DNA from: an uncultured bacterium
Lineage (GTDB): Bacteria > Planctomycetota > Phycisphaerae > Phycisphaerales > SM1A02
Length of the DNA: 64,000 bases
Reading direction: 5' to 3'
Assembly (NCBI GenBank): GCA_903919715.1
Contig: CAIXJC010000062.1
Span: 1-64,000 of the forward strand
Within the stretch, counting starts at the first letter, position 1; the number at the start of each line of letters is the position of its first letter. The translations under genes and the position numbers were made by a program. The notes under the pieces are model-generated. The model had not been told where the DNA came from and made no database searches. It worked only from the letters and a program-made list of their open reading frames with translations. Below are positions 1 through 64,000 of this stretch, one piece after another.

Positions 1-351
1 ATCGAGGCGGTTTTCCCGCTCACTCCAACCAACACGGACGATGTGCACAGCACAGCGCGGACCTATCGATTCACAGATGGAACCCCAGGGCAGATTGGTT
101 TTATTGCACCCGTCAGCCAACCATTTTGTGGCGCATGCAGCCGATTGCGACTCACGGCAGATGGAAACGTGCGCCCCTGCCTTTTCAGCACAAAGGAATG
201 GAGCGTCATGCCCCTGCTGCGTGGCGGCGCAAGTGATATTGAAATCGCGAACTTCCTGATCGACGTGACATGGACGAAACTTGCGGGCCACAATATTGCC
301 GCCCCGACGTTTGTGCAGCCACTGCGCCCGATGTCTGCCGTCGGCGGGTAA
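1..351 (+). CDS. moaA: GTP 3',8-cyclase MoaA, C-terminal part (gene enters from the left edge)
   Basis: This is the last 116 codons of MoaA, the radical-SAM enzyme that converts GTP to 3',8-cyclo-GTP in the first step of molybdopterin synthesis. The reading frame is open from base 1, so the start lies outside the window. The C-terminal [4Fe-4S] motif that binds GTP is visible: FCGACSRLRL followed by RPCLF, giving the C-x2-C-x(n)-C pattern typical of MoaA. The gene points toward the convergent leftward Moco operon. The N-terminal CxxxCxxC radical-SAM motif cannot be seen here. Confidence 0.93.
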   Translation: MEAVFPLTPTNTDDVHSTARTYRFTDGTPGQIGFIAPVSQPFCGACSRLRLTADGNVRPCLFSTKEWSVMPLLRGGASDIEIANFLIDVTWTKLAGHNIAAPTFVQPLRPMSAVGG

Positions 352-386
352 CGCACGCGAGCGATGCGCTCACTTCATTTAAAAAA

Positions 387-941
387 TCACAATCGCCGCG
401 TGTTCTGATTGGTCAGAATCTCGCTTGAGCGTGGCGCGATCATTTTCAATTTGCTTGCTCGCAGAATGCGCCGCGGACTGTCATTGCCTTTCGCAAACGC
501 CTCAAGAAAATTCCGCTGCGCCTGTGGCTCCCACAGTGCGATCATCGGCTCAATTTCGTTTTCACGTTCGTTGAAGAACACCAGCGCATCAACGCCCAGT
601 GCACGCGCATCAATCAAAGACTGAATATCAATCGGCTGCAACAACGGATAATCACATCCAATCACGATCCACGCAACTTGATTCGACAGAGTGAACGCTG
701 CGTGCAAGCCGCTTGCTGGTCCGTGCCCTGGAATGGCATCGACCAATCCCAGCGCACCAAGTTGCCAGCGATTTTTCTGTTCCTCAGTGCACGACCAATA
801 CACTTCACGGCAGAATGGCCGCAACAAGTCGCCACTCTCTTGCCACTGCGGGCGAAGCCCGTAAGTGATTTGCGCCTTATCGCTCCCCATGCGCGAACTC
901 TGCCCGCCCGTGAGAATCAACCCAAAGATTTCAACCGACAA
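387..941 (-). CDS. mobA: molybdenum cofactor guanylyltransferase MobA
   Basis: The 184-residue protein should attach GMP to Mo-molybdopterin to give the MGD cofactor used by DMSO-reductase-family enzymes. The N-terminus carries the nucleotidyltransferase signature LTGGQSSRMG followed by DKA (about residues 10-22), and GCDYPLL in mid-protein matches the metal-binding Asp region. It is the last gene of the leftward operon and its start overlaps the end of the oxidoreductase gene by 11 bp. That is fitting, because the upstream enzyme is an MGD user. The length is normal for the family. Confidence 0.9.
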   Translation of the reverse strand: MSVEIFGLILTGGQSSRMGSDKAQITYGLRPQWQESGDLLRPFCREVYWSCTEEQKNRWQLGALGLVDAIPGHGPASGLHAAFTLSNQVAWIVIGCDYPLLQPIDIQSLIDARALGVDALVFFNERENEIEPMIALWEPQAQRNFLEAFAKGNDSPRRILRASKLKMIAPRSSEILTNQNTRRL

Positions 942-3219
942 TCGCGACTTTCTCCATCGACACGATCAGCGATTTCGAGGTGGGCGTGTGGCTCAAGTCG
1001 GCGATACTGTCGATCGGCACGAGCACATTCGTCTCTGGAAAATAGGACGCACAGCATCCACGAGGAATTTCGTACGCGACAACGCGGAAGTTTTTTGCTC
1101 GGCGCTGCTTGCCAAGGTGGTGACTGACAATATCTACCGCATCACCAGCGGAGAGTTTTTGCGCCGCCATATCTTGCGTATTCATCAACACCACTCGACG
1201 CCCCTGATGGATTCCCCGATAACGGTCATCGAGTCCATAAATTGTTGTGTTGTATTGATCGTGCGATCGAATTGTGGTCATCACAAATTGGTCGGGACCA
1301 ACATTGAGATGCGGAATTGCATGAATGGTGAAACAAGCCTTCTTGCTCGGTGTGCGAAACTCCAAACTGTCCCGCACAGGATGGGGCAACTCGAAACCGT
1401 TTGGCTCACGAACGCGCGAATTCAAATTCTCAAATCCGGGAATCACCTTGGCGATGCGATCGCGAATCGAATCATAATTCGAAACGAAGTCGCTCCAATC
1501 AACACCCACAGTTGCTTGGGCAAGCGCGACCACGATTGCAGGTTCGCTCATGAGGTCTGGCGAGGCAGGATCGAGTCGCCCCTGCGATGAGTGAACAACT
1601 CCCATCGAATTTTCGACGCAGACAAATTGCTCGCCGCTGGCCTGCACATCAAGTTCAGTGCGACCAAGACACGGCAAGATCAATGCCTCTGCCCCAGTGA
1701 TCAAGTGCGAACGATTCAACTTGGTCGAGACCTGAACTGTCATCTCGCATCGATTCAATCCTTGCGCAGTGAACGCAGTGTCTGGAGCTGCAGAAAGAAA
1801 GTTTCCGCCCAGAGCGAAAAAGACCTTGATGGTCCCTGCGTTCATCGCCTCAATTGCTTCGACTGTGTTGTGCCCGTGCTCGTGCGGTGGCGTGAAATGA
1901 AACTCCGTGCCAAGCCTGCGTAAAAATTCCAGCGAAGGCCTCTCCCAAATACCCATTGTGCGATCGCCTTGCACATTGCTGTGGCCGCGCACTGGGCACG
2001 CGCCTGCGCCGCGACGACCGAAATGTCCGCCGAGCAGAAGCAGATTGATGATCTCTTGAATATTGCCAACAGCGTTCTGGTGCTGGGTCAAGCCCATCGC
2101 CCAGCAGCAAATCATCGCCTTGCTTTGCGCAATGACTTGTGCAACTTCGCGAATATCCTGTTCGGATATTCCAGAGCTCTCGACGATTTCTATCCAACTT
2201 GCGTCCTGCAAATTCGCGCGAAATGCATCAAAGCCTGCTGTGTACTGCGCAATAAAATCCGAATTGATAGGCGGGACTGGCTGTTCCAGAATTGCTTTCT
2301 GAATGCCCTTGAGAAGTGCAACATCTCCGTTGATTTTCACAGGCAGATGATGCGTGGCCAACGGAGTTCCACTTCCAATAAATCCACTGATTTCCTGCGG
2401 ATTTTGGAAGCGTTTCAGCCCCGTCTCGGCGAGTGGATTGATGCTGATGATCTTGCATCCGCGACGTGCGGCGGTCTGCAATGTTCGCAACATGCGCGGG
2501 TGATTTGTGCCTGGATTCTGACCAATCACCACAATGCAATCAGCGAAGTCGAAGTCTTTCAGCGAAACACTTCCCTTACTCGTGCCAACGGTGCTGATCA
2601 TCGCCTGGCCACTTGACTCGTGACACATATTGGAACAGTCAGGAAGATTATTCGTTCCAAAGAGACGAACGAAAAGTTGATACAAGAACGCAGCTTCGTT
2701 GCTCGTTCTCCCCGAGGTGTAAAAGACTGCTTCGTTTGGCGAGGCAAGCGATTTTAATTTGCCGCTTATTTTCTTAAACGCCTCGTGCCACGAGATGGGT
2801 TGGTAATGAGTTGCCCCGCTGGGCAAATACATCGGATGCGTTAATCGGCCTTGTTGGCTGAGCCAGAAATCGGACTCCCGCGACAACTCGTTGATTGAAC
2901 GCGCCGCGAAGAACTCTGGCGTGATCCGCTTCAGCGTTCCTTCCTCTGCGATCGCCTTCGCGCCGTTCTCACAAAACTCAGCGACCGCTCTGCGATCATC
3001 AGGATCGGGCCATGCACATCCTGGACAATCGAATCCTTTGCGTTGATTCACGTCGAGGAGCGCAGAAACTGCGCGTGCCAACCCCATCTGTTTCACCGAT
3101 GACGTCAAGCCAACCTTGACCGCACCTGCTCCGCCCGCGGACTGCGCAGGAGGACCAATGCGAAGATTCGCATCGAGTACTTCGGGACTCAGAAATTCCG
3201 GATTACGTTCATCGCTCAT
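931..3219 (-). CDS. FdhF/YdeP-family molybdopterin oxidoreductase (formate dehydrogenase alpha-like)
   Basis: A 762-residue molybdopterin-guanine-dinucleotide oxidoreductase of the YdeP branch of formate-dehydrogenase-like proteins. The N-terminus has CPGCAWPDP and then EFCENG, the pattern of this branch, in place of the usual four-cysteine [4Fe-4S] motif of FdhF. CSNMCHESS places a Cys-His pair where FdhF has selenocysteine-His, so a Cys ligand to Mo is likely. The C-terminus is a molydopterin dinucleotide-binding domain (from about residue 630). I chose the ATG at 3219 because it forms an ATGA overlap with the fdhD stop; an upstream in-frame ATG at 3279 would bury the start deep in fdhD. 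Substrate is uncertain: formate is the default guess, and E. coli YdeP is linked to acid resistance. Confidence 0.85.
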   Translation of the reverse strand: MSDERNPEFLSPEVLDANLRIGPPAQSAGGAGAVKVGLTSSVKQMGLARAVSALLDVNQRKGFDCPGCAWPDPDDRRAVAEFCENGAKAIAEEGTLKRITPEFFAARSINELSRESDFWLSQQGRLTHPMYLPSGATHYQPISWHEAFKKISGKLKSLASPNEAVFYTSGRTSNEAAFLYQLFVRLFGTNNLPDCSNMCHESSGQAMISTVGTSKGSVSLKDFDFADCIVVIGQNPGTNHPRMLRTLQTAARRGCKIISINPLAETGLKRFQNPQEISGFIGSGTPLATHHLPVKINGDVALLKGIQKAILEQPVPPINSDFIAQYTAGFDAFRANLQDASWIEIVESSGISEQDIREVAQVIAQSKAMICCWAMGLTQHQNAVGNIQEIINLLLLGGHFGRRGAGACPVRGHSNVQGDRTMGIWERPSLEFLRRLGTEFHFTPPHEHGHNTVEAIEAMNAGTIKVFFALGGNFLSAAPDTAFTAQGLNRCEMTVQVSTKLNRSHLITGAEALILPCLGRTELDVQASGEQFVCVENSMGVVHSSQGRLDPASPDLMSEPAIVVALAQATVGVDWSDFVSNYDSIRDRIAKVIPGFENLNSRVREPNGFELPHPVRDSLEFRTPSKKACFTIHAIPHLNVGPDQFVMTTIRSHDQYNTTIYGLDDRYRGIHQGRRVVLMNTQDMAAQKLSAGDAVDIVSHHLGKQRRAKNFRVVAYEIPRGCCASYFPETNVLVPIDSIADLSHTPTSKSLIVSMEKVAIVG

Positions 3220-4130
3220 TGCGCACCCCTCACGTGCTCGAACATATTCGCCATTGATTCGATCGACGCGACTCGCCACTCTCCGTGATAGATATTGAAC
3301 CGTCCATCGCGCACGAATCCGACGAGGGTGACATCGAATCGCTTCGCGAGTTCAACTGCGAGGCTTGATGGCGCACCGACCGCAACAATCATTGGAATCC
3401 CAGCAACGATCGCCTTCTGGACAAGCTCGAAGCTTGCTCGGCCACTCAAGAAGAGAAGGCGATTCGCAAGCGGCGTATGCCCCAAGATGAATTGAGCACC
3501 GAGAAGTTTGTCAACAGCGTTATGCCTTCCAACATCTTCACGAACTTCGAGCAATTCGCCGCTGGCGGTGAAGAGCGCAGCGCCGTGTAAGCCACCCGTC
3601 TGATCGAACACCGATTGATGCGCACGGACTAGTTCTTGAAGCGCACAAATTTCGGCCGCTGCGATTTCAAATCCACTGCGATCAAGCGGTTGCAATCCAG
3701 GAACTTCGAGCGCATCGAGCGAGGCCTTGCCACAGACTCCGCAACTTGATGTGGAATAAAAGTGTCGCTCCAACTTCGGCCAATTCACGCTGGCGTGCGG
3801 AGCCAAACAAACCTTCACCGTGTTTTGCGCCTGGCCAGCGCCAGTCTTTGGACCCCACCCAGCGACTTCAACAACATCGTTTGGAGATCGCAAGATTCCT
3901 TCTGTGAATAAAAAGCCGGCGGCCAATTCTTCGTCATGCCCTGGGGTACGCATCGTGATTGAAACACTCTTACTTCGACGTGACTCACCTTCAGAAAATT
4001 CCACTTGGATCTCAAGCGGTTCCTCGATGGCAAGGCAATCCAATCTCTCCTGCGCTCCCGCGCTCGAAATCCGCACGACATGCATATCTACGCTTTGGAT
4101 CTTTGTGGAATCCGCTGATGCAGTCGTCAT
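3216..4130 (-). CDS. fdhD: sulfur carrier / sulfurtransferase FdhD
   Basis: FdhD passes sulfur from a cysteine desulfurase to the Mo cofactor of formate dehydrogenases, which is needed for their activity. The conserved CGVCGKASL loop, whose cysteines carry the persulfide, is present about a third to half way along. Other family marks are EEPLEI near the N-terminus, [10 protein letters not shown], and [12 protein letters not shown]. The stop overlaps the start of the YdeP/FdhF-type gene (ATGA), which supports that enzyme being its client. The start is uncertain: ATGs at 4130 and 4160 are both in frame and neither has a clear ribosome-binding site; 4130 best fits family length. Confidence 0.92.
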
Positions 4131-4183
4131 AGGCGAACATTTCGCACGCGGGGTGGGCATAATGACAATCGTAACGAAGTCAG

Positions 4184-4588
4184 TCAGGAATAGACCGGCA
4201 ACTTCCAAATTGGAACATCGCATTTCATGCGGTCGATGAACTCATCGGTTGCTGCGAGACCTTCTTTGCGGTGCGCCGAATGAACTGCCAATCGAAATGA
4301 TCGCTCCCCGACTGCCACTCGGCCGCGACTGTGCTCAACCGTGATCGAGATCAAGCCATGCTTGGCAAGAATGTCCCGTGCTAGCGCGGTCAGAATCTGC
4401 GATGCCATTGGTTCGTAGGCTTGGTATTCGAGTGCGTCAAGGCGGCGTTCACCTTCAAGCGCACGGACAACACCTTCAAAGACGATCGTGGCTCCAACAT
4501 TGGTGGTTCGCTGGGCCAGCTCATTCGCCCCGCGACACTTTATTGCGTCTTGCAATGGCCCGTCGACAATATGGACGGCGACATTCAT
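4184..4588 (-). CDS. moaE: molybdopterin synthase large (catalytic) subunit MoaE
   Basis: A 134-residue MoaE. With thiocarboxylated MoaD it inserts the two dithiolene sulfurs into cPMP to make molybdopterin. The core GATIVFEGVVR, EYQAYEPMA, HSRGRVAVGE and AHRKEGL is clearly MoaE. The two catalytic lysines near the C-terminus are kept seven residues apart (K122 and K129, in MKCDVPIWK), as in E. coli. The start overlaps the end of moaD by ATGA, so the two subunits are probably translationally coupled. Confidence 0.95.
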   Translation of the reverse strand: MNVAVHIVDGPLQDAIKCRGANELAQRTTNVGATIVFEGVVRALEGERRLDALEYQAYEPMASQILTALARDILAKHGLISITVEHSRGRVAVGERSFRLAVHSAHRKEGLAATDEFIDRMKCDVPIWKLPVYS

Positions 4589-4830
4589 CCACCACCCACA
4601 AGTTCGATAAGCGCCACTTCATCGCTTTGCTGGATGGGCGAATCCACCGCCGTGAATGCGTGATTGACTGCGAGTCTTGCTGAAACAAAAAGCGCTTCTT
4701 TGGCAGGGAACTTCGCTGCGAGTGCACGATTCACATCGCGCACCGTTGCAGGATTTGGCACATCCACGGCGATTTCGCTGCATGACAATTCTCGTGCGAG
4801 TTCACCAAAGATGAGTACGCGGACAGTCAT
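4585..4830 (-). CDS. moaD: molybdopterin synthase sulfur carrier subunit MoaD
   Basis: An 81-residue ubiquitin-like sulfur carrier. It ends in VGGG, providing the C-terminal Gly-Gly that is adenylated and thiocarboxylated. The N-terminal strand VRVLIFGELAREL is typical of MoaD. It is the first gene of the leftward Moco operon and is followed by moaE with a 4-bp overlap. No MoeB-type activating enzyme is visible in the window, so that gene must be elsewhere. Confidence 0.93.
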   Translation of the reverse strand: MTVRVLIFGELARELSCSEIAVDVPNPATVRDVNRALAAKFPAKEALFVSARLAVNHAFTAVDSPIQQSDEVALIELVGGG

Positions 4831-4956
4831 TTTTTGAGTGTATCACTCCACCGCTTGGCAGAATCTATTACAGCGCAACGTGGACATTGCGCTGCGTATC
4901 ATCGCGCGCCGCTCACTCGCTCAGTTCATCCACGCTCGAGAATCACTCGGAAATCT
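4831..4956. promoter_or_regulatory. divergent moaD/moeA control region with an 8-bp inverted repeat
   Basis: This 126-bp gap separates two divergent Moco operons and must hold both promoters. It contains a perfect dyad: CAGCGCAA at 4871-4878 and TTGCGCTG at 4887-4894, with an 8-bp spacer. Arm length and spacing suit either a dimeric repressor site or a small hairpin. I do not recognise a ModE box or a Moco riboswitch fold. The role is inferred only from symmetry and position. Confidence 0.4.
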
Positions 4957-6240
4957 ATGCGCACTCAAGTTCCAACAAATGATTCGGCCGAGTTTGCGTC
5001 GCCTCATGCCGCAATCGATGCAGTGCGTCAACACTTGATTCGGGCGCAAACTGAATTGATCGCACTCTCCAATTCTGTCGGACGAGTGATGAGTCAATCT
5101 CTCTGCGCCGACCGCGATAGTCCAGCGCTCGATTTGAGTTCGATGGATGGATTTGCCATAAAAATGTCAGATCTTTCTGTGATGGCAAGCGATCTTGGAT
5201 TGCCAGTCGCGACGACTTCCACCCATGGCCAGCACGAGGCACGGATCGGACACGCCCCCACTTCGATGCCCGACGCTGAAGCAATGCGAATCGTCACGGG
5301 TGCGCCGATTCCACTTGGAGCCGACGTTGTCATTCGACATGAAGATGTCTCGCGAATCGGAGATTGCGTGCGATTGATGATTGACCCCGCCTCGATCAAG
5401 TGCGGCGCCAACATTCGGCGGCAAGGAGAAAACGCGAAAAGTGGGACGGAGATTGCACGTCCAGGCCAGATGATTTCGGCCGCGACGGTCGGCGCGCTCG
5501 CTTCCTTCGGCGTCTCGCAGGTTCAAGTCCATCGGCGTGTGCGGGTTGTGATCGTGATCACAGGCGACGAACTTGTCTCAATTGATGAGGATCCGAAACC
5601 GTGGCAAGTCCGAGACAGCAACGGTCCCGTGCTTCAAGCATTGCTCGGTACGCGATCATGGATTGAAATTGTTTCGTGCACACACGCGCGAGATGATGCG
5701 GATTCTCTCGCCGCAACGATTGCTTCTGCGATGAACGCCGCAGATGCCGTGATATTGACCGGCGGCGTCTCCATGGGGCACCGCGACTTTGTACCGCAGG
5801 TGGTGACGCAACTCGGTGCACGAACTATTTTCCACAAGCTTCCTCAGCGACCAGGCAGGCCGATGATGGCGGCAGTTCGACCGGCATCTGCAACGAATGC
5901 GGCCTGCCTCATACTTGGTCTTCCAGGAAATCCAATTTCTGTGATGACGACTGCCCGTCGCTTAGGAATTCCACTGTTGAGTGCTATTGCAGGCTTGCCT
6001 CCAAACGAAGTTGCGCCAATCAAACGAGTGATTGCGAGTGGCGACGAATCGAAATTGGCGATGTGGTGGTTTCGACTTGTCGGCGAACGGATCGGCGCCG
6101 ATGGTTGCCGGGCGTTGTATCTGCTCTGCGGAAAAGGTTCGGGCGATGTCGCAACTGCTGCAACGAGCGTTGGTTTTATCGAAGTTGCGCCAACGGCAAC
6201 GACCGATGGGCTTCACGACTTCTATTCTTGGACTGTATAA
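4957..6240 (+). CDS. moeA: molybdopterin molybdenumtransferase MoeA
   Basis: A 427-residue MoeA that inserts molybdate into adenylylated molybdopterin. Visible landmarks are SSMDGFA (about 61-67), VTGAPIPLGAD (113-123), ITGDEL (201-206), TGGVSMG (268-274) and LPGNPISVM (322-330). Domain order is the normal MoeA order with a C-terminal MoeA-C domain after about residue 355. The open frame extends upstream to a TTG at 4834, but that would consume the whole divergent promoter, so the ATG at 4957 is preferred. It leads the rightward operon moeA-moaC-mog. Confidence 0.93.
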   Translation: MRTQVPTNDSAEFASPHAAIDAVRQHLIRAQTELIALSNSVGRVMSQSLCADRDSPALDLSSMDGFAIKMSDLSVMASDLGLPVATTSTHGQHEARIGHAPTSMPDAEAMRIVTGAPIPLGADVVIRHEDVSRIGDCVRLMIDPASIKCGANIRRQGENAKSGTEIARPGQMISAATVGALASFGVSQVQVHRRVRVVIVITGDELVSIDEDPKPWQVRDSNGPVLQALLGTRSWIEIVSCTHARDDADSLAATIASAMNAADAVILTGGVSMGHRDFVPQVVTQLGARTIFHKLPQRPGRPMMAAVRPASATNAACLILGLPGNPISVMTTARRLGIPLLSAIAGLPPNEVAPIKRVIASGDESKLAMWWFRLVGERIGADGCRALYLLCGKGSGDVATAATSVGFIEVAPTATTDGLHDFYSWTV

Positions 6241-6273
6241 AACTGCAAGGTACTGACATAGATTGGACACGCA

Positions 6274-6852
6274 ATGCCAAAGAAGAAACGCCTGACAACA
6301 CAACCTGCGAAGAGATCCAAACAGAAACCCAAGATTGCGAAGACCAACTCGCGTCTGACTCACGTGGACTCGAAAGGTCGAGCCGCAATGGTTGACGTAG
6401 GCGCCAAGGCAGTCACAGCACGGCGCGCAGTTGCTGAGGCGCGAGTGAATATCTCTCCAGAACTCGCCAAGCGCATCGCTGAAAATTCCATCTCCAAGGG
6501 CAACGTGCTCGATGTCGCACGACTCGCTGGCATTCAAGCTGCGAAGCGCACCGACGAACTCATTCCGCTCTGTCATTCTCTGCCGCTTGATTCGATCGAT
6601 GTTCGCGTCGAACTTCGCCGCACGTATGTCTATGTCTGGGCTGAGGCGAAAGTGACGGCGAAAACTGGTGTTGAAATGGAAGCATTGCTTGCCGTTGCTA
6701 TCGCCGCATTGACCGTGATCGACATGGGCAAATCGATCGACCGCTCGATGACGATTGAAGGAATGCGCATGCTTGAAAAAGAAGGTGGCCGCAGTGGACA
6801 TTTTCGCGCATCCGCCGATCCAAAGGCTTCACGAAAGCGAGTCCGCGCTTGA
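6274..6852 (+). CDS. moaC: cyclic pyranopterin monophosphate synthase MoaC
   Basis: MoaC rearranges 3',8-cyclo-GTP (made by MoaA) to cPMP. Signature segments are THVDSKGRAAMVDVGAK, IPLCHSLPL, TGVEMEALLAV and DMGKSIDR with the active-site Lys and Asp. At 192 residues it is about 30 longer than usual, because of an N-terminal Lys/Arg-rich tail (residues 1-28, starting MPKKKR) before the conserved LTHVD. The tail has no obvious role. The stop overlaps the TTG start of mog. Confidence 0.94.
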   Translation: MPKKKRLTTQPAKRSKQKPKIAKTNSRLTHVDSKGRAAMVDVGAKAVTARRAVAEARVNISPELAKRIAENSISKGNVLDVARLAGIQAAKRTDELIPLCHSLPLDSIDVRVELRRTYVYVWAEAKVTAKTGVEMEALLAVAIAALTVIDMGKSIDRSMTIEGMRMLEKEGGRSGHFRASADPKASRKRVRA

Positions 6853-7394
6853 CTCGCGCCGTTCGTGCGGTGGTTCTGACTGTCAGCGATCGCTGTTCGC
6901 GCGGCGAGACTGTCGACACTTCGGGACCGACGCTGGCAGCACTTGCGATCAAACACTTAAGCGCGGAAATAATTCACAGCAAGTGCTTGCCTGACGATCA
7001 AACTGCTCTCTCTGATTTCTTTGTTGATTGGTCACAGCCAACGCATTCGATTGACGTGATATTGAGCACAGGTGGCACGGGGCTCGCACCACGAGACGTC
7101 ACTCCCGAAGCGCTGCGCAGCGTGATGCACCGCGAGCATGCTGGATTGATGGACCTTTCGCGACTGCGCTGCCTTGAGAAGACTCCTCGAACTTTCCTAT
7201 CGCGCGGCATCGCTGGAACAATTCACCGCACTCTAATCATCACCCTTCCAGGTTCTCCACGAGGTTGCAGCGAGATGTTCGAAGCAATTGCAGACATTCT
7301 GCCACATGCGATCGAGACACTTCGAGGTGATGTCCAAGACGACGGTCGTCCCGAGATGGCTGCGAGTCAACGAGTCATCCATCACACAGACTGA
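6849..7394 (+). CDS. mog: molybdopterin adenylyltransferase (MogA/MoaB family)
   Basis: A 181-residue MogA/MoaB-type protein that adenylylates molybdopterin before metal insertion by MoeA. The family signatures VLTVSDRCSRGETVDTSGP near the N-terminus, STGGTGLAPRDVTPEA in the middle and LPGSPRGCSEMFEAI near the C-terminus are all present. The start is a TTG that overlaps the moaC stop (TTGA), which argues for translational coupling. MogA and MoaB cannot be told apart safely by eye; with MoaC present and no other copy, it probably does the adenylylation step. Confidence 0.88.
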   Translation: MTRAVRAVVLTVSDRCSRGETVDTSGPTLAALAIKHLSAEIIHSKCLPDDQTALSDFFVDWSQPTHSIDVILSTGGTGLAPRDVTPEALRSVMHREHAGLMDLSRLRCLEKTPRTFLSRGIAGTIHRTLIITLPGSPRGCSEMFEAIADILPHAIETLRGDVQDDGRPEMAASQRVIHHTD

Positions 7395-7428
7395 TTGCTG
7401 TGAGGCAGCGAGAAGTGGGCTGCCCCAT

Positions 7429-8343
7429 TCACTTCGCTGATACAAACTGAAATTCAATCTGCTGCGGGACGCGTGCATGCCACCATGTGTGAATATGCGC
7501 TGGCTTCTCGGCGGGCAATTCAACAATTCGTGCTGGCATCACGACTGGTAGTGGATCGATGTCGAATGGATACGGATCGAGTTCAATTCGTCCGCCACCG
7601 CGAGGCGTCACCGTGATTGTGCACCGATCATCCCAGTGGCGACGTGGCACTTCGTGGAGTTCAAATGCATCTTGTCCCAGCCCTTTCGAGACACCAGTTG
7701 TTGCTGAAATCAGCGCAGAACACAAGGAAAGTGATATGCCATCGCACAACTGCAGAAGTCGTTGGAGAGGCGCGAGAGTTGCGGACTCGACCCACGATGC
7801 CGTTGCAGGATCTGTGCGCAGTTCCTCAATCCAACCAAGTTGTTTCTTCTGCAACTCAGCCATGAAAGCAAGCGGCGCTTCAATGCTGCCTGGATAGAGC
7901 TTCTCTGGCGCACCCTTCCAGAAGAGCGGATGATTGAATGCGAGATCTGGATTTGGGAGCGCCCGAGCAGCGTAAAGCCAATACGCGTGAGTGCTGATGA
8001 GAAGATTCACCATCGCTCGGTGATGAAATCTTGCAAGACCACTTCGCCAGCGATCCATTCCCGCTTGCTGATTCTGCAATACTTCGCCAAGGCCTGCAGG
8101 GAATCCATCTCCAGCGGAGAGATCTGGAATTGCCTCCCACTCCCACCATCCATTGTCGTGCTCAGCGATCGCAAGAATTGCTTCTGCTCGGAGTCGCTCT
8201 GGATCTGCGACTCTCTCCGCAGAGAAATATCCTGGCCGAGCGAACAAGCTGTTCCCCCAGTGAGCTGCGACGAAGCCTGCGATTTGCCCATGATCAGGCT
8301 GAGTGACCATCCAAAGTTTTCCATTATGAATTGTCTTGAGCAC
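7429..8343 (-). CDS. DUF3891 family protein
   Basis: A 304-residue soluble protein matching the DUF3891 pattern: MVTQPDHGQIAGFVAAHWG at the N-terminus, then EHDNGWWEWE, and a STHAYWLYAA segment. Function is not known for the family. The clustered His, Asp and Glu residues (PDH, EHDNGW, RFHHR, STH) suggest a metal-binding HD-like helical fold, which is inference. The start is a GTG at 8343. It lies between mog (convergent, 34 bp away) and the xdh operon and may simply be a neighbour of the Moco genes. No signal peptide or membrane segment. Confidence 0.75.
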   Translation of the reverse strand: MLKTIHNGKLWMVTQPDHGQIAGFVAAHWGNSLFARPGYFSAERVADPERLRAEAILAIAEHDNGWWEWEAIPDLSAGDGFPAGLGEVLQNQQAGMDRWRSGLARFHHRAMVNLLISTHAYWLYAARALPNPDLAFNHPLFWKGAPEKLYPGSIEAPLAFMAELQKKQLGWIEELRTDPATASWVESATLAPLQRLLQLCDGISLSLCSALISATTGVSKGLGQDAFELHEVPRRHWDDRCTITVTPRGGGRIELDPYPFDIDPLPVVMPARIVELPAEKPAHIHTWWHARVPQQIEFQFVSAK

Positions 8344-8411
8344 TGGGATCCTTTTTGCGTCTGAGTGTGAGTATGAGCGCTGATCAGATGACGAAGACAG
8401 AGTGAATCGAA

Positions 8412-9233
8412 TTAGACAGCGCCTTTCCTGAAGATGTCGCGTTCCTGCAAAAGTTGCGCAGCGATGCTGACGGCGATTTCAGGCGGTGAATTCGAACCAA
8501 TTGGAAGTCCCACCGGGCAGCGAATTCGTGCAACAGCGGCCTCATCGAAACCCTCTTTGAGAAGAGTGCTTCGTAGCGTGCGTGACTTTGGCTCGCTACC
8601 GATGACGCCGATGAATGCGGCGTCACCTCGCCGCAGTATCTCGCGGACAATCGGCAAGTCAGTTGCATGCCCCTGCGACATACAGAGATAAAATGCTCCA
8701 ACAGGCAGCGTCGATACGAACTCCGCAGGTTCTGCCACGAGCATCTTGCGCACATTTGGCCGCGAAACAATTCGCGCGAGCCATTCATCGCGCGGATCAA
8801 TACAAGTCAAGTTGCACTCGAATGTACAGAGCAGCGAGATGGTCGCTTGGGCAACATGCCCCGCACCGAAGAGTGCGATATTCCAGTTCGGAAGCGCAGA
8901 GATTTCATAGAACAATGTCGCCGCTCCGCCGCAGACCATGTTCAAGTCGCGCTGCAATTCATATCGCACGATTTCTGGTTCGATCGCAGTCGCAGGAATT
9001 GCCCCATCACATTGGCGAGTGATCATCGCTTGAGCGTGGCTGATTGCACGAGCTTCCAATCGGCCGCCGCCGACCGTTCCCCATACAAGTCCTGCCGCTG
9101 TGACGATTGCCTTCGCACCGATGTCTTGGGGAACATGACCTTCGGGCTCAACGAGCGTGACCGTGACGAAGACTGCGCCTCGCTCGGCAAGCAAATTTGC
9201 ATGCTGAAGATATTCACGCATCGAGCAACTCAT
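8412..9233 (-). CDS. xdhC: xanthine dehydrogenase accessory protein XdhC (XdhC/CoxI family)
   Basis: A 273-residue Moco chaperone that sulfurates and loads Mo cofactor into xanthine dehydrogenase. The N-terminal XdhC/CoxI domain contains TVGGGRLEARAI, and the C-terminal Rossmann-type domain has LFGAGHVAQA and FIGVIGSEPKSRTL; the C-terminal VGLPIGSNSPPEIAVSIAAQLL is a family hallmark. The ATG at 9233 was chosen, because the longer frame (to 9491) has an unrelated Arg-rich extension lying in xdhB. It is 16 bp downstream of xdhB in the same operon. Confidence 0.92.
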   Translation of the reverse strand: MSCSMREYLQHANLLAERGAVFVTVTLVEPEGHVPQDIGAKAIVTAAGLVWGTVGGGRLEARAISHAQAMITRQCDGAIPATAIEPEIVRYELQRDLNMVCGGAATLFYEISALPNWNIALFGAGHVAQATISLLCTFECNLTCIDPRDEWLARIVSRPNVRKMLVAEPAEFVSTLPVGAFYLCMSQGHATDLPIVREILRRGDAAFIGVIGSEPKSRTLRSTLLKEGFDEAAVARIRCPVGLPIGSNSPPEIAVSIAAQLLQERDIFRKGAV

Positions 9234-9249
9234 TGTGTATTGCCCGTTT

Positions 9250-11748
9250 TCAATAGACACCGCTTGATTCTTGGGCGTCCCAGATAGCAAATGACTCTGG
9301 CGAGAGTCCTCGCAGCACACGTTCCGCTGTTGCTGGAATCGCCAGCGGCACGAGTTGCGCCTTGCCGGCGAATGAATTCGCGCGCGCGGACATGATCGCG
9401 TCACGGATCGCCGTCCAGACCGAGATCGATAGAAGAAGCGGAGGTTCGCCAGACGCCTTCGATCCACGGACGGCTTCCGTGTTGCTCTCATTAAAAATCA
9501 AATCTGCGTTGAACACACGCGGAGTGTCCTGCACATTTGGAATCTTATATGTGCTTGGTGAATGCGAAATCAATTTCCCATTGCTGTCATACACAAGATG
9601 TTCCGTCGTCAGCCATCCCATTCCCTGAACGAATCCACCCATCACTTGACCCATATCGAGTGCGTAATTCACTGGTCGCCCCAAATCCATCAGGATGTTA
9701 ACGCGCCGAACCTTCACTTCGCCCGTGTGGCGATCAAGCTCGACTTCACTCGCAGCGACTCCTTGAGTGAAATAGAGAAATGCCCTGCCCTGACCAGTCA
9801 CTTTATCGAAGCCGAGGTTTGGAGTTGCGTAATAGCCGTAGTCACTCAGGGAGATCCGGTTGCGATACGCATCGCGGACCAACTCTGCAAAGCCGATCGA
9901 AAAGACAGCGCCCGACCGAACAGTCACGGTGACATGGCCACCAGCGAACTCCACGCGTTGATCATCCGTTCCATTTGGACCGACGCCGTCGCCAACAATG
10001 ATCTCTGGCATTGTGCCCAAACCCGCCGTCTTCGTCGCCCACAATTCTGCTGGAATCGAACGCAATTGAATTGCCAGCGCAGCCAGTCGACTGCAAATCG
10101 ATTCGCAAGCTTTCGCTGCCGCAGCGCCATTGATATCCGTTCCAGTCGATGCGGCGGTCGGAGATGTATTGGCGTTCTTTTCTGTCGATGTCGGCATCAT
10201 GCGCACGCTCGACACCGGCAACCCAAACTGCTGCGCAACAATTGACGCGATGCGTGAATTCACACCTTGCCCCATCTCGACGGCACCCGTCGAAACTTGC
10301 ACCGTCCCATCGCGGTGGACATTCACAAGGGCATTCCCTTGATTGAGAAAACGTGTGGTGAATGAAATGCCAAACTTGACCGCTGTCAGCGAGAGACCGC
10401 GCACGGGCGCGTTGCTGTCACGTGTTCGAGCTGCGTTCCAAGCACGAATTTCCTCACGCCGTTTTCGGTACTCACAGCGATCCTCAAGCGATGCAAAGAG
10501 CGCAGGCAGATGATTGTTCTCAACGCGCTGACCATAATGAGTGATGTCTTGAGTCTGGCGATAACAATTGAGCATGCGAACATCGAGCGCATCTCGACCG
10601 ACGACACGAGCGATGTCCTCGATGATTGATTCGATCATCGCAACGCCCTTTGGACCGCCAAACCCTCGAAATGCCGTATGGGGATGAAAGTGTGTGCGAC
10701 AGACTTGACCACGCACGCGCATATTCGCAATGGAATACGCGTTATCGCAGTGCAAGAGAGCGCGTTCCATAATCGCCGTTGAAAGATCGGCATAAGCGCC
10801 GCCGTCAGAGTGCAACATCGCATCAAGCGCCAAGATTTTTCCGTTTGCATCGAAACCACATCGATACTCAATTTGGAAGGGATTCCGTTTTCCAGTGATG
10901 ATCATGTCCTCATCTTTGGACAACACCAAGCGCGCAGGTCGGCCACTTCGCTTGGCAATCAGTGCGGCGTATGCGGCGATCGGTGACGCCTGCGATTCTT
11001 TGCCTCCGAAAGCGCCGCCGAGACGCTTTGCAATGCAGACCACATCACTGAAGCGCAACCCGCACGCCTCCGCGACGACATGCTGCGTTTCAGTCGGATG
11101 CTGCGTCGAAGAATGCACTTCCAACTGTCCGTCTTCCTTTGGATAGACAACAACTGCTTGGCTCTCAAGATAAAAGTGGTCCGCACCGCCGATCTCAAGC
11201 GTGCCATTCACAGAGTGCGGGGCAGTGGCGAGAGCACCTTCTGCATCGCCAGTTGAAATCGTGCGCAGCGAGCCTATAAAACTCTTCGCAGCAATCGCGG
11301 CTGAAATCGTGCGGATATCTGCAAGTTTTTCCCAGACGACGATGACAGCTGCGATGCCTTTTGCGAGCGCCTCCTTCGTCTCGGCGCCAACCACGGCAAC
11401 GACCTCACCGACATAATGCGTCTCGTCAGCCGCGATGATTGGCTGATCTTGAAAAATGCTCCCCCACACATTGTGCGAAACATCGCTCGCAGTGACGGCG
11501 CAAATCACGCCAGGGATTTTTAGCGCAGGCGCAGTATCGAGGCGAACAACGCGAGCGTGAGCATGAGGGCTATAAACCAACCCACAGTGAAGTTCGCCTT
11601 TGAGCATCGGTCGGTCGTCGACATACTCCGACTTCCCCGTGACATGCGTGATTGAAGAATCATGCGACGGGGAGCCTGAGTCGCTGATCAGCTTCACCGC
11701 AGCACCGAGTGTGCGTACCGGATCAGCCACGGAGCACCTCGTTGCCAT
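9250..11748 (-). CDS. xdhB: xanthine dehydrogenase, molybdopterin-binding subunit XdhB
   Basis: An 832-residue large subunit of the xanthine oxidase family, which oxidises hypoxanthine and xanthine to urate. Motifs in order are HVTGKSEYVDD near the N-terminus, DETHYVGEVVAVV, RLGGAFGGKES, TAFRGFGGPKGVAMIE (with the substrate-binding Arg), EMGQGVNSRIASI, and GSKASGEPPLLLS with the catalytic Glu near the C-terminus. The ATG at 11748 overlaps xdhA by 26 bp; a GTG at 11730 with an 8-bp overlap is an alternative. Moco here would be the mono-oxo sulfido form matured by XdhC. Confidence 0.95.
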   Translation of the reverse strand: MATRCSVADPVRTLGAAVKLISDSGSPSHDSSITHVTGKSEYVDDRPMLKGELHCGLVYSPHAHARVVRLDTAPALKIPGVICAVTASDVSHNVWGSIFQDQPIIAADETHYVGEVVAVVGAETKEALAKGIAAVIVVWEKLADIRTISAAIAAKSFIGSLRTISTGDAEGALATAPHSVNGTLEIGGADHFYLESQAVVVYPKEDGQLEVHSSTQHPTETQHVVAEACGLRFSDVVCIAKRLGGAFGGKESQASPIAAYAALIAKRSGRPARLVLSKDEDMIITGKRNPFQIEYRCGFDANGKILALDAMLHSDGGAYADLSTAIMERALLHCDNAYSIANMRVRGQVCRTHFHPHTAFRGFGGPKGVAMIESIIEDIARVVGRDALDVRMLNCYRQTQDITHYGQRVENNHLPALFASLEDRCEYRKRREEIRAWNAARTRDSNAPVRGLSLTAVKFGISFTTRFLNQGNALVNVHRDGTVQVSTGAVEMGQGVNSRIASIVAQQFGLPVSSVRMMPTSTEKNANTSPTAASTGTDINGAAAAKACESICSRLAALAIQLRSIPAELWATKTAGLGTMPEIIVGDGVGPNGTDDQRVEFAGGHVTVTVRSGAVFSIGFAELVRDAYRNRISLSDYGYYATPNLGFDKVTGQGRAFLYFTQGVAASEVELDRHTGEVKVRRVNILMDLGRPVNYALDMGQVMGGFVQGMGWLTTEHLVYDSNGKLISHSPSTYKIPNVQDTPRVFNADLIFNESNTEAVRGSKASGEPPLLLSISVWTAIRDAIMSARANSFAGKAQLVPLAIPATAERVLRGLSPESFAIWDAQESSGVY

Positions 11749-13204
11749 AACGGCGGAAGAGATTTGCGGCGGTCACACGGCGATAGGAAGCGCTTCCTCG
11801 TACATCTGCGATTGGTTTGATAGAACTGGCAATCAAATGCGCGGCCGCTTCAATCCGCTCTGCAGTCAACTCCCCTTGCAGCGCAAGCTCGACTTCGTGC
11901 ATCCGCACGGGCATCGCAGCAACACCGCCAAATGCGATCCGTGCGCCGACAACCTGGGGCGCAGCACTTGCCGCGCCAACGCCTCGCCGACGTGGACCAA
12001 GCGTGAGCGAGAAAGCGCCGCTGACTGCGCTGATATCAAGGTCTTTTCGCTGGGAAACTTTGCAGAGGCGCATCACATCCTTCGCAGGTGTGCGATCGAA
12101 GGTGACATGCGTGATGATTTCACCAGGGTCGAGCGAGAGTTTTTTATACCCCACATACAGTTCGGTCATCGGGATTGCGCGCTTGCGCACCGAACCCTTC
12201 GCACTAGGTCTGCTGGCAACATGCACTTCACCGCCCGCGATCAGCAGAAACGGAAGCGTGTCTCCAATTGGTGACGCGTTGGCAATGTTCCCAACGAGCG
12301 TCGCCACATTCTTGATTTGTGGCGATGCGAAGAGATTGAGAAAACGCGCAAACTCTGGAGCAACATCTTCGCTGACTCGCCGAACATCAGCGAGCGTGAC
12401 GCGCGCGCCAAAGGAAACGCCGCGGCGCGTGACTTTCGATTCGTAGAGTTCTGGAATCAAGTGGAGGCTCAAGAGCGCCGCTGGCATTGGCTTGCCTTTG
12501 TTCACTTGCACGCCAAGATCCGTTGCAGCACCAAGTACTCGTGCCTCTGGATGCATCGCCATAAATGTGACTGCTTCCTGCAGAGAAATCGGGGCGAAAA
12601 GTTTCACGCCATCATGTTCGACGAACATCGATTGCTTCGTCGCGGCAAGGGACTCTGCGACAGCCTGAGGATCCGAGTATCGACGTGCGACTGAGTGGGT
12701 CTCGGTTGCCCGCACCGTAAGCGCCGCCTCAACAATCGGCGTATATCCAGTACATCTGCAGAGATTTCCGGTGAGATAATTTGCGGCGGTACGCGCATCT
12801 GCTCGATCGTGGCGCTCCAACATTGCACTCATCGCCATCACGAATCCAGGAGTGCAATACCCACACTGCGACGCATGACATGTACGCATCGCCTCTTGTG
12901 CGGGCGACAAGCGATCGCCGCACTGCATCCCCTCTACGGTGACGATGTGCGTCCCATCCATTTGAGCAACTGTTGCGATGCAGGAATTCATCGCCTCAAA
13001 GTGCAGTGAAGCAGTCGGCGCTGTCCCAGGCCGAGACGATGCCCGCAGCACCGTACATGCGCCGCAATCACCCTCTGCACACACGATTTTTGTTCCATTC
13101 AATCCGGCTTCTTTACGCAACCACTCCGCGAGCATCATCAAGGCTTCGCGGCCGCGAATCTCACGGCGCACGCCATTCAGATGGATTAGTGCGAAATTGC
13201 GCAT
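11723..13204 (-). CDS. xdhA: xanthine dehydrogenase small subunit XdhA ([2Fe-2S] and FAD domains)
   Basis: A 493-residue subunit. The N-terminal plant-type ferredoxin domain has CAEGDCGACTVL; the helical second [2Fe-2S] domain has CHASQCGYCTPGF and GNLCRCTGYTP. An FAD-binding domain follows (KNVATLVGNIANASPIGD) and then a CO-dehydrogenase flavoprotein C-terminal domain (KVSQRKDLDISAVSGAF). Electrons from the Mo site in XdhB pass through these clusters to FAD and NAD+. The ATG at 13204 (MRNFALIHLNG) matches family starts; the longer frame upstream is not conserved-looking. It leads the xdhA-xdhB-xdhC operon. Confidence 0.95.
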   Translation of the reverse strand: MRNFALIHLNGVRREIRGREALMMLAEWLRKEAGLNGTKIVCAEGDCGACTVLRASSRPGTAPTASLHFEAMNSCIATVAQMDGTHIVTVEGMQCGDRLSPAQEAMRTCHASQCGYCTPGFVMAMSAMLERHDRADARTAANYLTGNLCRCTGYTPIVEAALTVRATETHSVARRYSDPQAVAESLAATKQSMFVEHDGVKLFAPISLQEAVTFMAMHPEARVLGAATDLGVQVNKGKPMPAALLSLHLIPELYESKVTRRGVSFGARVTLADVRRVSEDVAPEFARFLNLFASPQIKNVATLVGNIANASPIGDTLPFLLIAGGEVHVASRPSAKGSVRKRAIPMTELYVGYKKLSLDPGEIITHVTFDRTPAKDVMRLCKVSQRKDLDISAVSGAFSLTLGPRRRGVGAASAAPQVVGARIAFGGVAAMPVRMHEVELALQGELTAERIEAAAHLIASSIKPIADVRGSASYRRVTAANLFRRYGNEVLRG

Positions 13205-13403
13205 CGTGCCGATCCTAGCACCGAGCCATTGCGGGGCGGCGAATGGAACACGCCGGGGCTTCGAGCTCTGGCGATGCGTTTCAGCCCCCCTTTGACCCCT
13301 TCCACGATCAGCGTAAAAACAGCCAGTTTCGCTGGCGCAAATTGTGCTTTCGACTTGCAATAGAAGTACGATTCTCGTGCGTTTCGAATGTCATTAGCGC
13401 CCC

Positions 13404-15055
13404 ATGCGATCCAACTTTTTTACCACTTTCGCTTTCTTCGTCACCACATCTTTGATGTTCAGCGCATCGACAGCAGCCCATTGCGTGCCAACTGGTTTCA
13501 TTTCAGGTGCAAGCACTGCGTCCGACGATGTCAATCGAGTTCATTTATTCGTCCGCGAGATCCCACTGACTGTCAACGGAAAGACCGTCATGATGGGAAG
13601 TGTCGTGCAAGCGGATGGCACGCAGGGCTATTCTCCAAATCAATTCAGACGGATTCCATGTTGACGTGACCAATCAACTGAATGTACCGACAAGCATTCA
13701 CTGGCACGGGCTCTCGCTGCCAAACTCGATGGATGGAGTTGCATTCGTCACACAAGAACCAATCGCACTTGGCCAAACTTTTCCCTACGATTTTCCACTG
13801 AAGGAAAGCGGGACATATTGGATGCACTCGCACTATGCGCTCCAAGAGCAATTGCTTGTCTGCGCACCAATGATCATTTGGAATGAAGCCGAGCGGGCCA
13901 AAGCTGACAAACAATTTGCGCTACTTTGACTGATTTCTCATTTACTTCGCCGCTGGCGATTCTAAAAAGTCTGCGAGATGCGCTAGCGATGGACATGAAA
14001 ACCAGTTCGAAGCCAATGCCGGGGATGAAAGAAATGCCTGGTATGCCCGCAGCGCCGCCCATGCCCGTAATGTCCGCCGATCTCCCGCCACAAGTATTCG
14101 CTCAACAATGGGACGAGGCGAATAGTCGATTTGTCCGTGCGATGGTGAATGCTCCAGCTGCGAACATCGATATCAAGTACGACGCCCTACTCGCCAATCG
14201 CCGCACAATCAACGACCCCGAAGTCATGAAAGTAAATCCTGGAGACACCGTGTTGCTCCGCATCATTGCGGCATCATGTGCAAGCGATTTCTTCATTGAC
14301 ACAGGCTCACTTGATGCAGAATTTCTTGCAGTTGACGGCCAGCCCATCCAACCTCTGCGCGGAAATTTTTTCCAGCTGGCGATCGCACAGCGAATCGACC
14401 TACGCGTGACCATCCCAAAAACGACTTCCAGTGACGGAGCGGTCTTCCCGATCACCATGCAAGGAGAAGGCACAACGCTCATGTGCGGAGTTATCTTGGC
14501 GACTGACTTGGCCACTTCCCGCGCAGCAATATCTGCGCTTCCAAAAACAGCCTCGATGACCACCGCAGCACTCGACAACACGCAAGAAATGCGACTGCGG
14601 GCCACGGCGCCGCTTGCTACGAAAAAGATCGATCGTTCGCTGCCCGCCGTCTTGACGGGAACGATGGACGGATATCAATGGTTTATCAATCGTTTATCAA
14701 TGGAATCAAGTATCCAACTCGCGATGTCCTCAGTGTCAAACTTGGCGAGCGCGTCGAGATGGTGTTGACCAACAAGACTCCCATGGGCCACCCGATGCAT
14801 CTGCATGATGGCGCATTTCAGGTCATTGAAATTGATGGCGAGCCACTCTCAGGAGCGCAGCGCGACACGATTGAGGTCCCACCACACTCGATTATCAAGA
14901 TCGCATTTGATGCCGACAACCCAGGCATCTGGCCATTCCACTGCCACATTCCATACCACGCGGATTCTGGAATGTGCACCATGCCGAAGTACGAAGGCGT
15001 CGAGACTCCACATTGGCATCCTGAAGAGGTGCCATCGGAAAAATTCGGACTCTGA
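13404..15055 (+). pseudogene. CopA-like multicopper oxidase broken by three frameshifts
   Basis: Four consecutive reading-frame pieces read as one multicopper oxidase. Piece 1 (13404-~13646) has a signal peptide and the VNGKTVMMGSVVQADGTQGYSP start. Piece 2 (~13648-13925) has HWHGLSLPNSMDG and GTYWMHSHY. Piece 3 (13926-~14691) has a Met-rich segment (PMPGMKEMPGM) and FLAVDGQPI. Piece 4 (~14692-15055) has HPMHLHDG and HCHIPYHADSGM. All copper-ligand motifs survive in pieces. The breaks are a probable extra A at 13647, a lost T in the T-run near 13925-13928, and an 11-bp tandem duplication at 14681-14702. Sequencing error could explain the first two, hardly the third. A full-length protein cannot be made from this reading. 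Confidence 0.88.
14681..14702 (+). repeat. 11-bp tandem duplication that shifts the multicopper oxidase frame
   Basis: GTTTATCAATC at 14681-14691 is followed directly by GTTTATCAATG at 14692-14702 (10 of 11 identical). Removing one copy restores the expected reading DGYQWFINGIKY and joins the two flanking frames. This is therefore the lesion that separates the third and fourth parts of the oxidase. Confidence 0.85.
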
Positions 15056-15112
15056 TTGCTAGAGGGCTTTCTGTTGAGCACTCCCCAACATTTTAACGCC
15101 GCCAATAAGACC

Positions 15113-15143
15113 CCAAAGAAAAACCCCCGCACTTGCAGGGGTT
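15113..15143 (-). terminator. Rho-independent terminator for the leftward TPR-alphaCTD gene
   Basis: An inverted repeat AACCCC (15122-15127) / GGGGTT (15138-15143), with an inner GCA/TGC pair, forms a GC-rich hairpin. On the minus strand it is followed by a T-rich tract (complement of 15113-15121). It lies 40 bp past the leftward gene's stop and between two convergent genes. Confidence 0.65.
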
Positions 15144-15183
15144 GAATGAAACACGTGTTAAAAAAAACAAGGTCGAAACGGGA

Positions 15184-16101
15184 TCACTCCAACACGCGAA
15201 GCGACAGTCCGTGCGCTCCGAGTTGAGTCTTGATCTCGTCGAGGCTTGTCGAACCGAAGTTCTTCATGCCCATCAATTCCGCCTCAGTGCGGCATGCAAG
15301 TTCGCCAAGTGTTCGCACTTCGAGAAGCTGAACAGCCTTCTTCGCGCGGATCGTCAATTCGAGTGAACTGATCGGCTGATCCAACAACTCAGGTGCGACT
15401 TGTGTTCGCAATTGATCGAGATATTCACGGCGATACGATTCTTCGAATCCACCTTCAAGGCCTTGGCCCAAGCGAAGTCCGCGAGAGTTGAGCATCGCCT
15501 TGATTTCGTTGATGCTGGTTTCGCCGAAGTTCTTGAATGCCATCAATTCCGCCTCGGTGACGCGCAAGAGATCTCCAAGCGTGCGAATTTCGACCTTCTT
15601 CAGGCAGTTTCGTGCGCGCGCAGAAAGTTCAAAGTCGGTGATCGGCGTATCGAGAATCGCATTGCGACGAGCAAGTTGTTGCTCAGCATTTGCGTCGTAC
15701 GACATTGTCTTCACTGCACAGACATCCTTGACGTACATGCGCGCGTGGCCGTGATTTGGATAGAGAGTCAGCACGCGGCGAAGGCATCGCTCTGCCCGTC
15801 CGAGTTCCCCCATGTCCTCATAAAGCACCGCAAGATTGATCAGTGCGTTGACTGGTGGCGTCGGGAGATAGCAGATCTCCTCGTATAAATCGATTGCCTC
15901 TTCATCCTCTCCCATGCGATCGAGCAACTTGGCCAATGCGAAGAGCGTCGCCACTGATCGGTCTGATTCAAGCGCCGTGCGATACGAGGCAACCGCCTCA
16001 TCGCGACGCCCCTCGGTTGCGTGACGGGCTGCGAGATCAACGTGTGGCTTGGCCGCCGCTGGATTCGCTGGATTGACATGCTTGATCGTTGCGTTACTCA
16101 T
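15184..16101 (-). CDS. TPR protein with two RNA polymerase alpha C-terminal domains
   Basis: A 305-residue protein without the RpoA N-terminal (assembly) domain. Residues ~20-125 form tetratricopeptide-like helical repeats (DEAVASYRTALE, EEAIDLYEEI, AERCLRRVLTLYP). Residues ~150-215 are an alpha-CTD: ITDFELSARARNCLKK, then NFGETSINEIKAML and SRGLRLGQGL, close to E. coli RpoA around R265, N268 and C269. Residues ~240-303 are a second alpha-CTD (ISSLELTIRAKKAVQLL, NFGSTSLDEIK). The E. coli DNA-contact Arg is kept in both, N268 only in the first. A role in transcription, binding UP-element DNA or regulators while TPRs hold a partner, is inferred. The ATG at 16101 follows a GAGG sequence. Confidence 0.85.
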   Translation of the reverse strand: MSNATIKHVNPANPAAAKPHVDLAARHATEGRRDEAVASYRTALESDRSVATLFALAKLLDRMGEDEEAIDLYEEICYLPTPPVNALINLAVLYEDMGELGRAERCLRRVLTLYPNHGHARMYVKDVCAVKTMSYDANAEQQLARRNAILDTPITDFELSARARNCLKKVEIRTLGDLLRVTEAELMAFKNFGETSINEIKAMLNSRGLRLGQGLEGGFEESYRREYLDQLRTQVAPELLDQPISSLELTIRAKKAVQLLEVRTLGELACRTEAELMGMKNFGSTSLDEIKTQLGAHGLSLRVLE

Positions 16102-16204
16102 TCGTATAAAACCTCGTGTGAAGGACTCCAAACTTTGCACCGCGCAATTTTGGGGGGTCGGGAAGCATACCGCCAACCGCCTAAGTTCTCCAAATCAACC
16201 GAAA

Positions 16205-17644
16205 TCACCCCTTTGCAGCGTGCAACACAAGGCGATGGGTCCGCCAAGGCCCCCGCTCGAAGCGCCAAACCATCGCTCCACCAAGAATGATGATGTAGAC
16301 CGTTGATCCGATCCACGGGCCGAGCGACCCAAGTTGTGGATATGCGTGTGCGATCCATGCTCCGCCGCCAACGATCAACGACCAACTCAGCGTGACCGTG
16401 ATGACGCCTGGCCAGAATGTATCGCCCGCTCCACGCAGCGCTCCGGTGTAGACAATCCCAATCGCATCGAAGGCCTGAAAGATTGCCGCACAAATCATGA
16501 TGCGACTTCCAAGTTCCACGACATGCTCTGCGGAAACTCCGCCATTCACCGAAGCCGTTGTAAAGAGTCGAACCATCGGCTCGCGGAAAATCATCATTAA
16601 GACGCCCCATGCGCCCATATAAAGGACGCTCATCCAAAGCGCAGTCCGTGCATATCGCTCCGCGAGTTCTGGTTGCTTTGCGCCGATCGATCGACCGACA
16701 AGTGTGGTCGTTGCGATGCTGAATCCAACCGCAGGCATGAATGAAAGATGCATGTATCGCAGAACGATCCATCCCGCCGCCAAATGATCCGTCCCAAACT
16801 CGCCAATCAAGATCGTCATGAAGACTGACCAGCAGAACATTTCATTTCCAAACTGAACGCTCGCTGGCCATCCAACGCGGATCAAATCGCCAATCGCCCC
16901 AATGTCCGGTCGCCATGCGACTCGCGTATGAAATTCTTTCGCCATTTTCGGACCAAGGAAAATCGCCAGTGGCAAAAGGCATTCGACAGCGACGCCCGTC
17001 ACCGTTGCAATTGCGGCGCCAGGTACGCCGATTGGCGCAACCCCAGGAATCCCAGGAAGTCCGAGTGCTGGCAACCCAACGTTGCCATAAATCAACACGT
17101 AACCAATCACGACATTCACGACATTGCCAATGATCGCGGCAAGAGTCACGACCTTGGGACGAGCGATACCAAAGAAATAATTGCTCATCGCCTTCCCGAC
17201 GAGCGTGAAGCAACCGCCCGCCATCAAGATCTGCGCGTACTGCGTCTCGAGTAACTCAAGGCGAGGCTCGTGGTGCATCCATGAAAACCCCACCGGAAGC
17301 AGCAGAAATCCAGCAGGAAGAAGAATAAAAAGCCACGACAGTATCGCCAACCAGATGCCCGACCATGCATACCGCGCCGCTGCGGTGGATTCTCCCGCAC
17401 CAACACTTTGCGAGACGAATGTATTGACCAGACTAATTGCTCCAACAAGAAATGCGATGATCGTCCACGACCAGACGCCGCCGTTGCCTTGCGCTGCAAG
17501 TTCGAGCGATCCAATTCGTGCGACCATGATGCTGTCCACGAACTGCATCATGGTGTAACTCGTCATCGTGATGACTGTTGGCCATGCAAGCGACCACACT
17601 TCGCCCGCTGAGCGAACTGCAGTCTTGACTTTACGAATTGGCAT
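16205..17644 (-). CDS. MATE family efflux transporter
   Basis: A 479-residue inner-membrane protein with about 12 predicted helices in two MatE halves. The first half has SLAWPTVITMTSYTMMQFVD and a second similar unit starts around residue 245 (GDLIRVGWPASVQFGNEMF), as expected for multidrug and toxin extrusion proteins driven by H+ or Na+. Family-like segments include GRSIGAKQPELAERYA. It starts 30 bp after nuoG ends, so it could be the last gene of the leftward DAHP-synthase/ketosynthase operon and export a product of it, but the substrate cannot be told. Confidence 0.88.
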   Translation of the reverse strand: MPIRKVKTAVRSAGEVWSLAWPTVITMTSYTMMQFVDSIMVARIGSLELAAQGNGGVWSWTIIAFLVGAISLVNTFVSQSVGAGESTAAARYAWSGIWLAILSWLFILLPAGFLLLPVGFSWMHHEPRLELLETQYAQILMAGGCFTLVGKAMSNYFFGIARPKVVTLAAIIGNVVNVVIGYVLIYGNVGLPALGLPGIPGVAPIGVPGAAIATVTGVAVECLLPLAIFLGPKMAKEFHTRVAWRPDIGAIGDLIRVGWPASVQFGNEMFCWSVFMTILIGEFGTDHLAAGWIVLRYMHLSFMPAVGFSIATTTLVGRSIGAKQPELAERYARTALWMSVLYMGAWGVLMMIFREPMVRLFTTASVNGGVSAEHVVELGSRIMICAAIFQAFDAIGIVYTGALRGAGDTFWPGVITVTLSWSLIVGGGAWIAHAYPQLGSLGPWIGSTVYIIILGGAMVWRFERGPWRTHRLVLHAAKG

Positions 17645-17674
17645 GAGCGATTAACTTCGGGCGACGACGCTCGA

Positions 17675-19357
17675 TCAGAGGTCGATCGTCACCATGTCGC
17701 TTTCGCGCGAAAGCGCAGCTGGCGGATGATGAACTTGATCGGCGAACATCGCCAGCCCTGAAACCAACGCCATTTCACTTCGCACCTGATCTGCGTGATA
17801 GATGGTTGTCTTTCCACCAGAAAGGCGCGTTGCAAGATCGAGCGCAATCTGACCTTCACACTTGGCGAAATCGATTGGCTGGATGGCGCGCTCGAATGAT
17901 TGAAGGCGACCCTTTGCATTCTCGAAGGTGCCCGCTTTTTCGATCCACGTTGCCGCCGGCAAGAAAACTTCCGCCGACGATGTGAGGGGATTCGCAAGCG
18001 TGTCCAACAAGACAAATCGTCGGGTTGAAAGCGCCCGCATGACAGGCTCCGTCGACCAATCGCTGGGATAGTTTCCAGTGACGAGCGCAACTCCAGCGCC
18101 TGCAGTTGTCAGCGCTGCAAGGAATTCATTCGCATCACACACCGCAGGCATTCCAGCAGGAACCCGCCGAGCAGGAACCGCCGCTGCGAGCGCTGCAAGA
18201 ACGCGTCGAACACCACGCGCATTTGGCGCTTTTTCTGAGTGAATCGTATAGCCGCCAACAAGCGTGCGATCCTCTCCAGACTTTGGAACTGGACCGACGC
18301 CAAGCACTGCCGACGGATCAATCGCGAGCACCGTTCGTCCAATCAAGAAGGCGTCTTCGCATGAGAGCATCGGGCTGACCAACAATGCAATGCGGCCATT
18401 TCGCGCACCAGCTTGCAAGACTTCGACAGCACGATTCATCGCGGCATCCCATGCCGCCGCAGGATCAGCTCGATCAAATTCGGCAACGCCGCGAACCGCA
18501 GGCATCGTCAAACGATTTTCGCTGTGAACAAACTTCCAACCATAACGCACCTCGTCTGTGATCCACCATTGATTGACCTCTCGATTTTCTCGAGGCTTGA
18601 GGCGATAGACCACTCCTTCGTTGTGCTCGATAGAAATATTGTCGCCGCTTGCGGTGATTCCATCGATCGATGGTGTCTTCTTCAGAAACCAAACGCGCTG
18701 CTGAAAGAGGAAATCTTTGTCCAAGAGAGCGCCAACGGGGCACAAATCGACGACGTTCCCAGAAAGCTCATTATTGAGTGGTATTCCAGGGAAAACATCA
18801 ATCATTTCGGTGCCGCCACGACCCTCGACCATCAATTCGTGAGTCTCAGTAACTTCTTTGGTGAACCGCACGCAGCGAGTGCACATGATGCATCGATCGC
18901 TATAAAGAAGGACGTGTTCGCCAACATCCTTCTTGGGATTCTTGATCTTGTCTTCTTCAAATCGCGACTGACTTCGACCGTATTGATATGAGTAATCCTG
19001 AAGATGGCATTCGCCCGCCTGATCGCACACTGCGCAATCGACAGGATGGTTGATGAGCAGATACTCCATCACCGCCTTCTGATTCGTGATCGCCTTGGGA
19101 CTATCTGTATAAACGATCATCCCTTCACTTGCAGGCGTATGGCACGTCGGCATCAACTTTGGAATCGCCTCAAGCTGTCCAGTCTTCGCATTGGGCTGCC
19201 AAATTTCTGCGAGGCAGATACGGCAGTTCGCAGGAACCGACAATCCAGGGTGATAGCAGTAGTGAGGGATCTCAATCTCGTTCTTCAGAGCGACATCGAT
19301 GATCGATTGACCTTTTTCAAACTCGAGAGGAACGCCGTTGATAGTCAGTTTTGGCAT
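17675..19357 (-). CDS. nuoG: NuoG-like NADH-quinone oxidoreductase 75-kDa subunit (iron-sulfur protein)
   Basis: A 560-residue NuoG-type protein. The N-terminal [2Fe-2S] domain has HYCYHPGLSVPANCRICL and PTCHT. Next is the His-ligated cluster motif HPVDCAVCDQAGEC, then CIMCTRCVRF and DLCPVGAL for another [4Fe-4S] cluster. The C-terminal half is a shortened molybdopterin-oxidoreductase-like domain with no sign of a Mo site. E. coli NuoG is about 900 residues, so this is a short form. The ATG at 19357 (MPKLTINGVPLEFEKGQ) was chosen; a 91-residue upstream extension looks non-coding. No other complex I gene is in the window. Confidence 0.87.
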   Translation of the reverse strand: MPKLTINGVPLEFEKGQSIIDVALKNEIEIPHYCYHPGLSVPANCRICLAEIWQPNAKTGQLEAIPKLMPTCHTPASEGMIVYTDSPKAITNQKAVMEYLLINHPVDCAVCDQAGECHLQDYSYQYGRSQSRFEEDKIKNPKKDVGEHVLLYSDRCIMCTRCVRFTKEVTETHELMVEGRGGTEMIDVFPGIPLNNELSGNVVDLCPVGALLDKDFLFQQRVWFLKKTPSIDGITASGDNISIEHNEGVVYRLKPRENREVNQWWITDEVRYGWKFVHSENRLTMPAVRGVAEFDRADPAAAWDAAMNRAVEVLQAGARNGRIALLVSPMLSCEDAFLIGRTVLAIDPSAVLGVGPVPKSGEDRTLVGGYTIHSEKAPNARGVRRVLAALAAAVPARRVPAGMPAVCDANEFLAALTTAGAGVALVTGNYPSDWSTEPVMRALSTRRFVLLDTLANPLTSSAEVFLPAATWIEKAGTFENAKGRLQSFERAIQPIDFAKCEGQIALDLATRLSGGKTTIYHADQVRSEMALVSGLAMFADQVHHPPAALSRESDMVTIDL

Positions 19358-19412
19358 TGGGAAAAACGCACTGTGCGCGGGGCGACATCCTAGCGAGAGA
19401 ACGACGAATGGA

Positions 19413-20081
19413 TCACCGCGTAACGAATTCGATCTCGACCGCTCCGGACACCAGATCGATCCGCCGAATTTCGACCTGCCGACCATCGCCAAGCTTAAAA
19501 ATCCGCGGAAGAAAGAGCGTACTTGCTCCATCCCCCTCCAGAAGTCTTGTCGCGAATCGTGCCCCGCCTGGAACTGGTATGAACCCCACCGCCCCCCAGC
19601 CTGGAATGAGCCGGACTCCCTCCGCTTCAACTACTGAGGTGAAAGAACCGCTCCAGATCCGATCGTTGATAGAAATGCTGACGGTGGCGACCTGAGAATC
19701 AAAGTGCACCTGGGCCGTCGCCCCTACGATCGGCCACGCCAATGAAGGATCGTGTTCGCTCCACTGCGGCAATCGACGAGCGATCCATGAATTGATATCG
19801 ATGTCGTGAATGCGAATGGCCCACGGCTCACCCGCAGGGCGAATTCGTGCGAGTGCTGCGGCGAGGTTCTGCTCCAACTCTCGTCCACGTCGATCGCTTT
19901 CAGGATCTTCGGCAAGAGTTTTTGGATCAATCCACGCCAACGGAGCAAGTGTAGAAAGCCACCATCCGATCGCGCAGAGAATTGCGATTGACCCAGCGAA
20001 CCACAGAGCGATTCGACTCGCACGGCGAAGAATCGTCGCCTTTGCTTTCTTGGTCTCCTGCTCGGCCGCCAGCTCAATCAT
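19413..20081 (-). CDS. unknown protein with one N-terminal membrane helix
   Basis: A 222-residue protein not matched to any family I know. A basic, charged N-terminus (residues 1-24) leads into one transmembrane helix (about 25-50, IALWFAGSIAILCAIGWWLS), and the rest (about 170 residues) probably lies outside the membrane. The outer part is strand-rich (VHFDSQVATVSISINDRIWSG). Its start overlaps the ketosynthase stop by 8 bp, so the two are probably co-translated. A link to lipid or polyketide handling at the membrane is inferred from context only. Confidence 0.7.
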   Translation of the reverse strand: MIELAAEQETKKAKATILRRASRIALWFAGSIAILCAIGWWLSTLAPLAWIDPKTLAEDPESDRRGRELEQNLAAALARIRPAGEPWAIRIHDIDINSWIARRLPQWSEHDPSLAWPIVGATAQVHFDSQVATVSISINDRIWSGSFTSVVEAEGVRLIPGWGAVGFIPVPGGARFATRLLEGDGASTLFLPRIFKLGDGRQVEIRRIDLVSGAVEIEFVTR

Positions 20082-21414
20082 CGAATGCCGTCACGCACAC
20101 CGTGTCGTTCTGGCCGCCAAAGCCGAACGAATTCGAAAGGCATGTGCGCACGCGCGCCGCACGCGGCGTGTTCGCAACATAATCCAAATCGCATTCGGGA
20201 TCTGGAGTCGTGTAATTGATTGTCGGTGGGAGCATTCCACGGTGAATCGCCATGACACACGTGATGAATTCGACTGCGCCTGCAGCGGCGATCAAATGCC
20301 CCAGCATGCTCTTGACCGAACTCATCGGAATATCACGAGCAAGATCGCCGAAAACACGCTTCACAGCAAGCGTTTCAATCGAATCATTTTCTTTCGTCCC
20401 TGTGCCATGGGCCGAGATGTAATCCACGAGTGGACGGCCGTCGGCACCACGCGCATGCGGATCAATTCCCGCTTGCGAAAGAGCTTGCAACATCGCCGCC
20501 GCCGCTCCACGACCCGTTGGTTCGATGTCCGTGATGCGATACGAATCCGCACTCGAACCAAATCCGATCAGTTCAGCAAGCGGTTTCACCCCACGCGCAC
20601 GCGCATGTTCGAGCGTTTCCAGAATGACCATGCCTGCGCCTTCGCCCATGACGAAACCTCCGCGCGCGAGATCGAAAGGACGACTCGCCGTGCATGGATC
20701 ACCTTTGCTCGTGCTGAGGGCAGTCAGACGATTAAATCCTGTCACTCCCAGCACATGAATCATGGTATGAGCGCCGCCAGCGATCATCACATCAGCCTCA
20801 CCATGTCGCAGAATGCTCGATGCTTCGCCGATCGCCTGCGTGCTTGCAGCGCATGCAGTCAAACAGTTGTATGCCGGACCGCGCGCGCCGAATTCTCGTG
20901 CAATATGTGCGAGAGGCATATTGGGCTCTTGCTCGATTTCTCGAGCCGCTTTCATAATTTGAAGCCCAATTTCCGCCCACTTCGCTCCGTCGGTCTTCCC
21001 CGTTTGCGCATCCCATGCTTTCAGATTCGCCGCGAGATAATTTGGAGTATCGATGACTCCCTCGCCCGCACCGAGATACATGCCGACGCGTCGCATATTG
21101 CGCGCAGGTTTCACATCAAGAGCCGCCTGACGCCACGCTTGCGCAGCAGCTCCAAGAGCGAACTGCGAATTAATGCCTGCATTCGCATGCGCCGCAGGAT
21201 CTTTGAGCAGCGGATTCACGTCAAAGTTCTTCACTTCCGCAGCGAATGAAGTTGGAAACGTGCGCGCATCAAAGCGAGTAATCGGAGCCATGCCAGACGC
21301 ACCGCGCATCAACGCAGACCACACGGTCTCAAGATCGTGACCGAGGGGAGTGACCCAACCCATTCCACTCACAACAACTCGTTCGCTTGGTGATCGATCG
21401 TTTCGTGCGCTCAT
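20074..21414 (-). CDS. 3-oxoacyl-ACP synthase II-like ketosynthase (catalytic, KS-alpha)
   Basis: A 446-residue condensing enzyme of the FabF type. It has the full Cys-His-His triad plus Lys: C188 in LTACAAST, H336 in SAHGTGTKEND, and K368/H373 in SSVKSMLGH. The C-terminal FGFGGQN stretch is the usual family end. It should catalyse decarboxylative condensation of malonyl-ACP with an acyl chain. The ATG at 21414 overlaps the preceding degenerate paralogue by ATGA; the frame upstream of it is within that gene. Because of this pairing it may work as a KS/chain-length-factor heterodimer and not as the housekeeping FabF. Confidence 0.88.
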   Translation of the reverse strand: MSARNDRSPSERVVVSGMGWVTPLGHDLETVWSALMRGASGMAPITRFDARTFPTSFAAEVKNFDVNPLLKDPAAHANAGINSQFALGAAAQAWRQAALDVKPARNMRRVGMYLGAGEGVIDTPNYLAANLKAWDAQTGKTDGAKWAEIGLQIMKAAREIEQEPNMPLAHIAREFGARGPAYNCLTACAASTQAIGEASSILRHGEADVMIAGGAHTMIHVLGVTGFNRLTALSTSKGDPCTASRPFDLARGGFVMGEGAGMVILETLEHARARGVKPLAELIGFGSSADSYRITDIEPTGRGAAAAMLQALSQAGIDPHARGADGRPLVDYISAHGTGTKENDSIETLAVKRVFGDLARDIPMSSVKSMLGHLIAAAGAVEFITCVMAIHRGMLPPTINYTTPDPECDLDYVANTPRAARVRTCLSNSFGFGGQNDTVCVTAFDD

Positions 21415-22751
21415 GCTGGTCTCCGAAGAATGATCGCAGCACTCTGACCACCCATACCCGTCGTGGTGACAAGGACGTTTCGAATGTTCGCACTGCTTGC
21501 TGGCCGTGCATCTGCGTCGACACCCAATGCGGCAGATCCAGAAGTCGAAAGTCGTGCAGGAAGTTTTTGTTCGTGGATGCACTGCGCTGCAACCGATGCC
21601 GCCAACGCGCTCGATCCCGCACCGCAAATTCCGATCTGTGGCGCAAGTGTGACCAAAGGGATCTTTGGCAAACGATCACCAAAGACCATTCGCAGTGCCT
21701 TCGCTTCCGCTGCGTCGACCGATGGAATTCCGCTGCCCAGTGGAATAATCGCATCGATTTCGCCTGCACTTATTTTCGCATCTTCCATCGCCCCTTCAAT
21801 CGCTGCCGCGATGTCAGGCGCAGACTCGCACAGATCCACGCCGACCGTATCGATGCATGCGCATTGGCTCGCAGCAAATCCAGCGAGTTCTGCGAAGGCT
21901 TTGACGCCACGACTCTGCGCGCTATCGAATCCTTCCGTGATCAAGATCGCCCCACCTTCACCAAGAACAGTTCCAGCTGCACGCGGATCGAATGGACGAA
22001 CAGCTGCGACGCCATCGGCGCCAACGGGAACTGCGGCCAAGCGATTCGCAAAAGTCTGGCGAAGAAGTCCCATGTAATTCACTTTGCTCTCGCCGCCTCC
22101 CGAGAGGCAGGCATCTGCATCACCGCGTCGCATGACACGCATTGATTCGCCAATCGAAAGTGCGCCAGACGCTTCTGCGCACGTCAACGTATTGGAAGGT
22201 CCCTGGCAATCATGGATGATTGTCACATGGCACGCCAGCATGTTTGGCAAATATTTGAGCAACCAAAGCGGCGTGAGATTATTCATCCCCGTTCGTCCCC
22301 ATTCGCCTGGATCGAATCCGCCGTCTGCATCTCGGCATGTCAACATCGCACTTGCGAGTTCGTCTGAATCAGCGGGAATCAGGCCCGCTCCGATATGACA
22401 TCCAACTCGCTCGGGCGCAATCGTCGGAGGCACACCTTCGGCAGTTCCGCGTGTCGTCAATCCAGCCGAGGTGACCGCTGCGGCAGCGGCGGCAACGGCA
22501 ATCTCAATATCTCTCGCCATGACCTTCGTCGCCTTGCGATAATTTTTAGGGACAACACTGCGAATATCAAGTTGCTCTGGCAGAATCGTGGCAGCGACCG
22601 TCGTCATAAAACCAGATGGATCAAAGGCTGTGATCGGGCGAATCGCAGATGCGCCGCTGCAGAGTCCCGCCCAAAGCGGCTCCATACCAATGCCGAATCC
22701 CGACATGGGACCGACTCCAGTGATAACGATTCGTCGCTTTGATTTAGACAT
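21411..22751 (-). CDS. degenerate ketosynthase paralogue (chain-length-factor-like, KS-beta)
   Basis: A 446-residue thiolase-fold protein homologous to its neighbour but without a working active site. Aligning on GPS, the nucleophile Cys position is Glu193 (TCAEASG; a Cys sits two residues before). The first His position is Leu338 (PLGSGIPSVDAAE), the Lys position is Ala370 and the second His is Ile375 (PQIGICGAG). The overall length and the fold motifs (GDADACLSGGGES, VLGEGGAILITEG, TTGMGGQSAA) are intact, so it is not simply decaying. Type II polyketide chain-length factors show the same kind of loss (Gln in place of Cys). It precedes and overlaps the catalytic KS. Confidence 0.85.
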   Translation of the reverse strand: MSKSKRRIVITGVGPMSGFGIGMEPLWAGLCSGASAIRPITAFDPSGFMTTVAATILPEQLDIRSVVPKNYRKATKVMARDIEIAVAAAAAAVTSAGLTTRGTAEGVPPTIAPERVGCHIGAGLIPADSDELASAMLTCRDADGGFDPGEWGRTGMNNLTPLWLLKYLPNMLACHVTIIHDCQGPSNTLTCAEASGALSIGESMRVMRRGDADACLSGGGESKVNYMGLLRQTFANRLAAVPVGADGVAAVRPFDPRAAGTVLGEGGAILITEGFDSAQSRGVKAFAELAGFAASQCACIDTVGVDLCESAPDIAAAIEGAMEDAKISAGEIDAIIPLGSGIPSVDAAEAKALRMVFGDRLPKIPLVTLAPQIGICGAGSSALAASVAAQCIHEQKLPARLSTSGSAALGVDADARPASSANIRNVLVTTTGMGGQSAAIILRRPA

Positions 22752-22796
22752 TGGGGTCGTTGAGAATATCGAAAAGTTGATCTTCTCGAATGATCG

Positions 22797-24149
22797 TCAC
22801 ATGCGACGAGCGACCAAGAGCGCCATCTCGAGCGCCTGCTCGTAATTCAGCCGAGGATCGAGCGTTGTTTGATATGCGCGGCCCAAGTCGGAGTTCATCA
22901 ACCCTCGCGCGCCGCCGGTGCACTCCGTCACATTTTCCCCAGTCAATTCGAAGTGAACTCCGCCCAGAATCGAGCCTTTCATTGCATGCACCTCGAACGC
23001 TTGTTCCAATTCCGCAAGAATGTGAGCAAACTTACGCGTCTTCACTGGCACCGAGAGGCCCGACTCCGCCTTCACCATGACCGTATCCGTATTGCCATGC
23101 ATGGGATCGCAAATCCACAGCGCTGGAATCTTTGCGGCAGCGATTGCGTCGATGAATTTTGGAAGCGAGTCAGCGATATTGCGTGCGCCGAGGCGATGAA
23201 TCAGCGCGATGCGTCCCTCTTCACGTCGTGGATTCAATCGTTCACAGAGTTCGACCAAATCGCGAGGCGTGCGATCGGCGCTGACTTTGATGCCGATGGG
23301 ATTCTCGATGCCACTGAGATATTCGACGTGCGCCCCATCAAGTCGCCCCGTGCGCGCACCGAGCCATGGAAAGTGTGTCGAAAGATTCCACCAGCCTTCG
23401 CGACGAGGGACAACGCGCGTCTGCGCCTCTTCGAGTTCCAACAAGAGACACTCATGGCTCGTGAAGAAATCAACTCGCTGCATTTGATGAACGCGCACTC
23501 CAGCAAGGGTCTCCATGAATCGAAGCCCTTCGCCAATTGCATCGACCATGCGCTTGTACTCCGCTGCGAGCGGCGAATGCACGACCCAATCCAAATTCCA
23601 CTGTTCTGGATGATGCAAATCGGCGAATCCGCCGTCGACAAGTGCCCGAATGAAGTTGAGCGTCAACGCAGATCGTTCATATCCACGGAGCAGCAGTTGC
23701 GGATTTGGGGTGCGCGCCGCTGCGGTGAATTCAGGACGATTGACGTTGTCACCGCGAAAAGATGGGAGCGAAATGCCATCACGAACCTCTTCTTCGGTCG
23801 ACCTCGGCTTGGCGTACTGCCCAGCAAATCGGCCGATGCGAACCACTCGCTTTCGCGAAGCGTGCGTCAACACCAAACTCATTTGTAACAAGATCTTGAG
23901 TTGATTCGTAATCGCCGACGACCGACAGTCTGCGAAACTTTCCGCGCAATCACCGCCATGCAGAACGAATCTCTCGCCCCGTGCGGCTTCGGCCAGTTGG
24001 GATTTGAGCGCCGCGACTTCACCGCTCGTCACAAGCGGCGGCAGATCCTTGATCTCGTCGATCACACGCTGCGCCTCATGCATGTCGGGCCACGCCGCCT
24101 GCTGGCTTGCAGATCGAGAACGCCAAGAATCGGGCGACCATGTACTCAT
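22797..24149 (-). CDS. class II 3-deoxy-7-phosphoheptulonate (DAHP) synthase
   Basis: A 450-residue plant-type (class II) DAHP synthase, which condenses PEP and erythrose 4-phosphate at the entry to aromatic amino-acid synthesis. It opens with the class hallmark WSPDSWRSRSASQQ and carries LHGGDCAESF, RIGRFAGQYAKPRS, HFPWLGARTG, IKVSADRTP, RLGARNI and WICDPMHGNT. The longer open frame to 24212 runs through the tRNA-Leu gene, so the ATG at 24149 is the start. It sits 45 bp upstream of the ketosynthase pair on the same strand and might head that operon, or be the organism's general DAHP synthase. Confidence 0.93.
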   Translation of the reverse strand: MSTWSPDSWRSRSASQQAAWPDMHEAQRVIDEIKDLPPLVTSGEVAALKSQLAEAARGERFVLHGGDCAESFADCRSSAITNQLKILLQMSLVLTHASRKRVVRIGRFAGQYAKPRSTEEEVRDGISLPSFRGDNVNRPEFTAAARTPNPQLLLRGYERSALTLNFIRALVDGGFADLHHPEQWNLDWVVHSPLAAEYKRMVDAIGEGLRFMETLAGVRVHQMQRVDFFTSHECLLLELEEAQTRVVPRREGWWNLSTHFPWLGARTGRLDGAHVEYLSGIENPIGIKVSADRTPRDLVELCERLNPRREEGRIALIHRLGARNIADSLPKFIDAIAAAKIPALWICDPMHGNTDTVMVKAESGLSVPVKTRKFAHILAELEQAFEVHAMKGSILGGVHFELTGENVTECTGGARGLMNSDLGRAYQTTLDPRLNYEQALEMALLVARRM

Positions 24150-24173
24150 GCCGTCAAGAGTATCGACGAACAA

Positions 24174-24255
<82 letters not shown>

Positions 24256-24284
24256 ATTTGCATGACTTCGTACGATGATACCCA

Positions 24285-24950
24285 ATGGCATTCAGCGAGA
24301 CATGCGCCGTCAAGTTCATCCCGTTCGTCATACGAATCGTGCTGTGCGCAGTCTTTCTGCCAATGGGTTGGCACAAAATTTTTAACACCACAGAATTCTC
24401 GACTGCAGAAGCCGATCAACTCTTCTCGATCGGCGTTTCCACCGAAGGATTGGATTGGCAGCGAATTCAAACGACGGGAATTGGATCGAAAGCGCCGAGT
24501 ACTTCAGCTGTGACCAATCCAGCGAGTCCAGGGAAGACCCCACCGCGATCCGCGCGAACGCTGTACAAATTTTCACTCATGGCCGACAACGCCGGGTTTC
24601 CATATCCCGCGATCGCAGGATGGCTCGTCGGCCTCACGGAACTCGGTGGATCTGTACTGCTCTTGATCGGGGCCTTCTCTCGAATCTTTGCACTGGGAAT
24701 TGCCTGTGTCATGGCTGGCGCATTTTGGATGACCAATTGGGCTGCGTTGATGGACAGCGGATGGTGGGTCATTTCCGAAACGATTCGCATGCAAATCTGT
24801 GCGCATGTGGCCCTCTTCCTCTTAGCGATCAATGTGATGCTGGTTGGCCCAGGATTCCTCAGTATCGATGGAATGATGCATGCATCACCTCGCAAGTCCA
24901 AAGCCAGTCCAGCAGGCGGCGACAAATCCTCACGAAAAGAGCCGAAATAA
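24285..24950 (+). CDS. DoxX family membrane protein
   Basis: A 221-residue protein with four predicted membrane helices. The first helix with FLPMGWHKIF and the later GWLVGLTELGGSVLLLIGAFSRI and GAFWMTNW are typical of the DoxX family of small quinone- or redox-linked membrane proteins. Between helices 1 and 2 there is an unusually long hydrophilic insert (about residues 35-95), and the C-terminus is a Lys/Ser-rich tail. The stop is 3 bp before the next ATG, so it probably leads the vWA-ExbB-ExbD operon. Precise function unknown. Confidence 0.78.
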   Translation: MAFSETCAVKFIPFVIRIVLCAVFLPMGWHKIFNTTEFSTAEADQLFSIGVSTEGLDWQRIQTTGIGSKAPSTSAVTNPASPGKTPPRSARTLYKFSLMADNAGFPYPAIAGWLVGLTELGGSVLLLIGAFSRIFALGIACVMAGAFWMTNWAALMDSGWWVISETIRMQICAHVALFLLAINVMLVGPGFLSIDGMMHASPRKSKASPAGGDKSSRKEPK

Positions 24951-24953
24951 TCC

Positions 24954-26240
24954 ATGCGCGCTCGGCGCTTGATCCCGTGGATTTTTTCTGCGGTTATTCA
25001 CGGATGTCTCGCTTTCTTGCTCCTGACCGTCGGCGCATTGGTCTTGCATAGTTGGCGCAATCCAACGGAACCGATCCTCGGCGCCGAAGCGCTTTTTAAT
25101 TTTGAAGCTGCACCAAGCGACTCTCCTGTCATTGCGCCCGCGATTCCAACGAAAGCAGCGCTTCCAGTCCGTGAGGATGTTGCGACCACGGCGATTGCGA
25201 TCACGGGCGCGCAAGACGCATCGCACGAAATGGTTCGCTTGACCGAACAAAATCGCGATGCTTTAACAACGGCACTTGAGCGCCCATTGCGACCATTGAC
25301 TGGTCCTCGAACGATCGTCACCGTTGCCGGACTTCGTCAGACATCCGCTCGCCGCATCGTCTTCATACTCGACGCTTCTGGATCAATGCTCGGCGCATAT
25401 CCAACCGCGGTGCAGGAAGTGATCAACTCGATCTCTCGATTGAGCGAAGAACAACAGTTTGCAGTCGTTGCTTTTCAAGGCGGCGAAGCTTTTCTTGCGC
25501 AAGAGATGCCACTGCGGCGAGCAGGACCGACCTTTGGACAACAAGGAATCGAATCGCTCAAAAATTGGATGCTTGATGAAGTCACTCCCAGCCAAAACAG
25601 TGACGCTCGCAAGGCCATACGTGTTGCGCTCGCACTGCGTCCCGACACAATCGTCATCGTCAGCGCTGGCCTGCTTGGCGTCGTCGATAAACCTGCGGAT
25701 CGGGACGCTCTCTTGGCAGATCTCGACGCTCTCAATCCTCGAGACGCGCGAACGGGTCGTCGAAAAGTGCAGATCGGTTGCATTCACCTGATGGAAGCAG
25801 AACCACTTGGCGCTCTTGAAGCGATTGCAAGAGAACACGGTGGTCCTGGCTCATACCGATTCGTGCGGCGATTGGCAGATCTTCGTGCAAGCGAAGAAAC
25901 CGTTGCAACTGAACCCTCCGACGAAACGACCGAGCGACTCAGTCATGCGCTTGGTCTTTTGAAAGCTGGCGACATTGCAGCCGCGCGCACGCAACTGCTG
26001 CGGATCGGACTTGCGGAACCGCTCCACCGCTCTTCGCCAGTTGCGCTGGTGAGCGCCGCCGAAATCAGTTTGCTCAATGATCGCGACCCGCGCAACGCAG
26101 CGCGACTCGCTGATGCCGCCTTGCAAGGCGCACGCTCGTTCGGCCTTGATACCACCGCAGCACGTGCGGAAACCGTCTTACGTGCAGCCGATAAATCAAA
26201 TTCCTCCTCCCACCAAGAATCCAAGATAAAAAAACCATGA
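24954..26240 (+). CDS. membrane-anchored von Willebrand factor A domain protein
   Basis: A 428-residue protein with an N-terminal membrane helix (residues ~8-32) and a periplasmic body. From about residue 132 it has a vWA domain with the metal-binding MIDAS motif (D140, S142, S144 in FILDASGSM). About residues 310-428 look like a helical repeat region (HALGLLKAGDIAAARTQLLRIG, RNAARLADAALQGARSFG), possibly TPR-like. Its stop overlaps the exbB start (ATGA). The layout, one TM helix plus a periplasmic domain next to an ExbB/ExbD motor, resembles a TonB- or TolA-like transducer, but that role is inference. Confidence 0.82.
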   Translation: MRARRLIPWIFSAVIHGCLAFLLLTVGALVLHSWRNPTEPILGAEALFNFEAAPSDSPVIAPAIPTKAALPVREDVATTAIAITGAQDASHEMVRLTEQNRDALTTALERPLRPLTGPRTIVTVAGLRQTSARRIVFILDASGSMLGAYPTAVQEVINSISRLSEEQQFAVVAFQGGEAFLAQEMPLRRAGPTFGQQGIESLKNWMLDEVTPSQNSDARKAIRVALALRPDTIVIVSAGLLGVVDKPADRDALLADLDALNPRDARTGRRKVQIGCIHLMEAEPLGALEAIAREHGGPGSYRFVRRLADLRASEETVATEPSDETTERLSHALGLLKAGDIAAARTQLLRIGLAEPLHRSSPVALVSAAEISLLNDRDPRNAARLADAALQGARSFGLDTTAARAETVLRAADKSNSSSHQESKIKKP

Positions 26241-26935
26241 ACACACCGAGCAACTTCTCAACCACCGTCGACGCCGCCAAAATTTTCTTCGTTTCGTCCA
26301 GCACTCTTCCGGATGGCTCGACGCAAATTGAATGGTTGGGCAGCATGATGATTTGGGTCCTCATCGCAATGAGCGTTGTCAGCATCGGACTGATCACGGC
26401 AGCGCTCTTGGCTCATCGCCGCAAGATCATTATGCCTGCGGGAACGGCAGAAGCATTCCTGCGAGCAAGTTCGACTGGTTCGACCGCGGACGCCCGCTCA
26501 ATTGCTGCGGCAAGCGGCAGCGACTTCGCCCGTATGGCAATTGCCGCTCTGGACACGCTTCCATTAGGGCGGTTAGCAGCGGTCGATGCGGCAGAGCAAA
26601 CTGCAGAAGAATGCGCCGCGCGACGATTCCGTTCAATCGAGAGCCTCAACGTGCTTGCTCAAATCAGCCCAATGATCGGGCTCTTTGGAACTGTCTACGG
26701 AATGATTGTCGCATTTCAAACTGTCTCCGCATCTGGTGGACAAGCCGACCCCGCACTTCTTGCCGGCGGAATCGGCACCGCACTCGTCACCACTTTTTGG
26801 GGTTTGATCGTCGCAATTCCAGCATTGTTTGCGTATGCGACCATCCGAAATTGGATTGATGCGTTGATGTCGGAGGCGCTTGAAACCACCTTGCGTGGCA
26901 CGGCACAAACCGTCGCACGAGGACCGAATCCGTGA
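26237..26935 (+). CDS. MotA/TolQ/ExbB proton channel family protein
   Basis: A 232-residue inner-membrane protein with three hydrophobic helices: about 33-60, 139-163 and 172-203. The segment NVLAQISPMIGLFGTVYGMIVAF followed by the Gly- and Thr-rich GGIGTALVTTFWGLIVAIPALFAY is the ExbB/TolQ signature. It would form the pentameric stator of an ion-driven motor with ExbD. It overlaps the vWA gene upstream (ATGA) and the first exbD downstream (GTGA), so all are probably made in fixed proportion. Confidence 0.92.
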   Translation: MNTPSNFSTTVDAAKIFFVSSSTLPDGSTQIEWLGSMMIWVLIAMSVVSIGLITAALLAHRRKIIMPAGTAEAFLRASSTGSTADARSIAAASGSDFARMAIAALDTLPLGRLAAVDAAEQTAEECAARRFRSIESLNVLAQISPMIGLFGTVYGMIVAFQTVSASGGQADPALLAGGIGTALVTTFWGLIVAIPALFAYATIRNWIDALMSEALETTLRGTAQTVARGPNP

Positions 26936-27402
26936 GTTTTCTGCACACACGAGGAACTGCGCGCATCGATGCGAACATGACGCCACTGATCGACTTGGCT
27001 TTTTTGCTGATTGTCTTTTTTATTCTTGTTGCCCGCATGGGCGGCGAACAAGTTCCGCCAGTTGCTCTACCCAGTCCGCACCATGCCGCAACGAGTTCTG
27101 CAGGATCTCGTCCTCGATTGACTGTGAATGTCATGACGAGCGGCGAGGGAACAATTCTCTCACTCGGCGCGAAGAGATTTCCCGATGATGACGGAGGACG
27201 ACGTGCGTTGGCAGATGCAATCGCTCAGCGAATACGTCAGGATTCAACTCTGCCCGTCGACATCCGTGCGGATCGCACGCTCCGATACGACAAAGTGGAA
27301 CCAGCGCTGCGTGCGATCGCACAAGCTGCGTCGCAAGCGGGAACAGGTCGCGTGACAATCCGAGTCTGCGCACTCGACGAACAAACGGCGAAGCATGAAT
27401 AG
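26932..27402 (+). CDS. ExbD/TolR family biopolymer transport protein (first copy)
   Basis: A 156-residue protein with a short cytoplasmic tail, one membrane helix carrying the proton-relay Asp in NMTPLIDLAFLLIVFF, and a periplasmic domain of about 110 residues ending DKVEPALRAIAQAASQAG, which resembles the ExbD periplasmic fold. The start is GTG, overlapping the exbB stop (GTGA). It differs clearly in sequence from the second copy that follows, so the two may form a heteromeric pair within one motor. Confidence 0.9.
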   Translation: MSFLHTRGTARIDANMTPLIDLAFLLIVFFILVARMGGEQVPPVALPSPHHAATSSAGSRPRLTVNVMTSGEGTILSLGAKRFPDDDGGRRALADAIAQRIRQDSTLPVDIRADRTLRYDKVEPALRAIAQAASQAGTGRVTIRVCALDEQTAKHE

Positions 27403-27856
27403 ACGACGCGCCGCCGAAGGATTCACGCTGCGACTCGCGATGACGCCGATGATCGACGTGGTCTTTCTCTTGCTCGTTTTCTTCGTCTGCACGGTTCGCT
27501 TCGAGCGAAACGAAAAGGTCTATCAGCTCGATCTTCCAGCACGCGGCGCAACGGCAGATCCGTTGGCGTTGCAGGACGGTCCACTCCAAGTCATCGTCGG
27601 TCTGCGCGACGGCGATCGATGTTCGATCGAACTTCGTGCCGAAGGTGTTCACCGCACCGCCGAGAACTTCGACGCGCTCGCTGCGACCATGGAGCAACTG
27701 AGGCGTCGACCAGGTGTTGCCGATGGACTGTTTGAATCCTCACATCCCATTTTGGTGGTTCCTTCAGCGGGTTCGCAGTGGCAAGACGCCGTCGATGGCT
27801 TCAACGCCGCAGTTCGTGCGGGGTATGCCAACATCGGATTTGCAGAATCGAAATGA
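27395..27856 (+). CDS. ExbD/TolR family biopolymer transport protein (second copy)
   Basis: A 153-residue ExbD-type protein. The membrane helix has the conserved Asp in AMTPMIDVVFLLLVFF, and the periplasmic part (about 110 residues) ends in VPSAGSQWQDAVDGFNAAVRAG, which matches the family's last helix. Its start overlaps the first exbD by 8 bp. Two ExbD copies after one ExbB is a common arrangement in planctomycetes. Confidence 0.9.
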   Translation: MNRRRAAEGFTLRLAMTPMIDVVFLLLVFFVCTVRFERNEKVYQLDLPARGATADPLALQDGPLQVIVGLRDGDRCSIELRAEGVHRTAENFDALAATMEQLRRRPGVADGLFESSHPILVVPSAGSQWQDAVDGFNAAVRAGYANIGFAESK

Positions 27857-27869
27857 ACAAGATCAAGCG

Positions 27870-30398
27870 ATGAAGAACTTTGGAATCAACCTTTTTCTTT
27901 GTGCACTCTCGATCGCAAGCATCGCTGCGCAGGGCACCGTCGACCCGACCACATCATTGATTCGAGAAGAAGATTTCCTGCGCGGAATCGGAGACCTCGG
28001 ACTTGCTCGTGCGCTCGATGATTTGGAACGCGCAGAACCAACATCCGCCGCAACAGATCCAGCAACCTCAAAGTTGCGAACAATCGCACGGTGGCGAATC
28101 ATCTTGCGCAGCCCGGAAACAGAGTTACCCAATCGTGTGGCTGCGCTTGAAGAACTGCGTAAGGCACGACAAGAATTGATCGAATCTCGTCCCAATGATC
28201 CACGCACAATCCTGTGGCTGACAGATGCTGCGGAGGATGAATTCGTCCTTGCATTCTTCGGACTCGATGGCGGTCCAGAGGCTATCGCTGGATCTCCGCT
28301 GAAGGAGGTCGTGCCGCGCGCTGGCGCATCACTTGATCGCATCGCCCAATTGCTCGATCGAGCGAATGCTGTTGAAAAGGCGATGCCGCCAGCGGAAATT
28401 CCTGCTGGGTCACTCATGGCGCAGCGAATCGAAGAGGATGCGCATGGGCGGCGACCAATGCTCGTCGCTGCAGTGAAAGCGCTGCGACTTGCAATCGACC
28501 GATCGATTCACGATCCTGAAACACAGCGCTCGCGCCCAGCCGAAGCGGCGGCGGCATTCAAAGTGATCTCTCAGCTGCGTTCCGAAATTCCGCCGCGGTT
28601 GCGCGCCGAGGCTGATCTTGCGGAAGTTGCCGCAGCAGCGGTCGCCGTGCAATCTGACGACGCCCGATTTGGCGCGGCGCGCGTGATGTTCACAGGCGAT
28701 CCGATGTTGACGACTCTCACACGAATTTTGACAGCGGATTGTTTGGTGAATGAACGCCACGGCGATGAGGCACTGAAACAACTGACTGCGCTCCTCGCCA
28801 CGAAAGACATGCCAACCGCTCTGCGTTTGTTGACCGCCGACGCCATCGTGCGCACCCGCGTCTTCATGGGCAAGTCTCCCGCAACAGAGCCATCGCTCGA
28901 CGCATGGATCATGACGCTTCGCAGCGCACAGCCAGCCGAGCGCGCTGGCGTTCGTCGAGCAGTGCTTGAAAGAATGGCCGGCGCACTTCGCGGCGCGCTC
29001 ATCGAGGGTCCTTTGCCCCCGCTTGCATCGATTGCAATTGCACGAGATCGACTGCTGAACAATCCGCTCTCTTCCGCAGATCTTGCAGCGCTGCGGCAAT
29101 TCGCGGAACAACAGAATGACCGCGAGGCGCAGGCGGCGGCAATCGTCGTGCTTGCGGAGATCCACTCAAGCCAAGGCGATTGGCCATCCGCGGCCGATGA
29201 TTACCGCCGATTTGCAGAATCTGCGCCACAAGAACCGATGGCGCTTGCCTCAATGCAGACGGCGCTCGATATCGAATTCGCCCTCGATCGTGCGAATCCA
29301 AATGGACGTGAAATCAATCTCGATCGAACCCTTGGGCTTGCGGTCAACCGATTTGCCGAACTTCCTTCGCGGCCCAATTCCCTTGCGCAGTGGTACGCAC
29401 TCAAAGCACGAACGATGATCCAAGACTTTCTCTCCCGATCCGCTGCTCCTAGCAACGATGAGATCGCTGCGCTCACTCTCGCGGCGGCCCAGATTGAAGA
29501 GGCTGACCAAATCGCACGCCGCGCTGGATTCGATCCAGGACCGCGCGTGACGGCGACGGCATATGCCGCCAGAGTCGCAGCTGATTTTCTCTCACCAACA
29601 ACTGCGCGAGCGACTCATGCGAATGAGATTCCAACCACTGACCAGTGGAGCCAGTGGACGATGTTTGATGCCCAGCGAATTCTGCGCCTTCGACTCGAAC
29701 GTGCCGCTCGTCACGGAACGCCGCCACGTGCCGCGCTCGAACGGGAACTCGCTTCAGTGCCATCGACTTTCTTGGCAGAGACCAATCCACTTGCGATGAC
29801 GAGCCTCCTTCAATTTCTTGGGCGACAACTCTCGATTGCCGCCGCAATGAAAAGTGCAGGAGATCCAGCTGCGCCAATTGCCGCTCAGCGCGCACTCGAT
29901 GCCGCAGAGGCATGGGAATCACTCCATCCACCCGCAGAGTTGAATCCACAGTCGTCTGAGATGGCCGAATCATTCGCACGATTCGCCGCCGACGCTGCAT
30001 TTCTCGCACGAAACTGGGAAGGCGCAATCGGGCGTTCGCAAGCGATCGCATCGCAATCGTGGGCGACCATTGATGACATCCGCCGCGCTTCCGAGGCGCT
30101 TTCCTTTGGAGAGATCGCTGCGAATCAAGCAGGAAATGCCGCCCTTCGCGATGCGCTTCGGACGCGTGCAATGACGAGCGCCCGCGAACTCGCTGCGCGC
30201 GCGACGCAAGGATCAAGTGACTGGTGGGCCGCTCAAGTCATGCAAATGCGAATCGCGCAGGCAGCAGGGCGTGGCGGCGAAAGTGTTCAAGCCCGAATCG
30301 CTCGCCTGCGAGCACTCGATCCGACGCTGGGCGGCGAACCATTCCATAGTGCGCTTGAGAAGATCGCGGCGATCCCCGTTCCAAGTGGATCGCTTTAA
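27870..30398 (+). CDS. large exported helical (TPR-like) protein of unknown function
   Basis: An 842-residue protein that begins with a signal peptide (residues 1-20, KNFGINLFLCALSIASIAAQ). The rest is Ala-, Arg- and Glu-rich and looks almost entirely helical, with many AA-rich repeats of roughly 35-40 residues, such as EIHSSQGDWPSAADDYRRFAESAP, that resemble degenerate TPRs. No enzyme motif is visible. It follows exbD by 13 bp and should be the periplasmic member of the vWA-ExbB-ExbD operon. The ATG at 27870 was chosen because it gives the signal peptide; the longer frame overlaps exbD. Its stop codon overlaps the stop of the convergent gene. Confidence 0.8.
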   Translation: MKNFGINLFLCALSIASIAAQGTVDPTTSLIREEDFLRGIGDLGLARALDDLERAEPTSAATDPATSKLRTIARWRIILRSPETELPNRVAALEELRKARQELIESRPNDPRTILWLTDAAEDEFVLAFFGLDGGPEAIAGSPLKEVVPRAGASLDRIAQLLDRANAVEKAMPPAEIPAGSLMAQRIEEDAHGRRPMLVAAVKALRLAIDRSIHDPETQRSRPAEAAAAFKVISQLRSEIPPRLRAEADLAEVAAAAVAVQSDDARFGAARVMFTGDPMLTTLTRILTADCLVNERHGDEALKQLTALLATKDMPTALRLLTADAIVRTRVFMGKSPATEPSLDAWIMTLRSAQPAERAGVRRAVLERMAGALRGALIEGPLPPLASIAIARDRLLNNPLSSADLAALRQFAEQQNDREAQAAAIVVLAEIHSSQGDWPSAADDYRRFAESAPQEPMALASMQTALDIEFALDRANPNGREINLDRTLGLAVNRFAELPSRPNSLAQWYALKARTMIQDFLSRSAAPSNDEIAALTLAAAQIEEADQIARRAGFDPGPRVTATAYAARVAADFLSPTTARATHANEIPTTDQWSQWTMFDAQRILRLRLERAARHGTPPRAALERELASVPSTFLAETNPLAMTSLLQFLGRQLSIAAAMKSAGDPAAPIAAQRALDAAEAWESLHPPAELNPQSSEMAESFARFAADAAFLARNWEGAIGRSQAIASQSWATIDDIRRASEALSFGEIAANQAGNAALRDALRTRAMTSARELAARATQGSSDWWAAQVMQMRIAQAAGRGGESVQARIARLRALDPTLGGEPFHSALEKIAAIPVPSGSL

Positions 30399-31138
30399 TA
30401 GCCGATCTGACGCAACTCATTTCGCAGGATCGCTGCGAGTTCGTAGTTTTCAGTTCGAATCGCGTGCTGAAGTCGCAATTCAAGATCAACTCGCTGGCTC
30501 GATGGCAACTTCGGCACTAGTGCATCACGCATCGCACGAAGGAATGACGCCTCTGACGAATCTCCGTTCATTGTCCGCGCGGATGCTCCAGTGACAGCAT
30601 GCAAATTCGCAAGTCCACGATCGATCGCCGCGAGCGCTCCCTGCGTGTCACGCATCCGAATACACATCGACGCATCTGCCCGTGTGCGCAACAACACTGT
30701 CGCGACACGAACCGCTTCGAATGAATCAAGATCAACTCCGCGCATCGCTTGGCGTCGCACAAGATGAATTGCATCCAAATTTCGATCGCAGTCGCGAAGG
30801 ACTGCTGCGAAGTCCTCAAGCATCAGAAATGCTGCGGCCCTTTGGTGATAGAGATAGACCTCCTCCCGCAGCGCCTCGCACTGGGCGTGCGATATTTTTT
30901 CAGGTCGCTCCCCCCACCAATGCAGGAAGGATTCGACCCCCTCCGGACACCTCCCGTCGGGACGCCCGACGATCTCGAACTGCAAAATTCCAGCCTCCAA
31001 ACGGATCTGAATGCGCCGAACATCGCCGATTCCGTCAACAAATCGCACTTGGGGCTGTCCAGGCAGGAATTCCCATCGGCCCAGGATCTGGGAAATGTCG
31101 TCGTCGGAATTGCCTTGGGGCCTGGTCACCGGACTCAT
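30395..31138 (-). CDS. UvrB/UvrC (UVR) motif-containing protein
   Basis: A 247-residue soluble protein. The last ~35 residues (QRVDLELRLQHAIRTENYELAAILRNELR) match the UVR coiled-coil motif found in UvrB, UvrC and McsA-like proteins. An N-terminal strand-rich domain (GRWEFLPGQPQVRFVDGIGDV, then RRIQIRLEAGILQFEIVGRPDG) and a middle helical domain (about 80-180, YHQRAAAFLMLEDFAAVLRDCDRNL) precede it. The motif suggests a protein-protein adaptor, and nucleotide excision repair is not implied. It is divergent from the sigma-factor gene, 76 bp apart, and convergent with the large exported protein gene. Confidence 0.78.
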   Translation of the reverse strand: MSPVTRPQGNSDDDISQILGRWEFLPGQPQVRFVDGIGDVRRIQIRLEAGILQFEIVGRPDGRCPEGVESFLHWWGERPEKISHAQCEALREEVYLYHQRAAAFLMLEDFAAVLRDCDRNLDAIHLVRRQAMRGVDLDSFEAVRVATVLLRTRADASMCIRMRDTQGALAAIDRGLANLHAVTGASARTMNGDSSEASFLRAMRDALVPKLPSSQRVDLELRLQHAIRTENYELAAILRNELRQIGY

Positions 31139-31214
31139 AATAGAAAATCAAACCAAACATGTGCGATCACTTCTGGCATTTGGGTACCTTGCAACCCTAC
31201 CATGAGAGGTTCGC

Positions 31215-32219
31215 ATGGCAAAATCTGAAGTTCAAACAGAAATACAAATGTATGTGCGCGAGATCAGTCTCGTCGCTTTGTTAACTCCTGCTGAGGAGAA
31301 GGAACTTGGTTGGGAAATCATTAACAACAATGATGCTGCGGCGAAAGATCGAATGATCACCGCAAACCTTCGGCTCGTGATTGCGATCGCCAAGGGATAC
31401 ATGAACCGTGGAATTTCTTTGCCCGACTTAATCGAAGAGGGAAATGTCGGACTGATTCGCGCTGTCGAAGGATTTGATCCAGCGCAAGGTGCGCGTTTCT
31501 CAACCTACGCATCGTGGTGGATCAAACAGTCAATCAAGCGAACGCTGCTCAACGCAACACAGCCGATCCATATTCCTGCATACATGATCGAATTGATCAG
31601 CCGATGCAAGTCAGCATCGAAGATGCTCGAAGAAAAACTAGGGCATCCGCCGTCGATGAATGAATTGGCGAAGGAAATGCAAGTCCCGCTTGGAAAGTTG
31701 CAGATCATTAGACGAGCGCTTCGTGCGTACAACACTCCCAATCAAGTCGCAACGAATAACACCGATAGTGATGTTGCGGATTTTGGAGACATCTTTGAAG
31801 ACACGACTTCGAAGAATCCGACGAAAGTCGTCGAGGAAAACGAACTCTTGCGCGTGATCATGGGGTTGCTCGACACGATCGATGCACGAGAAGCTGAAGT
31901 GTTGAGAATGCGATTCGGCCTTGATGGAACAGAACCACTCACGCTGAACGAAGTGGGACTGCGAGTTGGGTTGACCCGCGAGCGCGTGCGCCAAATTGAG
32001 GTCGAAACCCTCGATCGCCTTGGACGACAACTCGGCAGCAATCAATCTCTTGCCCTGCTCTTCCGATCGAGTTCCGATGACGGCGAAGGGGCATCGAATC
32101 CAACAACTGGAAGAAATGCACCGACGACGACTTCGCTGAACGAACTGCTGTCATCGAAGCATCAGAGCAAATACTCAAAGCCACTTGCGCCGAAGGCAGA
32201 CCCTCGAAAAACCAAATAG
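31215..32219 (+). CDS. RpoD/SigA-type sigma-70 factor lacking region 1.1
   Basis: A 334-residue sigma-70 protein. It starts almost directly with region 1.2 (EIQMYVREI...LTPAEEKELGW). Region 2 follows with NLRLVIAIAKGY and DLIEEGNVGLIRAVEGFDPAQGARFSTYASWWI, which includes the -10 recognition helix. Then come region 3 (HPPSMNELAKEM) and region 4 (EAEVLRMRFGLDG, TLNEVGLRVGLTRERVRQIE). The last ~50 residues are a Ser/Thr/Lys-rich tail not found in most sigmas. It could be the main vegetative sigma or a group 2 factor. GAGAGG precedes the ATG by 5 bp, a good ribosome-binding site. Confidence 0.92.
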   Translation: MAKSEVQTEIQMYVREISLVALLTPAEEKELGWEIINNNDAAAKDRMITANLRLVIAIAKGYMNRGISLPDLIEEGNVGLIRAVEGFDPAQGARFSTYASWWIKQSIKRTLLNATQPIHIPAYMIELISRCKSASKMLEEKLGHPPSMNELAKEMQVPLGKLQIIRRALRAYNTPNQVATNNTDSDVADFGDIFEDTTSKNPTKVVEENELLRVIMGLLDTIDAREAEVLRMRFGLDGTEPLTLNEVGLRVGLTRERVRQIEVETLDRLGRQLGSNQSLALLFRSSSDDGEGASNPTTGRNAPTTTSLNELLSSKHQSKYSKPLAPKADPRKTK

Positions 32220-32248
32220 GTTTTGATTGGTTTTGATAGGTTTTCGCA
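32219..32248 (+). repeat. three tandem 10-bp repeats just after the sigma-factor stop
   Basis: GGTTTTGATT, GGTTTTGATA and GGTTTTCGCA follow each other at 32219-32248, starting at the last base of the stop codon. Transcribed, this gives a G/U-rich stretch. No hairpin is visible. The purpose is unknown; slippage is the simplest origin. Confidence 0.6.
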
Positions 32249-32306
32249 AAGCCCTGAAATCGTTGAAACGTGGTCCTCACAAAGAGGTCCTTCAAAGCAG
32301 CGCTCG

Positions 32307-32354
32307 CTCATCCCACAGCTCATCCCACAGCTCATCCCACAGCTCATCCCACAA
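32307..32354 (+). repeat. four tandem 12-bp repeats between the sigma gene and gcvT
   Basis: CTCATCCCACAG occurs three times in a row (32307-32342), followed by CTCATCCCACAA (32343-32354). The unit length is a multiple of three, but no gene covers it; the array lies 23 bp from the convergent gcvT stop. It could vary in copy number between strains. No stem is apparent. Confidence 0.85.
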
Positions 32355-32377
32355 GTGAATAGCTCAGGCCAAACGCC

Positions 32378-33508
32378 TCACGCCTTTGCGACTGCTCGCA
32401 AAAACGGAAGCGGTTCCACGACTGCACCAACAGCAGTACCGCGCAGATCAACTTCCAGATTTGTCCCAATGCCCGTCAGATTCGCATCGACGAATGCCAT
32501 TGCGATTGGCCGATCGAATGTCGGTGAAAGGCAACCACTTGTCACTCGCCCCACGACCTTCCCACCCTGCCGTACTTCCATCCCCTGACGCGCGCTTCGC
32601 CGACCTTCCAACCCAAGTCCAACAAGTTTGCGCGGACATCCATCCTTCGCGATCTTTTCAAGCGCCGATTGCCCGATGAATCGTCCGATTCGCTCGTCAT
32701 CAGCGCCCTTGTCGACCTTCACTGCGAATCCCAGTCCAGCCGAAAGTGGATCGGTCACTTCATCAATCTCATGGCCATACAGAGGCATGCCAGCCTCCAT
32801 ACGAAGCGTGTCACGTGCAGCGAGACCGATCGGTCGAATCGGGCTCTGGCCACTCTTCACGTCCTTCAAGAACATGCCCATCGCCGCTCGAGCCATGGTG
32901 GATCCCAGAATCACTTCGACTCCATCTTCACCGGTGTATCCCGTTCGGCTGACGATCAATTTCACAACGAGCAAATTCTTCTGAACAAAGCGGTAGCGCT
33001 TGAGCGTCGGGATCTCGCGCGAAAGGGCTCCGACGATCTCGATCGCTTTGGGACCTTGCAGTGCGATCATCGCTGTCGATTCTGTTTGATCCTCGAGTTT
33101 GAAAACCATGTCGCCCTTGACAGCGGCGAAGTGCGCAAGCAACTTCATGCGATTCGAAGCGTTGCACACCATCAGATATTCCGACTCATCGAAGCAATAC
33201 ACAATGACATCGTCAAGACATCCGCCGGCCTCGTTGCAGATAATTCCATAACGGCATTGACCAACCTGCATGCCAAAGATCTGGCGCGTGCACACCGTAT
33301 CGAGAAATTTTCGCGCATGGCGACCACTGAATCGAAGCCGTCCCATGTGCGAGACGTCGAAGAATCCTGCGGCGGTACGGCAATGGCGATGCTCATCCAT
33401 AATCGAGCTGTACAAGAGTGGCATCTCCCATCCGGCGAAGTCCACCATCTTGCCCCCGTGCTCAACATGAAAATCGTAAAAGGGTGTGCGCAGAAGATTC
33501 GTGCTCAT
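32378..33508 (-). CDS. gcvT: aminomethyltransferase GcvT (glycine cleavage T protein)
   Basis: A 376-residue T protein of the glycine cleavage system, which transfers the methylene group from H-protein to tetrahydrofolate and releases ammonia. The N-terminus LRTPFYDFHVEHGGKMVDFAGWEMP is characteristic, followed by GFFDVSHMGRLRFSG, TRTGYTGEDGVEV (folate domain), AARDTLRMEAGMPLYGHE and a C-terminal barrel domain (GKVVGRVTSGCLSPTFDRPIAMAFV). No gcvH or gcvP gene is nearby. It is divergent from bamA. Confidence 0.95.
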   Translation of the reverse strand: MSTNLLRTPFYDFHVEHGGKMVDFAGWEMPLLYSSIMDEHRHCRTAAGFFDVSHMGRLRFSGRHARKFLDTVCTRQIFGMQVGQCRYGIICNEAGGCLDDVIVYCFDESEYLMVCNASNRMKLLAHFAAVKGDMVFKLEDQTESTAMIALQGPKAIEIVGALSREIPTLKRYRFVQKNLLVVKLIVSRTGYTGEDGVEVILGSTMARAAMGMFLKDVKSGQSPIRPIGLAARDTLRMEAGMPLYGHEIDEVTDPLSAGLGFAVKVDKGADDERIGRFIGQSALEKIAKDGCPRKLVGLGLEGRRSARQGMEVRQGGKVVGRVTSGCLSPTFDRPIAMAFVDANLTGIGTNLEVDLRGTAVGAVVEPLPFLRAVAKA

Positions 33509-33585
33509 AATTCAAAGGCTAGCGTAAGGCGATGCCTCGAGTGCGGGCGACGCAAGATGCGGTCGACGGGTACCCTCGACACGTC

Positions 33586-36063
33586 ATGGTGGATTGGATT
33601 ACAAGGTTGATTGATCGCTTGGCCCCACAGGCCATCGGTGCGATTCATTGGATGGCCTGTTGCCTTGCGATCACCATTTGTGCGAACGCTTTCGGCGCTG
33701 CAACTCGCAACCTCGACGACGAGGCGCTCACCGATCGACCCATCTCCGAAGTGGTCATCCAAGGGCTCAGCCGAGTCACAGAACAAGAGATACGAAACAA
33801 CTTGCGAATCGCAACGGGGCAACCATTTGAAGCGCAAGCGGTCAAGGATGACGTCTCCACGTTGTACCGACTCGGGCATTTTGATTCGGTGACGGCCGAT
33901 GCGGAACTTCTCGCCGACGGGACGGTTCGAATTCGATACATCCTCGTTGAGCAGCCGATCATTAAAGACATCCAAGTCGTAGGAAATAAGGTCGCATCCG
34001 ACCAAGAACTGCGATCTGCAATTGGGCTCTATCCCGGCGGACCGCGCGACGACTTTCTGTTGGAACGTGCCGTCGAGAAGATCAAGAATCTGTATCGAGC
34101 CAAGGGCAATTACATGATCGAAGTCGAGGTCGACGAAACTCGACTTATCGATACTGGCATTCTCATCTTCCGAATCGTCGAAGGACCGCGCGTCCGAATT
34201 CGAGATATTGTTTTTTCAGGAAACGATCGATTCGCCACCAATCAACTGGGTGCGCAAATCAAGACGAAGCCGTGGGTCTTCATTTTTTCCACGGGAAATC
34301 TTGATCAAGACATGCTGATCGACGATGTCGCAGCACTGGATAAATTTTATAAGGAGCGAGGCTTCATTGACGTCCGCGTCGACAAACGCGTCGAGATTTC
34401 GGAAAGCGGCAAAGAGGCCAAAGTCGTCTTCGTCATCAGCGAAGGCCGGCAGTATCGCCTCCGATCAGTCGTGGTCGAGTCTGCCGATGGCCCATCGCGA
34501 GAAGCGACTCGAGTCATGCGATCCGAACAAGTGCTCGGGTTGATGGTGATTCGCCCAGGTGATTTTTATACTCAAGACAAAGTCGATGCGTCGACCAAAG
34601 CCGTCACTGAGGCTTATGACACGATGGGGTACATCGACGCGCGCGTTGATCAAACATGGATTCGACTTGGCGAGGAACCAGAAGTCGACATGATCGTGAC
34701 GATTCGAGAATCCACTTCGGTGACAGCTGGGCTTGTCCGAATTCAAGGGAACTACATCACCAAGGACAATATCGTTCGTCGCCGAGTGCGCATTCAACCT
34801 GGGCGACCGCTCGATGGGCACGAAATCGAACTGGCGAAGAGAAGGCTTGAAGGATCGGGACTGTTTAATGCGGCGACCGTCACGCCGCAAGCGCCTGACC
34901 CCGCAAGTCCAGCGGTCCGAGATGTCTTGGTTGAAGTGAAAGAGAAAAATACCGGAAGCGTCAACTTCGGCGTTGGTGTTGGTAGTGATTCTGGATTCTT
35001 CGGAACTGTCTCGCTGAATCAACAGAATTTCGACATTGCCGATACGCCACAAACACTCGATGAATTCGTCAGCGGACGCGCCTTCCGTGGAGCAGGTCAA
35101 AGTTTTGCAATCGCCATCGCGCCTGGTATCGATGTCAGCAACTATTCGATCAGCTTTGGAGAACCCAATCTGCTCGAGTCCGATTACGGCTTTGGTTCGA
35201 CGTTGCTGTATCGCAATCGTGTCTACAACACGTACACCGAAGAACGAGTCGCCACGACCTTCGGTCTCAATAGAACGTTTGGCGATATGTGGTCGGCTTC
35301 GGGACGAATGTCGTTTCAGTCTGTGACTCTGACGGAATTTGACGGGAGCACCCCAGTCGAGGTCTACGCCGACCGTGGACCAGCCTTCATTAATTCCGTC
35401 GGGATCACGGTTGCTCGAACGAATTTCGACAATCCAATGAGACCCAGTCGTGGCTCCCGCTTCGAAGCAGACATGTCGTACTTCGGTGCATTTGGCGGCC
35501 AATACACATTCCCAGTCGCAACCGCGTCGTACACCACTTTCTTCCCACTCAGCGAAGACTTCTTCGGACGCAAGAGCATTCTGCGCGTGAACACAAGTGC
35601 TGGATACATCTTCCAAAACGATGCGCCAGTTTCCGAACGGTTCTACTTAGGTGGTCGATCACTGCGAGGATTCCAATTTCGAGCGGTCAGTCCTCTCAGC
35701 GCGCGAGCGATTGGCTCTGATCCTCCAACTGATACGAGCGAGTATTGGACCACGACAACTGGAACTGCCGAAGGGCTCCCCAACGGAGACTCAGTCGGTG
35801 GATTATTCCGATTCTTTGCAGGCGCTCAATACGAGGTGCCCATCTTTGACAAATTCATCGCTGGCGTCGTGTTCACCGACACTGGAACTGTGACCGACAC
35901 TCTGGAAATGAACCCGTACCGAGCATCGCTTGGTTGCGGACTGCGTCTCTATATACCGCAGCTCGGCCAGGCCCCTCTGGCATTCGATTTCGCCGTTCCG
36001 TATTTAAAATACGAGACAGACGAGACCGAAACTTTCAGTTTCACGGCCGAACTCCCCTTCTAG
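33586..36063 (+). CDS. bamA: outer membrane protein assembly factor BamA
   Basis: An 825-residue Omp85 protein that inserts beta-barrels into the outer membrane. After a signal/anchor region (about 1-38) there are several POTRA domains; typical repeats are ISEVVIQGLSRVTEQEI, IKDIQVVGNKVASDQEL, VRIRDIVFSGNDRF and TAGLVRIQGNYITKDNIVRRRV. The C-terminal half is a barrel with FYLGGRSLRGFQFR, which fits the conserved barrel lid motif (RGF), and it ends in TFSFTAELPF with a C-terminal Phe as expected of outer membrane proteins. The ATG at 33586 is preferred over the one at 33532 because it places the hydrophobic signal nearer the N-terminus. It heads the outer-membrane/Lpx operon. Confidence 0.93.
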   Translation: MVDWITRLIDRLAPQAIGAIHWMACCLAITICANAFGAATRNLDDEALTDRPISEVVIQGLSRVTEQEIRNNLRIATGQPFEAQAVKDDVSTLYRLGHFDSVTADAELLADGTVRIRYILVEQPIIKDIQVVGNKVASDQELRSAIGLYPGGPRDDFLLERAVEKIKNLYRAKGNYMIEVEVDETRLIDTGILIFRIVEGPRVRIRDIVFSGNDRFATNQLGAQIKTKPWVFIFSTGNLDQDMLIDDVAALDKFYKERGFIDVRVDKRVEISESGKEAKVVFVISEGRQYRLRSVVVESADGPSREATRVMRSEQVLGLMVIRPGDFYTQDKVDASTKAVTEAYDTMGYIDARVDQTWIRLGEEPEVDMIVTIRESTSVTAGLVRIQGNYITKDNIVRRRVRIQPGRPLDGHEIELAKRRLEGSGLFNAATVTPQAPDPASPAVRDVLVEVKEKNTGSVNFGVGVGSDSGFFGTVSLNQQNFDIADTPQTLDEFVSGRAFRGAGQSFAIAIAPGIDVSNYSISFGEPNLLESDYGFGSTLLYRNRVYNTYTEERVATTFGLNRTFGDMWSASGRMSFQSVTLTEFDGSTPVEVYADRGPAFINSVGITVARTNFDNPMRPSRGSRFEADMSYFGAFGGQYTFPVATASYTTFFPLSEDFFGRKSILRVNTSAGYIFQNDAPVSERFYLGGRSLRGFQFRAVSPLSARAIGSDPPTDTSEYWTTTTGTAEGLPNGDSVGGLFRFFAGAQYEVPIFDKFIAGVVFTDTGTVTDTLEMNPYRASLGCGLRLYIPQLGQAPLAFDFAVPYLKYETDETETFSFTAELPF

Positions 36064-36115
36064 TCCAACCCTGCAAGTCCAAGGTACGGGCGTTCTGCCC
36101 TACACTGCGGTTCTT

Positions 36116-36796
36116 ATGGAGAAGCGCATGCGTAACACGTCAATTTTCGTCGCAGTCCTCGTCGCCGCAACTTGTGTGGCTGGAAGCGCGGCATACACCG
36201 TCGTCAAAATGAGCGCACAGCCTTCGGCAGTCGCAAACGTCGACATTCGACGCATCTTGGACAAGATCCAACAGCGCGGCGAAATGGAAATCGAATTGAC
36301 GCAGATGGGAAATCGATTCGAACAGGAACTCAAGACACGAAAAGAACAAATCGATGCGCGCGCCCGCGAATCCGATGCCATTACCGATCCAACTGAGCGG
36401 CAGGCGATGCGTGACGGTCTCGCACTCGAACAACTGCAATTGAAAGAGTGGGCGACAACCAAACAACAAGAAGCTGATCGGGAGCAGGCACTTCGATGGG
36501 AAGGGCTCTATCGAACGATCGTCGCCGAAGGTGAAAAACTCGCTCAAGCCGAGGGGTATCAATATGTCTTTGTGTATGACGGCACAGCGGAATTCCAGCG
36601 AGATCGGCGGAGCCAAATGTCGCTTTCACAGCAGGTCATCGATCAAATTTCCAGACGGCGAGTGTTGTATGCATCAAAGTCGGACGACCTGACTGAGAAG
36701 CTGATTCTTCGCATGAATAACGCCCGCGCGACGCCAACCGCACCTGCAATTACGCCAAGCGCTACGCCAGCAGTCACGCCGAGCCCAGCACCATAA
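36116..36796 (+). CDS. OmpH/Skp family periplasmic chaperone (first copy)
   Basis: A 226-residue OmpH-like protein. Residues ~7-27 form a signal peptide or anchor (TSIFVAVLVAATCVAGSAAY). VANVDIRRILDKIQQRGEME opens the OmpH domain, and a long charged helical coiled coil (about 60-135) follows, as in the Skp tentacles. After EGYQYVFVYDGTAEF the protein ends in a Thr/Pro/Ala tail (about 205-226). Skp/OmpH proteins carry unfolded outer-membrane proteins to BamA, whose gene lies 52 bp upstream. Confidence 0.85.
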   Translation: MEKRMRNTSIFVAVLVAATCVAGSAAYTVVKMSAQPSAVANVDIRRILDKIQQRGEMEIELTQMGNRFEQELKTRKEQIDARARESDAITDPTERQAMRDGLALEQLQLKEWATTKQQEADREQALRWEGLYRTIVAEGEKLAQAEGYQYVFVYDGTAEFQRDRRSQMSLSQQVIDQISRRRVLYASKSDDLTEKLILRMNNARATPTAPAITPSATPAVTPSPAP

Positions 36797-36840
36797 ACAT
36801 TCCGAGCAATCAAAACTTTTCGAACATCTCTGGAGATTCC

Positions 36841-37533
36841 ATGCGCATCAAACAATTTCTTCTTCCCGCATCAATTGTCATCGGAGCCCTGCTCATTGCG
36901 GCAGGATTCCCAACCTCACCCGCGGTCGTCGCGTCAGTCGATCTTGAAAAGGTCTATCGATCGCTCGATCAACTGAAGGCCTCCGAAGCGCGAGCAATCA
37001 CATTGCGGGGTGATCTGGAAAAGCGACTCGCGGCCATGACGGACACCGTCCGAAGCATGCAGGAAGACCTTGAAAGTTTTCAAGCTGGAACGCCTGCGCA
37101 CAACGAGGCAATGAGCAAGGCAATTTTGAAAGCTGGCGATTTAAGTGCCCTGCAAAATTTCGCGAAACTGAAGATGGAATCAGAGCAGGCCAATTCCGTC
37201 CGCGAGGCATATGCATCAATCCGCGGCACCTGCGCCAAGGTCTCGAAGGAACAGAAAATCGATTTCATTTTTATCGACGACACGGTTCCAGTCATCACCC
37301 CCACCAACTTGGAGGGAACGATGCAGCAGATCAACGGTCGAAGAATGCTTTATAGCAATCCAGCACTCGATATCACTGATGCGCTGATCGAGAGAATGAA
37401 TTCGGACTTCCGAGCAGCGAATCCACAGTATGTAACCCCCGCCGTTCCAACTGCAACTCCAGCTGCGAAACCAGCTGTAGCTCCAACGACGACACCACCT
37501 GCGCCTACGCCCGCTGCACCTAGCAAGAGTTGA
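36841..37533 (+). CDS. OmpH/Skp family periplasmic chaperone (second copy)
   Basis: A 230-residue paralogue of the gene before it. It has an N-terminal hydrophobic segment (about 5-25), the OmpH opening VASVDLEKVYRSLDQLK, a charged helical arm region, and QKIDFIFIDDTVPVI near residue 140, which corresponds to the strand that closes the Skp body. The last ~35 residues are Pro/Thr/Ala-rich. GGAGATTCC sits just before the ATG and can serve as a ribosome-binding site. Tandem OmpH copies may form mixed trimers; that is inference. Confidence 0.83.
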   Translation: MRIKQFLLPASIVIGALLIAAGFPTSPAVVASVDLEKVYRSLDQLKASEARAITLRGDLEKRLAAMTDTVRSMQEDLESFQAGTPAHNEAMSKAILKAGDLSALQNFAKLKMESEQANSVREAYASIRGTCAKVSKEQKIDFIFIDDTVPVITPTNLEGTMQQINGRRMLYSNPALDITDALIERMNSDFRAANPQYVTPAVPTATPAAKPAVAPTTTPPAPTPAAPSKS

Positions 37534-37536
37534 CAC

Positions 37537-38628
37537 ATGAGATTGACCGCCCAAGAGATTGCGACAAAGATCGGCGGCGCACTCGATGGACCGGGTGCGC
37601 TCGTTGTCCGCGGCGTCGGCGATCTACGCGGTGCGAAGGAAGCCGACGCGACCTTTATTTCTGATGCGAACTATGCGCGACTCTGGATCGACTGCCCAGC
37701 GAAAGTCGCTCTCGTATCACGAGGCGTTGAAGTGCCAGGGCACGACTCCACGAAGCGCGCACTGATTCATGTCGATCAAGCCGAAGTCGCGATGATTTCG
37801 TTGCTCGAACACTTCGCTCCTGCTCCTGAAGTCCCGCCCAAAGGAATTCATTCCACTGCCGTGGTCGAAACTGCAGGTATTGAGCCAGACCAACTCTCCG
37901 TCGGTCCACTCGCTTGGATTGGAAAGAATTGCATCTTGGGCCGAAATGTTGTGATTCACGCAGGCGTTCGCATCTATCCCGGCGTCACGATCGGTGACGA
38001 CGTGATCATTCATGCCAACGCCGTCATTCGCGAGCGATGCGTAATTGGACACCGAGTCATCGTGCATGCTGGCGCAGTGATCGGAACAGAAGGATTCGGC
38101 TATCGCCCATGCCCGAGTGGTAAAGGCCTTCTTCGGATCCCCCATCTTGGAAATGTTGTGCTGGAAGATGATGTTGAGGTCGGAAGTTGCACTTGCATTG
38201 ATCGAGGCACATTCGGATCAACTCGATTAGGCGCTGGAACCAAGATCGATAATCATTGCCAAATCGGACACAACGTGCAGATTGGAAAGTCAACCGTGAT
38301 GGCGGGCCTGAGCGGCATTGCAGGATCAAGCACGATCGGAGATTGGGTTCGAATCGGCGCTGGATCTGGAATCGCTGATCACCGTACTGTCGGTTCGGGA
38401 GCGCAACTTGCCGCACGAACAGCGTTGATGAATGATGTTCCCGCTGGTGAAATCTGGGGTGGAATGCCTGCTCGGGAGATCAAAGTTGAAATGCGGCATA
38501 TTCTTGCCCTCCAAAAATTGTCTCCGCTGACTCGCGACATCATGCGACTGGTGGATGACGCGAAGAAGAACAAAGAAGCGGCGAAAGAATCAGTCAAAGC
38601 ATCCGTTCAAGAATCAGCGAAACCATGA
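37537..38628 (+). CDS. lpxD: UDP-3-O-acylglucosamine N-acyltransferase LpxD
   Basis: A 363-residue LpxD, third enzyme of lipid A synthesis, which adds a 3-hydroxyacyl chain to the 2-amino group. The N-terminal uridine-binding domain (ISDANYARLWIDCPAKVALV) is followed by left-handed beta-helix hexapeptide repeats. KIDNHCQIGHNVQIGKSTVMAGLSGIAGSSTIGD contains the catalytic His and typical repeats. GGMPAREIKVEMRHILALQKL leads into the C-terminal helix, then a Lys/Ala-rich tail of ~30 residues. The stop overlaps lpxC-fabZ (ATGA). Confidence 0.94.
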   Translation: MRLTAQEIATKIGGALDGPGALVVRGVGDLRGAKEADATFISDANYARLWIDCPAKVALVSRGVEVPGHDSTKRALIHVDQAEVAMISLLEHFAPAPEVPPKGIHSTAVVETAGIEPDQLSVGPLAWIGKNCILGRNVVIHAGVRIYPGVTIGDDVIIHANAVIRERCVIGHRVIVHAGAVIGTEGFGYRPCPSGKGLLRIPHLGNVVLEDDVEVGSCTCIDRGTFGSTRLGAGTKIDNHCQIGHNVQIGKSTVMAGLSGIAGSSTIGDWVRIGAGSGIADHRTVGSGAQLAARTALMNDVPAGEIWGGMPAREIKVEMRHILALQKLSPLTRDIMRLVDDAKKNKEAAKESVKASVQESAKP

Positions 38629-40028
38629 CTTTCGGACCACCCAATATTGGCAATTTCACCGGAGGAATTCGCGGTCTCACCCAATCAAAGATCGCAGAGT
38701 CCATGACTCCAGAGAGTCACAGGCAGCACACGATTTCAACACCAACGATTGTCCGAGGGAAAGGACTCTTGCTTGGAGTCGATGCGGAAATCGAATTTTG
38801 TCCTGCACCTGCTGGAACAGGAATCGTCTTTGAACGAATCGATCTTGACCCTGCTGTCATGATTCCAGCACTCATCACCAATGCAGTGTCGCGCCCGAGA
38901 CGGACGACGCTTCGTGTTGGTGATGCGACGATCGATACCGTCGAACATTGCTTGAGCGCGATCGTCGGTCTTGGCATCGACAACCTGCACATTCGCCTGC
39001 GCGGACCAGAAGTTCCAGCGGGCGACGGATCCGCCCTTCCGTTCTTCGAACCACTGAAGGCAGCGGGACGCGTGAGTCAAGATGCGCCAATACATATCCA
39101 CCGAATCACAGAGCCGATTGTGATTGAGGAAGAAGATGCGCTGATCGCAGCGCTTCCGTCCGACGAGCCTGGTTTTCGCGTCACCTACGAACTGGATTAT
39201 TCCAGTGTTTCATCACAAATAGGTCGGCAAAATCGAAATTTCGATTTCGCCCGCGATAACTACGAAACAGAAATTGCGCCTTCGCGAACATTCAGTTTGC
39301 GCTCCGAAGCGGAAGCATTATGGGCAGCGGGAATGTGCCGACACCTCACACCACGAGATGCCCTAGTCATCGGTGACGATGGACCAATCGAAAACGCTTT
39401 CCGCTTCGCTGACGAATGCGTCCGCCATAAAGTGCTTGACGTCATCGGCGACCTTGCATTGGCTGGCGTGAGACTGCAAGGGAAAGTCATTGCGCAACGT
39501 TCTGGCCATGATCTCAATCGACGACTCGCTCGACGACTGTATGAACAAGTCCGTGCGACGGCTCGCACGGAACTCGCTGGATCTGGCCGCGTGCTTGATG
39601 CGCGTGCGATTGCACGCATCATGCCCCATCGATACCCGATGCTCTTGATCGACCGCGTCGTGGAGATTGACGGCAACCGCCGAGCGGTCGGCATTAAGAA
39701 TGTCACGATCAATGAACCCTTCTTTCCAGGCCATTATCCTGGTACTCCCATCATGCCTGGGGTCCTCATTGTCGAGGCGATGGCTCAATTAGGCGGGTTA
39801 TTGCTCTCCCAAACTCTTGAACACACAGGAAAAGTTGCTGTATTACTCTCGCTTGATAAGGTAAAGTTGCGAAAGGCAGTTACGCCAGGAGATCAGTTGA
39901 TTCTCGAGGCGGAAACCTTGCGTGCGAGCGCTCGAAGTGCCGCAGTTCAGTGCCGAGCATGGGTCCAAGGCAAACTTGCCGCAGAGGCCCAGATTCGATT
40001 CATGATGGTTGATGCGGAGTTCGAATGA
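38625..40028 (+). CDS. fused LpxC-FabZ (UDP-3-O-acyl-GlcNAc deacetylase / 3-hydroxyacyl-ACP dehydratase)
   Basis: A 467-residue two-domain enzyme. The LpxC part (about 35-315) removes acetate from UDP-3-O-acyl-GlcNAc. Zinc and catalytic residues are present in TVEHCLSAI, VRHKVLDVIGDLAL (H...D) and SGHDLNRRL. The FabZ part (about 325-467) dehydrates 3-hydroxyacyl-ACP: MPHRYPMLLIDRV and FFPGHYPGTPIMPGVLIVEAMAQ hold the catalytic His and Glu. This fusion is known from Bacteroidota and some planctomycetes. The N-terminus has about 33 extra residues before LpxC; internal ATGs at 38703 and nearby are possible starts. It overlaps lpxD and lpxA by 4 bp each. Confidence 0.94.
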   Translation: MTFGPPNIGNFTGGIRGLTQSKIAESMTPESHRQHTISTPTIVRGKGLLLGVDAEIEFCPAPAGTGIVFERIDLDPAVMIPALITNAVSRPRRTTLRVGDATIDTVEHCLSAIVGLGIDNLHIRLRGPEVPAGDGSALPFFEPLKAAGRVSQDAPIHIHRITEPIVIEEEDALIAALPSDEPGFRVTYELDYSSVSSQIGRQNRNFDFARDNYETEIAPSRTFSLRSEAEALWAAGMCRHLTPRDALVIGDDGPIENAFRFADECVRHKVLDVIGDLALAGVRLQGKVIAQRSGHDLNRRLARRLYEQVRATARTELAGSGRVLDARAIARIMPHRYPMLLIDRVVEIDGNRRAVGIKNVTINEPFFPGHYPGTPIMPGVLIVEAMAQLGGLLLSQTLEHTGKVAVLLSLDKVKLRKAVTPGDQLILEAETLRASARSAAVQCRAWVQGKLAAEAQIRFMMVDAEFE

Positions 40029-40864
40029 TGTCAAAGATCCACCCAACTGCAATCATTGATTCTTCCGCCGAGATCGCCAAGTCGGCGACCATCGGCCCCT
40101 ATTGCACGATCGGACCGCGTGTTCACATCGGTGAAGACTGCGTGCTTCGAAGCCACTGTCACGTGACAGCCTTAACACGCATGGGGCGTGGAAACGAAGT
40201 TCATCCATTTGCATTAGTGGGTGGTGATCCACAAGACCTCAAGTTTCACGGCGAACCAACTTGGTTAGAGATGGGCGATTTCAACATGATTCGCGAACAT
40301 GCGACGATTCATCGTGGCACCGGAAACGGTGGCGGAATCACTCGTATTGGTTCGCACAATCTTGTGATGGGCAATGTCCACATCGCGCACGACTGCATCA
40401 TTGGCAATCACTGCATCTTTGCAAACAACGCCATGCTCGCAGGACATGTCCATGTGGATGATTACGCCAACATTGGTGGTGGTGCGGGACTGCATCACTT
40501 TGTAAAAGTTGGATACTGCGGATTTGTCGGTGGCATGGCGCGCGTCTCGAAGGACGTCCCCCCATTCATGCTCGCAGAAGGAAGCCCGGCTGCTATTCGT
40601 GGGTACAACCACGTTGCAATGAGTCGAATCGGGATGGATGAAATGGAACTCGAAGCGGTCAAAGAGGCGTACAAGAAGATTTATCGCATCCGCGGCGGCG
40701 CTGGAGTAACAAAAATTGCCTCGCTTCTCCGCGATTATCCAACTTCCAAGGCCCTTCGCCGAATTGCCGAGAGCATCCGCGCAGTCAATGAGGGGCTCAA
40801 TGGTCGTTCCCTCGAAGTGAAACGGACCGACGACAAGCGTGCCGTCCGAGTCGTCCGTGGGTAA
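40025..40864 (+). CDS. lpxA: acyl-ACP--UDP-N-acetylglucosamine O-acyltransferase LpxA
   Basis: A 279-residue LpxA, the first committed enzyme of lipid A synthesis. It shows the hexapeptide-repeat start KIHPTAIIDSSAEIAKSATIGPYCTIG, GGDPQDLKFHGEPT, IREHATIHRGT, and GNVHIAHDCIIGNHCIFAN with the catalytic His in HIAHD. The helical C-terminus (YKKIYRIRGGAGVTK) is normal. The start is a double ATG (40025/40028) overlapping the lpxC-fabZ stop. The run lpxD-lpxC/fabZ-lpxA supports a lipid-A-containing outer membrane. Confidence 0.95.
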   Translation: MMSKIHPTAIIDSSAEIAKSATIGPYCTIGPRVHIGEDCVLRSHCHVTALTRMGRGNEVHPFALVGGDPQDLKFHGEPTWLEMGDFNMIREHATIHRGTGNGGGITRIGSHNLVMGNVHIAHDCIIGNHCIFANNAMLAGHVHVDDYANIGGGAGLHHFVKVGYCGFVGGMARVSKDVPPFMLAEGSPAAIRGYNHVAMSRIGMDEMELEAVKEAYKKIYRIRGGAGVTKIASLLRDYPTSKALRRIAESIRAVNEGLNGRSLEVKRTDDKRAVRVVRG

Positions 40865-40876
40865 CCTTGCAAGCCA

Positions 40877-41587
40877 ATGACTAGCCCTGCCAAAGCCGCT
40901 CGAATCGATGACCTGATGCAGAAGGCGCAGGCGGCTCTGAAGTCTGCGCGTTGGTTTGAATCGGAACGGCTCGCACAACGCGCGCTCGAACTCTCTCATC
41001 AAGTTGGTGACTTTGGACGAATGAGCCGAATCATTATGCCGCTCCAAGAGTCTCGGCGCCAACGAATGCAGATGGCAATGGAATCAACTCAGGTGAAATG
41101 GATCGAAGGCGAAATCGGCGAAGATCATCGCGTCGGACCAGGTCTGCACATGATGCAACCGCCGCTCGTTGGAGCAGATGCTCGCCGCGTTCGGCTCACT
41201 GCGATGCGAAGAGAAGTGCCAGCGCTCGTCCTTTGTCGCGAGCCGACGACACAGTTGGGCAAAGTGCCGATCGTTGCAATTGGTCTGATGACCATACGTG
41301 CGCGTATCGATGCGCCAGAAAAGCCAGCCAAGCCGACGAAGACGTGGTTTCTGCAAGCTCTCGAGCAATTAGGAGATGCTGCGATCGAGATGATCGATAC
41401 TGGGATGGATGCGGTCCGCCAAGTCGACGTTGCAGTTTCTCTTCTTGATTCACTTCCAGATCACGAAGGTTTGCACACAACTCTCGTCCAACTCTGCCTG
41501 AAAGCAGAAGTGGAAATGCGCGACATCGTCGACGCAGACATTGCCAAGAAACTAGCCGCGAAAGCGCGAGAGAAAGCCAGGGGCTGA
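40877..41587 (+). CDS. unknown protein in the lpx operon
   Basis: A 236-residue soluble protein that I do not recognise. The N-terminus is helical with a TPR-like look (DDLMQKAQAALKSARWFESERLAQRALELSHQVGDFGRMSRI). A strand-rich middle follows (RVRLTAMRREVPALVLCREP), and the C-terminus is again helical with Lys/Ala-rich ends (DADIAKKLAAKAREKARG). No signal peptide or membrane helix. It starts 12 bp after lpxA and ends 4 bp before the peptidase gene, so it is almost surely co-transcribed with them. Confidence 0.72.
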   Translation: MTSPAKAARIDDLMQKAQAALKSARWFESERLAQRALELSHQVGDFGRMSRIIMPLQESRRQRMQMAMESTQVKWIEGEIGEDHRVGPGLHMMQPPLVGADARRVRLTAMRREVPALVLCREPTTQLGKVPIVAIGLMTIRARIDAPEKPAKPTKTWFLQALEQLGDAAIEMIDTGMDAVRQVDVAVSLLDSLPDHEGLHTTLVQLCLKAEVEMRDIVDADIAKKLAAKAREKARG

Positions 41588-41591
41588 GACT

Positions 41592-42770
41592 GTGGCGACT
41601 GGCGCCACTCATGTTGCTGTCTGCGCTGGAATACCAGCCATCAGCGCATCACTCCATCACCGAATTCGATTTCCAGTCGGCGATCCTGCTGCGCTGATCA
41701 CCGTTCAAAGCGCCGCAGGCAGTGCGCCGCGCCGAGTCTTGATTCTGCGCGATATCGAAATGGACCGTGCTCGCAAGCATGCGCGCGCCGATGAGTTCCA
41801 CTCCCCTGCTGACTTCACGCCAGCATCGGGACTTTCGGGCGACCGAGAAACTGCCACCGCTCAATCTGTCGCTGAATTCGTTCGACAAACAGGGATCAAG
41901 AGCGTCTCGATCGATCGATCGACTCCTGCAATCTATTGGCATCAACTTGTGGCCGCTGGACTCAATGTCACGTGCGATCCAGACGATGGCGTGTCCGTCA
42001 GACGCAGCAAGGATGACCAAGAAATTGCGTGGCTACGTCAATGCCAACAGGACACGGAAGCCGCAGTGCGCATGGCGTGCGAAACGATTGCGGCTGCGCC
42101 AGTCCGCGAGGACGGCGTGTTGCTCGGCGGAGGTAAGCCTCTCACAAGTCAGCGAATTCGTGAAGCCGTCGATGTGTTCTTACTGCGCCGCGGATATCTC
42201 AATCCTGAAGCGATCATCGCATGTGGAATGATGGGAAGCGATTGCCATGAACATGGCAGCGGAGAACTTCGAACATGCGAGCCGATCATCGTCGATATTT
42301 TTCCGCGCAGTCGAAAGACTCTTTATAACGGCGATTGCACTCGAACCGTGGTGCATGGGGCACCGCCGCGCGACGTGGTCGAGATGCACGCAGCAGTCGT
42401 TGCTGCGAAACGCGCTGCAATTGCGGCAATTCGCCCTGGTGTGACTGGCGAAGAAGTTCACGCGGCGACTTCGCGCGTGATTCGTGATGCTGGATTCGCC
42501 ATGGGAATGCCATCAAGTGAAGAGACTTGGGCGCAGGCAAGAATGACGCACGGCACAGGACATGGAGTGGGGCTTGAAGTGCACGAACCTCCGCTGCTTG
42601 CGAAGAAGGGACCACCACTCGTCATCGGGGATGTTGTGACTGTGGAACCGGGCCTGTATCAACCAGGACTTGGAGGCGTGCGCGTCGAAGACATGCTTGT
42701 TGTAACGGCCAGTGGATGCGAGAACTTGGGGACATTGCCTGAGGGACTCGACTGGCGAACGAAGTCGTAA
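41592..42770 (+). CDS. M24 family metallopeptidase (Xaa-Pro aminopeptidase-like)
   Basis: A 392-residue pita-bread-fold peptidase that would remove N-terminal residues next to proline. The metal-ligand set is readable: the first Asp in VDIFPRSRKTLYNGDCTRTVV (two Asp), the His in THGTGHGVGLEVHE, then the Glu in VTVEPGLY and the Glu in GVRVEDMLVV. The N-terminal creatinase-like domain is less conserved. The start is a GTG at 41592. It is the last gene of the bamA-lpx run and is followed by a possible terminator. Confidence 0.88.
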   Translation: MATGATHVAVCAGIPAISASLHHRIRFPVGDPAALITVQSAAGSAPRRVLILRDIEMDRARKHARADEFHSPADFTPASGLSGDRETATAQSVAEFVRQTGIKSVSIDRSTPAIYWHQLVAAGLNVTCDPDDGVSVRRSKDDQEIAWLRQCQQDTEAAVRMACETIAAAPVREDGVLLGGGKPLTSQRIREAVDVFLLRRGYLNPEAIIACGMMGSDCHEHGSGELRTCEPIIVDIFPRSRKTLYNGDCTRTVVHGAPPRDVVEMHAAVVAAKRAAIAAIRPGVTGEEVHAATSRVIRDAGFAMGMPSSEETWAQARMTHGTGHGVGLEVHEPPLLAKKGPPLVIGDVVTVEPGLYQPGLGGVRVEDMLVVTASGCENLGTLPEGLDWRTKS

Positions 42771-42776
42771 GAGCCG

Positions 42777-42816
42777 AGCGCGACGGAACGATCGGGGTTC
42801 GCGCTAGAGCATTTTA
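42777..42816 (+). terminator. possible terminator after the outer-membrane operon
   Basis: AGCGCGA (42777-42783) and TCGCGCT (42799-42805) form a perfect 7-bp stem with a 15-base loop, and ATTTTATT follows after 5 bases. It begins 6 bp after the peptidase stop. The T-tract is short and interrupted, so this may be a weak terminator. Confidence 0.45.
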
Positions 42817-42835
42817 TTGGCCGCCGATTCCGACG

Positions 42836-43087
42836 TGCTTCATAGTGCGAAAGAACTTCATCCACGCTTTGTGTTTCGCCAACCGTGCGCAAAAGCAGCG
42901 TGTTCTTGGTGTCCGGCAGCAGCTGTGGAATGGAATGCTTGGTGTAAAACGCGCGAATGTTCTTCAAGCCCCGCGGGCTGGTCATTGTTGGCAGATGATG
43001 GACATGCCCACCCTCAATTATGTTGGACATCGTGCCAACCCACGCTCTGGGTTTCCAACTCAGTGCGTGCGTGCAGTTCCCAAACAT
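42836..43087 (-). pseudogene. decayed fragment of an ester cyclase / SnoaL-like (NTF2-fold) gene
   Basis: On the minus strand, GGHVHHLPTMTSPRGLKNIR is followed by AFYTKHSIPQLLPDT, then LRTVGETQSVDEVLSHYEA. This order (H-x-P-T-x-T, then FY-x2-H-FIP-x3-PDT, then RTVGED-x2-VDE) is what I know from bacterial SnoaL-like ester cyclases. Only about 80 residues match. The N-terminal helix is missing or garbled, and the frame after YEA turns into Arg-rich sequence unlike the family. No good start or ribosome-binding site is present. I read it as a gene remnant in a gene-poor pocket. Confidence 0.5.
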
Positions 43088-43191
43088 CCAACCAACTTCG
43101 ACTGTGTGGGCGTCAGCGTTGCGTTTGCTGCGTCAATGCGCTGTGGTTTTTGTTCGGCATTATGAAACCACGTTCACCGATGCATCGTGCA

Positions 43192-43318
43192 AGCCGCTGG
43201 AAAGTTCTCCCGGGCGAGTTCCGCAGGCGACCGACTGGACTTGAAATCGAACGGCAAACAATCACTCCGTGTCGGTCGCCGAGGACTGTCTGAGCCCCGG
43301 GAGGACTTACCAGCGGCT
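43192..43318 (+). repeat. 127-bp nested inverted repeat (structured RNA or miniature element)
   Basis: The outer arms are 43192-43214 (AGCCGCTGGAAAGTTCTCCC then GGG) and 43296-43318, matching at 21 of 23 positions as reverse complements; one of the two differences is a G-U pair in a plus-strand RNA. The inner arms are GGCGACCGAC (43226-43235) and GTCGGTCGCC (43271-43280), a perfect 10 of 10. Between them are an 11/15-base internal loop and a 35-base terminal loop. It lies 54 bp beyond the ettA stop on the convergent side. No coding sequence explains it, and it is not followed by a T-run, so it is not a simple terminator. Confidence 0.75.
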
Positions 43319-43372
43319 GTTCTCGCTTGCTCTGGATAACTCAGCGCTTGCTCTCGACGGCGCACCAACCAC

Positions 43373-45079
43373 TCACGCTCTTGTCAGCTTGCGATATTTC
43401 ACGCGGCCTGGCGCGGTGTTTTCGCCAAGTCGTCGGACGCGATCTTCTTCATACTCCGAAAAGTTTCCATTGAAGAAGAACGTCTGACTATCACCTTCGA
43501 ATGCAAGAATGTGCGTCGCGACGCGGTCAAGGAACCATCGATCATGGCTGACAATCACTGCAGTCCCACCAAAGTTTTCGATCGCTTCTTCAAGCGCACG
43601 CATCGTGTTCACATCGAGATCGTTGGTCGGTTCGTCAAAGAGAATCACATTGTTCCCTTGATGCAGCATGCGCGCGAGATGCACGCGGTTGCGCTCACCA
43701 CCCGAAAGATTTCCGCACAACTTCTGCTGTTCAGTTCCAGTGAAACCAAATCGTGCGACATACGCACGGCTATTGACCTTGACTGGTCCAAGTTGGATTT
43801 CTTCTTGACCATCTGAGATCGCTTGCCAGATGCTGTCGGTTGGCGACATTGCATCTCGAAGCTGTTCGATGTAACCCAACTTCACGGTTTCTCCAACGAC
43901 AAATTCTCCGCCGTCAACTTTCTCGCTGCCGAGAATCATCTTGAACAGTGTCGTCTTGCCCGCTCCGTTTGGACCAATCACGCCGACAATCGCGCCAGCT
44001 GGAATCTCAAACGATGAGCGATCAAGCAGCAGCCGATCTCCGAATGATTTCGTGACATCCTTGGCGTGAATGACAACATTTCCAAGGCGCGGACCAGGTG
44101 GAATAAAAATTTCAATCTCTGCCGCCTTCGCACGCGATTGATCATCAGTGAGCATCCGCTCATAATTTGAAACGCGCGCCTTGCTCTTCGCTTGGCGTCC
44201 CTTGGGATTCTGGCGAATCCAATCGAGTTCTCGTGCAAGCGACTTCTGGCGCATACTTGCCTGCTTTTCTTCGACCGCCATCCGCTTGTGCTTTTGTTCC
44301 AGCCAGTCGGTGTAATTGCCTTTGTATGGAATGCCCATACCGCGATCGAGTTCGAGAATCCATCCTGCAACGTTGTCGAGAAAGTATCGATCATGCGTGA
44401 CGGCGATGACGGTGCCGGGGTAACGCGCAAGGTGTTGCTCCAACCATGCAACGCTTTCCGCATCCAAATGGTTTGTCGGTTCGTCGAGCAACAGAATGTC
44501 GGGGTGCTGCATCAACAATCGAGTCAACGCAACGCGTCGTCGTTCTCCTCCAGAGACTTTGTCCAGCGTCTGATCGGACGGCGGACAGCGCAATGCTTCC
44601 ATCGCCATCTCGATCTGATTATCAATCGTCCACGCATCGAATGTGTCCAATTTCTCTTGGACTTTCGCCTGCTTTTCCATCAACTTGTCCATCTCCTCGC
44701 TCGACATTTCTTCGCCAAACTTTGCGTTGATCTCATCAAACTCCGCGAGCAAGTCATAGATCCCTTGCGCACCTTCACGCACAACTTCCAACACGGTGCG
44801 CTTCTCGTTTGCAAGTGGCTCTTGCTCAAGAAAGCCCGTCGTGAATCCTTGGGTCCGTTCGATCTTGCCATCGAATTCTTTATCTACTCCAGCCATGATT
44901 CGAAGGAGCGTGGACTTTCCGCTGCCATTCAATCCCAGGACGCCGATTTTTGCGCCGTAGTAATACGAGAGCGAAATGTCTTTAAGAATTTCTTTGCGGT
45001 TGATCGTCTTGGTGATGTTCAACATTGAACAGATCACGCGGACAGATTCGACAGATCCTTTATTTGACGGTTGGGCCAT
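43373..45079 (-). CDS. ettA: energy-dependent translational throttle EttA (ABC-F ATPase)
   Basis: A 568-residue cytosolic ABC-F protein that binds the ribosomal E site and gates the first elongation step according to ATP/ADP level. The two ATPase domains have Walker A GLNGSGKST (about 51) and GPNGAGKTT (about 345), each with an ABC signature SGGER and a Walker B DEPTN (LLLDEPTNHLD and LFDEPTNDLD). The arm insert and the linker (NPKGRQAKSKARVSNYE) match EttA. There is no membrane part. Length and layout are standard for EttA, with a ~15-residue N-terminal extension. Confidence 0.93.
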   Translation of the reverse strand: MAQPSNKGSVESVRVICSMLNITKTINRKEILKDISLSYYYGAKIGVLGLNGSGKSTLLRIMAGVDKEFDGKIERTQGFTTGFLEQEPLANEKRTVLEVVREGAQGIYDLLAEFDEINAKFGEEMSSEEMDKLMEKQAKVQEKLDTFDAWTIDNQIEMAMEALRCPPSDQTLDKVSGGERRRVALTRLLMQHPDILLLDEPTNHLDAESVAWLEQHLARYPGTVIAVTHDRYFLDNVAGWILELDRGMGIPYKGNYTDWLEQKHKRMAVEEKQASMRQKSLARELDWIRQNPKGRQAKSKARVSNYERMLTDDQSRAKAAEIEIFIPPGPRLGNVVIHAKDVTKSFGDRLLLDRSSFEIPAGAIVGVIGPNGAGKTTLFKMILGSEKVDGGEFVVGETVKLGYIEQLRDAMSPTDSIWQAISDGQEEIQLGPVKVNSRAYVARFGFTGTEQQKLCGNLSGGERNRVHLARMLHQGNNVILFDEPTNDLDVNTMRALEEAIENFGGTAVIVSHDRWFLDRVATHILAFEGDSQTFFFNGNFSEYEEDRVRRLGENTAPGRVKYRKLTRA

Positions 45080-45145
45080 AGCAAAGCAAGTCTATCGGGG
45101 CGGGGCTCAAAATCCTTACCGAGCCTGCTCCCTGCAACGTCACTT

Positions 45146-46372
45146 TCAACCAAGCAGAGGAATATCAATGGTCATCGTCGATGGCACTGGCGGATATGCG
45201 GTCTCTGCACGAAAATGACGGAACAATTTGCGATCCCATCCGCCACGCGCAAGAGTCGAATCGTGAAGCTCCTCCATCCGACCAAAACCCTCATAACCGA
45301 CCGCACGCTTCCCATGCTTGACTTCCTTAATCTCATAATCGATCGGGATTCGGTCGCGGTTCTGATGGGAAAACTGACCGCGCCAACCGTCCAGAACGCT
45401 GAACATCGAACCTGTTGGCAGAACATCTCCAACGACCAAATCGCGGTGCAAGAGCACATCAAACACGATTCTCTCGCAGGGAGTCTGAATCTTCATCATC
45501 AAGGATGCAAATTCATTTTCGGGAGTGCGATGCATCGGAATTGTTCCTCGACAGACGGCACCATGAAAGAGCGTAAATCCACACTCAACTCCAACGGAGC
45601 CGATAGGCAACTCAACAACTCGAGGAACTCGCTCCCGCTTCGGCGCTTCAAATGTTGGAACACCATCAGAACAGAAACGCTTCAAGAGAAATGGCGCACC
45701 AGGACCACGGTCAGCGAGATCAATCGGTTCAAATCGAACATCCATCGGACCTGATGCCAAATCGTCAACGCAGAATGGAACTTCGAGATACCAAGGAGCA
45801 TCCGCACGCAAGCGTTCGACATCGACAAATCCGCGCACCGTCGCCATTTCGATATTGCGGCCATCTGATGCTGGATGAATGACATCAAGGCGAATCAGCG
45901 ACTTCGCACGAATGCCCCAGACATAACTCCCGCTTGTGAAGTGATTCTTGCGATGCTCAAGTCCAACCCGCGGATCGCCAATTCGAGCGAGACCAGCAGC
46001 GAGCAATTCAAATCCGCGTGCGTCTCCACCCCATGCCAATCCAGCATCTTTGACTTTGGCGAACGACTGCCTTGCGGCAGCTACCAATGCCTTGGCTGTT
46101 CCAATTTTTTCCGCTGCATCGCAGAAAATATCCCACCCCGACTGACCAGGGAGGTACCGGACACATTCAAACGGGTCATTCGCCTTTGAAATTCGAGTGA
46201 TCTTCCAAGCGAGCTTCAGATCGACGCTCAACTTTGAAACAAGGTCGATTCCGCGGAAATTTGCCGCTCCAAACTGCGCTTTCAGAATATTCCGAACGTT
46301 TTCCCGAAGCGACTCGAGAGCGAGACGAACGGCTTCGGAACTTTTGCTGGAACTGGTGTCGATCTTTGGCAT
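45146..46372 (-). CDS. unknown protein with a possible N-terminal helix-turn-helix
   Basis: A 408-residue soluble protein that I cannot assign. Residues ~35-65 (GAANFRGIDLVSKLSVDLKLAWKITRISKA) look like a helix-turn-helix, with the recognition helix around LKLAWKITRI. About residues 70-110 are helical, then a long mixed domain runs to the end, with conserved-looking segments such as SGSYVWGIRAKSLIRLDVIHP, HGAVCRGTIPMHRTPENEFASLMM and IVFDVLLHRDLVVGDVLPTGSM. Whether it binds DNA is inference. It stands alone, 66 bp upstream of the ettA gene on the same strand and divergent from the dockerin-tagged gene. Confidence 0.72.
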   Translation of the reverse strand: MPKIDTSSSKSSEAVRLALESLRENVRNILKAQFGAANFRGIDLVSKLSVDLKLAWKITRISKANDPFECVRYLPGQSGWDIFCDAAEKIGTAKALVAAARQSFAKVKDAGLAWGGDARGFELLAAGLARIGDPRVGLEHRKNHFTSGSYVWGIRAKSLIRLDVIHPASDGRNIEMATVRGFVDVERLRADAPWYLEVPFCVDDLASGPMDVRFEPIDLADRGPGAPFLLKRFCSDGVPTFEAPKRERVPRVVELPIGSVGVECGFTLFHGAVCRGTIPMHRTPENEFASLMMKIQTPCERIVFDVLLHRDLVVGDVLPTGSMFSVLDGWRGQFSHQNRDRIPIDYEIKEVKHGKRAVGYEGFGRMEELHDSTLARGGWDRKLFRHFRAETAYPPVPSTMTIDIPLLG

Positions 46373-46435
46373 GTCGAGCCGAGTTTAACCACACAAAGCC
46401 CTACACGAGAAATATGCCAGAAATTAGCGAATTCT

Positions 46436-46463
46436 TTGACAAAGGCCCATGCCACCATATTCT
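46436..46463 (+). promoter_or_regulatory. candidate sigma-70 promoter of the first dockerin-tagged gene
   Basis: TTGACA (46436-46441), a perfect -35 match, is followed after 16 bases by TATTCT (46458-46463), a 4/6 match to the -10 consensus. It lies about 60 bp before the ATG at 46522 in a gap of 149 bp that contains no gene. Confidence 0.45.
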
Positions 46464-46521
46464 GGAATACATCCCGCAATATCCCTTACTAAATCTATAC
46501 AGAAAGATTACAGGCTTCAAA

Positions 46522-48381
46522 ATGAAAAACACTCTTCGCACACAGTCGATTTTTACAGTTGGCTTCGCTGCCATTGCTTTGGCTTCCGCTGCGAATGCGC
46601 AAGCGACGTGGGAAAACATTGCTACCGCTGGTGGCCTCGGTGGGTCGTATCCACCTGCAAATTTGAACATTCCTGATGTCCCGGCTGATGCGGTGTTTGT
46701 ACCAAATAGTTTCAATAATCCACTCATCGGACCAACGGGCAATGTCACGTTCCGTGCCCAACTTGCTGGCACAGGCATCCATACAACTGCCCCAAACAAC
46801 TCGCACATTGAGCTCACCGGCAGTTCGGGCGCCACACTTACGCAGGTCGCTCGCGCTGGATATGCGCTTCCGAGCGGTCTTGCCCCGGGTCTCATCTGCA
46901 ATTCCACCACGGGCGTCAACGGTCTCGCATCGACTCAGTTTGAGTCTGGCAACGGCGGCATCCTGATCACCGGCAACCTCAACGGCACGGGCGTCACCGC
47001 CACCACGAGCCCCTTCTGGATGTGGCGCGATCCGACGGGCACAAACAATTACATTCTTTACCGCGGAGGTGATGCGTATCCAGGCGCTGCTGGCGTCACC
47101 ATGACAGCCTCGGTTGGCTCCCCGCAGTACGTGAACAACGATGGCGCTGCGTTGGTGTACGCAACTCTCGCTGGTACGGGCGTCATCACGACCGCTGGCG
47201 TCACGGCGAACAACGGCGCAGATGTCTGGATGGGACCTTCGGGCAAGACGGTCCTCTTCCGTAAGGGTGACCCATGCCCAGGATTCACCGATGGGACGGT
47301 GTTACAGCCAGATAGCTACAGCATTTGGGTCAACGGCAGCAACGCCGCGATCTACGGCACGCTCTTCGGCGGAACCGTCACTACCTCGGACAACGCCGTC
47401 GAGTTGACCAACGCGTGGGGTAACGGTCTCGAGGTTTGGGGGCGCAAGGGGGGCCCAATCGCAGGCTTCCCAGGTCTGACCTTTACAAACATGGCTTATC
47501 CCACCTCATCTCCGTTCAGTATGGTGCAACACGCGCTCATGGCGGACGGGACGATCGTGTTCCGTACAGAGTTGGGCGGCGCAGGGGCGACTACGCTCAA
47601 CAACAGTGCAACCATGACCGTGAAAAACGGCGTCTTCACAATGCTGATGCGTAAGGGCGATTCTGTCCCTGGCGTTTCGGGACTCGTGTTTCAGTCGGTC
47701 GGTAGTAGTTCAGTAATGAACAACAACGGCGCTTACGCTTATGAAGGAATCCTGATGAATGCCGACGGCACCTCCGTCACGGATCCTGCAGTCTCAGCGA
47801 GTTTCATGGGTCTTCGCAACGCGGACGGAACTATTTTGGTCCTCGCTAAGCAATTTGACGCAGTCCCAGGAGTTGCTGGCGCGACCTTTGGACCAATCAG
47901 TGGCAGTTCGTCGGTCTGCATCAGCGACTCTGGAGTCGTGGTGTTTGCCAACAACTTCATCGTGGGCGGGATCCCCTACTCTGGGGTGGCGATCCTTGCT
48001 TGGGATGCAGTGAACGGTCTCCGAACGATTGCAAAGACTGGCGACACCAACTTCACTGGAACGGCGTGCAATACCCTCACCATGATTGGCGGAACAGGCG
48101 TCAGCGGCGCATCGACCAACACTGGGATCAATGCGAGCGGTCAGTTGGTTCTTAAGGCCGGCGACTCCGTCAATTCCATCTACACCATCGCCCGAATCAA
48201 TCTTGCGCCAGTCGTAGCATGCACTGCTGACATCAACGGCGATCATCAAGTTGACGGATCGGATTTGGCTGTGGTCTTGAGTCAGTGGGGAACCGCTGGA
48301 TCGGGCGACATCAATCACGACGGAAATGTCGATGGACAAGATCTCGCGACGTTGCTCGGTGCCTGGGGCACGTGCCCATAA
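46522..48381 (+). CDS. secreted NxxGxxxAF-repeat protein with C-terminal GC-type dockerin-like domain
   Basis: A 619-residue exported protein. Residues 1-25 are a signal peptide (...FAAIALASAANAQA). The body (about 30-560) is made of tandem repeats of the kind N-N-N/D-G-A-Y-A-Y or DGTIVFRTELGG followed by GDSVPGVSG-like units, fitting the NxxGxxxAF tandem-repeat surface proteins of planctomycetes, possibly a beta-propeller. The last ~55 residues, CTADINGDHQVDGSDLAVVL and GDINHDGNVDGQDLATLLGAWG, are two calcium-binding dockerin-like loops ending in Cys-Pro. The ATG at 46522 gives the signal peptide. It is followed by a clear terminator. Confidence 0.85.
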   Translation: MKNTLRTQSIFTVGFAAIALASAANAQATWENIATAGGLGGSYPPANLNIPDVPADAVFVPNSFNNPLIGPTGNVTFRAQLAGTGIHTTAPNNSHIELTGSSGATLTQVARAGYALPSGLAPGLICNSTTGVNGLASTQFESGNGGILITGNLNGTGVTATTSPFWMWRDPTGTNNYILYRGGDAYPGAAGVTMTASVGSPQYVNNDGAALVYATLAGTGVITTAGVTANNGADVWMGPSGKTVLFRKGDPCPGFTDGTVLQPDSYSIWVNGSNAAIYGTLFGGTVTTSDNAVELTNAWGNGLEVWGRKGGPIAGFPGLTFTNMAYPTSSPFSMVQHALMADGTIVFRTELGGAGATTLNNSATMTVKNGVFTMLMRKGDSVPGVSGLVFQSVGSSSVMNNNGAYAYEGILMNADGTSVTDPAVSASFMGLRNADGTILVLAKQFDAVPGVAGATFGPISGSSSVCISDSGVVVFANNFIVGGIPYSGVAILAWDAVNGLRTIAKTGDTNFTGTACNTLTMIGGTGVSGASTNTGINASGQLVLKAGDSVNSIYTIARINLAPVVACTADINGDHQVDGSDLAVVLSQWGTAGSGDINHDGNVDGQDLATLLGAWGTCP

Positions 48382-48399
48382 GATTCTTTCATGAAAACC

Positions 48400-48438
48400 A
48401 ACCCGTGGGCGGAGATATTCCGTCCACGGGTTCTTTCG
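48400..48438 (+). terminator. Rho-independent terminator between the two dockerin-tagged genes
   Basis: AACCCGTGGGCGGA (48400-48413) and TCCGTCCACGGGTT (48419-48432) pair at 13 of 14 positions (the other is G-U) with a 5-base loop, followed by CTTTCG. It begins 18 bp after the stop of the upstream gene, so the two secreted-protein genes are transcribed separately. TATAAA at 48439-48444 may be the -10 box of the next gene. Confidence 0.75.
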
Positions 48439-48471
48439 TATAAATCAGTTCCAACCGCTTTGAGAAACAAC

Positions 48472-49755
48472 ATGAACACATCACTTCCGCGACGACTTGC
48501 ACTTGCCGCCCTCTTCGCTTCATGCGGGATTTATTCTTCCGCATCTGCGGGCGAACTCTTTCTGCTGGGTCTCGTGAACCAGTCGTGGGCTGAAGATTCC
48601 AGCAACGACGGACGAGTCGTCGTGGGAACAGACCCGCAGGGGTATTGGTACTGGACACGAGAAACAGGAGTTGTTCGAGTTCCAAACACAATTCCGCCTG
48701 GAAATGGAGCAGGTGGACAAGCTCGAGTCACTGCTGATGGAACGCGGATGACGTGCTCGACAATCAATCCAGCCACGGCGAAATCCGAGGCGACGATTTT
48801 TCACATCGACAAAACCCAGTATCAACTGCTGGGAAGCTTTGGATTCAACTGCGATATCGAGCGAAGTGGTGGTTGGGGAATGACCCCCGATGGAAACCAT
48901 GTCGTTGGTCTGGCATGGAACAGCGGTTGTAGCGCCAACGGATTTGAGTGGAACTCCGCAACAAATGCGCTCACGACTCTTGGATCAATTTATTTTTACA
49001 AGCCCACACGAGCGAACGCTGTCAGCGACAATGCCAATGTGATTGCTGGCTGGTCTGACGATTACAACGGGTGGCGTCAAGGCGCTGTGTGGAACAAGAA
49101 TGCTACGGGAACGTATCTCGTAACCGTGCTCTCTGCGACTCCCGCTGGCTCGACGACACCGCTCAAGATGTCTGAAGCTGGTGCAGTCAGCGGAAATGGT
49201 CAATGGGTTTATGGAATTGGCCGAACTGGCTTCTATGGGGGAGCCGCGTGGCGGTGGAGTGCTGCGACGGGAGTTCAAGCGATCACGCCTGCGCCGGTAA
49301 CGGACATCGGATATGTCGTTGCCGCGAATAACGATGGAAGCAAAGTCCTGACGTTTTATGGAGCGATGGGAGGCTCCGGCTCCTTTCTCTGGTCTACCGA
49401 GCGTGGCTATGTGTCACTCGCAACTATTGCGCAGGAAGCTGGCGTCGTGATTCCGGGTGGTTGGACACTCAACCTTCCACTTGGAATGTCTGAGGACGCA
49501 CTAACGATTGTTGGGACTGCATTTGGACCAAACGGGACGTCGCCATTTGTTCTCGATCTGCGACCGACTGTTCCGCCGTGTACTGCAGACATCAATGGCG
49601 ACGGGAATGTCGATGGCAACGACCTTGCCACCGTATTGTCGGGTTGGGGCGACTGCGTCTTTGGTGGACAATGCCCTGCCGATCTGAATAGCGACGGAGT
49701 TGTCGACGGAAATGATCTCGCAACCGTGTTGTCCGGCTGGGGAACGTGTCCGTAA
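48472..49755 (+). CDS. secreted repeat protein with C-terminal GC-type dockerin-like domain
   Basis: A 427-residue exported protein with a signal peptide (residues 1-26, LALAALFASCGIYSSASAG). The body looks like HAF-type repeats, each with a V-V-G-W/T start (DGRVVVGTDPQG, GNHVVGLAWNSG, NANVIAGWSDDY, DALTIVGTAFGP), probably a beta-propeller. The C-terminus has two dockerin-like calcium loops, ADINGDGNVDGNDLATVL and ADLNSDGVVDGNDLATVL, both followed by SGWG and ending in TCP. It shares the tag but not the body with the protein before it. The ATG at 48472 gives the signal peptide. Confidence 0.84.
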   Translation: MNTSLPRRLALAALFASCGIYSSASAGELFLLGLVNQSWAEDSSNDGRVVVGTDPQGYWYWTRETGVVRVPNTIPPGNGAGGQARVTADGTRMTCSTINPATAKSEATIFHIDKTQYQLLGSFGFNCDIERSGGWGMTPDGNHVVGLAWNSGCSANGFEWNSATNALTTLGSIYFYKPTRANAVSDNANVIAGWSDDYNGWRQGAVWNKNATGTYLVTVLSATPAGSTTPLKMSEAGAVSGNGQWVYGIGRTGFYGGAAWRWSAATGVQAITPAPVTDIGYVVAANNDGSKVLTFYGAMGGSGSFLWSTERGYVSLATIAQEAGVVIPGGWTLNLPLGMSEDALTIVGTAFGPNGTSPFVLDLRPTVPPCTADINGDGNVDGNDLATVLSGWGDCVFGGQCPADLNSDGVVDGNDLATVLSGWGTCP

Positions 49756-49764
49756 GAGTTCGTT

Positions 49765-50586
49765 TTATCCCGCAAACTTGCGCCAGATCCAAGAACCAAC
49801 AAAGATCAACGTGGCGACAAAGACGATTGTTGCCCCTGGCGGCAACGACCAGAAATAGGACGCATAGAGACCGCCCACGATCGACATCCATGAGACGATG
49901 ACGGAGAGAACCATCATTGGAATCAGCCTCCGCGCGAACAACGCCGAGGTTGCTGCGGGTGTGATGAGCAGTGCGCTTGTGAGAATCACACCGACGACTT
50001 GCACACCCGAGACCACTGCCAACGCAATCAACAGCAGAATTGCCAGTCGCAATCGCGCAGATCCAATGCCGATTAAGTCTGCATAATTTGAGTCGTACGA
50101 ACTGAGTTCGAATTCTTTGTGCAGGAGTACAAGCGCAACAACGATCGCACATCCTGCGACGACCATAAACCAGAAATCGCCGGGCGCAACTGCCAAGATG
50201 TTTCCAAAGAGCAGATGCGAAAGATCGCGCCACGATCCGCCGAAACTTGTCAGGATCACGCCGAGTGCGAACATTCCTGTAAATGCCACACCAATCGCCG
50301 CATCTTCACGCACGCCACGTCGGCGCGAGCCACCTGCAGACAAGATGCTGATGCCGATCGCTGTCGCGAGATTGCTGGCAATCGCGCCAAATGCGAGACT
50401 CCATCCATACATCTGCGCGAGGACTAATCCTGGAAGCGTGGTGTGAGACATCGCTTCGCCGGCGAATGCCATTCGCCGAAAGACGACGTAGACGCCAAGA
50501 AGCGCACATGAAAGTCCAGTGATCAATCCAGCGAAAAGGCCATCGCGCATAAAGCCCATGGACCACGGTTCAAGAATCCACGCCAT
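49765..50586 (-). CDS. metal ABC transporter permease (ZnuB/MntB family)
   Basis: A 273-residue inner-membrane protein of about eight helices. GLITGLSCALLGVYVVFRRMAFAGEAMSHTTLPG is the classic start of the ABC-3 permease family, and VSGVQVVGVILTSALLITPAATS is the conserved EAA-like segment. It is the last gene of the binding protein-ATPase-permease operon. The ATG at 50586 (MAWILEPWSMGFMRDG) overlaps the ATPase gene by 17 bp and matches family starts; the longer frame is inside the ATPase gene. Confidence 0.9.
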   Translation of the reverse strand: MAWILEPWSMGFMRDGLFAGLITGLSCALLGVYVVFRRMAFAGEAMSHTTLPGLVLAQMYGWSLAFGAIASNLATAIGISILSAGGSRRRGVREDAAIGVAFTGMFALGVILTSFGGSWRDLSHLLFGNILAVAPGDFWFMVVAGCAIVVALVLLHKEFELSSYDSNYADLIGIGSARLRLAILLLIALAVVSGVQVVGVILTSALLITPAATSALFARRLIPMMVLSVIVSWMSIVGGLYASYFWSLPPGATIVFVATLIFVGSWIWRKFAG

Positions 50587-51304
50587 GCGCCACCTCCCGC
50601 ATTGCGCCGTGTTCCAGTGAAAGAACTCCGTCAAATGGCTGATCGTGGATGCCGACATCGTGCGTTGAAACGATCATCGATTTTCCTTGACGCTGCAATC
50701 GATCAAGGAGTTGAGCGACAAGAATGCGCGAGGCTGAATCGACCGCGTTGAGCGGTTCATCAAGAAGAAGAAGGTCTGATCCTTGCGCAACGGCACGCGC
50801 GAGGAGAACTCGTTGTTGTTGCCCGCCCGAAAGTTCGCCGATCGCCTTCAGCGCGATGTTTGAAAGATCGAGCTGCGCAAGTGTCTCCTGCACAACCGAA
50901 TGATCGCTTGCATCAGGACTGGTCAACCAACCGCAATGAACATAGCGCCCTGCCATAACGAACCTCGAAACAGTTACAGGAAATCTCCAATTGATTTCAT
51001 CGCGCTGTGGCAGATAGGAAGTGCGGTGATGACACGCACGCACCTTCAGCCCAAAGACAGAAATGGTGCCCGACTTGATCGGCAGCAGACCCGCGATCGT
51101 TTTCAAGAGTGTGCTCTTTCCAGATCCGTTTGCACCGACGAGCGCAAGTCGCGAACCAACAGGCAACGTGAAGTTGACGCCACAGAGCACGGGAGTCTGC
51201 ACGCCGGGATACCCGACGGAGACATCCGTCACACGCAGTGCCGGAGCCATCGGATCGGGGGCGTGGAGGTGGCGACCACCATAAGCGAGCCACTCGTATT
51301 TCAC
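50570..51304 (-). CDS. metal ABC transporter ATP-binding protein (ZnuC/MntA family)
   Basis: A 244-residue ATPase with Walker A GANGSGKST (about residues 56-64), Q-loop YLPQRDEINWRFPV, ABC signature LSGGQQQRVLLARA, Walker B LLLLDEPLNAVD and the switch His in STHDV. The PQR-x-E-x(2)-W-x-FPVTV segment is typical of the zinc/manganese group. The start is a GTG at 51304 that overlaps the binding-protein stop (GTGA); an ATG at 51250 is possible. Confidence 0.9.
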   Translation of the reverse strand: MKYEWLAYGGRHLHAPDPMAPALRVTDVSVGYPGVQTPVLCGVNFTLPVGSRLALVGANGSGKSTLLKTIAGLLPIKSGTISVFGLKVRACHHRTSYLPQRDEINWRFPVTVSRFVMAGRYVHCGWLTSPDASDHSVVQETLAQLDLSNIALKAIGELSGGQQQRVLLARAVAQGSDLLLLDEPLNAVDSASRILVAQLLDRLQRQGKSMIVSTHDVGIHDQPFDGVLSLEHGAMREVAHGVDS

Positions 51305-52242
51305 TCGTGAAGCGCCTCGACGATCATGTTGACATTGGACCGCATCGTTTCAAGATACGCCTTTCCGTGTTCAGCGTTGGGAGAGTGCAGGAGCGAATCT
51401 AAACGCAGAGTCTCAACGAGCCGCACGTTCGCTTCGCGTGCAACCGTGGCAGCGATGCGTGAAGGATGAGCTGCGTCACCGAAGACGACAGGGCTCTTGG
51501 TTTCTCGCAGCGCATTCACCATCTTGACGAGCTGCGACGGAGCCACATCGGAGCCGTCCGCCGTCATTTCGATACCAACAACTCGAAGTCCATAACGATC
51601 GCCAAATGACCGCAGGCCATCGTGCGTCGTCACGAGCAGACGCTTCGATTCTGGAATGCGCAGAACTTGCGATTTGATCCACTCGTCCAGTTTGACCAAT
51701 TGCGCGTCAAGTTCGAGACTGCGTGAGCGAAACGTTTCTGCGCAAGTCGGACGAACCGCAACGAGCACCGCACAAATTCGCTCATTGAGGACCCGAACCT
51801 TTGACGGATCATGCCAAATATGCGGATCGACACCGGCGTGGTCGGCGTGAGCGTCGTGGTCGGCGTGAGCGTCGTGGTCGGCCACTGCGGCATCGCTCCC
51901 CTTTCCCAGTCCTTCGGCAACAACCAAGAGCGGCGCCTTTGATCCTGTCGAGCGATGAAGTTTGCCCATCGCTCGATCAAGTCCAAGTCCGAATTCGATC
52001 ACCAGATCCGCAGATTCAATTTTCTTCGCATCCGCTGGCGTCGGTTCATAGTGATGCGGATCTCCACCAGCTTGCCCTAGGACGAAGAGATCGACGTCTG
52101 GACCTGCGATAGCACGCACCAAGTCAGCAACAACATCATTCCCCGCGACAACTTTGATTGGCGGCAAAGTTTGTGGCGCAGTTGGCGCAATGGCAGACTG
52201 TGTCGGAACGAACCCAAGTATGAGTAGTGCGCAAAAAATCAT
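51301..52242 (-). CDS. metal ABC transporter substrate-binding protein (ZnuA-like)
   Basis: A 313-residue cluster A-I binding protein with a signal peptide (about 1-18). Metal-ligand His positions are visible at GGDPHHYEPTP, DPHIWHDPSKV and VTTHDGLRSFGDRYG. Between them is a His/Asp-rich loop (HDAHADHDAHADH), which is typical of zinc-binding ZnuA proteins and absent from manganese ones. An 18-bp tandem DNA repeat encodes that loop. It leads the transporter operon and starts 24 bp after addA ends. Confidence 0.9.
   Translation of the reverse strand: MIFCALLILGFVPTQSAIAPTAPQTLPPIKVVAGNDVVADLVRAIAGPDVDLFVLGQAGGDPHHYEPTPADAKKIESADLVIEFGLGLDRAMGKLHRSTGSKAPLLVVAEGLGKGSDAAVADHDAHADHDAHADHAGVDPHIWHDPSKVRVLNERICAVLVAVRPTCAETFRSRSLELDAQLVKLDEWIKSQVLRIPESKRLLVTTHDGLRSFGDRYGLRVVGIEMTADGSDVAPSQLVKMVNALRETKSPVVFGDAAHPSRIAATVAREANVRLVETLRLDSLLHSPNAEHGKAYLETMRSNVNMIVEALHE
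51841..51876 (-). repeat. two 18-bp tandem repeats encoding the His/Asp-rich loop
   Basis: GTCGGCGTGAGCGTCGTG occurs twice back to back (51841-51858 and 51859-51876), flanked by partial copies. In the minus-strand frame each unit encodes HDAHAD (in rotation), so copy-number change would lengthen or shorten the metal loop without shifting the frame. Confidence 0.85.
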
Positions 52243-52266
52243 TGGTGATGAATGATGATATGAAGA

Positions 52267-55200
52267 TCAGACATCGATGACTTCGCCGCTCGACAACAAC
52301 ACAATCGAAGTCGAAATGATCTTCGGATCAACGTTGTATTCCGCAGCCACGGCTTCGCGATATGCGTGAAGTTGCGGGCGGTGGTGATCGGCACGAGATG
52401 TAGACCAGTTTGGGTCGCCTTCGACGAGCGGACGATCGGTCTTGAAATCCACGATCTCGATACGCGTCCACGCACGAGGCTTTCCGTGCAAGACAATTCG
52501 GTCGATCGCGCCCTGTCGCAATCCACCACCTTCGTTGAAGTGCAAGAACTGACGCTCTCGCACCGCAATGGCCGAATCCTTCGGCCGCGAAAGAGACGCT
52601 GCGATCTTGCCAGCACGCAACTGCTTGACGACATGAGCAACTGCGGCTTGAATCTTTTCTGCGGTGAAAAACGGAGCGAGTGCTGTTGCGCGTGCGACAA
52701 GAGTTGGTTCATCGGGATGCCACTCGTCGATCCATTCGACGCTCTCGCAGACTGCGTGGGCAATGCTGCCATACGCCATTGCGTTGCGACTGGATAACGG
52801 ATCCACGGCGTCGACCTTCATTTCATCTTCTCGCGTGGCAACCTCGCTGAGTGCAGAGGCACTACGCGCAACCCGAGTCTGCACGCGTGGCGACTTCGGT
52901 CGAGCGGGCATCGGCGGCGCAATCAAGTTTGCTGTTTCGTTTGACTCTCCAGCCTTCGCGGAATCCGTCATACCCGCCGCTGCTGCATCAATCCAAGATT
53001 CATCATCATCCAACTTCGACTTTAAATCTGAAGGTGACATTACAAAGCGGAGAATTCCGCCGTGGCTTCGAGTGATCGTCGGCGGATCATCGCTACTTGA
53101 AGCATTGTCGACAAATACCCAGAGCCCTCGCTTCGCGCGCGTAACTGCAACATAGAGAGAACTGAGAAATTCTTGATACGCAAATTGGTCAGCAGAGTCG
53201 ATCACTTCCTGCACACCTGGCATCGCAAGGCCAGCTGAAATTTTTGGTGCGATGCGATCGAAATCAGGACCGCGATATTCACCACCACGCCCCACAGCCA
53301 TGGAATAACGCGGAGTCGTGGTCTTGCTCTGCGCCACATAGAGAACGATGTCCCATTCTAATCCCTTTGCCTGATGAATATTGATCGCATGAATGGATTG
53401 GCTGGGAACATCCTGCATCTTCACTGCGTCGAGAAGTGCGATCAAATCGTCAAGGGTCCCGCCGCCTTCTTCTGCGCTGCCAATCTCTGAAATCAATTGT
53501 GTGACTCGCCGTCGATCGCCATCATCCAGCGGAGTGCCACCGGCCAATCGATCGAGCTTTGAAACCCACGCGCAGATCGTTGCCGCGACCGAATCCGCTG
53601 CGAACGCAAGGCGAAGTTTCTGCGCTGCATCGAAGCGCGGATTCGACTGACGTGCGAGCGACCAATCTGTTGGAAGTTGCACACCCCAAACTTGTGCAAG
53701 CGGTGATTGCAGGACGCTCAACAAACTGACGAGATCATCAGGATGAGCTGCGAAGCGAATCGCATCAATCAATGCAACAACTGCAGGCGAAGCTGACAAT
53801 TCCCCACCCGCCAAGAGCGCACATGGAGGCGCATCGGGCTGATTGCGAATCGCTTGTGCGATCAAACCAACATCTTTGTTTCGAGGCGCAATCACAGCGA
53901 TTTTCAATCGGCCGCCAGAGCGCCGCCAAAGTTCCGAAGCCTTTGCAGCCGCGGCAGCGAGATGAAGACCCTTCTCGGTCTCGACGAATCGAACGCAACC
54001 ACTCAGCGTGGCGTTCTTTGGCGCAGCAATGTGATCAGCATATTTGTCCATCCACCTTTCAAGCGCCGCAACAAAATTCAGGTTGTAGTTCTTGTCATCA
54101 GGATCTCGCGCTGGATGATCCGCACGCAAGAGCGATCGAAAGACGCGATCCACCGTCTGCAAGACAACGGGCGCGCTGCGCCAACTTGTGGCGAGCGTCT
54201 CATCGCGAACATCTGCATGCCCACTTTCATTGAGGAGTGCAGCCAGACCACGCAGCAGACGCGGATCGCCGTTGCGCCAGCCATAAATAGATTGTTTCGC
54301 ATCGCCAACCGCCAGAATGGACCGGGCATTTTCGCCGCCCGATGCAATCGATTCTGCCAACGGCTTCAACGCACGCCACTGCGCAAGGCTCGTGTCCTGA
54401 AACTCATCAAGCAGTAAGTGATCAATGCGTCCATCCAAGCGATAGAGCATGTCGCCGAGCGTGTCCTTCGCCAGACTGCGGCTGACGGATCGTGTAATCG
54501 AATCGAATGTGCAAGCACCCGCTTGAAAAAGAAGGCTGCGTACTTCTTCATCTAACCGCTGCGCCAATTCGCACTGTGCAATGCTCGAGCGCAATGCAGT
54601 GACGGTGATGACTCCCCGAGCCCATTCCAGAATGTCCTCGAAATGCGGTAATGCAGAAGGGTCGATTGGCTTTCGGTTATAAGTTGGATCTCCCTGAATC
54701 AGTTTTTTGGGAATTCCTACGGACAAGAATTTCTTGAGCGATTCAATGTCGGACCGACCATCGTCAACCGACTTCAGAATCTTGGCACCATCCTTGCTGA
54801 CTCTCTCATACTCACTTTGATTACTTCCACTCATCGTGCCAACCAATCCTGCGATGGCCTTGATTGCTTTGCGCGCTACGGAAATATCCACCACCTTGAC
54901 TTCATCAGTTCGAACCCACGCTGGCGAAGGATTCACCGACTCATCATCCGATTGACTATCCCGCCAGATCTCCAGCAATTTTCCTATTCCATCGAGCAAC
55001 TGCGTAGCTAAATCGCGTTTGCCTTTGCCCATGGCGGTGGTTCGCAAGAGTCGCTGCGCATCCGCTGGATTCGCCTGAATTACGCGCGCAAGGGCCTCCA
55101 TATGAATCTTCTGAAGCTTTGAATCGTCGACCGGAGTCGTCCCAGGAGACAAACCAAGTTCTAGCGAATATGCAGAAGCGAGTCGATTGAAAAAACCATC

Positions 55201-55563
55201 GATCGTCCGAATCTCCAATCGATCCAAACGCTGCACAAGCACATCGAGCAACTCTTCGCATTTCACATCGCCACTACGTGCTTTGTTGCCGAAAATGGAT
55301 TCCGCAAGTTCGCCTCGCGCCCCATGATGAAGAGGGTTGCGATCAAGAACAGCATCGGCAACGCGCAGAAGAACTTTGTTTCGAATGTCACGCGCAGAAG
55401 CTCGCGTGAATGTCGTGGCGAGAATGGATTCGACGCGCGCTAGATCGCCTTCGATCAGTCCGCTGTGTGCAACGCGCAAGAAATCTGCAGAAAGTTTATG
55501 CGTCTTACCGCTACCTGCATTCGCCAGCACGCGAGTGATCTGCAGTGGAGGCAACGCACTCAT
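52267..55563 (-). CDS. addA: AddA-like helicase/nuclease of the AddAB double-strand-break repair complex
   Basis: A 1098-residue UvrD-type helicase fused to a nuclease. Helicase motifs are NAGSGKTHKL (motif I, about residue 16), LLLDEFQDTS (II), VGDAKQSIYGWRNGD (III), ATSWRS (IV), IHQAKGLEWDIVLY (V) and VAVTRAKRGLWV (VI). The C-terminus holds a RecB-type nuclease: AYGSIAHAVCE and IVDFKTDRP with the catalytic Asp and Lys. It would resect broken ends with AddB. Its start overlaps the addB stop (ATGA). Confidence 0.88.
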   Translation of the reverse strand: MSALPPLQITRVLANAGSGKTHKLSADFLRVAHSGLIEGDLARVESILATTFTRASARDIRNKVLLRVADAVLDRNPLHHGARGELAESIFGNKARSGDVKCEELLDVLVQRLDRLEIRTIDGFFNRLASAYSLELGLSPGTTPVDDSKLQKIHMEALARVIQANPADAQRLLRTTAMGKGKRDLATQLLDGIGKLLEIWRDSQSDDESVNPSPAWVRTDEVKVVDISVARKAIKAIAGLVGTMSGSNQSEYERVSKDGAKILKSVDDGRSDIESLKKFLSVGIPKKLIQGDPTYNRKPIDPSALPHFEDILEWARGVITVTALRSSIAQCELAQRLDEEVRSLLFQAGACTFDSITRSVSRSLAKDTLGDMLYRLDGRIDHLLLDEFQDTSLAQWRALKPLAESIASGGENARSILAVGDAKQSIYGWRNGDPRLLRGLAALLNESGHADVRDETLATSWRSAPVVLQTVDRVFRSLLRADHPARDPDDKNYNLNFVAALERWMDKYADHIAAPKNATLSGCVRFVETEKGLHLAAAAAKASELWRRSGGRLKIAVIAPRNKDVGLIAQAIRNQPDAPPCALLAGGELSASPAVVALIDAIRFAAHPDDLVSLLSVLQSPLAQVWGVQLPTDWSLARQSNPRFDAAQKLRLAFAADSVAATICAWVSKLDRLAGGTPLDDGDRRRVTQLISEIGSAEEGGGTLDDLIALLDAVKMQDVPSQSIHAINIHQAKGLEWDIVLYVAQSKTTTPRYSMAVGRGGEYRGPDFDRIAPKISAGLAMPGVQEVIDSADQFAYQEFLSSLYVAVTRAKRGLWVFVDNASSSDDPPTITRSHGGILRFVMSPSDLKSKLDDDESWIDAAAAGMTDSAKAGESNETANLIAPPMPARPKSPRVQTRVARSASALSEVATREDEMKVDAVDPLSSRNAMAYGSIAHAVCESVEWIDEWHPDEPTLVARATALAPFFTAEKIQAAVAHVVKQLRAGKIAASLSRPKDSAIAVRERQFLHFNEGGGLRQGAIDRIVLHGKPRAWTRIEIVDFKTDRPLVEGDPNWSTSRADHHRPQLHAYREAVAAEYNVDPKIISTSIVLLSSGEVIDV

Positions 55564-58499
55564 GACGCAGCTCCATCTGCAGGTGCATCTTCGTCATCGC
55601 CTGTTGGAGTAAAGCAGATTTGGCGCAAGAGTCTTGCGTATCTCTCATCCCGTGTGACCAAATCGCCCGCCGTGCCGAATTCTCGCGCACGAATCTTTCG
55701 GATGATGCCAGACGCACTTTCAGTTGCGCGATCGGTTTCTTCGGATTCGAATTGGAGCGGGAGGAACGAAACAACTCCAGGCACTGCGGGAAGCGTGACA
55801 TACCCGACAGTCGGCACTGCCCCACTCATTCCTAGATAGTGCTCTGGAACGAATTTGCGGTAAAGCGGCAACTGCAGATCGAAGAATTCACCGTCCCTCC
55901 AAGTCGCCTTGTTTGGATCCGCTTCGTTGTCACCACTCTTATAGTCAATGATTCTCCACTCGCCGCTCGTGTTGTGGCGGTCAATGCGGTCAACACGGCC
56001 ACTGATTCCATGCCGTATTCCATCAACAACAATCTCCGTCTCCTTTGGGAGATTCCACTCGACCTCTTGCAACCTCCAACCCTGTGCGCGATCTGCGAGA
56101 TGCCATTCGATCGCCCCTTGAAGCCGCTCGATCGCGACATCAACCTGCAGAGTGATTCCCGCCTTGGGATGCTTCCCATATCGCTGCGCAACTTCGGCAC
56201 GAATCCACTGCGAGAGAAAATCCACAAGCGTGCTCGGATCATCGCACTCCTTGATCTTTGGATCGCCCAACTGCACAAGCGCATCATGCAGAAGCGATCC
56301 AAACTGAAGTGGATCGAGCGATAATGCGCCAGCGCCAGCACCCGAGCAAGAGTTGCCAAGATCGAGGACTTGTTCAAGCCAGTATCCGTACGGCGATTCG
56401 ATGTACGCCTTAAAACCTGTCACCGATGTTTTTCCCGGAAGCGGCAAATGCACATATTTCGCAGGATCCGGCACATCAAAAAACTTGCTCGATTTCGAGT
56501 TACCGATCGTCTGTGGCCGAAGGCGACGTCCCGCACCTTGCTCGAACAATCGGCGGACTCGCTGTGCTTGCGGAATGCCTTGACTTGGAAAAAGCAGCCG
56601 ACTTGGAATGCCAGGTTCGCCTTTCGCGTTTGTCAGACCCGAAACAATCACGAGTTCCTTCGTGCGCGCAGCGAGTGCGTGCAAGACATACGCATCCCGC
56701 GCAAGTCGCTGCGAACGGTCAGCCAACCCGAGTTCTTTGCGGAGCGAATCGTTCAGCCAACCATCGGGCAGCGGAGCGCTAGGAACAGTCCCTTCGCGAA
56801 TACCCATAAGAATCATTGAAGACGATGGATCGAAAAGCGAATCGAGCCAACCAATGACTTCCACCTCGAATCCATCGGGCGCAACCGGCACATCGACATC
56901 GCGCAGCATGCTGTCGAGAAATGCCACTGCTGCACCAACTGTCGTGGGCTGATCGGCCCAAACTCCCGCTGCGATTTGTCGCACAACACGGTCAATTGCA
57001 TCACATGCGGCTTCTTGCACAGGATCACCAATCGTTCCCTGCAAAGTTCGGCGAATGGTTCGTGCGAGTTCTTCCGTCAACTCGGCCCATCCACCGGAAA
57101 TCTTCGTGCCCATCGTTTCGGGAATAAACCGTCCAAAGAGAGTGCGCACTTGACTCATCAACGCCGAACCTTTTGCCTCATGAAACGCATCCGGTGAAGG
57201 CATCCCAAGAGATTCGAGGTGCTCGAAGTCGTTCACCAAATGCTCTGCGCGCGCCAAATCCAATTCTCGAACCAAATCGAAATTCGCACCATTTCGGCGC
57301 GCACCATCCGTCACGCATGGATGTTCAACGAATGCTGCGAGCGAATCGGGATGAGGCGAAGCATTGACTGCGGACAATGTGCCGAGCAATTTCCCAGCGA
57401 GCGTTTGTGAAAAAGGCTTTCCACCACCAACATGAATCGAACGACCGTGCGCTTCGGTCGTTCGTGCAAGAACAGCATTCAGCGCAGGCTCACCGTTGAC
57501 GATCACGATCGAGCCAGGATCGGGCGACGCCGGGGCGACCTTCTGAGAAATCATCGCATATCGCGCCACCGCAGCTTCGCATTGATCTTCGGGGCCATCT
57601 GCAGGTTCGATCTGATCATCAGAAAGTGCTGGCCCCTGCCGTAGCGCATCGCGCCGAACACATCCAATTTCGTCGAACCAAGATTTCTCGGCATCGCCAG
57701 CACTCGCATGATCTTTGGGCGCAATGATCCACGCAGCAACAGAAATTCCCTGCGATTCCAAGCGGGCGATCACTGCGCGAGTCAGCGGAGTTGCATCGAG
57801 CACACCCAACAAGATCACGCGCGAGACATTTGATGACTCACTTGCAACCACCCCCTCCTCAACCAATCGGCGATTCCAATCCAGAGCACAAAGCGGTCGG
57901 CGATCGCCGATCGCCTGCACTTTGCCCTGTGCAGCATTCACAAGTTCTTGCAACGAATTCCATCGCCGCTGCGCGCTTGCAGAATCCGTAACAATCGGCA
58001 ACATTGCAATCTCTTCCGGAGAACGATTCGCACTCGTCGCCTGATCAATAATCTTCTGCAGTTGCTGCACCAGTGTGATCCGAGACTTGGGATTCTGTGG
58101 AAGCCCCCGCGGCGCAAGCAACTCTGCGGCGTCTGGCGAGAGTTCTCCAAGCGCTTGTTCGAGTGCGACCAACCAATCTGAAGAACTGACGCACTCTTGC
58201 GAAATACTTTCGCCCAAAGTACGAGAGCCCAAAGTACGAGAGCCCAAAGTACGAGAGCCCAGCGTCTCAATGGTGCACATCTGAGGCGGAATGAGCGGCA
58301 CGCGTCGCACGCGCGCTTGCGTCAGAAGTTCGTATCGAAGATGTCGCATGATGCGACCACTGCTGACAACAATCATCGATGATGAAAGGTCGACAGCACC
58401 ATCGGCGGCACTCGGCGCGCTTTCAAGCAACGTGCGAGCAGCGACTGCGGCGGGACCATCATCCGCACACCAACCCAGAAACATTTTTTCGATTGTCAT
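55560..58499 (-). CDS. addB: AddB-like PD-(D/E)XK nuclease subunit
   Basis: A 979-residue partner of AddA. The N-terminal half has inactive-helicase-like features; the C-terminal nuclease has QFGSLLHDALVQL, the catalytic GEWRIIDYKSGDNE (PD-DxK motif) and FFDLQLPLYRKF, close to the family. I cannot place the four [4Fe-4S] cysteines of B. subtilis AddB with confidence. Near residues 83-98 a LGSRT unit is repeated three times, encoded by a 15-bp tandem repeat. The gene pair with an overlapping addA supports the assignment. Confidence 0.82.
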   Translation of the reverse strand: MTIEKMFLGWCADDGPAAVAARTLLESAPSAADGAVDLSSSMIVVSSGRIMRHLRYELLTQARVRRVPLIPPQMCTIETLGSRTLGSRTLGSRTLGESISQECVSSSDWLVALEQALGELSPDAAELLAPRGLPQNPKSRITLVQQLQKIIDQATSANRSPEEIAMLPIVTDSASAQRRWNSLQELVNAAQGKVQAIGDRRPLCALDWNRRLVEEGVVASESSNVSRVILLGVLDATPLTRAVIARLESQGISVAAWIIAPKDHASAGDAEKSWFDEIGCVRRDALRQGPALSDDQIEPADGPEDQCEAAVARYAMISQKVAPASPDPGSIVIVNGEPALNAVLARTTEAHGRSIHVGGGKPFSQTLAGKLLGTLSAVNASPHPDSLAAFVEHPCVTDGARRNGANFDLVRELDLARAEHLVNDFEHLESLGMPSPDAFHEAKGSALMSQVRTLFGRFIPETMGTKISGGWAELTEELARTIRRTLQGTIGDPVQEAACDAIDRVVRQIAAGVWADQPTTVGAAVAFLDSMLRDVDVPVAPDGFEVEVIGWLDSLFDPSSSMILMGIREGTVPSAPLPDGWLNDSLRKELGLADRSQRLARDAYVLHALAARTKELVIVSGLTNAKGEPGIPSRLLFPSQGIPQAQRVRRLFEQGAGRRLRPQTIGNSKSSKFFDVPDPAKYVHLPLPGKTSVTGFKAYIESPYGYWLEQVLDLGNSCSGAGAGALSLDPLQFGSLLHDALVQLGDPKIKECDDPSTLVDFLSQWIRAEVAQRYGKHPKAGITLQVDVAIERLQGAIEWHLADRAQGWRLQEVEWNLPKETEIVVDGIRHGISGRVDRIDRHNTSGEWRIIDYKSGDNEADPNKATWRDGEFFDLQLPLYRKFVPEHYLGMSGAVPTVGYVTLPAVPGVVSFLPLQFESEETDRATESASGIIRKIRAREFGTAGDLVTRDERYARLLRQICFTPTGDDEDAPADGAAS
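58211..58255 (-). repeat. three 15-bp tandem repeats inside addB
   Basis: The unit GCCCAAAGTACGAG plus one base is present three times (58211-58225, 58226-58240, 58241-58255), encoding LGSRT repeats on the minus strand. The repeat is in frame, so copy-number change would not break the protein. Confidence 0.85.
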
Positions 58500-58546
58500 G
58501 GACCAAAAGCGAGTCTACGACTTGCCAAACCAGAGTCAAGCGAAAT

Positions 58547-60685
58547 TTAACTCTCTCCTGTTGTCGACTCGACTGTTGTGCTCTTGGCTGAAGTGACGAC
58601 TGGATCCTCGGTGGCACCAGCGCCATAGCGCGCTGCCGCGAGTCGAATCTCAGCGAGTTGTTCAAAGAGAATCTCGATCAATTCTGGATCAAACTGACGC
58701 CCAGCATTGACTTTCATCTCAGCCAAGACGCGTTCTTCGGGCCATGCTTCTTTGTACTGGCGCTTCGAACTCAGTGCGTCGTAGACATCGGCGACAGAGA
58801 CAATGCGCGCAAAGAGTGGAATGGTCTCGCCCTTCATCGTGTTCCCAGCCAACCCCACCGAACCGCCTGCCTTCGCCAGATATTCGCCATCGCGGTCACC
58901 TGGATATCCGCCGCCATCCCAGCGTTCATGGTGATGAAGAGTGACGTCGATTGCCGCTCGATCCAAGACGCTATCTCGATCGCGAAAGAGGCCCGCTCCA
59001 TACACGGTGTGTTCCTGCATCACCGAATATTCATCAGCGGTCAATCGGCCTGGCTTTTTCAAGATCGCATCAGGGATTGCGACTTTTCCAACGTCATGCA
59101 ATCTCGCTGCGATGCGCAGCACGTCGCGCTCGTGTTCCATGGCATGACCTTGAACTCCATGACGCTTGGCCCATCCCTCATACAAGATGACCGAATACGC
59201 GGCGACTCGATCTACATGTGGCCCTGTTTCGCTTGGATCGCGAAGCTCTGCCATCTTGATCATGCGATTGACGAGTGAACGAGTCAGCGCGGCCCGTTCA
59301 AGCGCAACGGTAGCGGCTGATGCGAAGTGCTGGATCGCCTCGACATCAGACCTTGAAAAATTCGCGCGTGGCGCCCCGTTCTCGTCGAGTGGATTGAGCA
59401 ATTGAAGCACGCCAACATTTTTCCCGGTGGAAGTCCGCAGAGGCACCGCAAGCACCGAGCGAGTGCGATACCCCAAGGTCTGATCAACAGCTTTATTGAA
59501 ATGGAACGGTCGATCAGCAGGTATTTCGTATGCATCGTCGACGACGACCGATTCGCCAGTCATCGCCGCATAGCCTGAGATGCTTCCGCCGCCCACTGGA
59601 ATGCGAACGGACTTTGCGGAAAACCGCTGACCAAGTGGCATCTTGTTATTGAGTGTGTCATTTTGCACATATGTCAGCAGCAAATTGTCGCCTTCGCGCA
59701 ACATAACGCTGCCCGCATCACAGCCAATCAGTCTCCTTGCTTCGCCGAGAATCCGCTCCATCAAGATGTCGATGTCCTGAATCTTGTTCAGCTCCAAATC
59801 AATTTGAGCAATAGCCGCCAATTGGTCTGCCTGACGAGTGACATTCTTGGCGAGCGTCAGATTCTCTTTCGCCAAACGCTCCCGCCCCTCCAACTTCGAG
59901 GCCATCTCGTTCAGTTCTCCAACCACCTCCGCGATCTCGCCATTCGCCGGCTTCTCAAGCCGCCGCGAAAATTCACCCTCGCCCACGGTACGAATAAAAG
60001 TTCGAATCTCCCCGACTGGCGCTGTCAATCTATTGATCATTCGATCAGCTGCGAAGCCGACAGCCCCAGCACACAACACTGCTAATGCAAGCGCCAACTC
60101 AAAGAAATGATCCGCTTGATTCACAATGTCTTGGTACGGAATATCCGCAGCAGCCAATCCGACCACGCCACCATTGGCAGAATGGATTGGCGCAAAGCCC
60201 GACAGCCATTCGCCCTGCTGATCATGGACATAGTCGAATGATGGTCGATCCGAACTGATGACAACTCCCTTCCGATCGGTATGAATCGGGTCGTAAGGTG
60301 TCCCAGGTGCAGACCAAGCCTTACTTTGCCGCGGGTCCGAATCAACAGCGTAATCCCATCCAGACGTTGCACCTTGGTGAGTCGGAGTCAGGAGATAGAC
60401 GAAGCGAATGGGATCGTCGCCTCGCTGATTTTCAGCCGTCACGGAATGAATCATCTCTTCCAGATGTTCGTACTGTGGCGAATTGATGTCGTGCGATTCT
60501 CCAACTGCTGCGATCATCTCGGGCTCGACACCAGCGGCAACGGCGGCTGCGAGCGCTTGAACTCGCTCCTGAAGACCATGTCGAAGAATCGCGAGCGAAC
60601 TCCAATATCCAATCACGCACATTCCAGCGGTCGGAATGATTGCGATCATGACTACTGCTAATTTAATTTTGGTTCGCAGTATCAT
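58547..60685 (-). CDS. membrane sensor with HAMP, GAF and HD-GYP domains (predicted c-di-GMP phosphodiesterase)
   Basis: A 712-residue protein. Helix 1 (about 9-35) and helix 2 (about 195-220) frame a periplasmic sensor region of ~160 residues. A HAMP linker follows (NRLTAPVGEIRTFIRTVGEGEFSRRLE), then a coiled coil, a GAF domain (about 300-455, with SVLAVPLRTSTGKNVGVLQLLNP) and a C-terminal HD-GYP domain. HD is in ARLHDVGKVAIPD, and GYP in HHHERWDGGGYPGD. It should cleave c-di-GMP in response to an outside signal. The Ser/Thr tail after about residue 690 is not conserved. No c-di-GMP synthase is in the window. Confidence 0.9.
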   Translation of the reverse strand: MILRTKIKLAVVMIAIIPTAGMCVIGYWSSLAILRHGLQERVQALAAAVAAGVEPEMIAAVGESHDINSPQYEHLEEMIHSVTAENQRGDDPIRFVYLLTPTHQGATSGWDYAVDSDPRQSKAWSAPGTPYDPIHTDRKGVVISSDRPSFDYVHDQQGEWLSGFAPIHSANGGVVGLAAADIPYQDIVNQADHFFELALALAVLCAGAVGFAADRMINRLTAPVGEIRTFIRTVGEGEFSRRLEKPANGEIAEVVGELNEMASKLEGRERLAKENLTLAKNVTRQADQLAAIAQIDLELNKIQDIDILMERILGEARRLIGCDAGSVMLREGDNLLLTYVQNDTLNNKMPLGQRFSAKSVRIPVGGGSISGYAAMTGESVVVDDAYEIPADRPFHFNKAVDQTLGYRTRSVLAVPLRTSTGKNVGVLQLLNPLDENGAPRANFSRSDVEAIQHFASAATVALERAALTRSLVNRMIKMAELRDPSETGPHVDRVAAYSVILYEGWAKRHGVQGHAMEHERDVLRIAARLHDVGKVAIPDAILKKPGRLTADEYSVMQEHTVYGAGLFRDRDSVLDRAAIDVTLHHHERWDGGGYPGDRDGEYLAKAGGSVGLAGNTMKGETIPLFARIVSVADVYDALSSKRQYKEAWPEERVLAEMKVNAGRQFDPELIEILFEQLAEIRLAAARYGAGATEDPVVTSAKSTTVESTTGES

Positions 60686-60727
60686 TCGAAGGATTCATCT
60701 AACTCTCTGCGTTATCCAAGCAAGCAA

Positions 60728-60800
60728 AGCCGCCGATCGGACTTGAACCGACAACCTCAAGATTACAAATCATGTGCTCTACCAATTGAGCTACAGCGGC
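60728..60800 (-). tRNA. tRNA-Thr (anticodon UGU)
   Basis: On the minus strand, acceptor arms GCCGCTG and CGGCGGC pair (one G-U). The D-arm GTAGCTCAATTGGTAGAGC, the anticodon loop TTTGTAA (UGU) and the T-arm GTCGGTTCAAGTCCGAT are clear. The anticodon stem CATGA/TCTTG has one T-T mismatch (third pair). The discriminator is T and CCA is not encoded. It lies 32 bp past mnmG on the same strand. Confidence 0.9.
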
Positions 60801-60832
60801 ATCGAAACGAAAACGCAGTCTAGCAAATCATT

Positions 60833-62926
60833 TTAAAGTCTTTCTGCCTTTCGGCGCCGCCGTAAGGTCACTTCCAAAATCGAAATATCCGAGGGGGAAA
60901 TGCCCGAAAGCCGAGAAGCTTGACCAAGCGTGGCTGGCCGAAATCGAACCAGTACTTCGACGGCTTCGGCGCAGAGCCCAGGAACGCTTCGAATGTCCAA
61001 ATCTGGCGGAATGAGCGCATGTTCACTGGCAAGTGCACGTTTCAATTCAGAATGCTGACGGACGAGATAGCACTCGTACCGAATGTCCGTGATCGCACGC
61101 TCGACCAGCGCCACGTCCACGGAGACAGCAAGAGTCGAGATCTTGGCCACAGATGCGCTTGTCAATTCAGCAAGGGCGATCGGGGTGATCTCTGGCCGGC
61201 GTGCGACATCTGAAAGTTTCTTGCCGCTCCCAAAGATGATCGGGGCGGTCGTTCTCGCCAATCGCATTCGAAGTGCTGCGAGCGCCTCCATGTGCTCTCG
61301 AGCTTTGTTCGCACGCAGCGCACACACCAGACCAGCCGCAACACCAAAGTCGGTCAGTCGTTCTTCTGCATTGTCCGCACGCAAGAGCAAGCGATGCTCG
61401 GCGCGACTCGTGAACATTCGATATGGCTCGCGAGGCTGACGCGTAACGAGGTCGTCCATCAATACGCCGATGTACGCCTGATCGCGCCCAAATCGCAATT
61501 GATCGACTCCCAGCGCAACGCGTGCTGCGTTCAACCCAGCGACGAGTCCCTGCGATGCTGCTTCCTCATAACCGCTTGTGCCGTTGATCTGCCCAGCCAA
61601 GAAAAGTCCCCGCACTCGCTTTGTCTCACCCGTTGAATCAATTTGATGCGGCCAGACCATGTCATATTCGACTGCGTATCCCCAACGCTTTGCGATCGCC
61701 TTCTCACAACCAGGAATGCCACGAATGATTTCCGCCTGAATTTCTGCTGGCAGAGAAGTCGAAATGCCATTGCAATAAATGTCGTCGGTCGCAAGTGACT
61801 CGGGCTCTAAGAAAACATGATGTGAGTCGCGCTGCGAAAATCGAACAACTTTGTCCTCAAGACTCGGGCAATACCTTGGACCAGATTCCGCTTCCATCGC
61901 ACCCGCATACATCGGAGCACGATGCAAATTCTTCCTGACAAGCGCATGGATCTCCGCAGTCGTGTGTGTTTCGCGACACTCGACTTGTGGAAGGCCCGGG
62001 AATTTTCCTGCGGGCAGTATCTGCGGAGAAAGCGCACTAAAAGGCAGTGCAGGATCATCGCCCCACTGCGGTGTCAGCGATTCCCAGTCAATCGAACTTC
62101 GCTGCAGTCGCGGAGGTGTTCCAGTTTTCTGTCGCCCGAGCTCAAATCCAAGTTGCTTCAGTGCTGCGGAAATTCCCACCGCACTTCCTTCACCGACACG
62201 ACCACCTTCGGTTTGCGACTCGCCAGTATGCATCAACGCACGCATGAATGTTCCCGTCGTCAATACCGTTGCACGTGCTTCGAGTCGAATGCGCCCATCT
62301 GCGTCGACGGTGATTCCGCCGATTGTCTGCGATTGTGCGAGAGGTTTTCTCGATGCACCAATTCCAAATGGCATACGTGGCGCAACCGAAGGACCGCGTT
62401 CACCTTGCCACATCCGCTCGATCGCTGACGCATTGCATCCCGCCGACGATTCATCCATCGTGACCACTTGCGCTGCGGGTGCGAGCCGAACTGCACGGAG
62501 AATTCCCCCCTGCTCGTCAAACGATTCCACCACACCCTGCACCATAATGATGGGCACTTCAGCACCGCATCTCGTCCCAATCAACCGCTGAATCTCAGCC
62601 TGATAGTGATGTCGATCACACTGCGCCCGAGGTCCTCGCACAGCTGCGCCTTTGGTTGCATTGAGAACTCGAAAGAGAATCCCCGTCGCGTCGGTTGCTC
62701 GCCCCATGATTCCACCAAGCGCATCGATTTCACGAACCATCTGCCCTTTGGCAAGTCCGCCAATTGCAGGATTGCAACTCATCGCTCCCACCATCGCGGG
62801 ATCCATCGTGATCATCAGAACGCTCGCGCCCTTCGCGCCTGCTGCAGCGAGTGCGCTCGATGCGGCCCATGCGGCTTCAGCGCCTGCGTGACCACCTCCG
62901 ATGATGACGACCGACCAGTTCTCCAT
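60833..62926 (-). CDS. mnmG: tRNA uridine-5-carboxymethylaminomethyl modification enzyme MnmG (GidA)
   Basis: A 697-residue FAD- and NADH-binding protein that, with MnmE, modifies U34 in tRNAs. The N-terminal dinucleotide fold has IIGGGHAGAEAA, and the family signatures GAMSCNPAIGGLAKGQ, VRGPRAQCDRHHY, GTPPRLQRSSIDW and LFLAGQINGTSGYEEAASQG are present. The C-terminal helical domain ends with the GLCAEAVEVLVRFRPATLGQASRLSGISPSDI segment that contacts MnmE/tRNA. It is somewhat longer than E. coli MnmG (629). The ATG at 62926 begins MENWSVVIIGGG; the upstream frame is discarded. No mnmE is nearby. Confidence 0.95.
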   Translation of the reverse strand: MENWSVVIIGGGHAGAEAAWAASSALAAAGAKGASVLMITMDPAMVGAMSCNPAIGGLAKGQMVREIDALGGIMGRATDATGILFRVLNATKGAAVRGPRAQCDRHHYQAEIQRLIGTRCGAEVPIIMVQGVVESFDEQGGILRAVRLAPAAQVVTMDESSAGCNASAIERMWQGERGPSVAPRMPFGIGASRKPLAQSQTIGGITVDADGRIRLEARATVLTTGTFMRALMHTGESQTEGGRVGEGSAVGISAALKQLGFELGRQKTGTPPRLQRSSIDWESLTPQWGDDPALPFSALSPQILPAGKFPGLPQVECRETHTTAEIHALVRKNLHRAPMYAGAMEAESGPRYCPSLEDKVVRFSQRDSHHVFLEPESLATDDIYCNGISTSLPAEIQAEIIRGIPGCEKAIAKRWGYAVEYDMVWPHQIDSTGETKRVRGLFLAGQINGTSGYEEAASQGLVAGLNAARVALGVDQLRFGRDQAYIGVLMDDLVTRQPREPYRMFTSRAEHRLLLRADNAEERLTDFGVAAGLVCALRANKAREHMEALAALRMRLARTTAPIIFGSGKKLSDVARRPEITPIALAELTSASVAKISTLAVSVDVALVERAITDIRYECYLVRQHSELKRALASEHALIPPDLDIRSVPGLCAEAVEVLVRFRPATLGQASRLSGISPSDISILEVTLRRRRKAERL

Positions 62927-62958
62927 TCTCAGAGGATAGACATTACGATGCGTCCCCC

Positions 62959-64000
62959 ATGTACCGAAACATTTCACTTTCGTCGAAGTCGCAAGGCCTC
63001 ATCCTCGTTCCAATTCATGCCGCAGCAGACGGTCAAGCGCCACGATGGCCCAAGTCCGCGCGCGCTCATGCGGGATGTCAGGACGCACTGGGATCCGGCA
63101 CATTCATGGCGGAAGCGGGCGCGACTTTTACGGTGGGAACGACTCACATGCTTGTTGGACTGGGACCAGTCGAAGGATTCTCAACTGATCGCATGAGAAC
63201 AGTCGGCGCGAAAGTTGGTCGTGCGCTCGTCAAAATTTCAGCAAGTGCAATCACGATGCATGACGCATCGTCATGGGGTATTGATGCGGCCTCAAAGCGT
63301 GCGATGGGTGGAGCATTCGCCGAAGGAATATCGCTCGGCACATGGCGCTTCGACGAACTTGATGGAAGTGCGACCAAGCGCGATGCGCGCAAAGCAAAGT
63401 TGACCCTCTGGGCCGACGACGCGGCGGTGCGTGAAGGATTTGCGCATGGACTGATTATTGCCGATGGCGTTAACACGGCACGGCGCATTGGAGCGACTCC
63501 ACCAAACATCGCGCATCCCGCATGGATTGCAGCAGAAAGTAAGAAAATCGCGCGTAATGGGAAAATGAAAGTTCGCGTCATCGACTATGCACAAGCGCGC
63601 AAGTTGGGGATGGGAGGCTTGACCGCCGTCGGACAAGGTTCGGCAATCAAGCCTTGCTTAGTCATTCTCGAGTGGATACCGCGTAAAACTTCCACGCGCA
63701 ATAAATCAGATCATCTCGTGCTCGTCGGCAAGACGGTGACATATGACACTGGCGGATATTCACTCAAGGTCAACAACGGCATGAAGGGAATGAAGTATGA
63801 CAAGTGCGGTGGAGCTGCGGTGATGGGCGCAATGCAGACGATCGCTGCGCTCAATCTGCAGACGCGAGTGACGGGCATCTTGGCCGTCGCCGAAAACATG
63901 GTCTCCAACGACTCCTATCGCCCCGACGACATCATCAAGCTTCACAACGGAGTCACGGTTGAAGTCACCAACACCGATGCCGAAGGTCGGCTCGTACTCG
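62959..64000 (+). CDS. leucyl aminopeptidase, M17 family, 5' part (runs off the right edge)
   Basis: The frame opened by the ATG at 62959 stays open to the last base (347 codons), so the gene continues beyond the window. The catalytic domain is recognisable: LVGKTVTYDTGGYSLKV with the catalytic Lys, MKYDKCGGAAVMGAM with metal-binding Asp, AENMVSNDSYRPDDI, and NTDAEGRLVL with the Arg and metal-binding residues of M17 peptidases. The N-terminal ~150 residues are the usual poorly conserved domain. Only 32 bp separate it from the divergent mnmG start. Confidence 0.9.
   Translation, partial: MYRNISLSSKSQGLILVPIHAAADGQAPRWPKSARAHAGCQDALGSGTFMAEAGATFTVGTTHMLVGLGPVEGFSTDRMRTVGAKVGRALVKISASAITMHDASSWGIDAASKRAMGGAFAEGISLGTWRFDELDGSATKRDARKAKLTLWADDAAVREGFAHGLIIADGVNTARRIGATPPNIAHPAWIAAESKKIARNGKMKVRVIDYAQARKLGMGGLTAVGQGSAIKPCLVILEWIPRKTSTRNKSDHLVLVGKTVTYDTGGYSLKVNNGMKGMKYDKCGGAAVMGAMQTIAALNLQTRVTGILAVAENMVSNDSYRPDDIIKLHNGVTVEVTNTDAEGRLVL

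Follow-up and report, generated by a model that had tools for sequence, protein, structure and literature searches.

A conserved ketosynthase pair with a non-catalytic partner in the planctomycete order Phycisphaerales and its putative role in envelope lipid synthesis

Organisation of the gene pair

The window analysed here, a stretch of 64,000 nucleotides from an uncultured planctomycete of the order Phycisphaerales (contig CAIXJC010000062.1), carries two minus-strand genes which both encode ketosynthase-fold proteins of 446 amino acids. The protein encoded at 21411..22751, designated KSdeg (KS1), lacks the catalytic Cys/His/Lys/His set and has E193, L338, A370 and I375 at these positions. 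Its partner encoded at 20074..21414, designated KSact (KS2), retains C188, H336, K368 and H373. The KSdeg stop codon and the KSact start codon share an ATGA overlap (21411..21414, minus strand), as read directly from the nucleotides. A preliminary description of this DNA had reported the same two 446-codon genes, their overlap and all eight residues, and our coordinates and residue assignments agree with it.

Both proteins exceeded the cut-offs of PF00109 and PF02801, with 85 and 40.3 bits for KSdeg and 153 and 114.5 bits for KSact. KSact also passed the NCBIfam model of the beta-ketoacyl-ACP synthase II subfamily (423 against a cut-off of 387) and, taken alone, scores as an ordinary FabF-type synthase. 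Structure prediction for KSdeg revealed a FabF fold (pLDDT 90.4, pTM 0.92). At the position of the FabF gate residue I108, KSact carries a glutamate, and C188 and E118 were invariant in an alignment of 34 KSact sequences. The FabF gate residues F202, F229 and F400 are retained in all 17 KSact rows compared; among the 17 KSdeg rows F202 and F229 are retained in none and F400 in two. An equivalence of Glu118 of KS2 with Asp113 of Iga11, a residue named in the accessible part of PMC8358021, was discarded, as its basis was a numbering offset only.

Conservation of KSdeg and its pairing with KSact

A search of 61 genomes of the order, including that of the window, revealed a KSdeg orthologue in 58 (E ≤ 2.4e-70), and the three genomes lacking a match (G026, G028 and G032) are 88, 74 and 72% complete. 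Given this distribution, for which the preliminary description had suggested looking, the pair is more than a product of chance. The dN/dS values of KSdeg ranged from 0.054 to 0.067 in the five closest comparisons; over all comparisons that allowed a calculation (13 of 19) the range was 0.054 to 0.084. Orthologues are close to full length across the order, one listed match (G060) having an internal TAA. The constraint on the degenerate copy claimed earlier is thus borne out, and frameshifted versions in relatives, named there as a sign of decay, were not found. Although the loss of all four catalytic residues might suggest a decaying duplicate or a misread sequence, we rejected this explanation because of the low dN/dS values, the near-full-length reading frames and the confidently modelled FabF fold; its probability is practically nil.

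The former cysteine site of KSdeg is occupied by an acidic residue or glutamine in all 80 named loci (Glu 76, Asp 3, Gln 1), while position 338 is histidine in 10 and position 375 in none. Conservation is concentrated in residues 159–195, where 23 of 37 residues are invariant among 32 orthologues as compared to 35 of 409 elsewhere; the values for the corresponding KSact stretch are 11 of 37 and 102 of 409. The KSdeg segment aligns to FabF 129–165, which in ketosynthase dimers contains the interface strand together with residues extending into the partner's pocket.

In 76 of the 80 loci KSdeg precedes KSact on one strand, and in 49 of these the aligned regions are separated by 60 bases or fewer. 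KSact was not found in the examined stretches of the other four loci, which for one of them (L164) comprised 10 kb on each side. The pair is split in G027, where the genes lie 7 kb apart, and KSdeg and KSact occupy distant sites in G037, G042 and G046; these four genomes argue against a heterodimer of the two proteins. The genes inside the split pair of G027 (mnmE, yidC, a MauE-like gene and unknowns) were considered as pathway components and look unrelated.

Neighbouring genes

A gene at 19413..20081 on the minus strand, which shares 8 bases with the 3′ end of KSact, encodes a 222-residue protein with one long N-terminal helix. Members of its family were found in 24 of 38 KSact stretches, in every case on the same strand and 3′ of KSact, and in 40 of the 80 named loci, where 34 start within 300 bases of the KSact end and 6 farther away. 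Weak matches to DUF2140 were obtained for 3 of 28 family members (best E 2.8e-4); the 222-residue protein of the window had no DUF2140 match at E ≤ 1. Its structural model (pLDDT 93.1) gave no significant fold match with Foldseek (best E 0.043; LBP at rank 3 and CETP at rank 16). This conserved third gene possibly encodes a membrane-anchored lipid carrier of the TULIP-like (DUF2140) type, and the weakness of the DUF2140 link counts against the lipid-transfer part of the interpretation given below.

A class II DAHP synthase is encoded 45 bases upstream of the pair (22797..24212, minus strand; PF01474, 596.1 bits). It was left out of the proposed system because this enzyme (cluster 2, 18 loci) occurs near the pair only in stretches from the family to which the window belongs.

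The ACP2 and FabZ module

In sister lineages the orthologues of KSdeg and KSact form the end of operons of the type FabZ-[FabG]-ACP2-FabZ'-KS1-KS2, with FabG adjoining ACP2 in some of them. The module is split in the order of the window: FabZ and ACP2 of this genome are located on another contig (C9), and ACP2 was absent from the stretch around the pair in all 80 named loci, a lack of linkage which speaks against a common function. The preliminary description had stated that no acyl carrier protein, ketoreductase or cyclase is adjacent to the pair. This holds for the identified direct neighbours, DAHP synthase and the 222-residue protein, but ACP and FabZ genes do exist on contig C9 and lie beside the pair in sister lineages.

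Across 392 genomes, 87 contained both KS1 and ACP2, 2 only KS1, 1 only ACP2 and 302 neither, counts obtained with cut-offs chosen after the lists had been viewed and from genomes that are not independent of each other. The exceptions, G042 and G377 with KS1 in which no ACP2 was found and G393 with ACP2 lacking a strong KS1 match, argue against a strict partnership, as does G346 (family f32), where two KS1-like genes (L206 and L207) lie far from a FabZ-ACP2-FabZ'-KS2 operon (L208). ACP2 would nevertheless be the dedicated carrier protein serving the KSdeg/KSact pair.

An ABC transporter ATPase of the oligopeptide type is encoded close to one FabZ-ACP2 unit (L251). An aminotransferase adjoining two sister modules was dismissed as a component; its best NCBIfam models are ordinary aminotransferases, and all listed scores were below the cut-offs.

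Graded loss of the KS1 active site and phylogeny

The active sites of KS1 proteins range from intact (L204 and L205) through half-lost to fully lost. In the KS1 proteins of L203 and L200 the cysteine is replaced and histidine and lysine are retained, L203 having Asp, His, Lys and His at the four positions. Histidine and lysine are likewise kept by several KS1 proteins from sister families and from others; KSdeg of the window stands at the end of complete loss.

Such intermediates would fit a KSdeg acting alone as a homodimer, either as a scaffold binding ACP or acyl groups or as a KSQ-like malonyl-ACP decarboxylase using the acid in place of cysteine. The acid or glutamine present at the cysteine site of every named locus, glutamine being found also in two Streptomyces chain-length factors (CLFs), and the wide separation of the two genes in some genomes are in line with this idea. 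However, the histidines needed for decarboxylation have mostly disappeared in the order of the window, and the ATGA coupling in the window together with the adjacency in most loci points to a fixed partner. We therefore regard a lone KSdeg as rather unlikely.

KS1 and KS2 formed well supported groups in the trees (100/98 and 98/92), with KSdeg placed outside the FabF rows, so that the grouping with active FabF proteins named in the preliminary description as evidence for a misread copy was not observed. In a second tree two Streptomyces ketosynthases adjoined KS2. The best trees keep KS1 and CLF apart and group KS1 with two KS1 proteins retaining the CHKH set. Approximately unbiased (AU) tests did not reject topologies joining KS1 with CLF (p 0.271, 0.105 and 0.178), two of these values (0.271 and 0.178) being those for degenerate KS1 and CLF as a single clade, nor a single clade of KS1 and KS2 (p 0.148 and 0.235). 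An origin of KS1 independent of CLF is thus favoured by the best trees and not established by the AU test.

Comparison with described systems

The locus resembles the KS-alpha/KS-beta pairs of type II polyketide synthases in its coupled ketosynthase-fold genes, one active and one without cysteine, and in the ACP and, in some sister lineages, the FabG-type reductase of its operon. In this respect the KS/CLF-like arrangement proposed earlier, a constrained non-catalytic partner translationally coupled to an active ketosynthase, was corroborated. A classical KS-alpha/CLF of a polyketide pathway gained from actinobacteria would share this arrangement with the Streptomyces pairs compared, and the AU values for degenerate KS1 with CLF are compatible with it. 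Such a gain is nonetheless quite improbable: the best trees separate the groups, the cysteine site is mostly glutamate and not the glutamine of the two Streptomyces CLFs, no cyclase or aromatase was detected among the selected module neighbours scanned with Pfam, and the occurrence spans the whole order. Unlike type II polyketide systems, the planctomycete module also has two FabZ genes.

The rhizobial acpXL-fabZXL-fabF2XL-fabF1XL cluster directs synthesis of the very-long-chain (omega-1)-hydroxy acyl chain of lipid A. Like the planctomycete module, it includes an additional ACP, FabZ and a pair of FabF-type proteins, and the window encodes LpxC fused to FabZ as well as an LpxA-like protein, so that the same lipid A chain might be envisaged as the product. 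However, ACP2, KSdeg and KSact scored 44.2, 64.3 and 355.7, below the curated cut-offs of 83, 320 and 525 of NF005079, NF005084 and NF004970, respectively, which we take to be the models of the rhizobial XL proteins, and no acyltransferase or alcohol dehydrogenase partner was detected among the selected module neighbours scanned. This product is accordingly considered unlikely.

Aryl polyene systems (ApeO-ApeC, ApeH-ApeP, ApeQ) likewise combine an active ketosynthase and a catalytically silent partner with dehydratases, a ketoreductase and an ACP, according to the accessible part of PMC8358021. ApeC is described there as a single thiolase-fold domain, whereas KSdeg is full length, with both Pfam halves and the whole fold modelled. 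Neither an aryl-starter gene nor an MMPL exporter was found among the neighbours scanned.

Loss of the active site in planctomycete FabF paralogues has been known since 2009: Rattray et al. reported the Rhodopirellula baltica proteins NP_865682 and NP_866153 with Asp and Glu in place of cysteine and partly without the other catalytic residues (PMC2649909). The accessible text treats planctomycete and anammox FabF paralogues singly in the context of ladderane biosynthesis and, in contrast to our results, contains no KS1-KS2 pair or FabZ-ACP-FabZ' module; the R. baltica paralogues are candidate orthologues. A catalogue from 2023 lists Planctomycetes among the phyla with KS-CLF (PMC10132072, accessible in part). 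These two partly accessible sources aside, no description of the module was found in the open-access literature searched.

Proposed function

We propose that KSdeg and KSact probably form a KS/CLF-like heterodimer which serves a dedicated ACP and makes an envelope lipid. KSact would perform the chemistry, with Cys188 carrying the chain and His336 and His373 decarboxylating the malonyl extender. The non-catalytic KSdeg would provide the other half of the dimer, shape the acyl pocket and aid docking of the carrier. The growing chain would be carried by the long ACP2, reduced by a FabG, presumably borrowed in this organism, and dehydrated by the two FabZ-type enzymes encoded beside ACP2. The pathway probably yields a specialised acyl chain for the cell envelope, which the membrane-anchored protein encoded beside KSact may hand on.

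A more far-reaching combination of ideas is put forward tentatively, and we consider it doubtful as a whole. An old planctomycete module of FabZ, ACP2, FabZ', KS1 and KS2, extended in Phycisphaerales by the membrane-anchored lipid carrier, might produce an undescribed and possibly essential envelope lipid; KS1 might have become a CLF-like subunit separately from the actinobacterial CLF, from an intact enzyme through forms with an acid for cysteine and retained His and Lys to loss of all residues; and the acid at the dead site together with the fixed gate Glu of KS2 might represent a new role in setting pocket polarity.

To our knowledge, the lipids of Phycisphaerales have been little studied, and identification of the product would connect a genetic marker with a constituent of the membrane. 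With KSdeg present in nearly all searched genomes of the order and the module kit conserved in relatives, the partner system extends well beyond the window. The lineages with intact, half-lost and lost KS1 sites look like a natural series leading from a ketosynthase to a non-catalytic subunit, and the origin of chain-length factors therefore becomes testable.

The ketosynthase pair and its conservation

The upstream gene KSdeg (KS1; 446 aa, 21411-22751, minus strand) and the downstream gene KSact (KS2; 446 aa, 20074-21414, minus strand) have the bases ATGA in common. The preliminary description had named the residues at four catalytic positions of each protein (C188, H336, K368 and H373 in KSact; E193, L338, A370 and I375 in KSdeg), and all eight proved right when checked by residue. 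Both Pfam ketosynthase halves were matched by KSdeg (85 and 40.3 bits) and, with higher scores, by KSact (153 and 114.5 bits). KSact exceeded the cut-off of one NCBIfam beta-ketoacyl-ACP synthase II subfamily model (423 versus 387), and KSdeg exceeded no cut-off among the NCBIfam models listed. The predicted structure of KSdeg was confident (pLDDT 90.4, pTM 0.92) and its closest solved folds were FabF proteins; the ishigamide ketosynthase/chain-length factor (KS/CLF) first appeared at rank 37. One other full ketosynthase is present in the same genome, a FabF on contig C18 located immediately after an ACP gene. A class II DAHP synthase (22797-24212 in the window) was found near the pair in 18 loci including the window, every one from the window's family and 4.4 kb off in L043.

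KSdeg was matched at E <= 2.4e-70 in 58 of 61 genomes (own, genus, family and order), the three others each being <90% complete. A further family member, G393 (97% complete), may lack KSdeg, as only 1.2e-71 was reached against the profile. Comparison of the window with 18 same-genus loci and one same-family locus gave dN/dS values for KSdeg of 0.054-0.067 in the five nearest comparisons (dS ~0.8) and of 0.054-0.084 across the 13 of 19 comparisons that were computable; KSact showed 0.025-0.071 across 16 of 19, values being rough where dS exceeded 1.5, as in several comparisons. Of 34 KSdeg orthologues from fetched stretches, 33 had Glu at the cysteine site and the remaining one had Gln; in 80 named loci this site was Glu in 76, Asp in 3 and Gln in 1. 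At the other positions of these 80 loci, His was found at 338 in 10, Lys at 370 in 7 and His at 375 in none. The acid is close to fixed, and the remaining catalytic positions are drifting. KSdeg precedes KSact on one strand in 76 of the 80 loci; in four, KSact was not found within the stretch covered. Phycisphaerales-type KSdeg (53-59% identity) also occurred in L112 (titled Bacteroidia), L136 (Candidatus Kuenenia stuttgartiensis) and L151 (Vicinamibacteraceae), which are probably wrongly labelled or mixed metagenome bins.

Among 32 orthologues, 58 KSdeg positions were invariant: 23 of the 37 in residues 159-195 versus 35 of 409 elsewhere. The aligned stretch of KSact is unremarkable (11/37 versus 102/409). 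KSdeg 159-195 aligns to FabF 129-165, which in ketosynthase structures generally contains the dimer strand and residues extending into the partner's acyl pocket.

A second carrier protein and a split operon

A second, probably dedicated acyl carrier protein, ACP2 (132 aa, motif ESIDFLDIVF), is encoded together with a FabZ dehydratase at C9:168-1035, on a 4.8-kb contig of the same genome, and was matched at E <= 2.9e-35 in 55 of the 61 genomes. By ORF calls, 20 stretches around ACP2 in the window's order carried FabZ-ACP2-FabZ' in 14 cases and a single one of the two dehydratase genes in 6. In sister lineages, the order FabZ-ACP2-FabZ'-KS1-KS2 was found in L199, L200, L201, L204 and L205, and in L202, where the contig end truncates KS2. 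L203 and L217 include a FabG-type reductase within this unit, and L208 carries FabZ-FabG-ACP2-FabZ'-KS2 and no KS1; the reductase was identified by Pfam and NCBIfam in L203 and by clustering with it in the others. After the deep-branching module copy of L203 (9084-13125) come genes for a GH3-type protein, a methyltransferase and a DUF362 protein that carries 4Fe-4S motifs; these are perhaps tailoring genes. Upstream FabZ keeps the catalytic His in 24/24 rows, with Glu (21) or Gln (3) at the acid position; FabZ' keeps His in 26/28 and Glu in 28/28.

Among 392 genomes of the phylum, strong matches to KS1 (E < 1e-77) and ACP2 (E < 1e-30), by thresholds chosen after the lists were seen, occurred in 89 and 88, respectively. 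Both were found in 87, KS1 only in 2 (G042, G377), ACP2 only in 1 (G393) and neither in 302; a second search of G042 again found no ACP2. Below these thresholds were 21 genomes with KS1-profile matches between 1e-70 and 1e-77 and four with ACP2 matches of 1e-19 to 1e-21. As the genomes are related, a Fisher p for this co-occurrence is no fair probability.

Stages of active-site loss

At the Cys, His, Lys and His positions, KS1 reads CHKH (intact) in L204 and L205, DHKH in L203, EHKH in L200, EHKN in L199, ETKH in L201, DHKN in L202 and NNKH in L217. Eleven KS1-like genes found elsewhere in the phylum, in other families (L206, L207, L209-L216, L218), have Asp or Glu (10) or Ser (1) at the Cys position, and keep the next His and the Lys in 10/11 each. 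In the window's KSdeg, the acid alone remains of the active site. KS2 kept CHKH in the sister rows compared. At the pocket gate (FabF Ile108), KS2 carries Glu in 17/17 rows of the order and in L199-L201, L203, L208 and L217, and Lys in L204 and L205, whose KS1 is intact; in KS1 of the order the gate residue is Leu (16) or Ile (1). In L204 and L205 (family f21) the operon order is unchanged, both ketosynthases retain every catalytic residue, and FabZ' is without its catalytic His, these being the two such rows. This operon could possibly represent the state before the KS1 active site was lost.

In a first tree, KS1 proteins (window, sisters and others) formed one group (support 100/98) and KS2 another (98/92). 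Both were kept (100/96 and 100/98) in a second tree including four Streptomyces KS-alpha/CLF pairs and excluding long aryl polyene rows, where two Streptomyces ketosynthases adjoined KS2. CLF lay outside KS1 in both best trees. A joint KS1 and CLF group was not rejected by AU tests (p 0.271 and 0.105 for the first tree, 0.178 for the second), so that loss of catalysis in KS1 independently of CLF is favoured rather than demonstrated.

Neighbouring genes

KSact is followed on the same strand by a gene for a conserved 222-aa protein (19413-20081). Its family occurred in 24 of 38 KSact stretches, always on the same strand and 3' side, and in 40 of 80 named loci, some of whose contigs end early (34 within 300 bases of the KSact end, 6 farther on the same side). 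G022 has no member beside KSact (L037) and one ~6 kb from its FabZ-ACP2 unit (L256:2113-2886, E 8e-41). In the model of the window protein (pLDDT 93.1), a long helix at the N terminus leads into a body that is mostly beta. Foldseek returned no significant match for it; the TULIP proteins LBP and CETP ranked 3 and 16. DUF2140 matched 3 of 28 family members weakly. DUF2140 is assigned a TULIP lipid-transfer fold and described as restricted to monoderm bacteria (PMC6791001), which disfavours plain DUF2140 membership. A lipid-carrier role is thus a lead only.

Elsewhere in the window, a multicopper oxidase (13600-15055, plus strand) is broken into three ORFs, its Cu-oxidase_3, Cu-oxidase and Cu-oxidase_2 domains lying in successive overlapping frames, which we attribute to frameshifts or assembly errors. 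A TPR protein (15184-16176, minus strand) carries the RNA polymerase alpha C-terminal domain (PF03118) in two stretches. An LpxC-FabZ fusion (38625-40025) and an LpxA-like acyltransferase (40025-40861), both on the plus strand, show that this genome carries genes for lipid A.

Relation to known systems

According to Rattray et al. (2009, PMC2649909), R. baltica has two FabF paralogues with Asp and Glu replacing Cys163, and Kuenenia has divergent paralogues. A KS-CLF catalogue of 2023 lists Planctomycetes as one of 14 phyla (PMC10132072), and ApeO-ApeC is treated in PMC8358021. Our search of open-access literature found no account of the FabZ-ACP2-FabZ'-KS1-KS2 module.

We consider it probable that KSdeg and KSact act as a KS/CLF-like heterodimer, the product of which would most likely be an envelope lipid. 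In outline, a ketosynthase with a silent partner is ordinary; out of the ordinary are its order-wide range, the acidic replacement, the split operon with co-occurring parts and the visible series of active-site loss.
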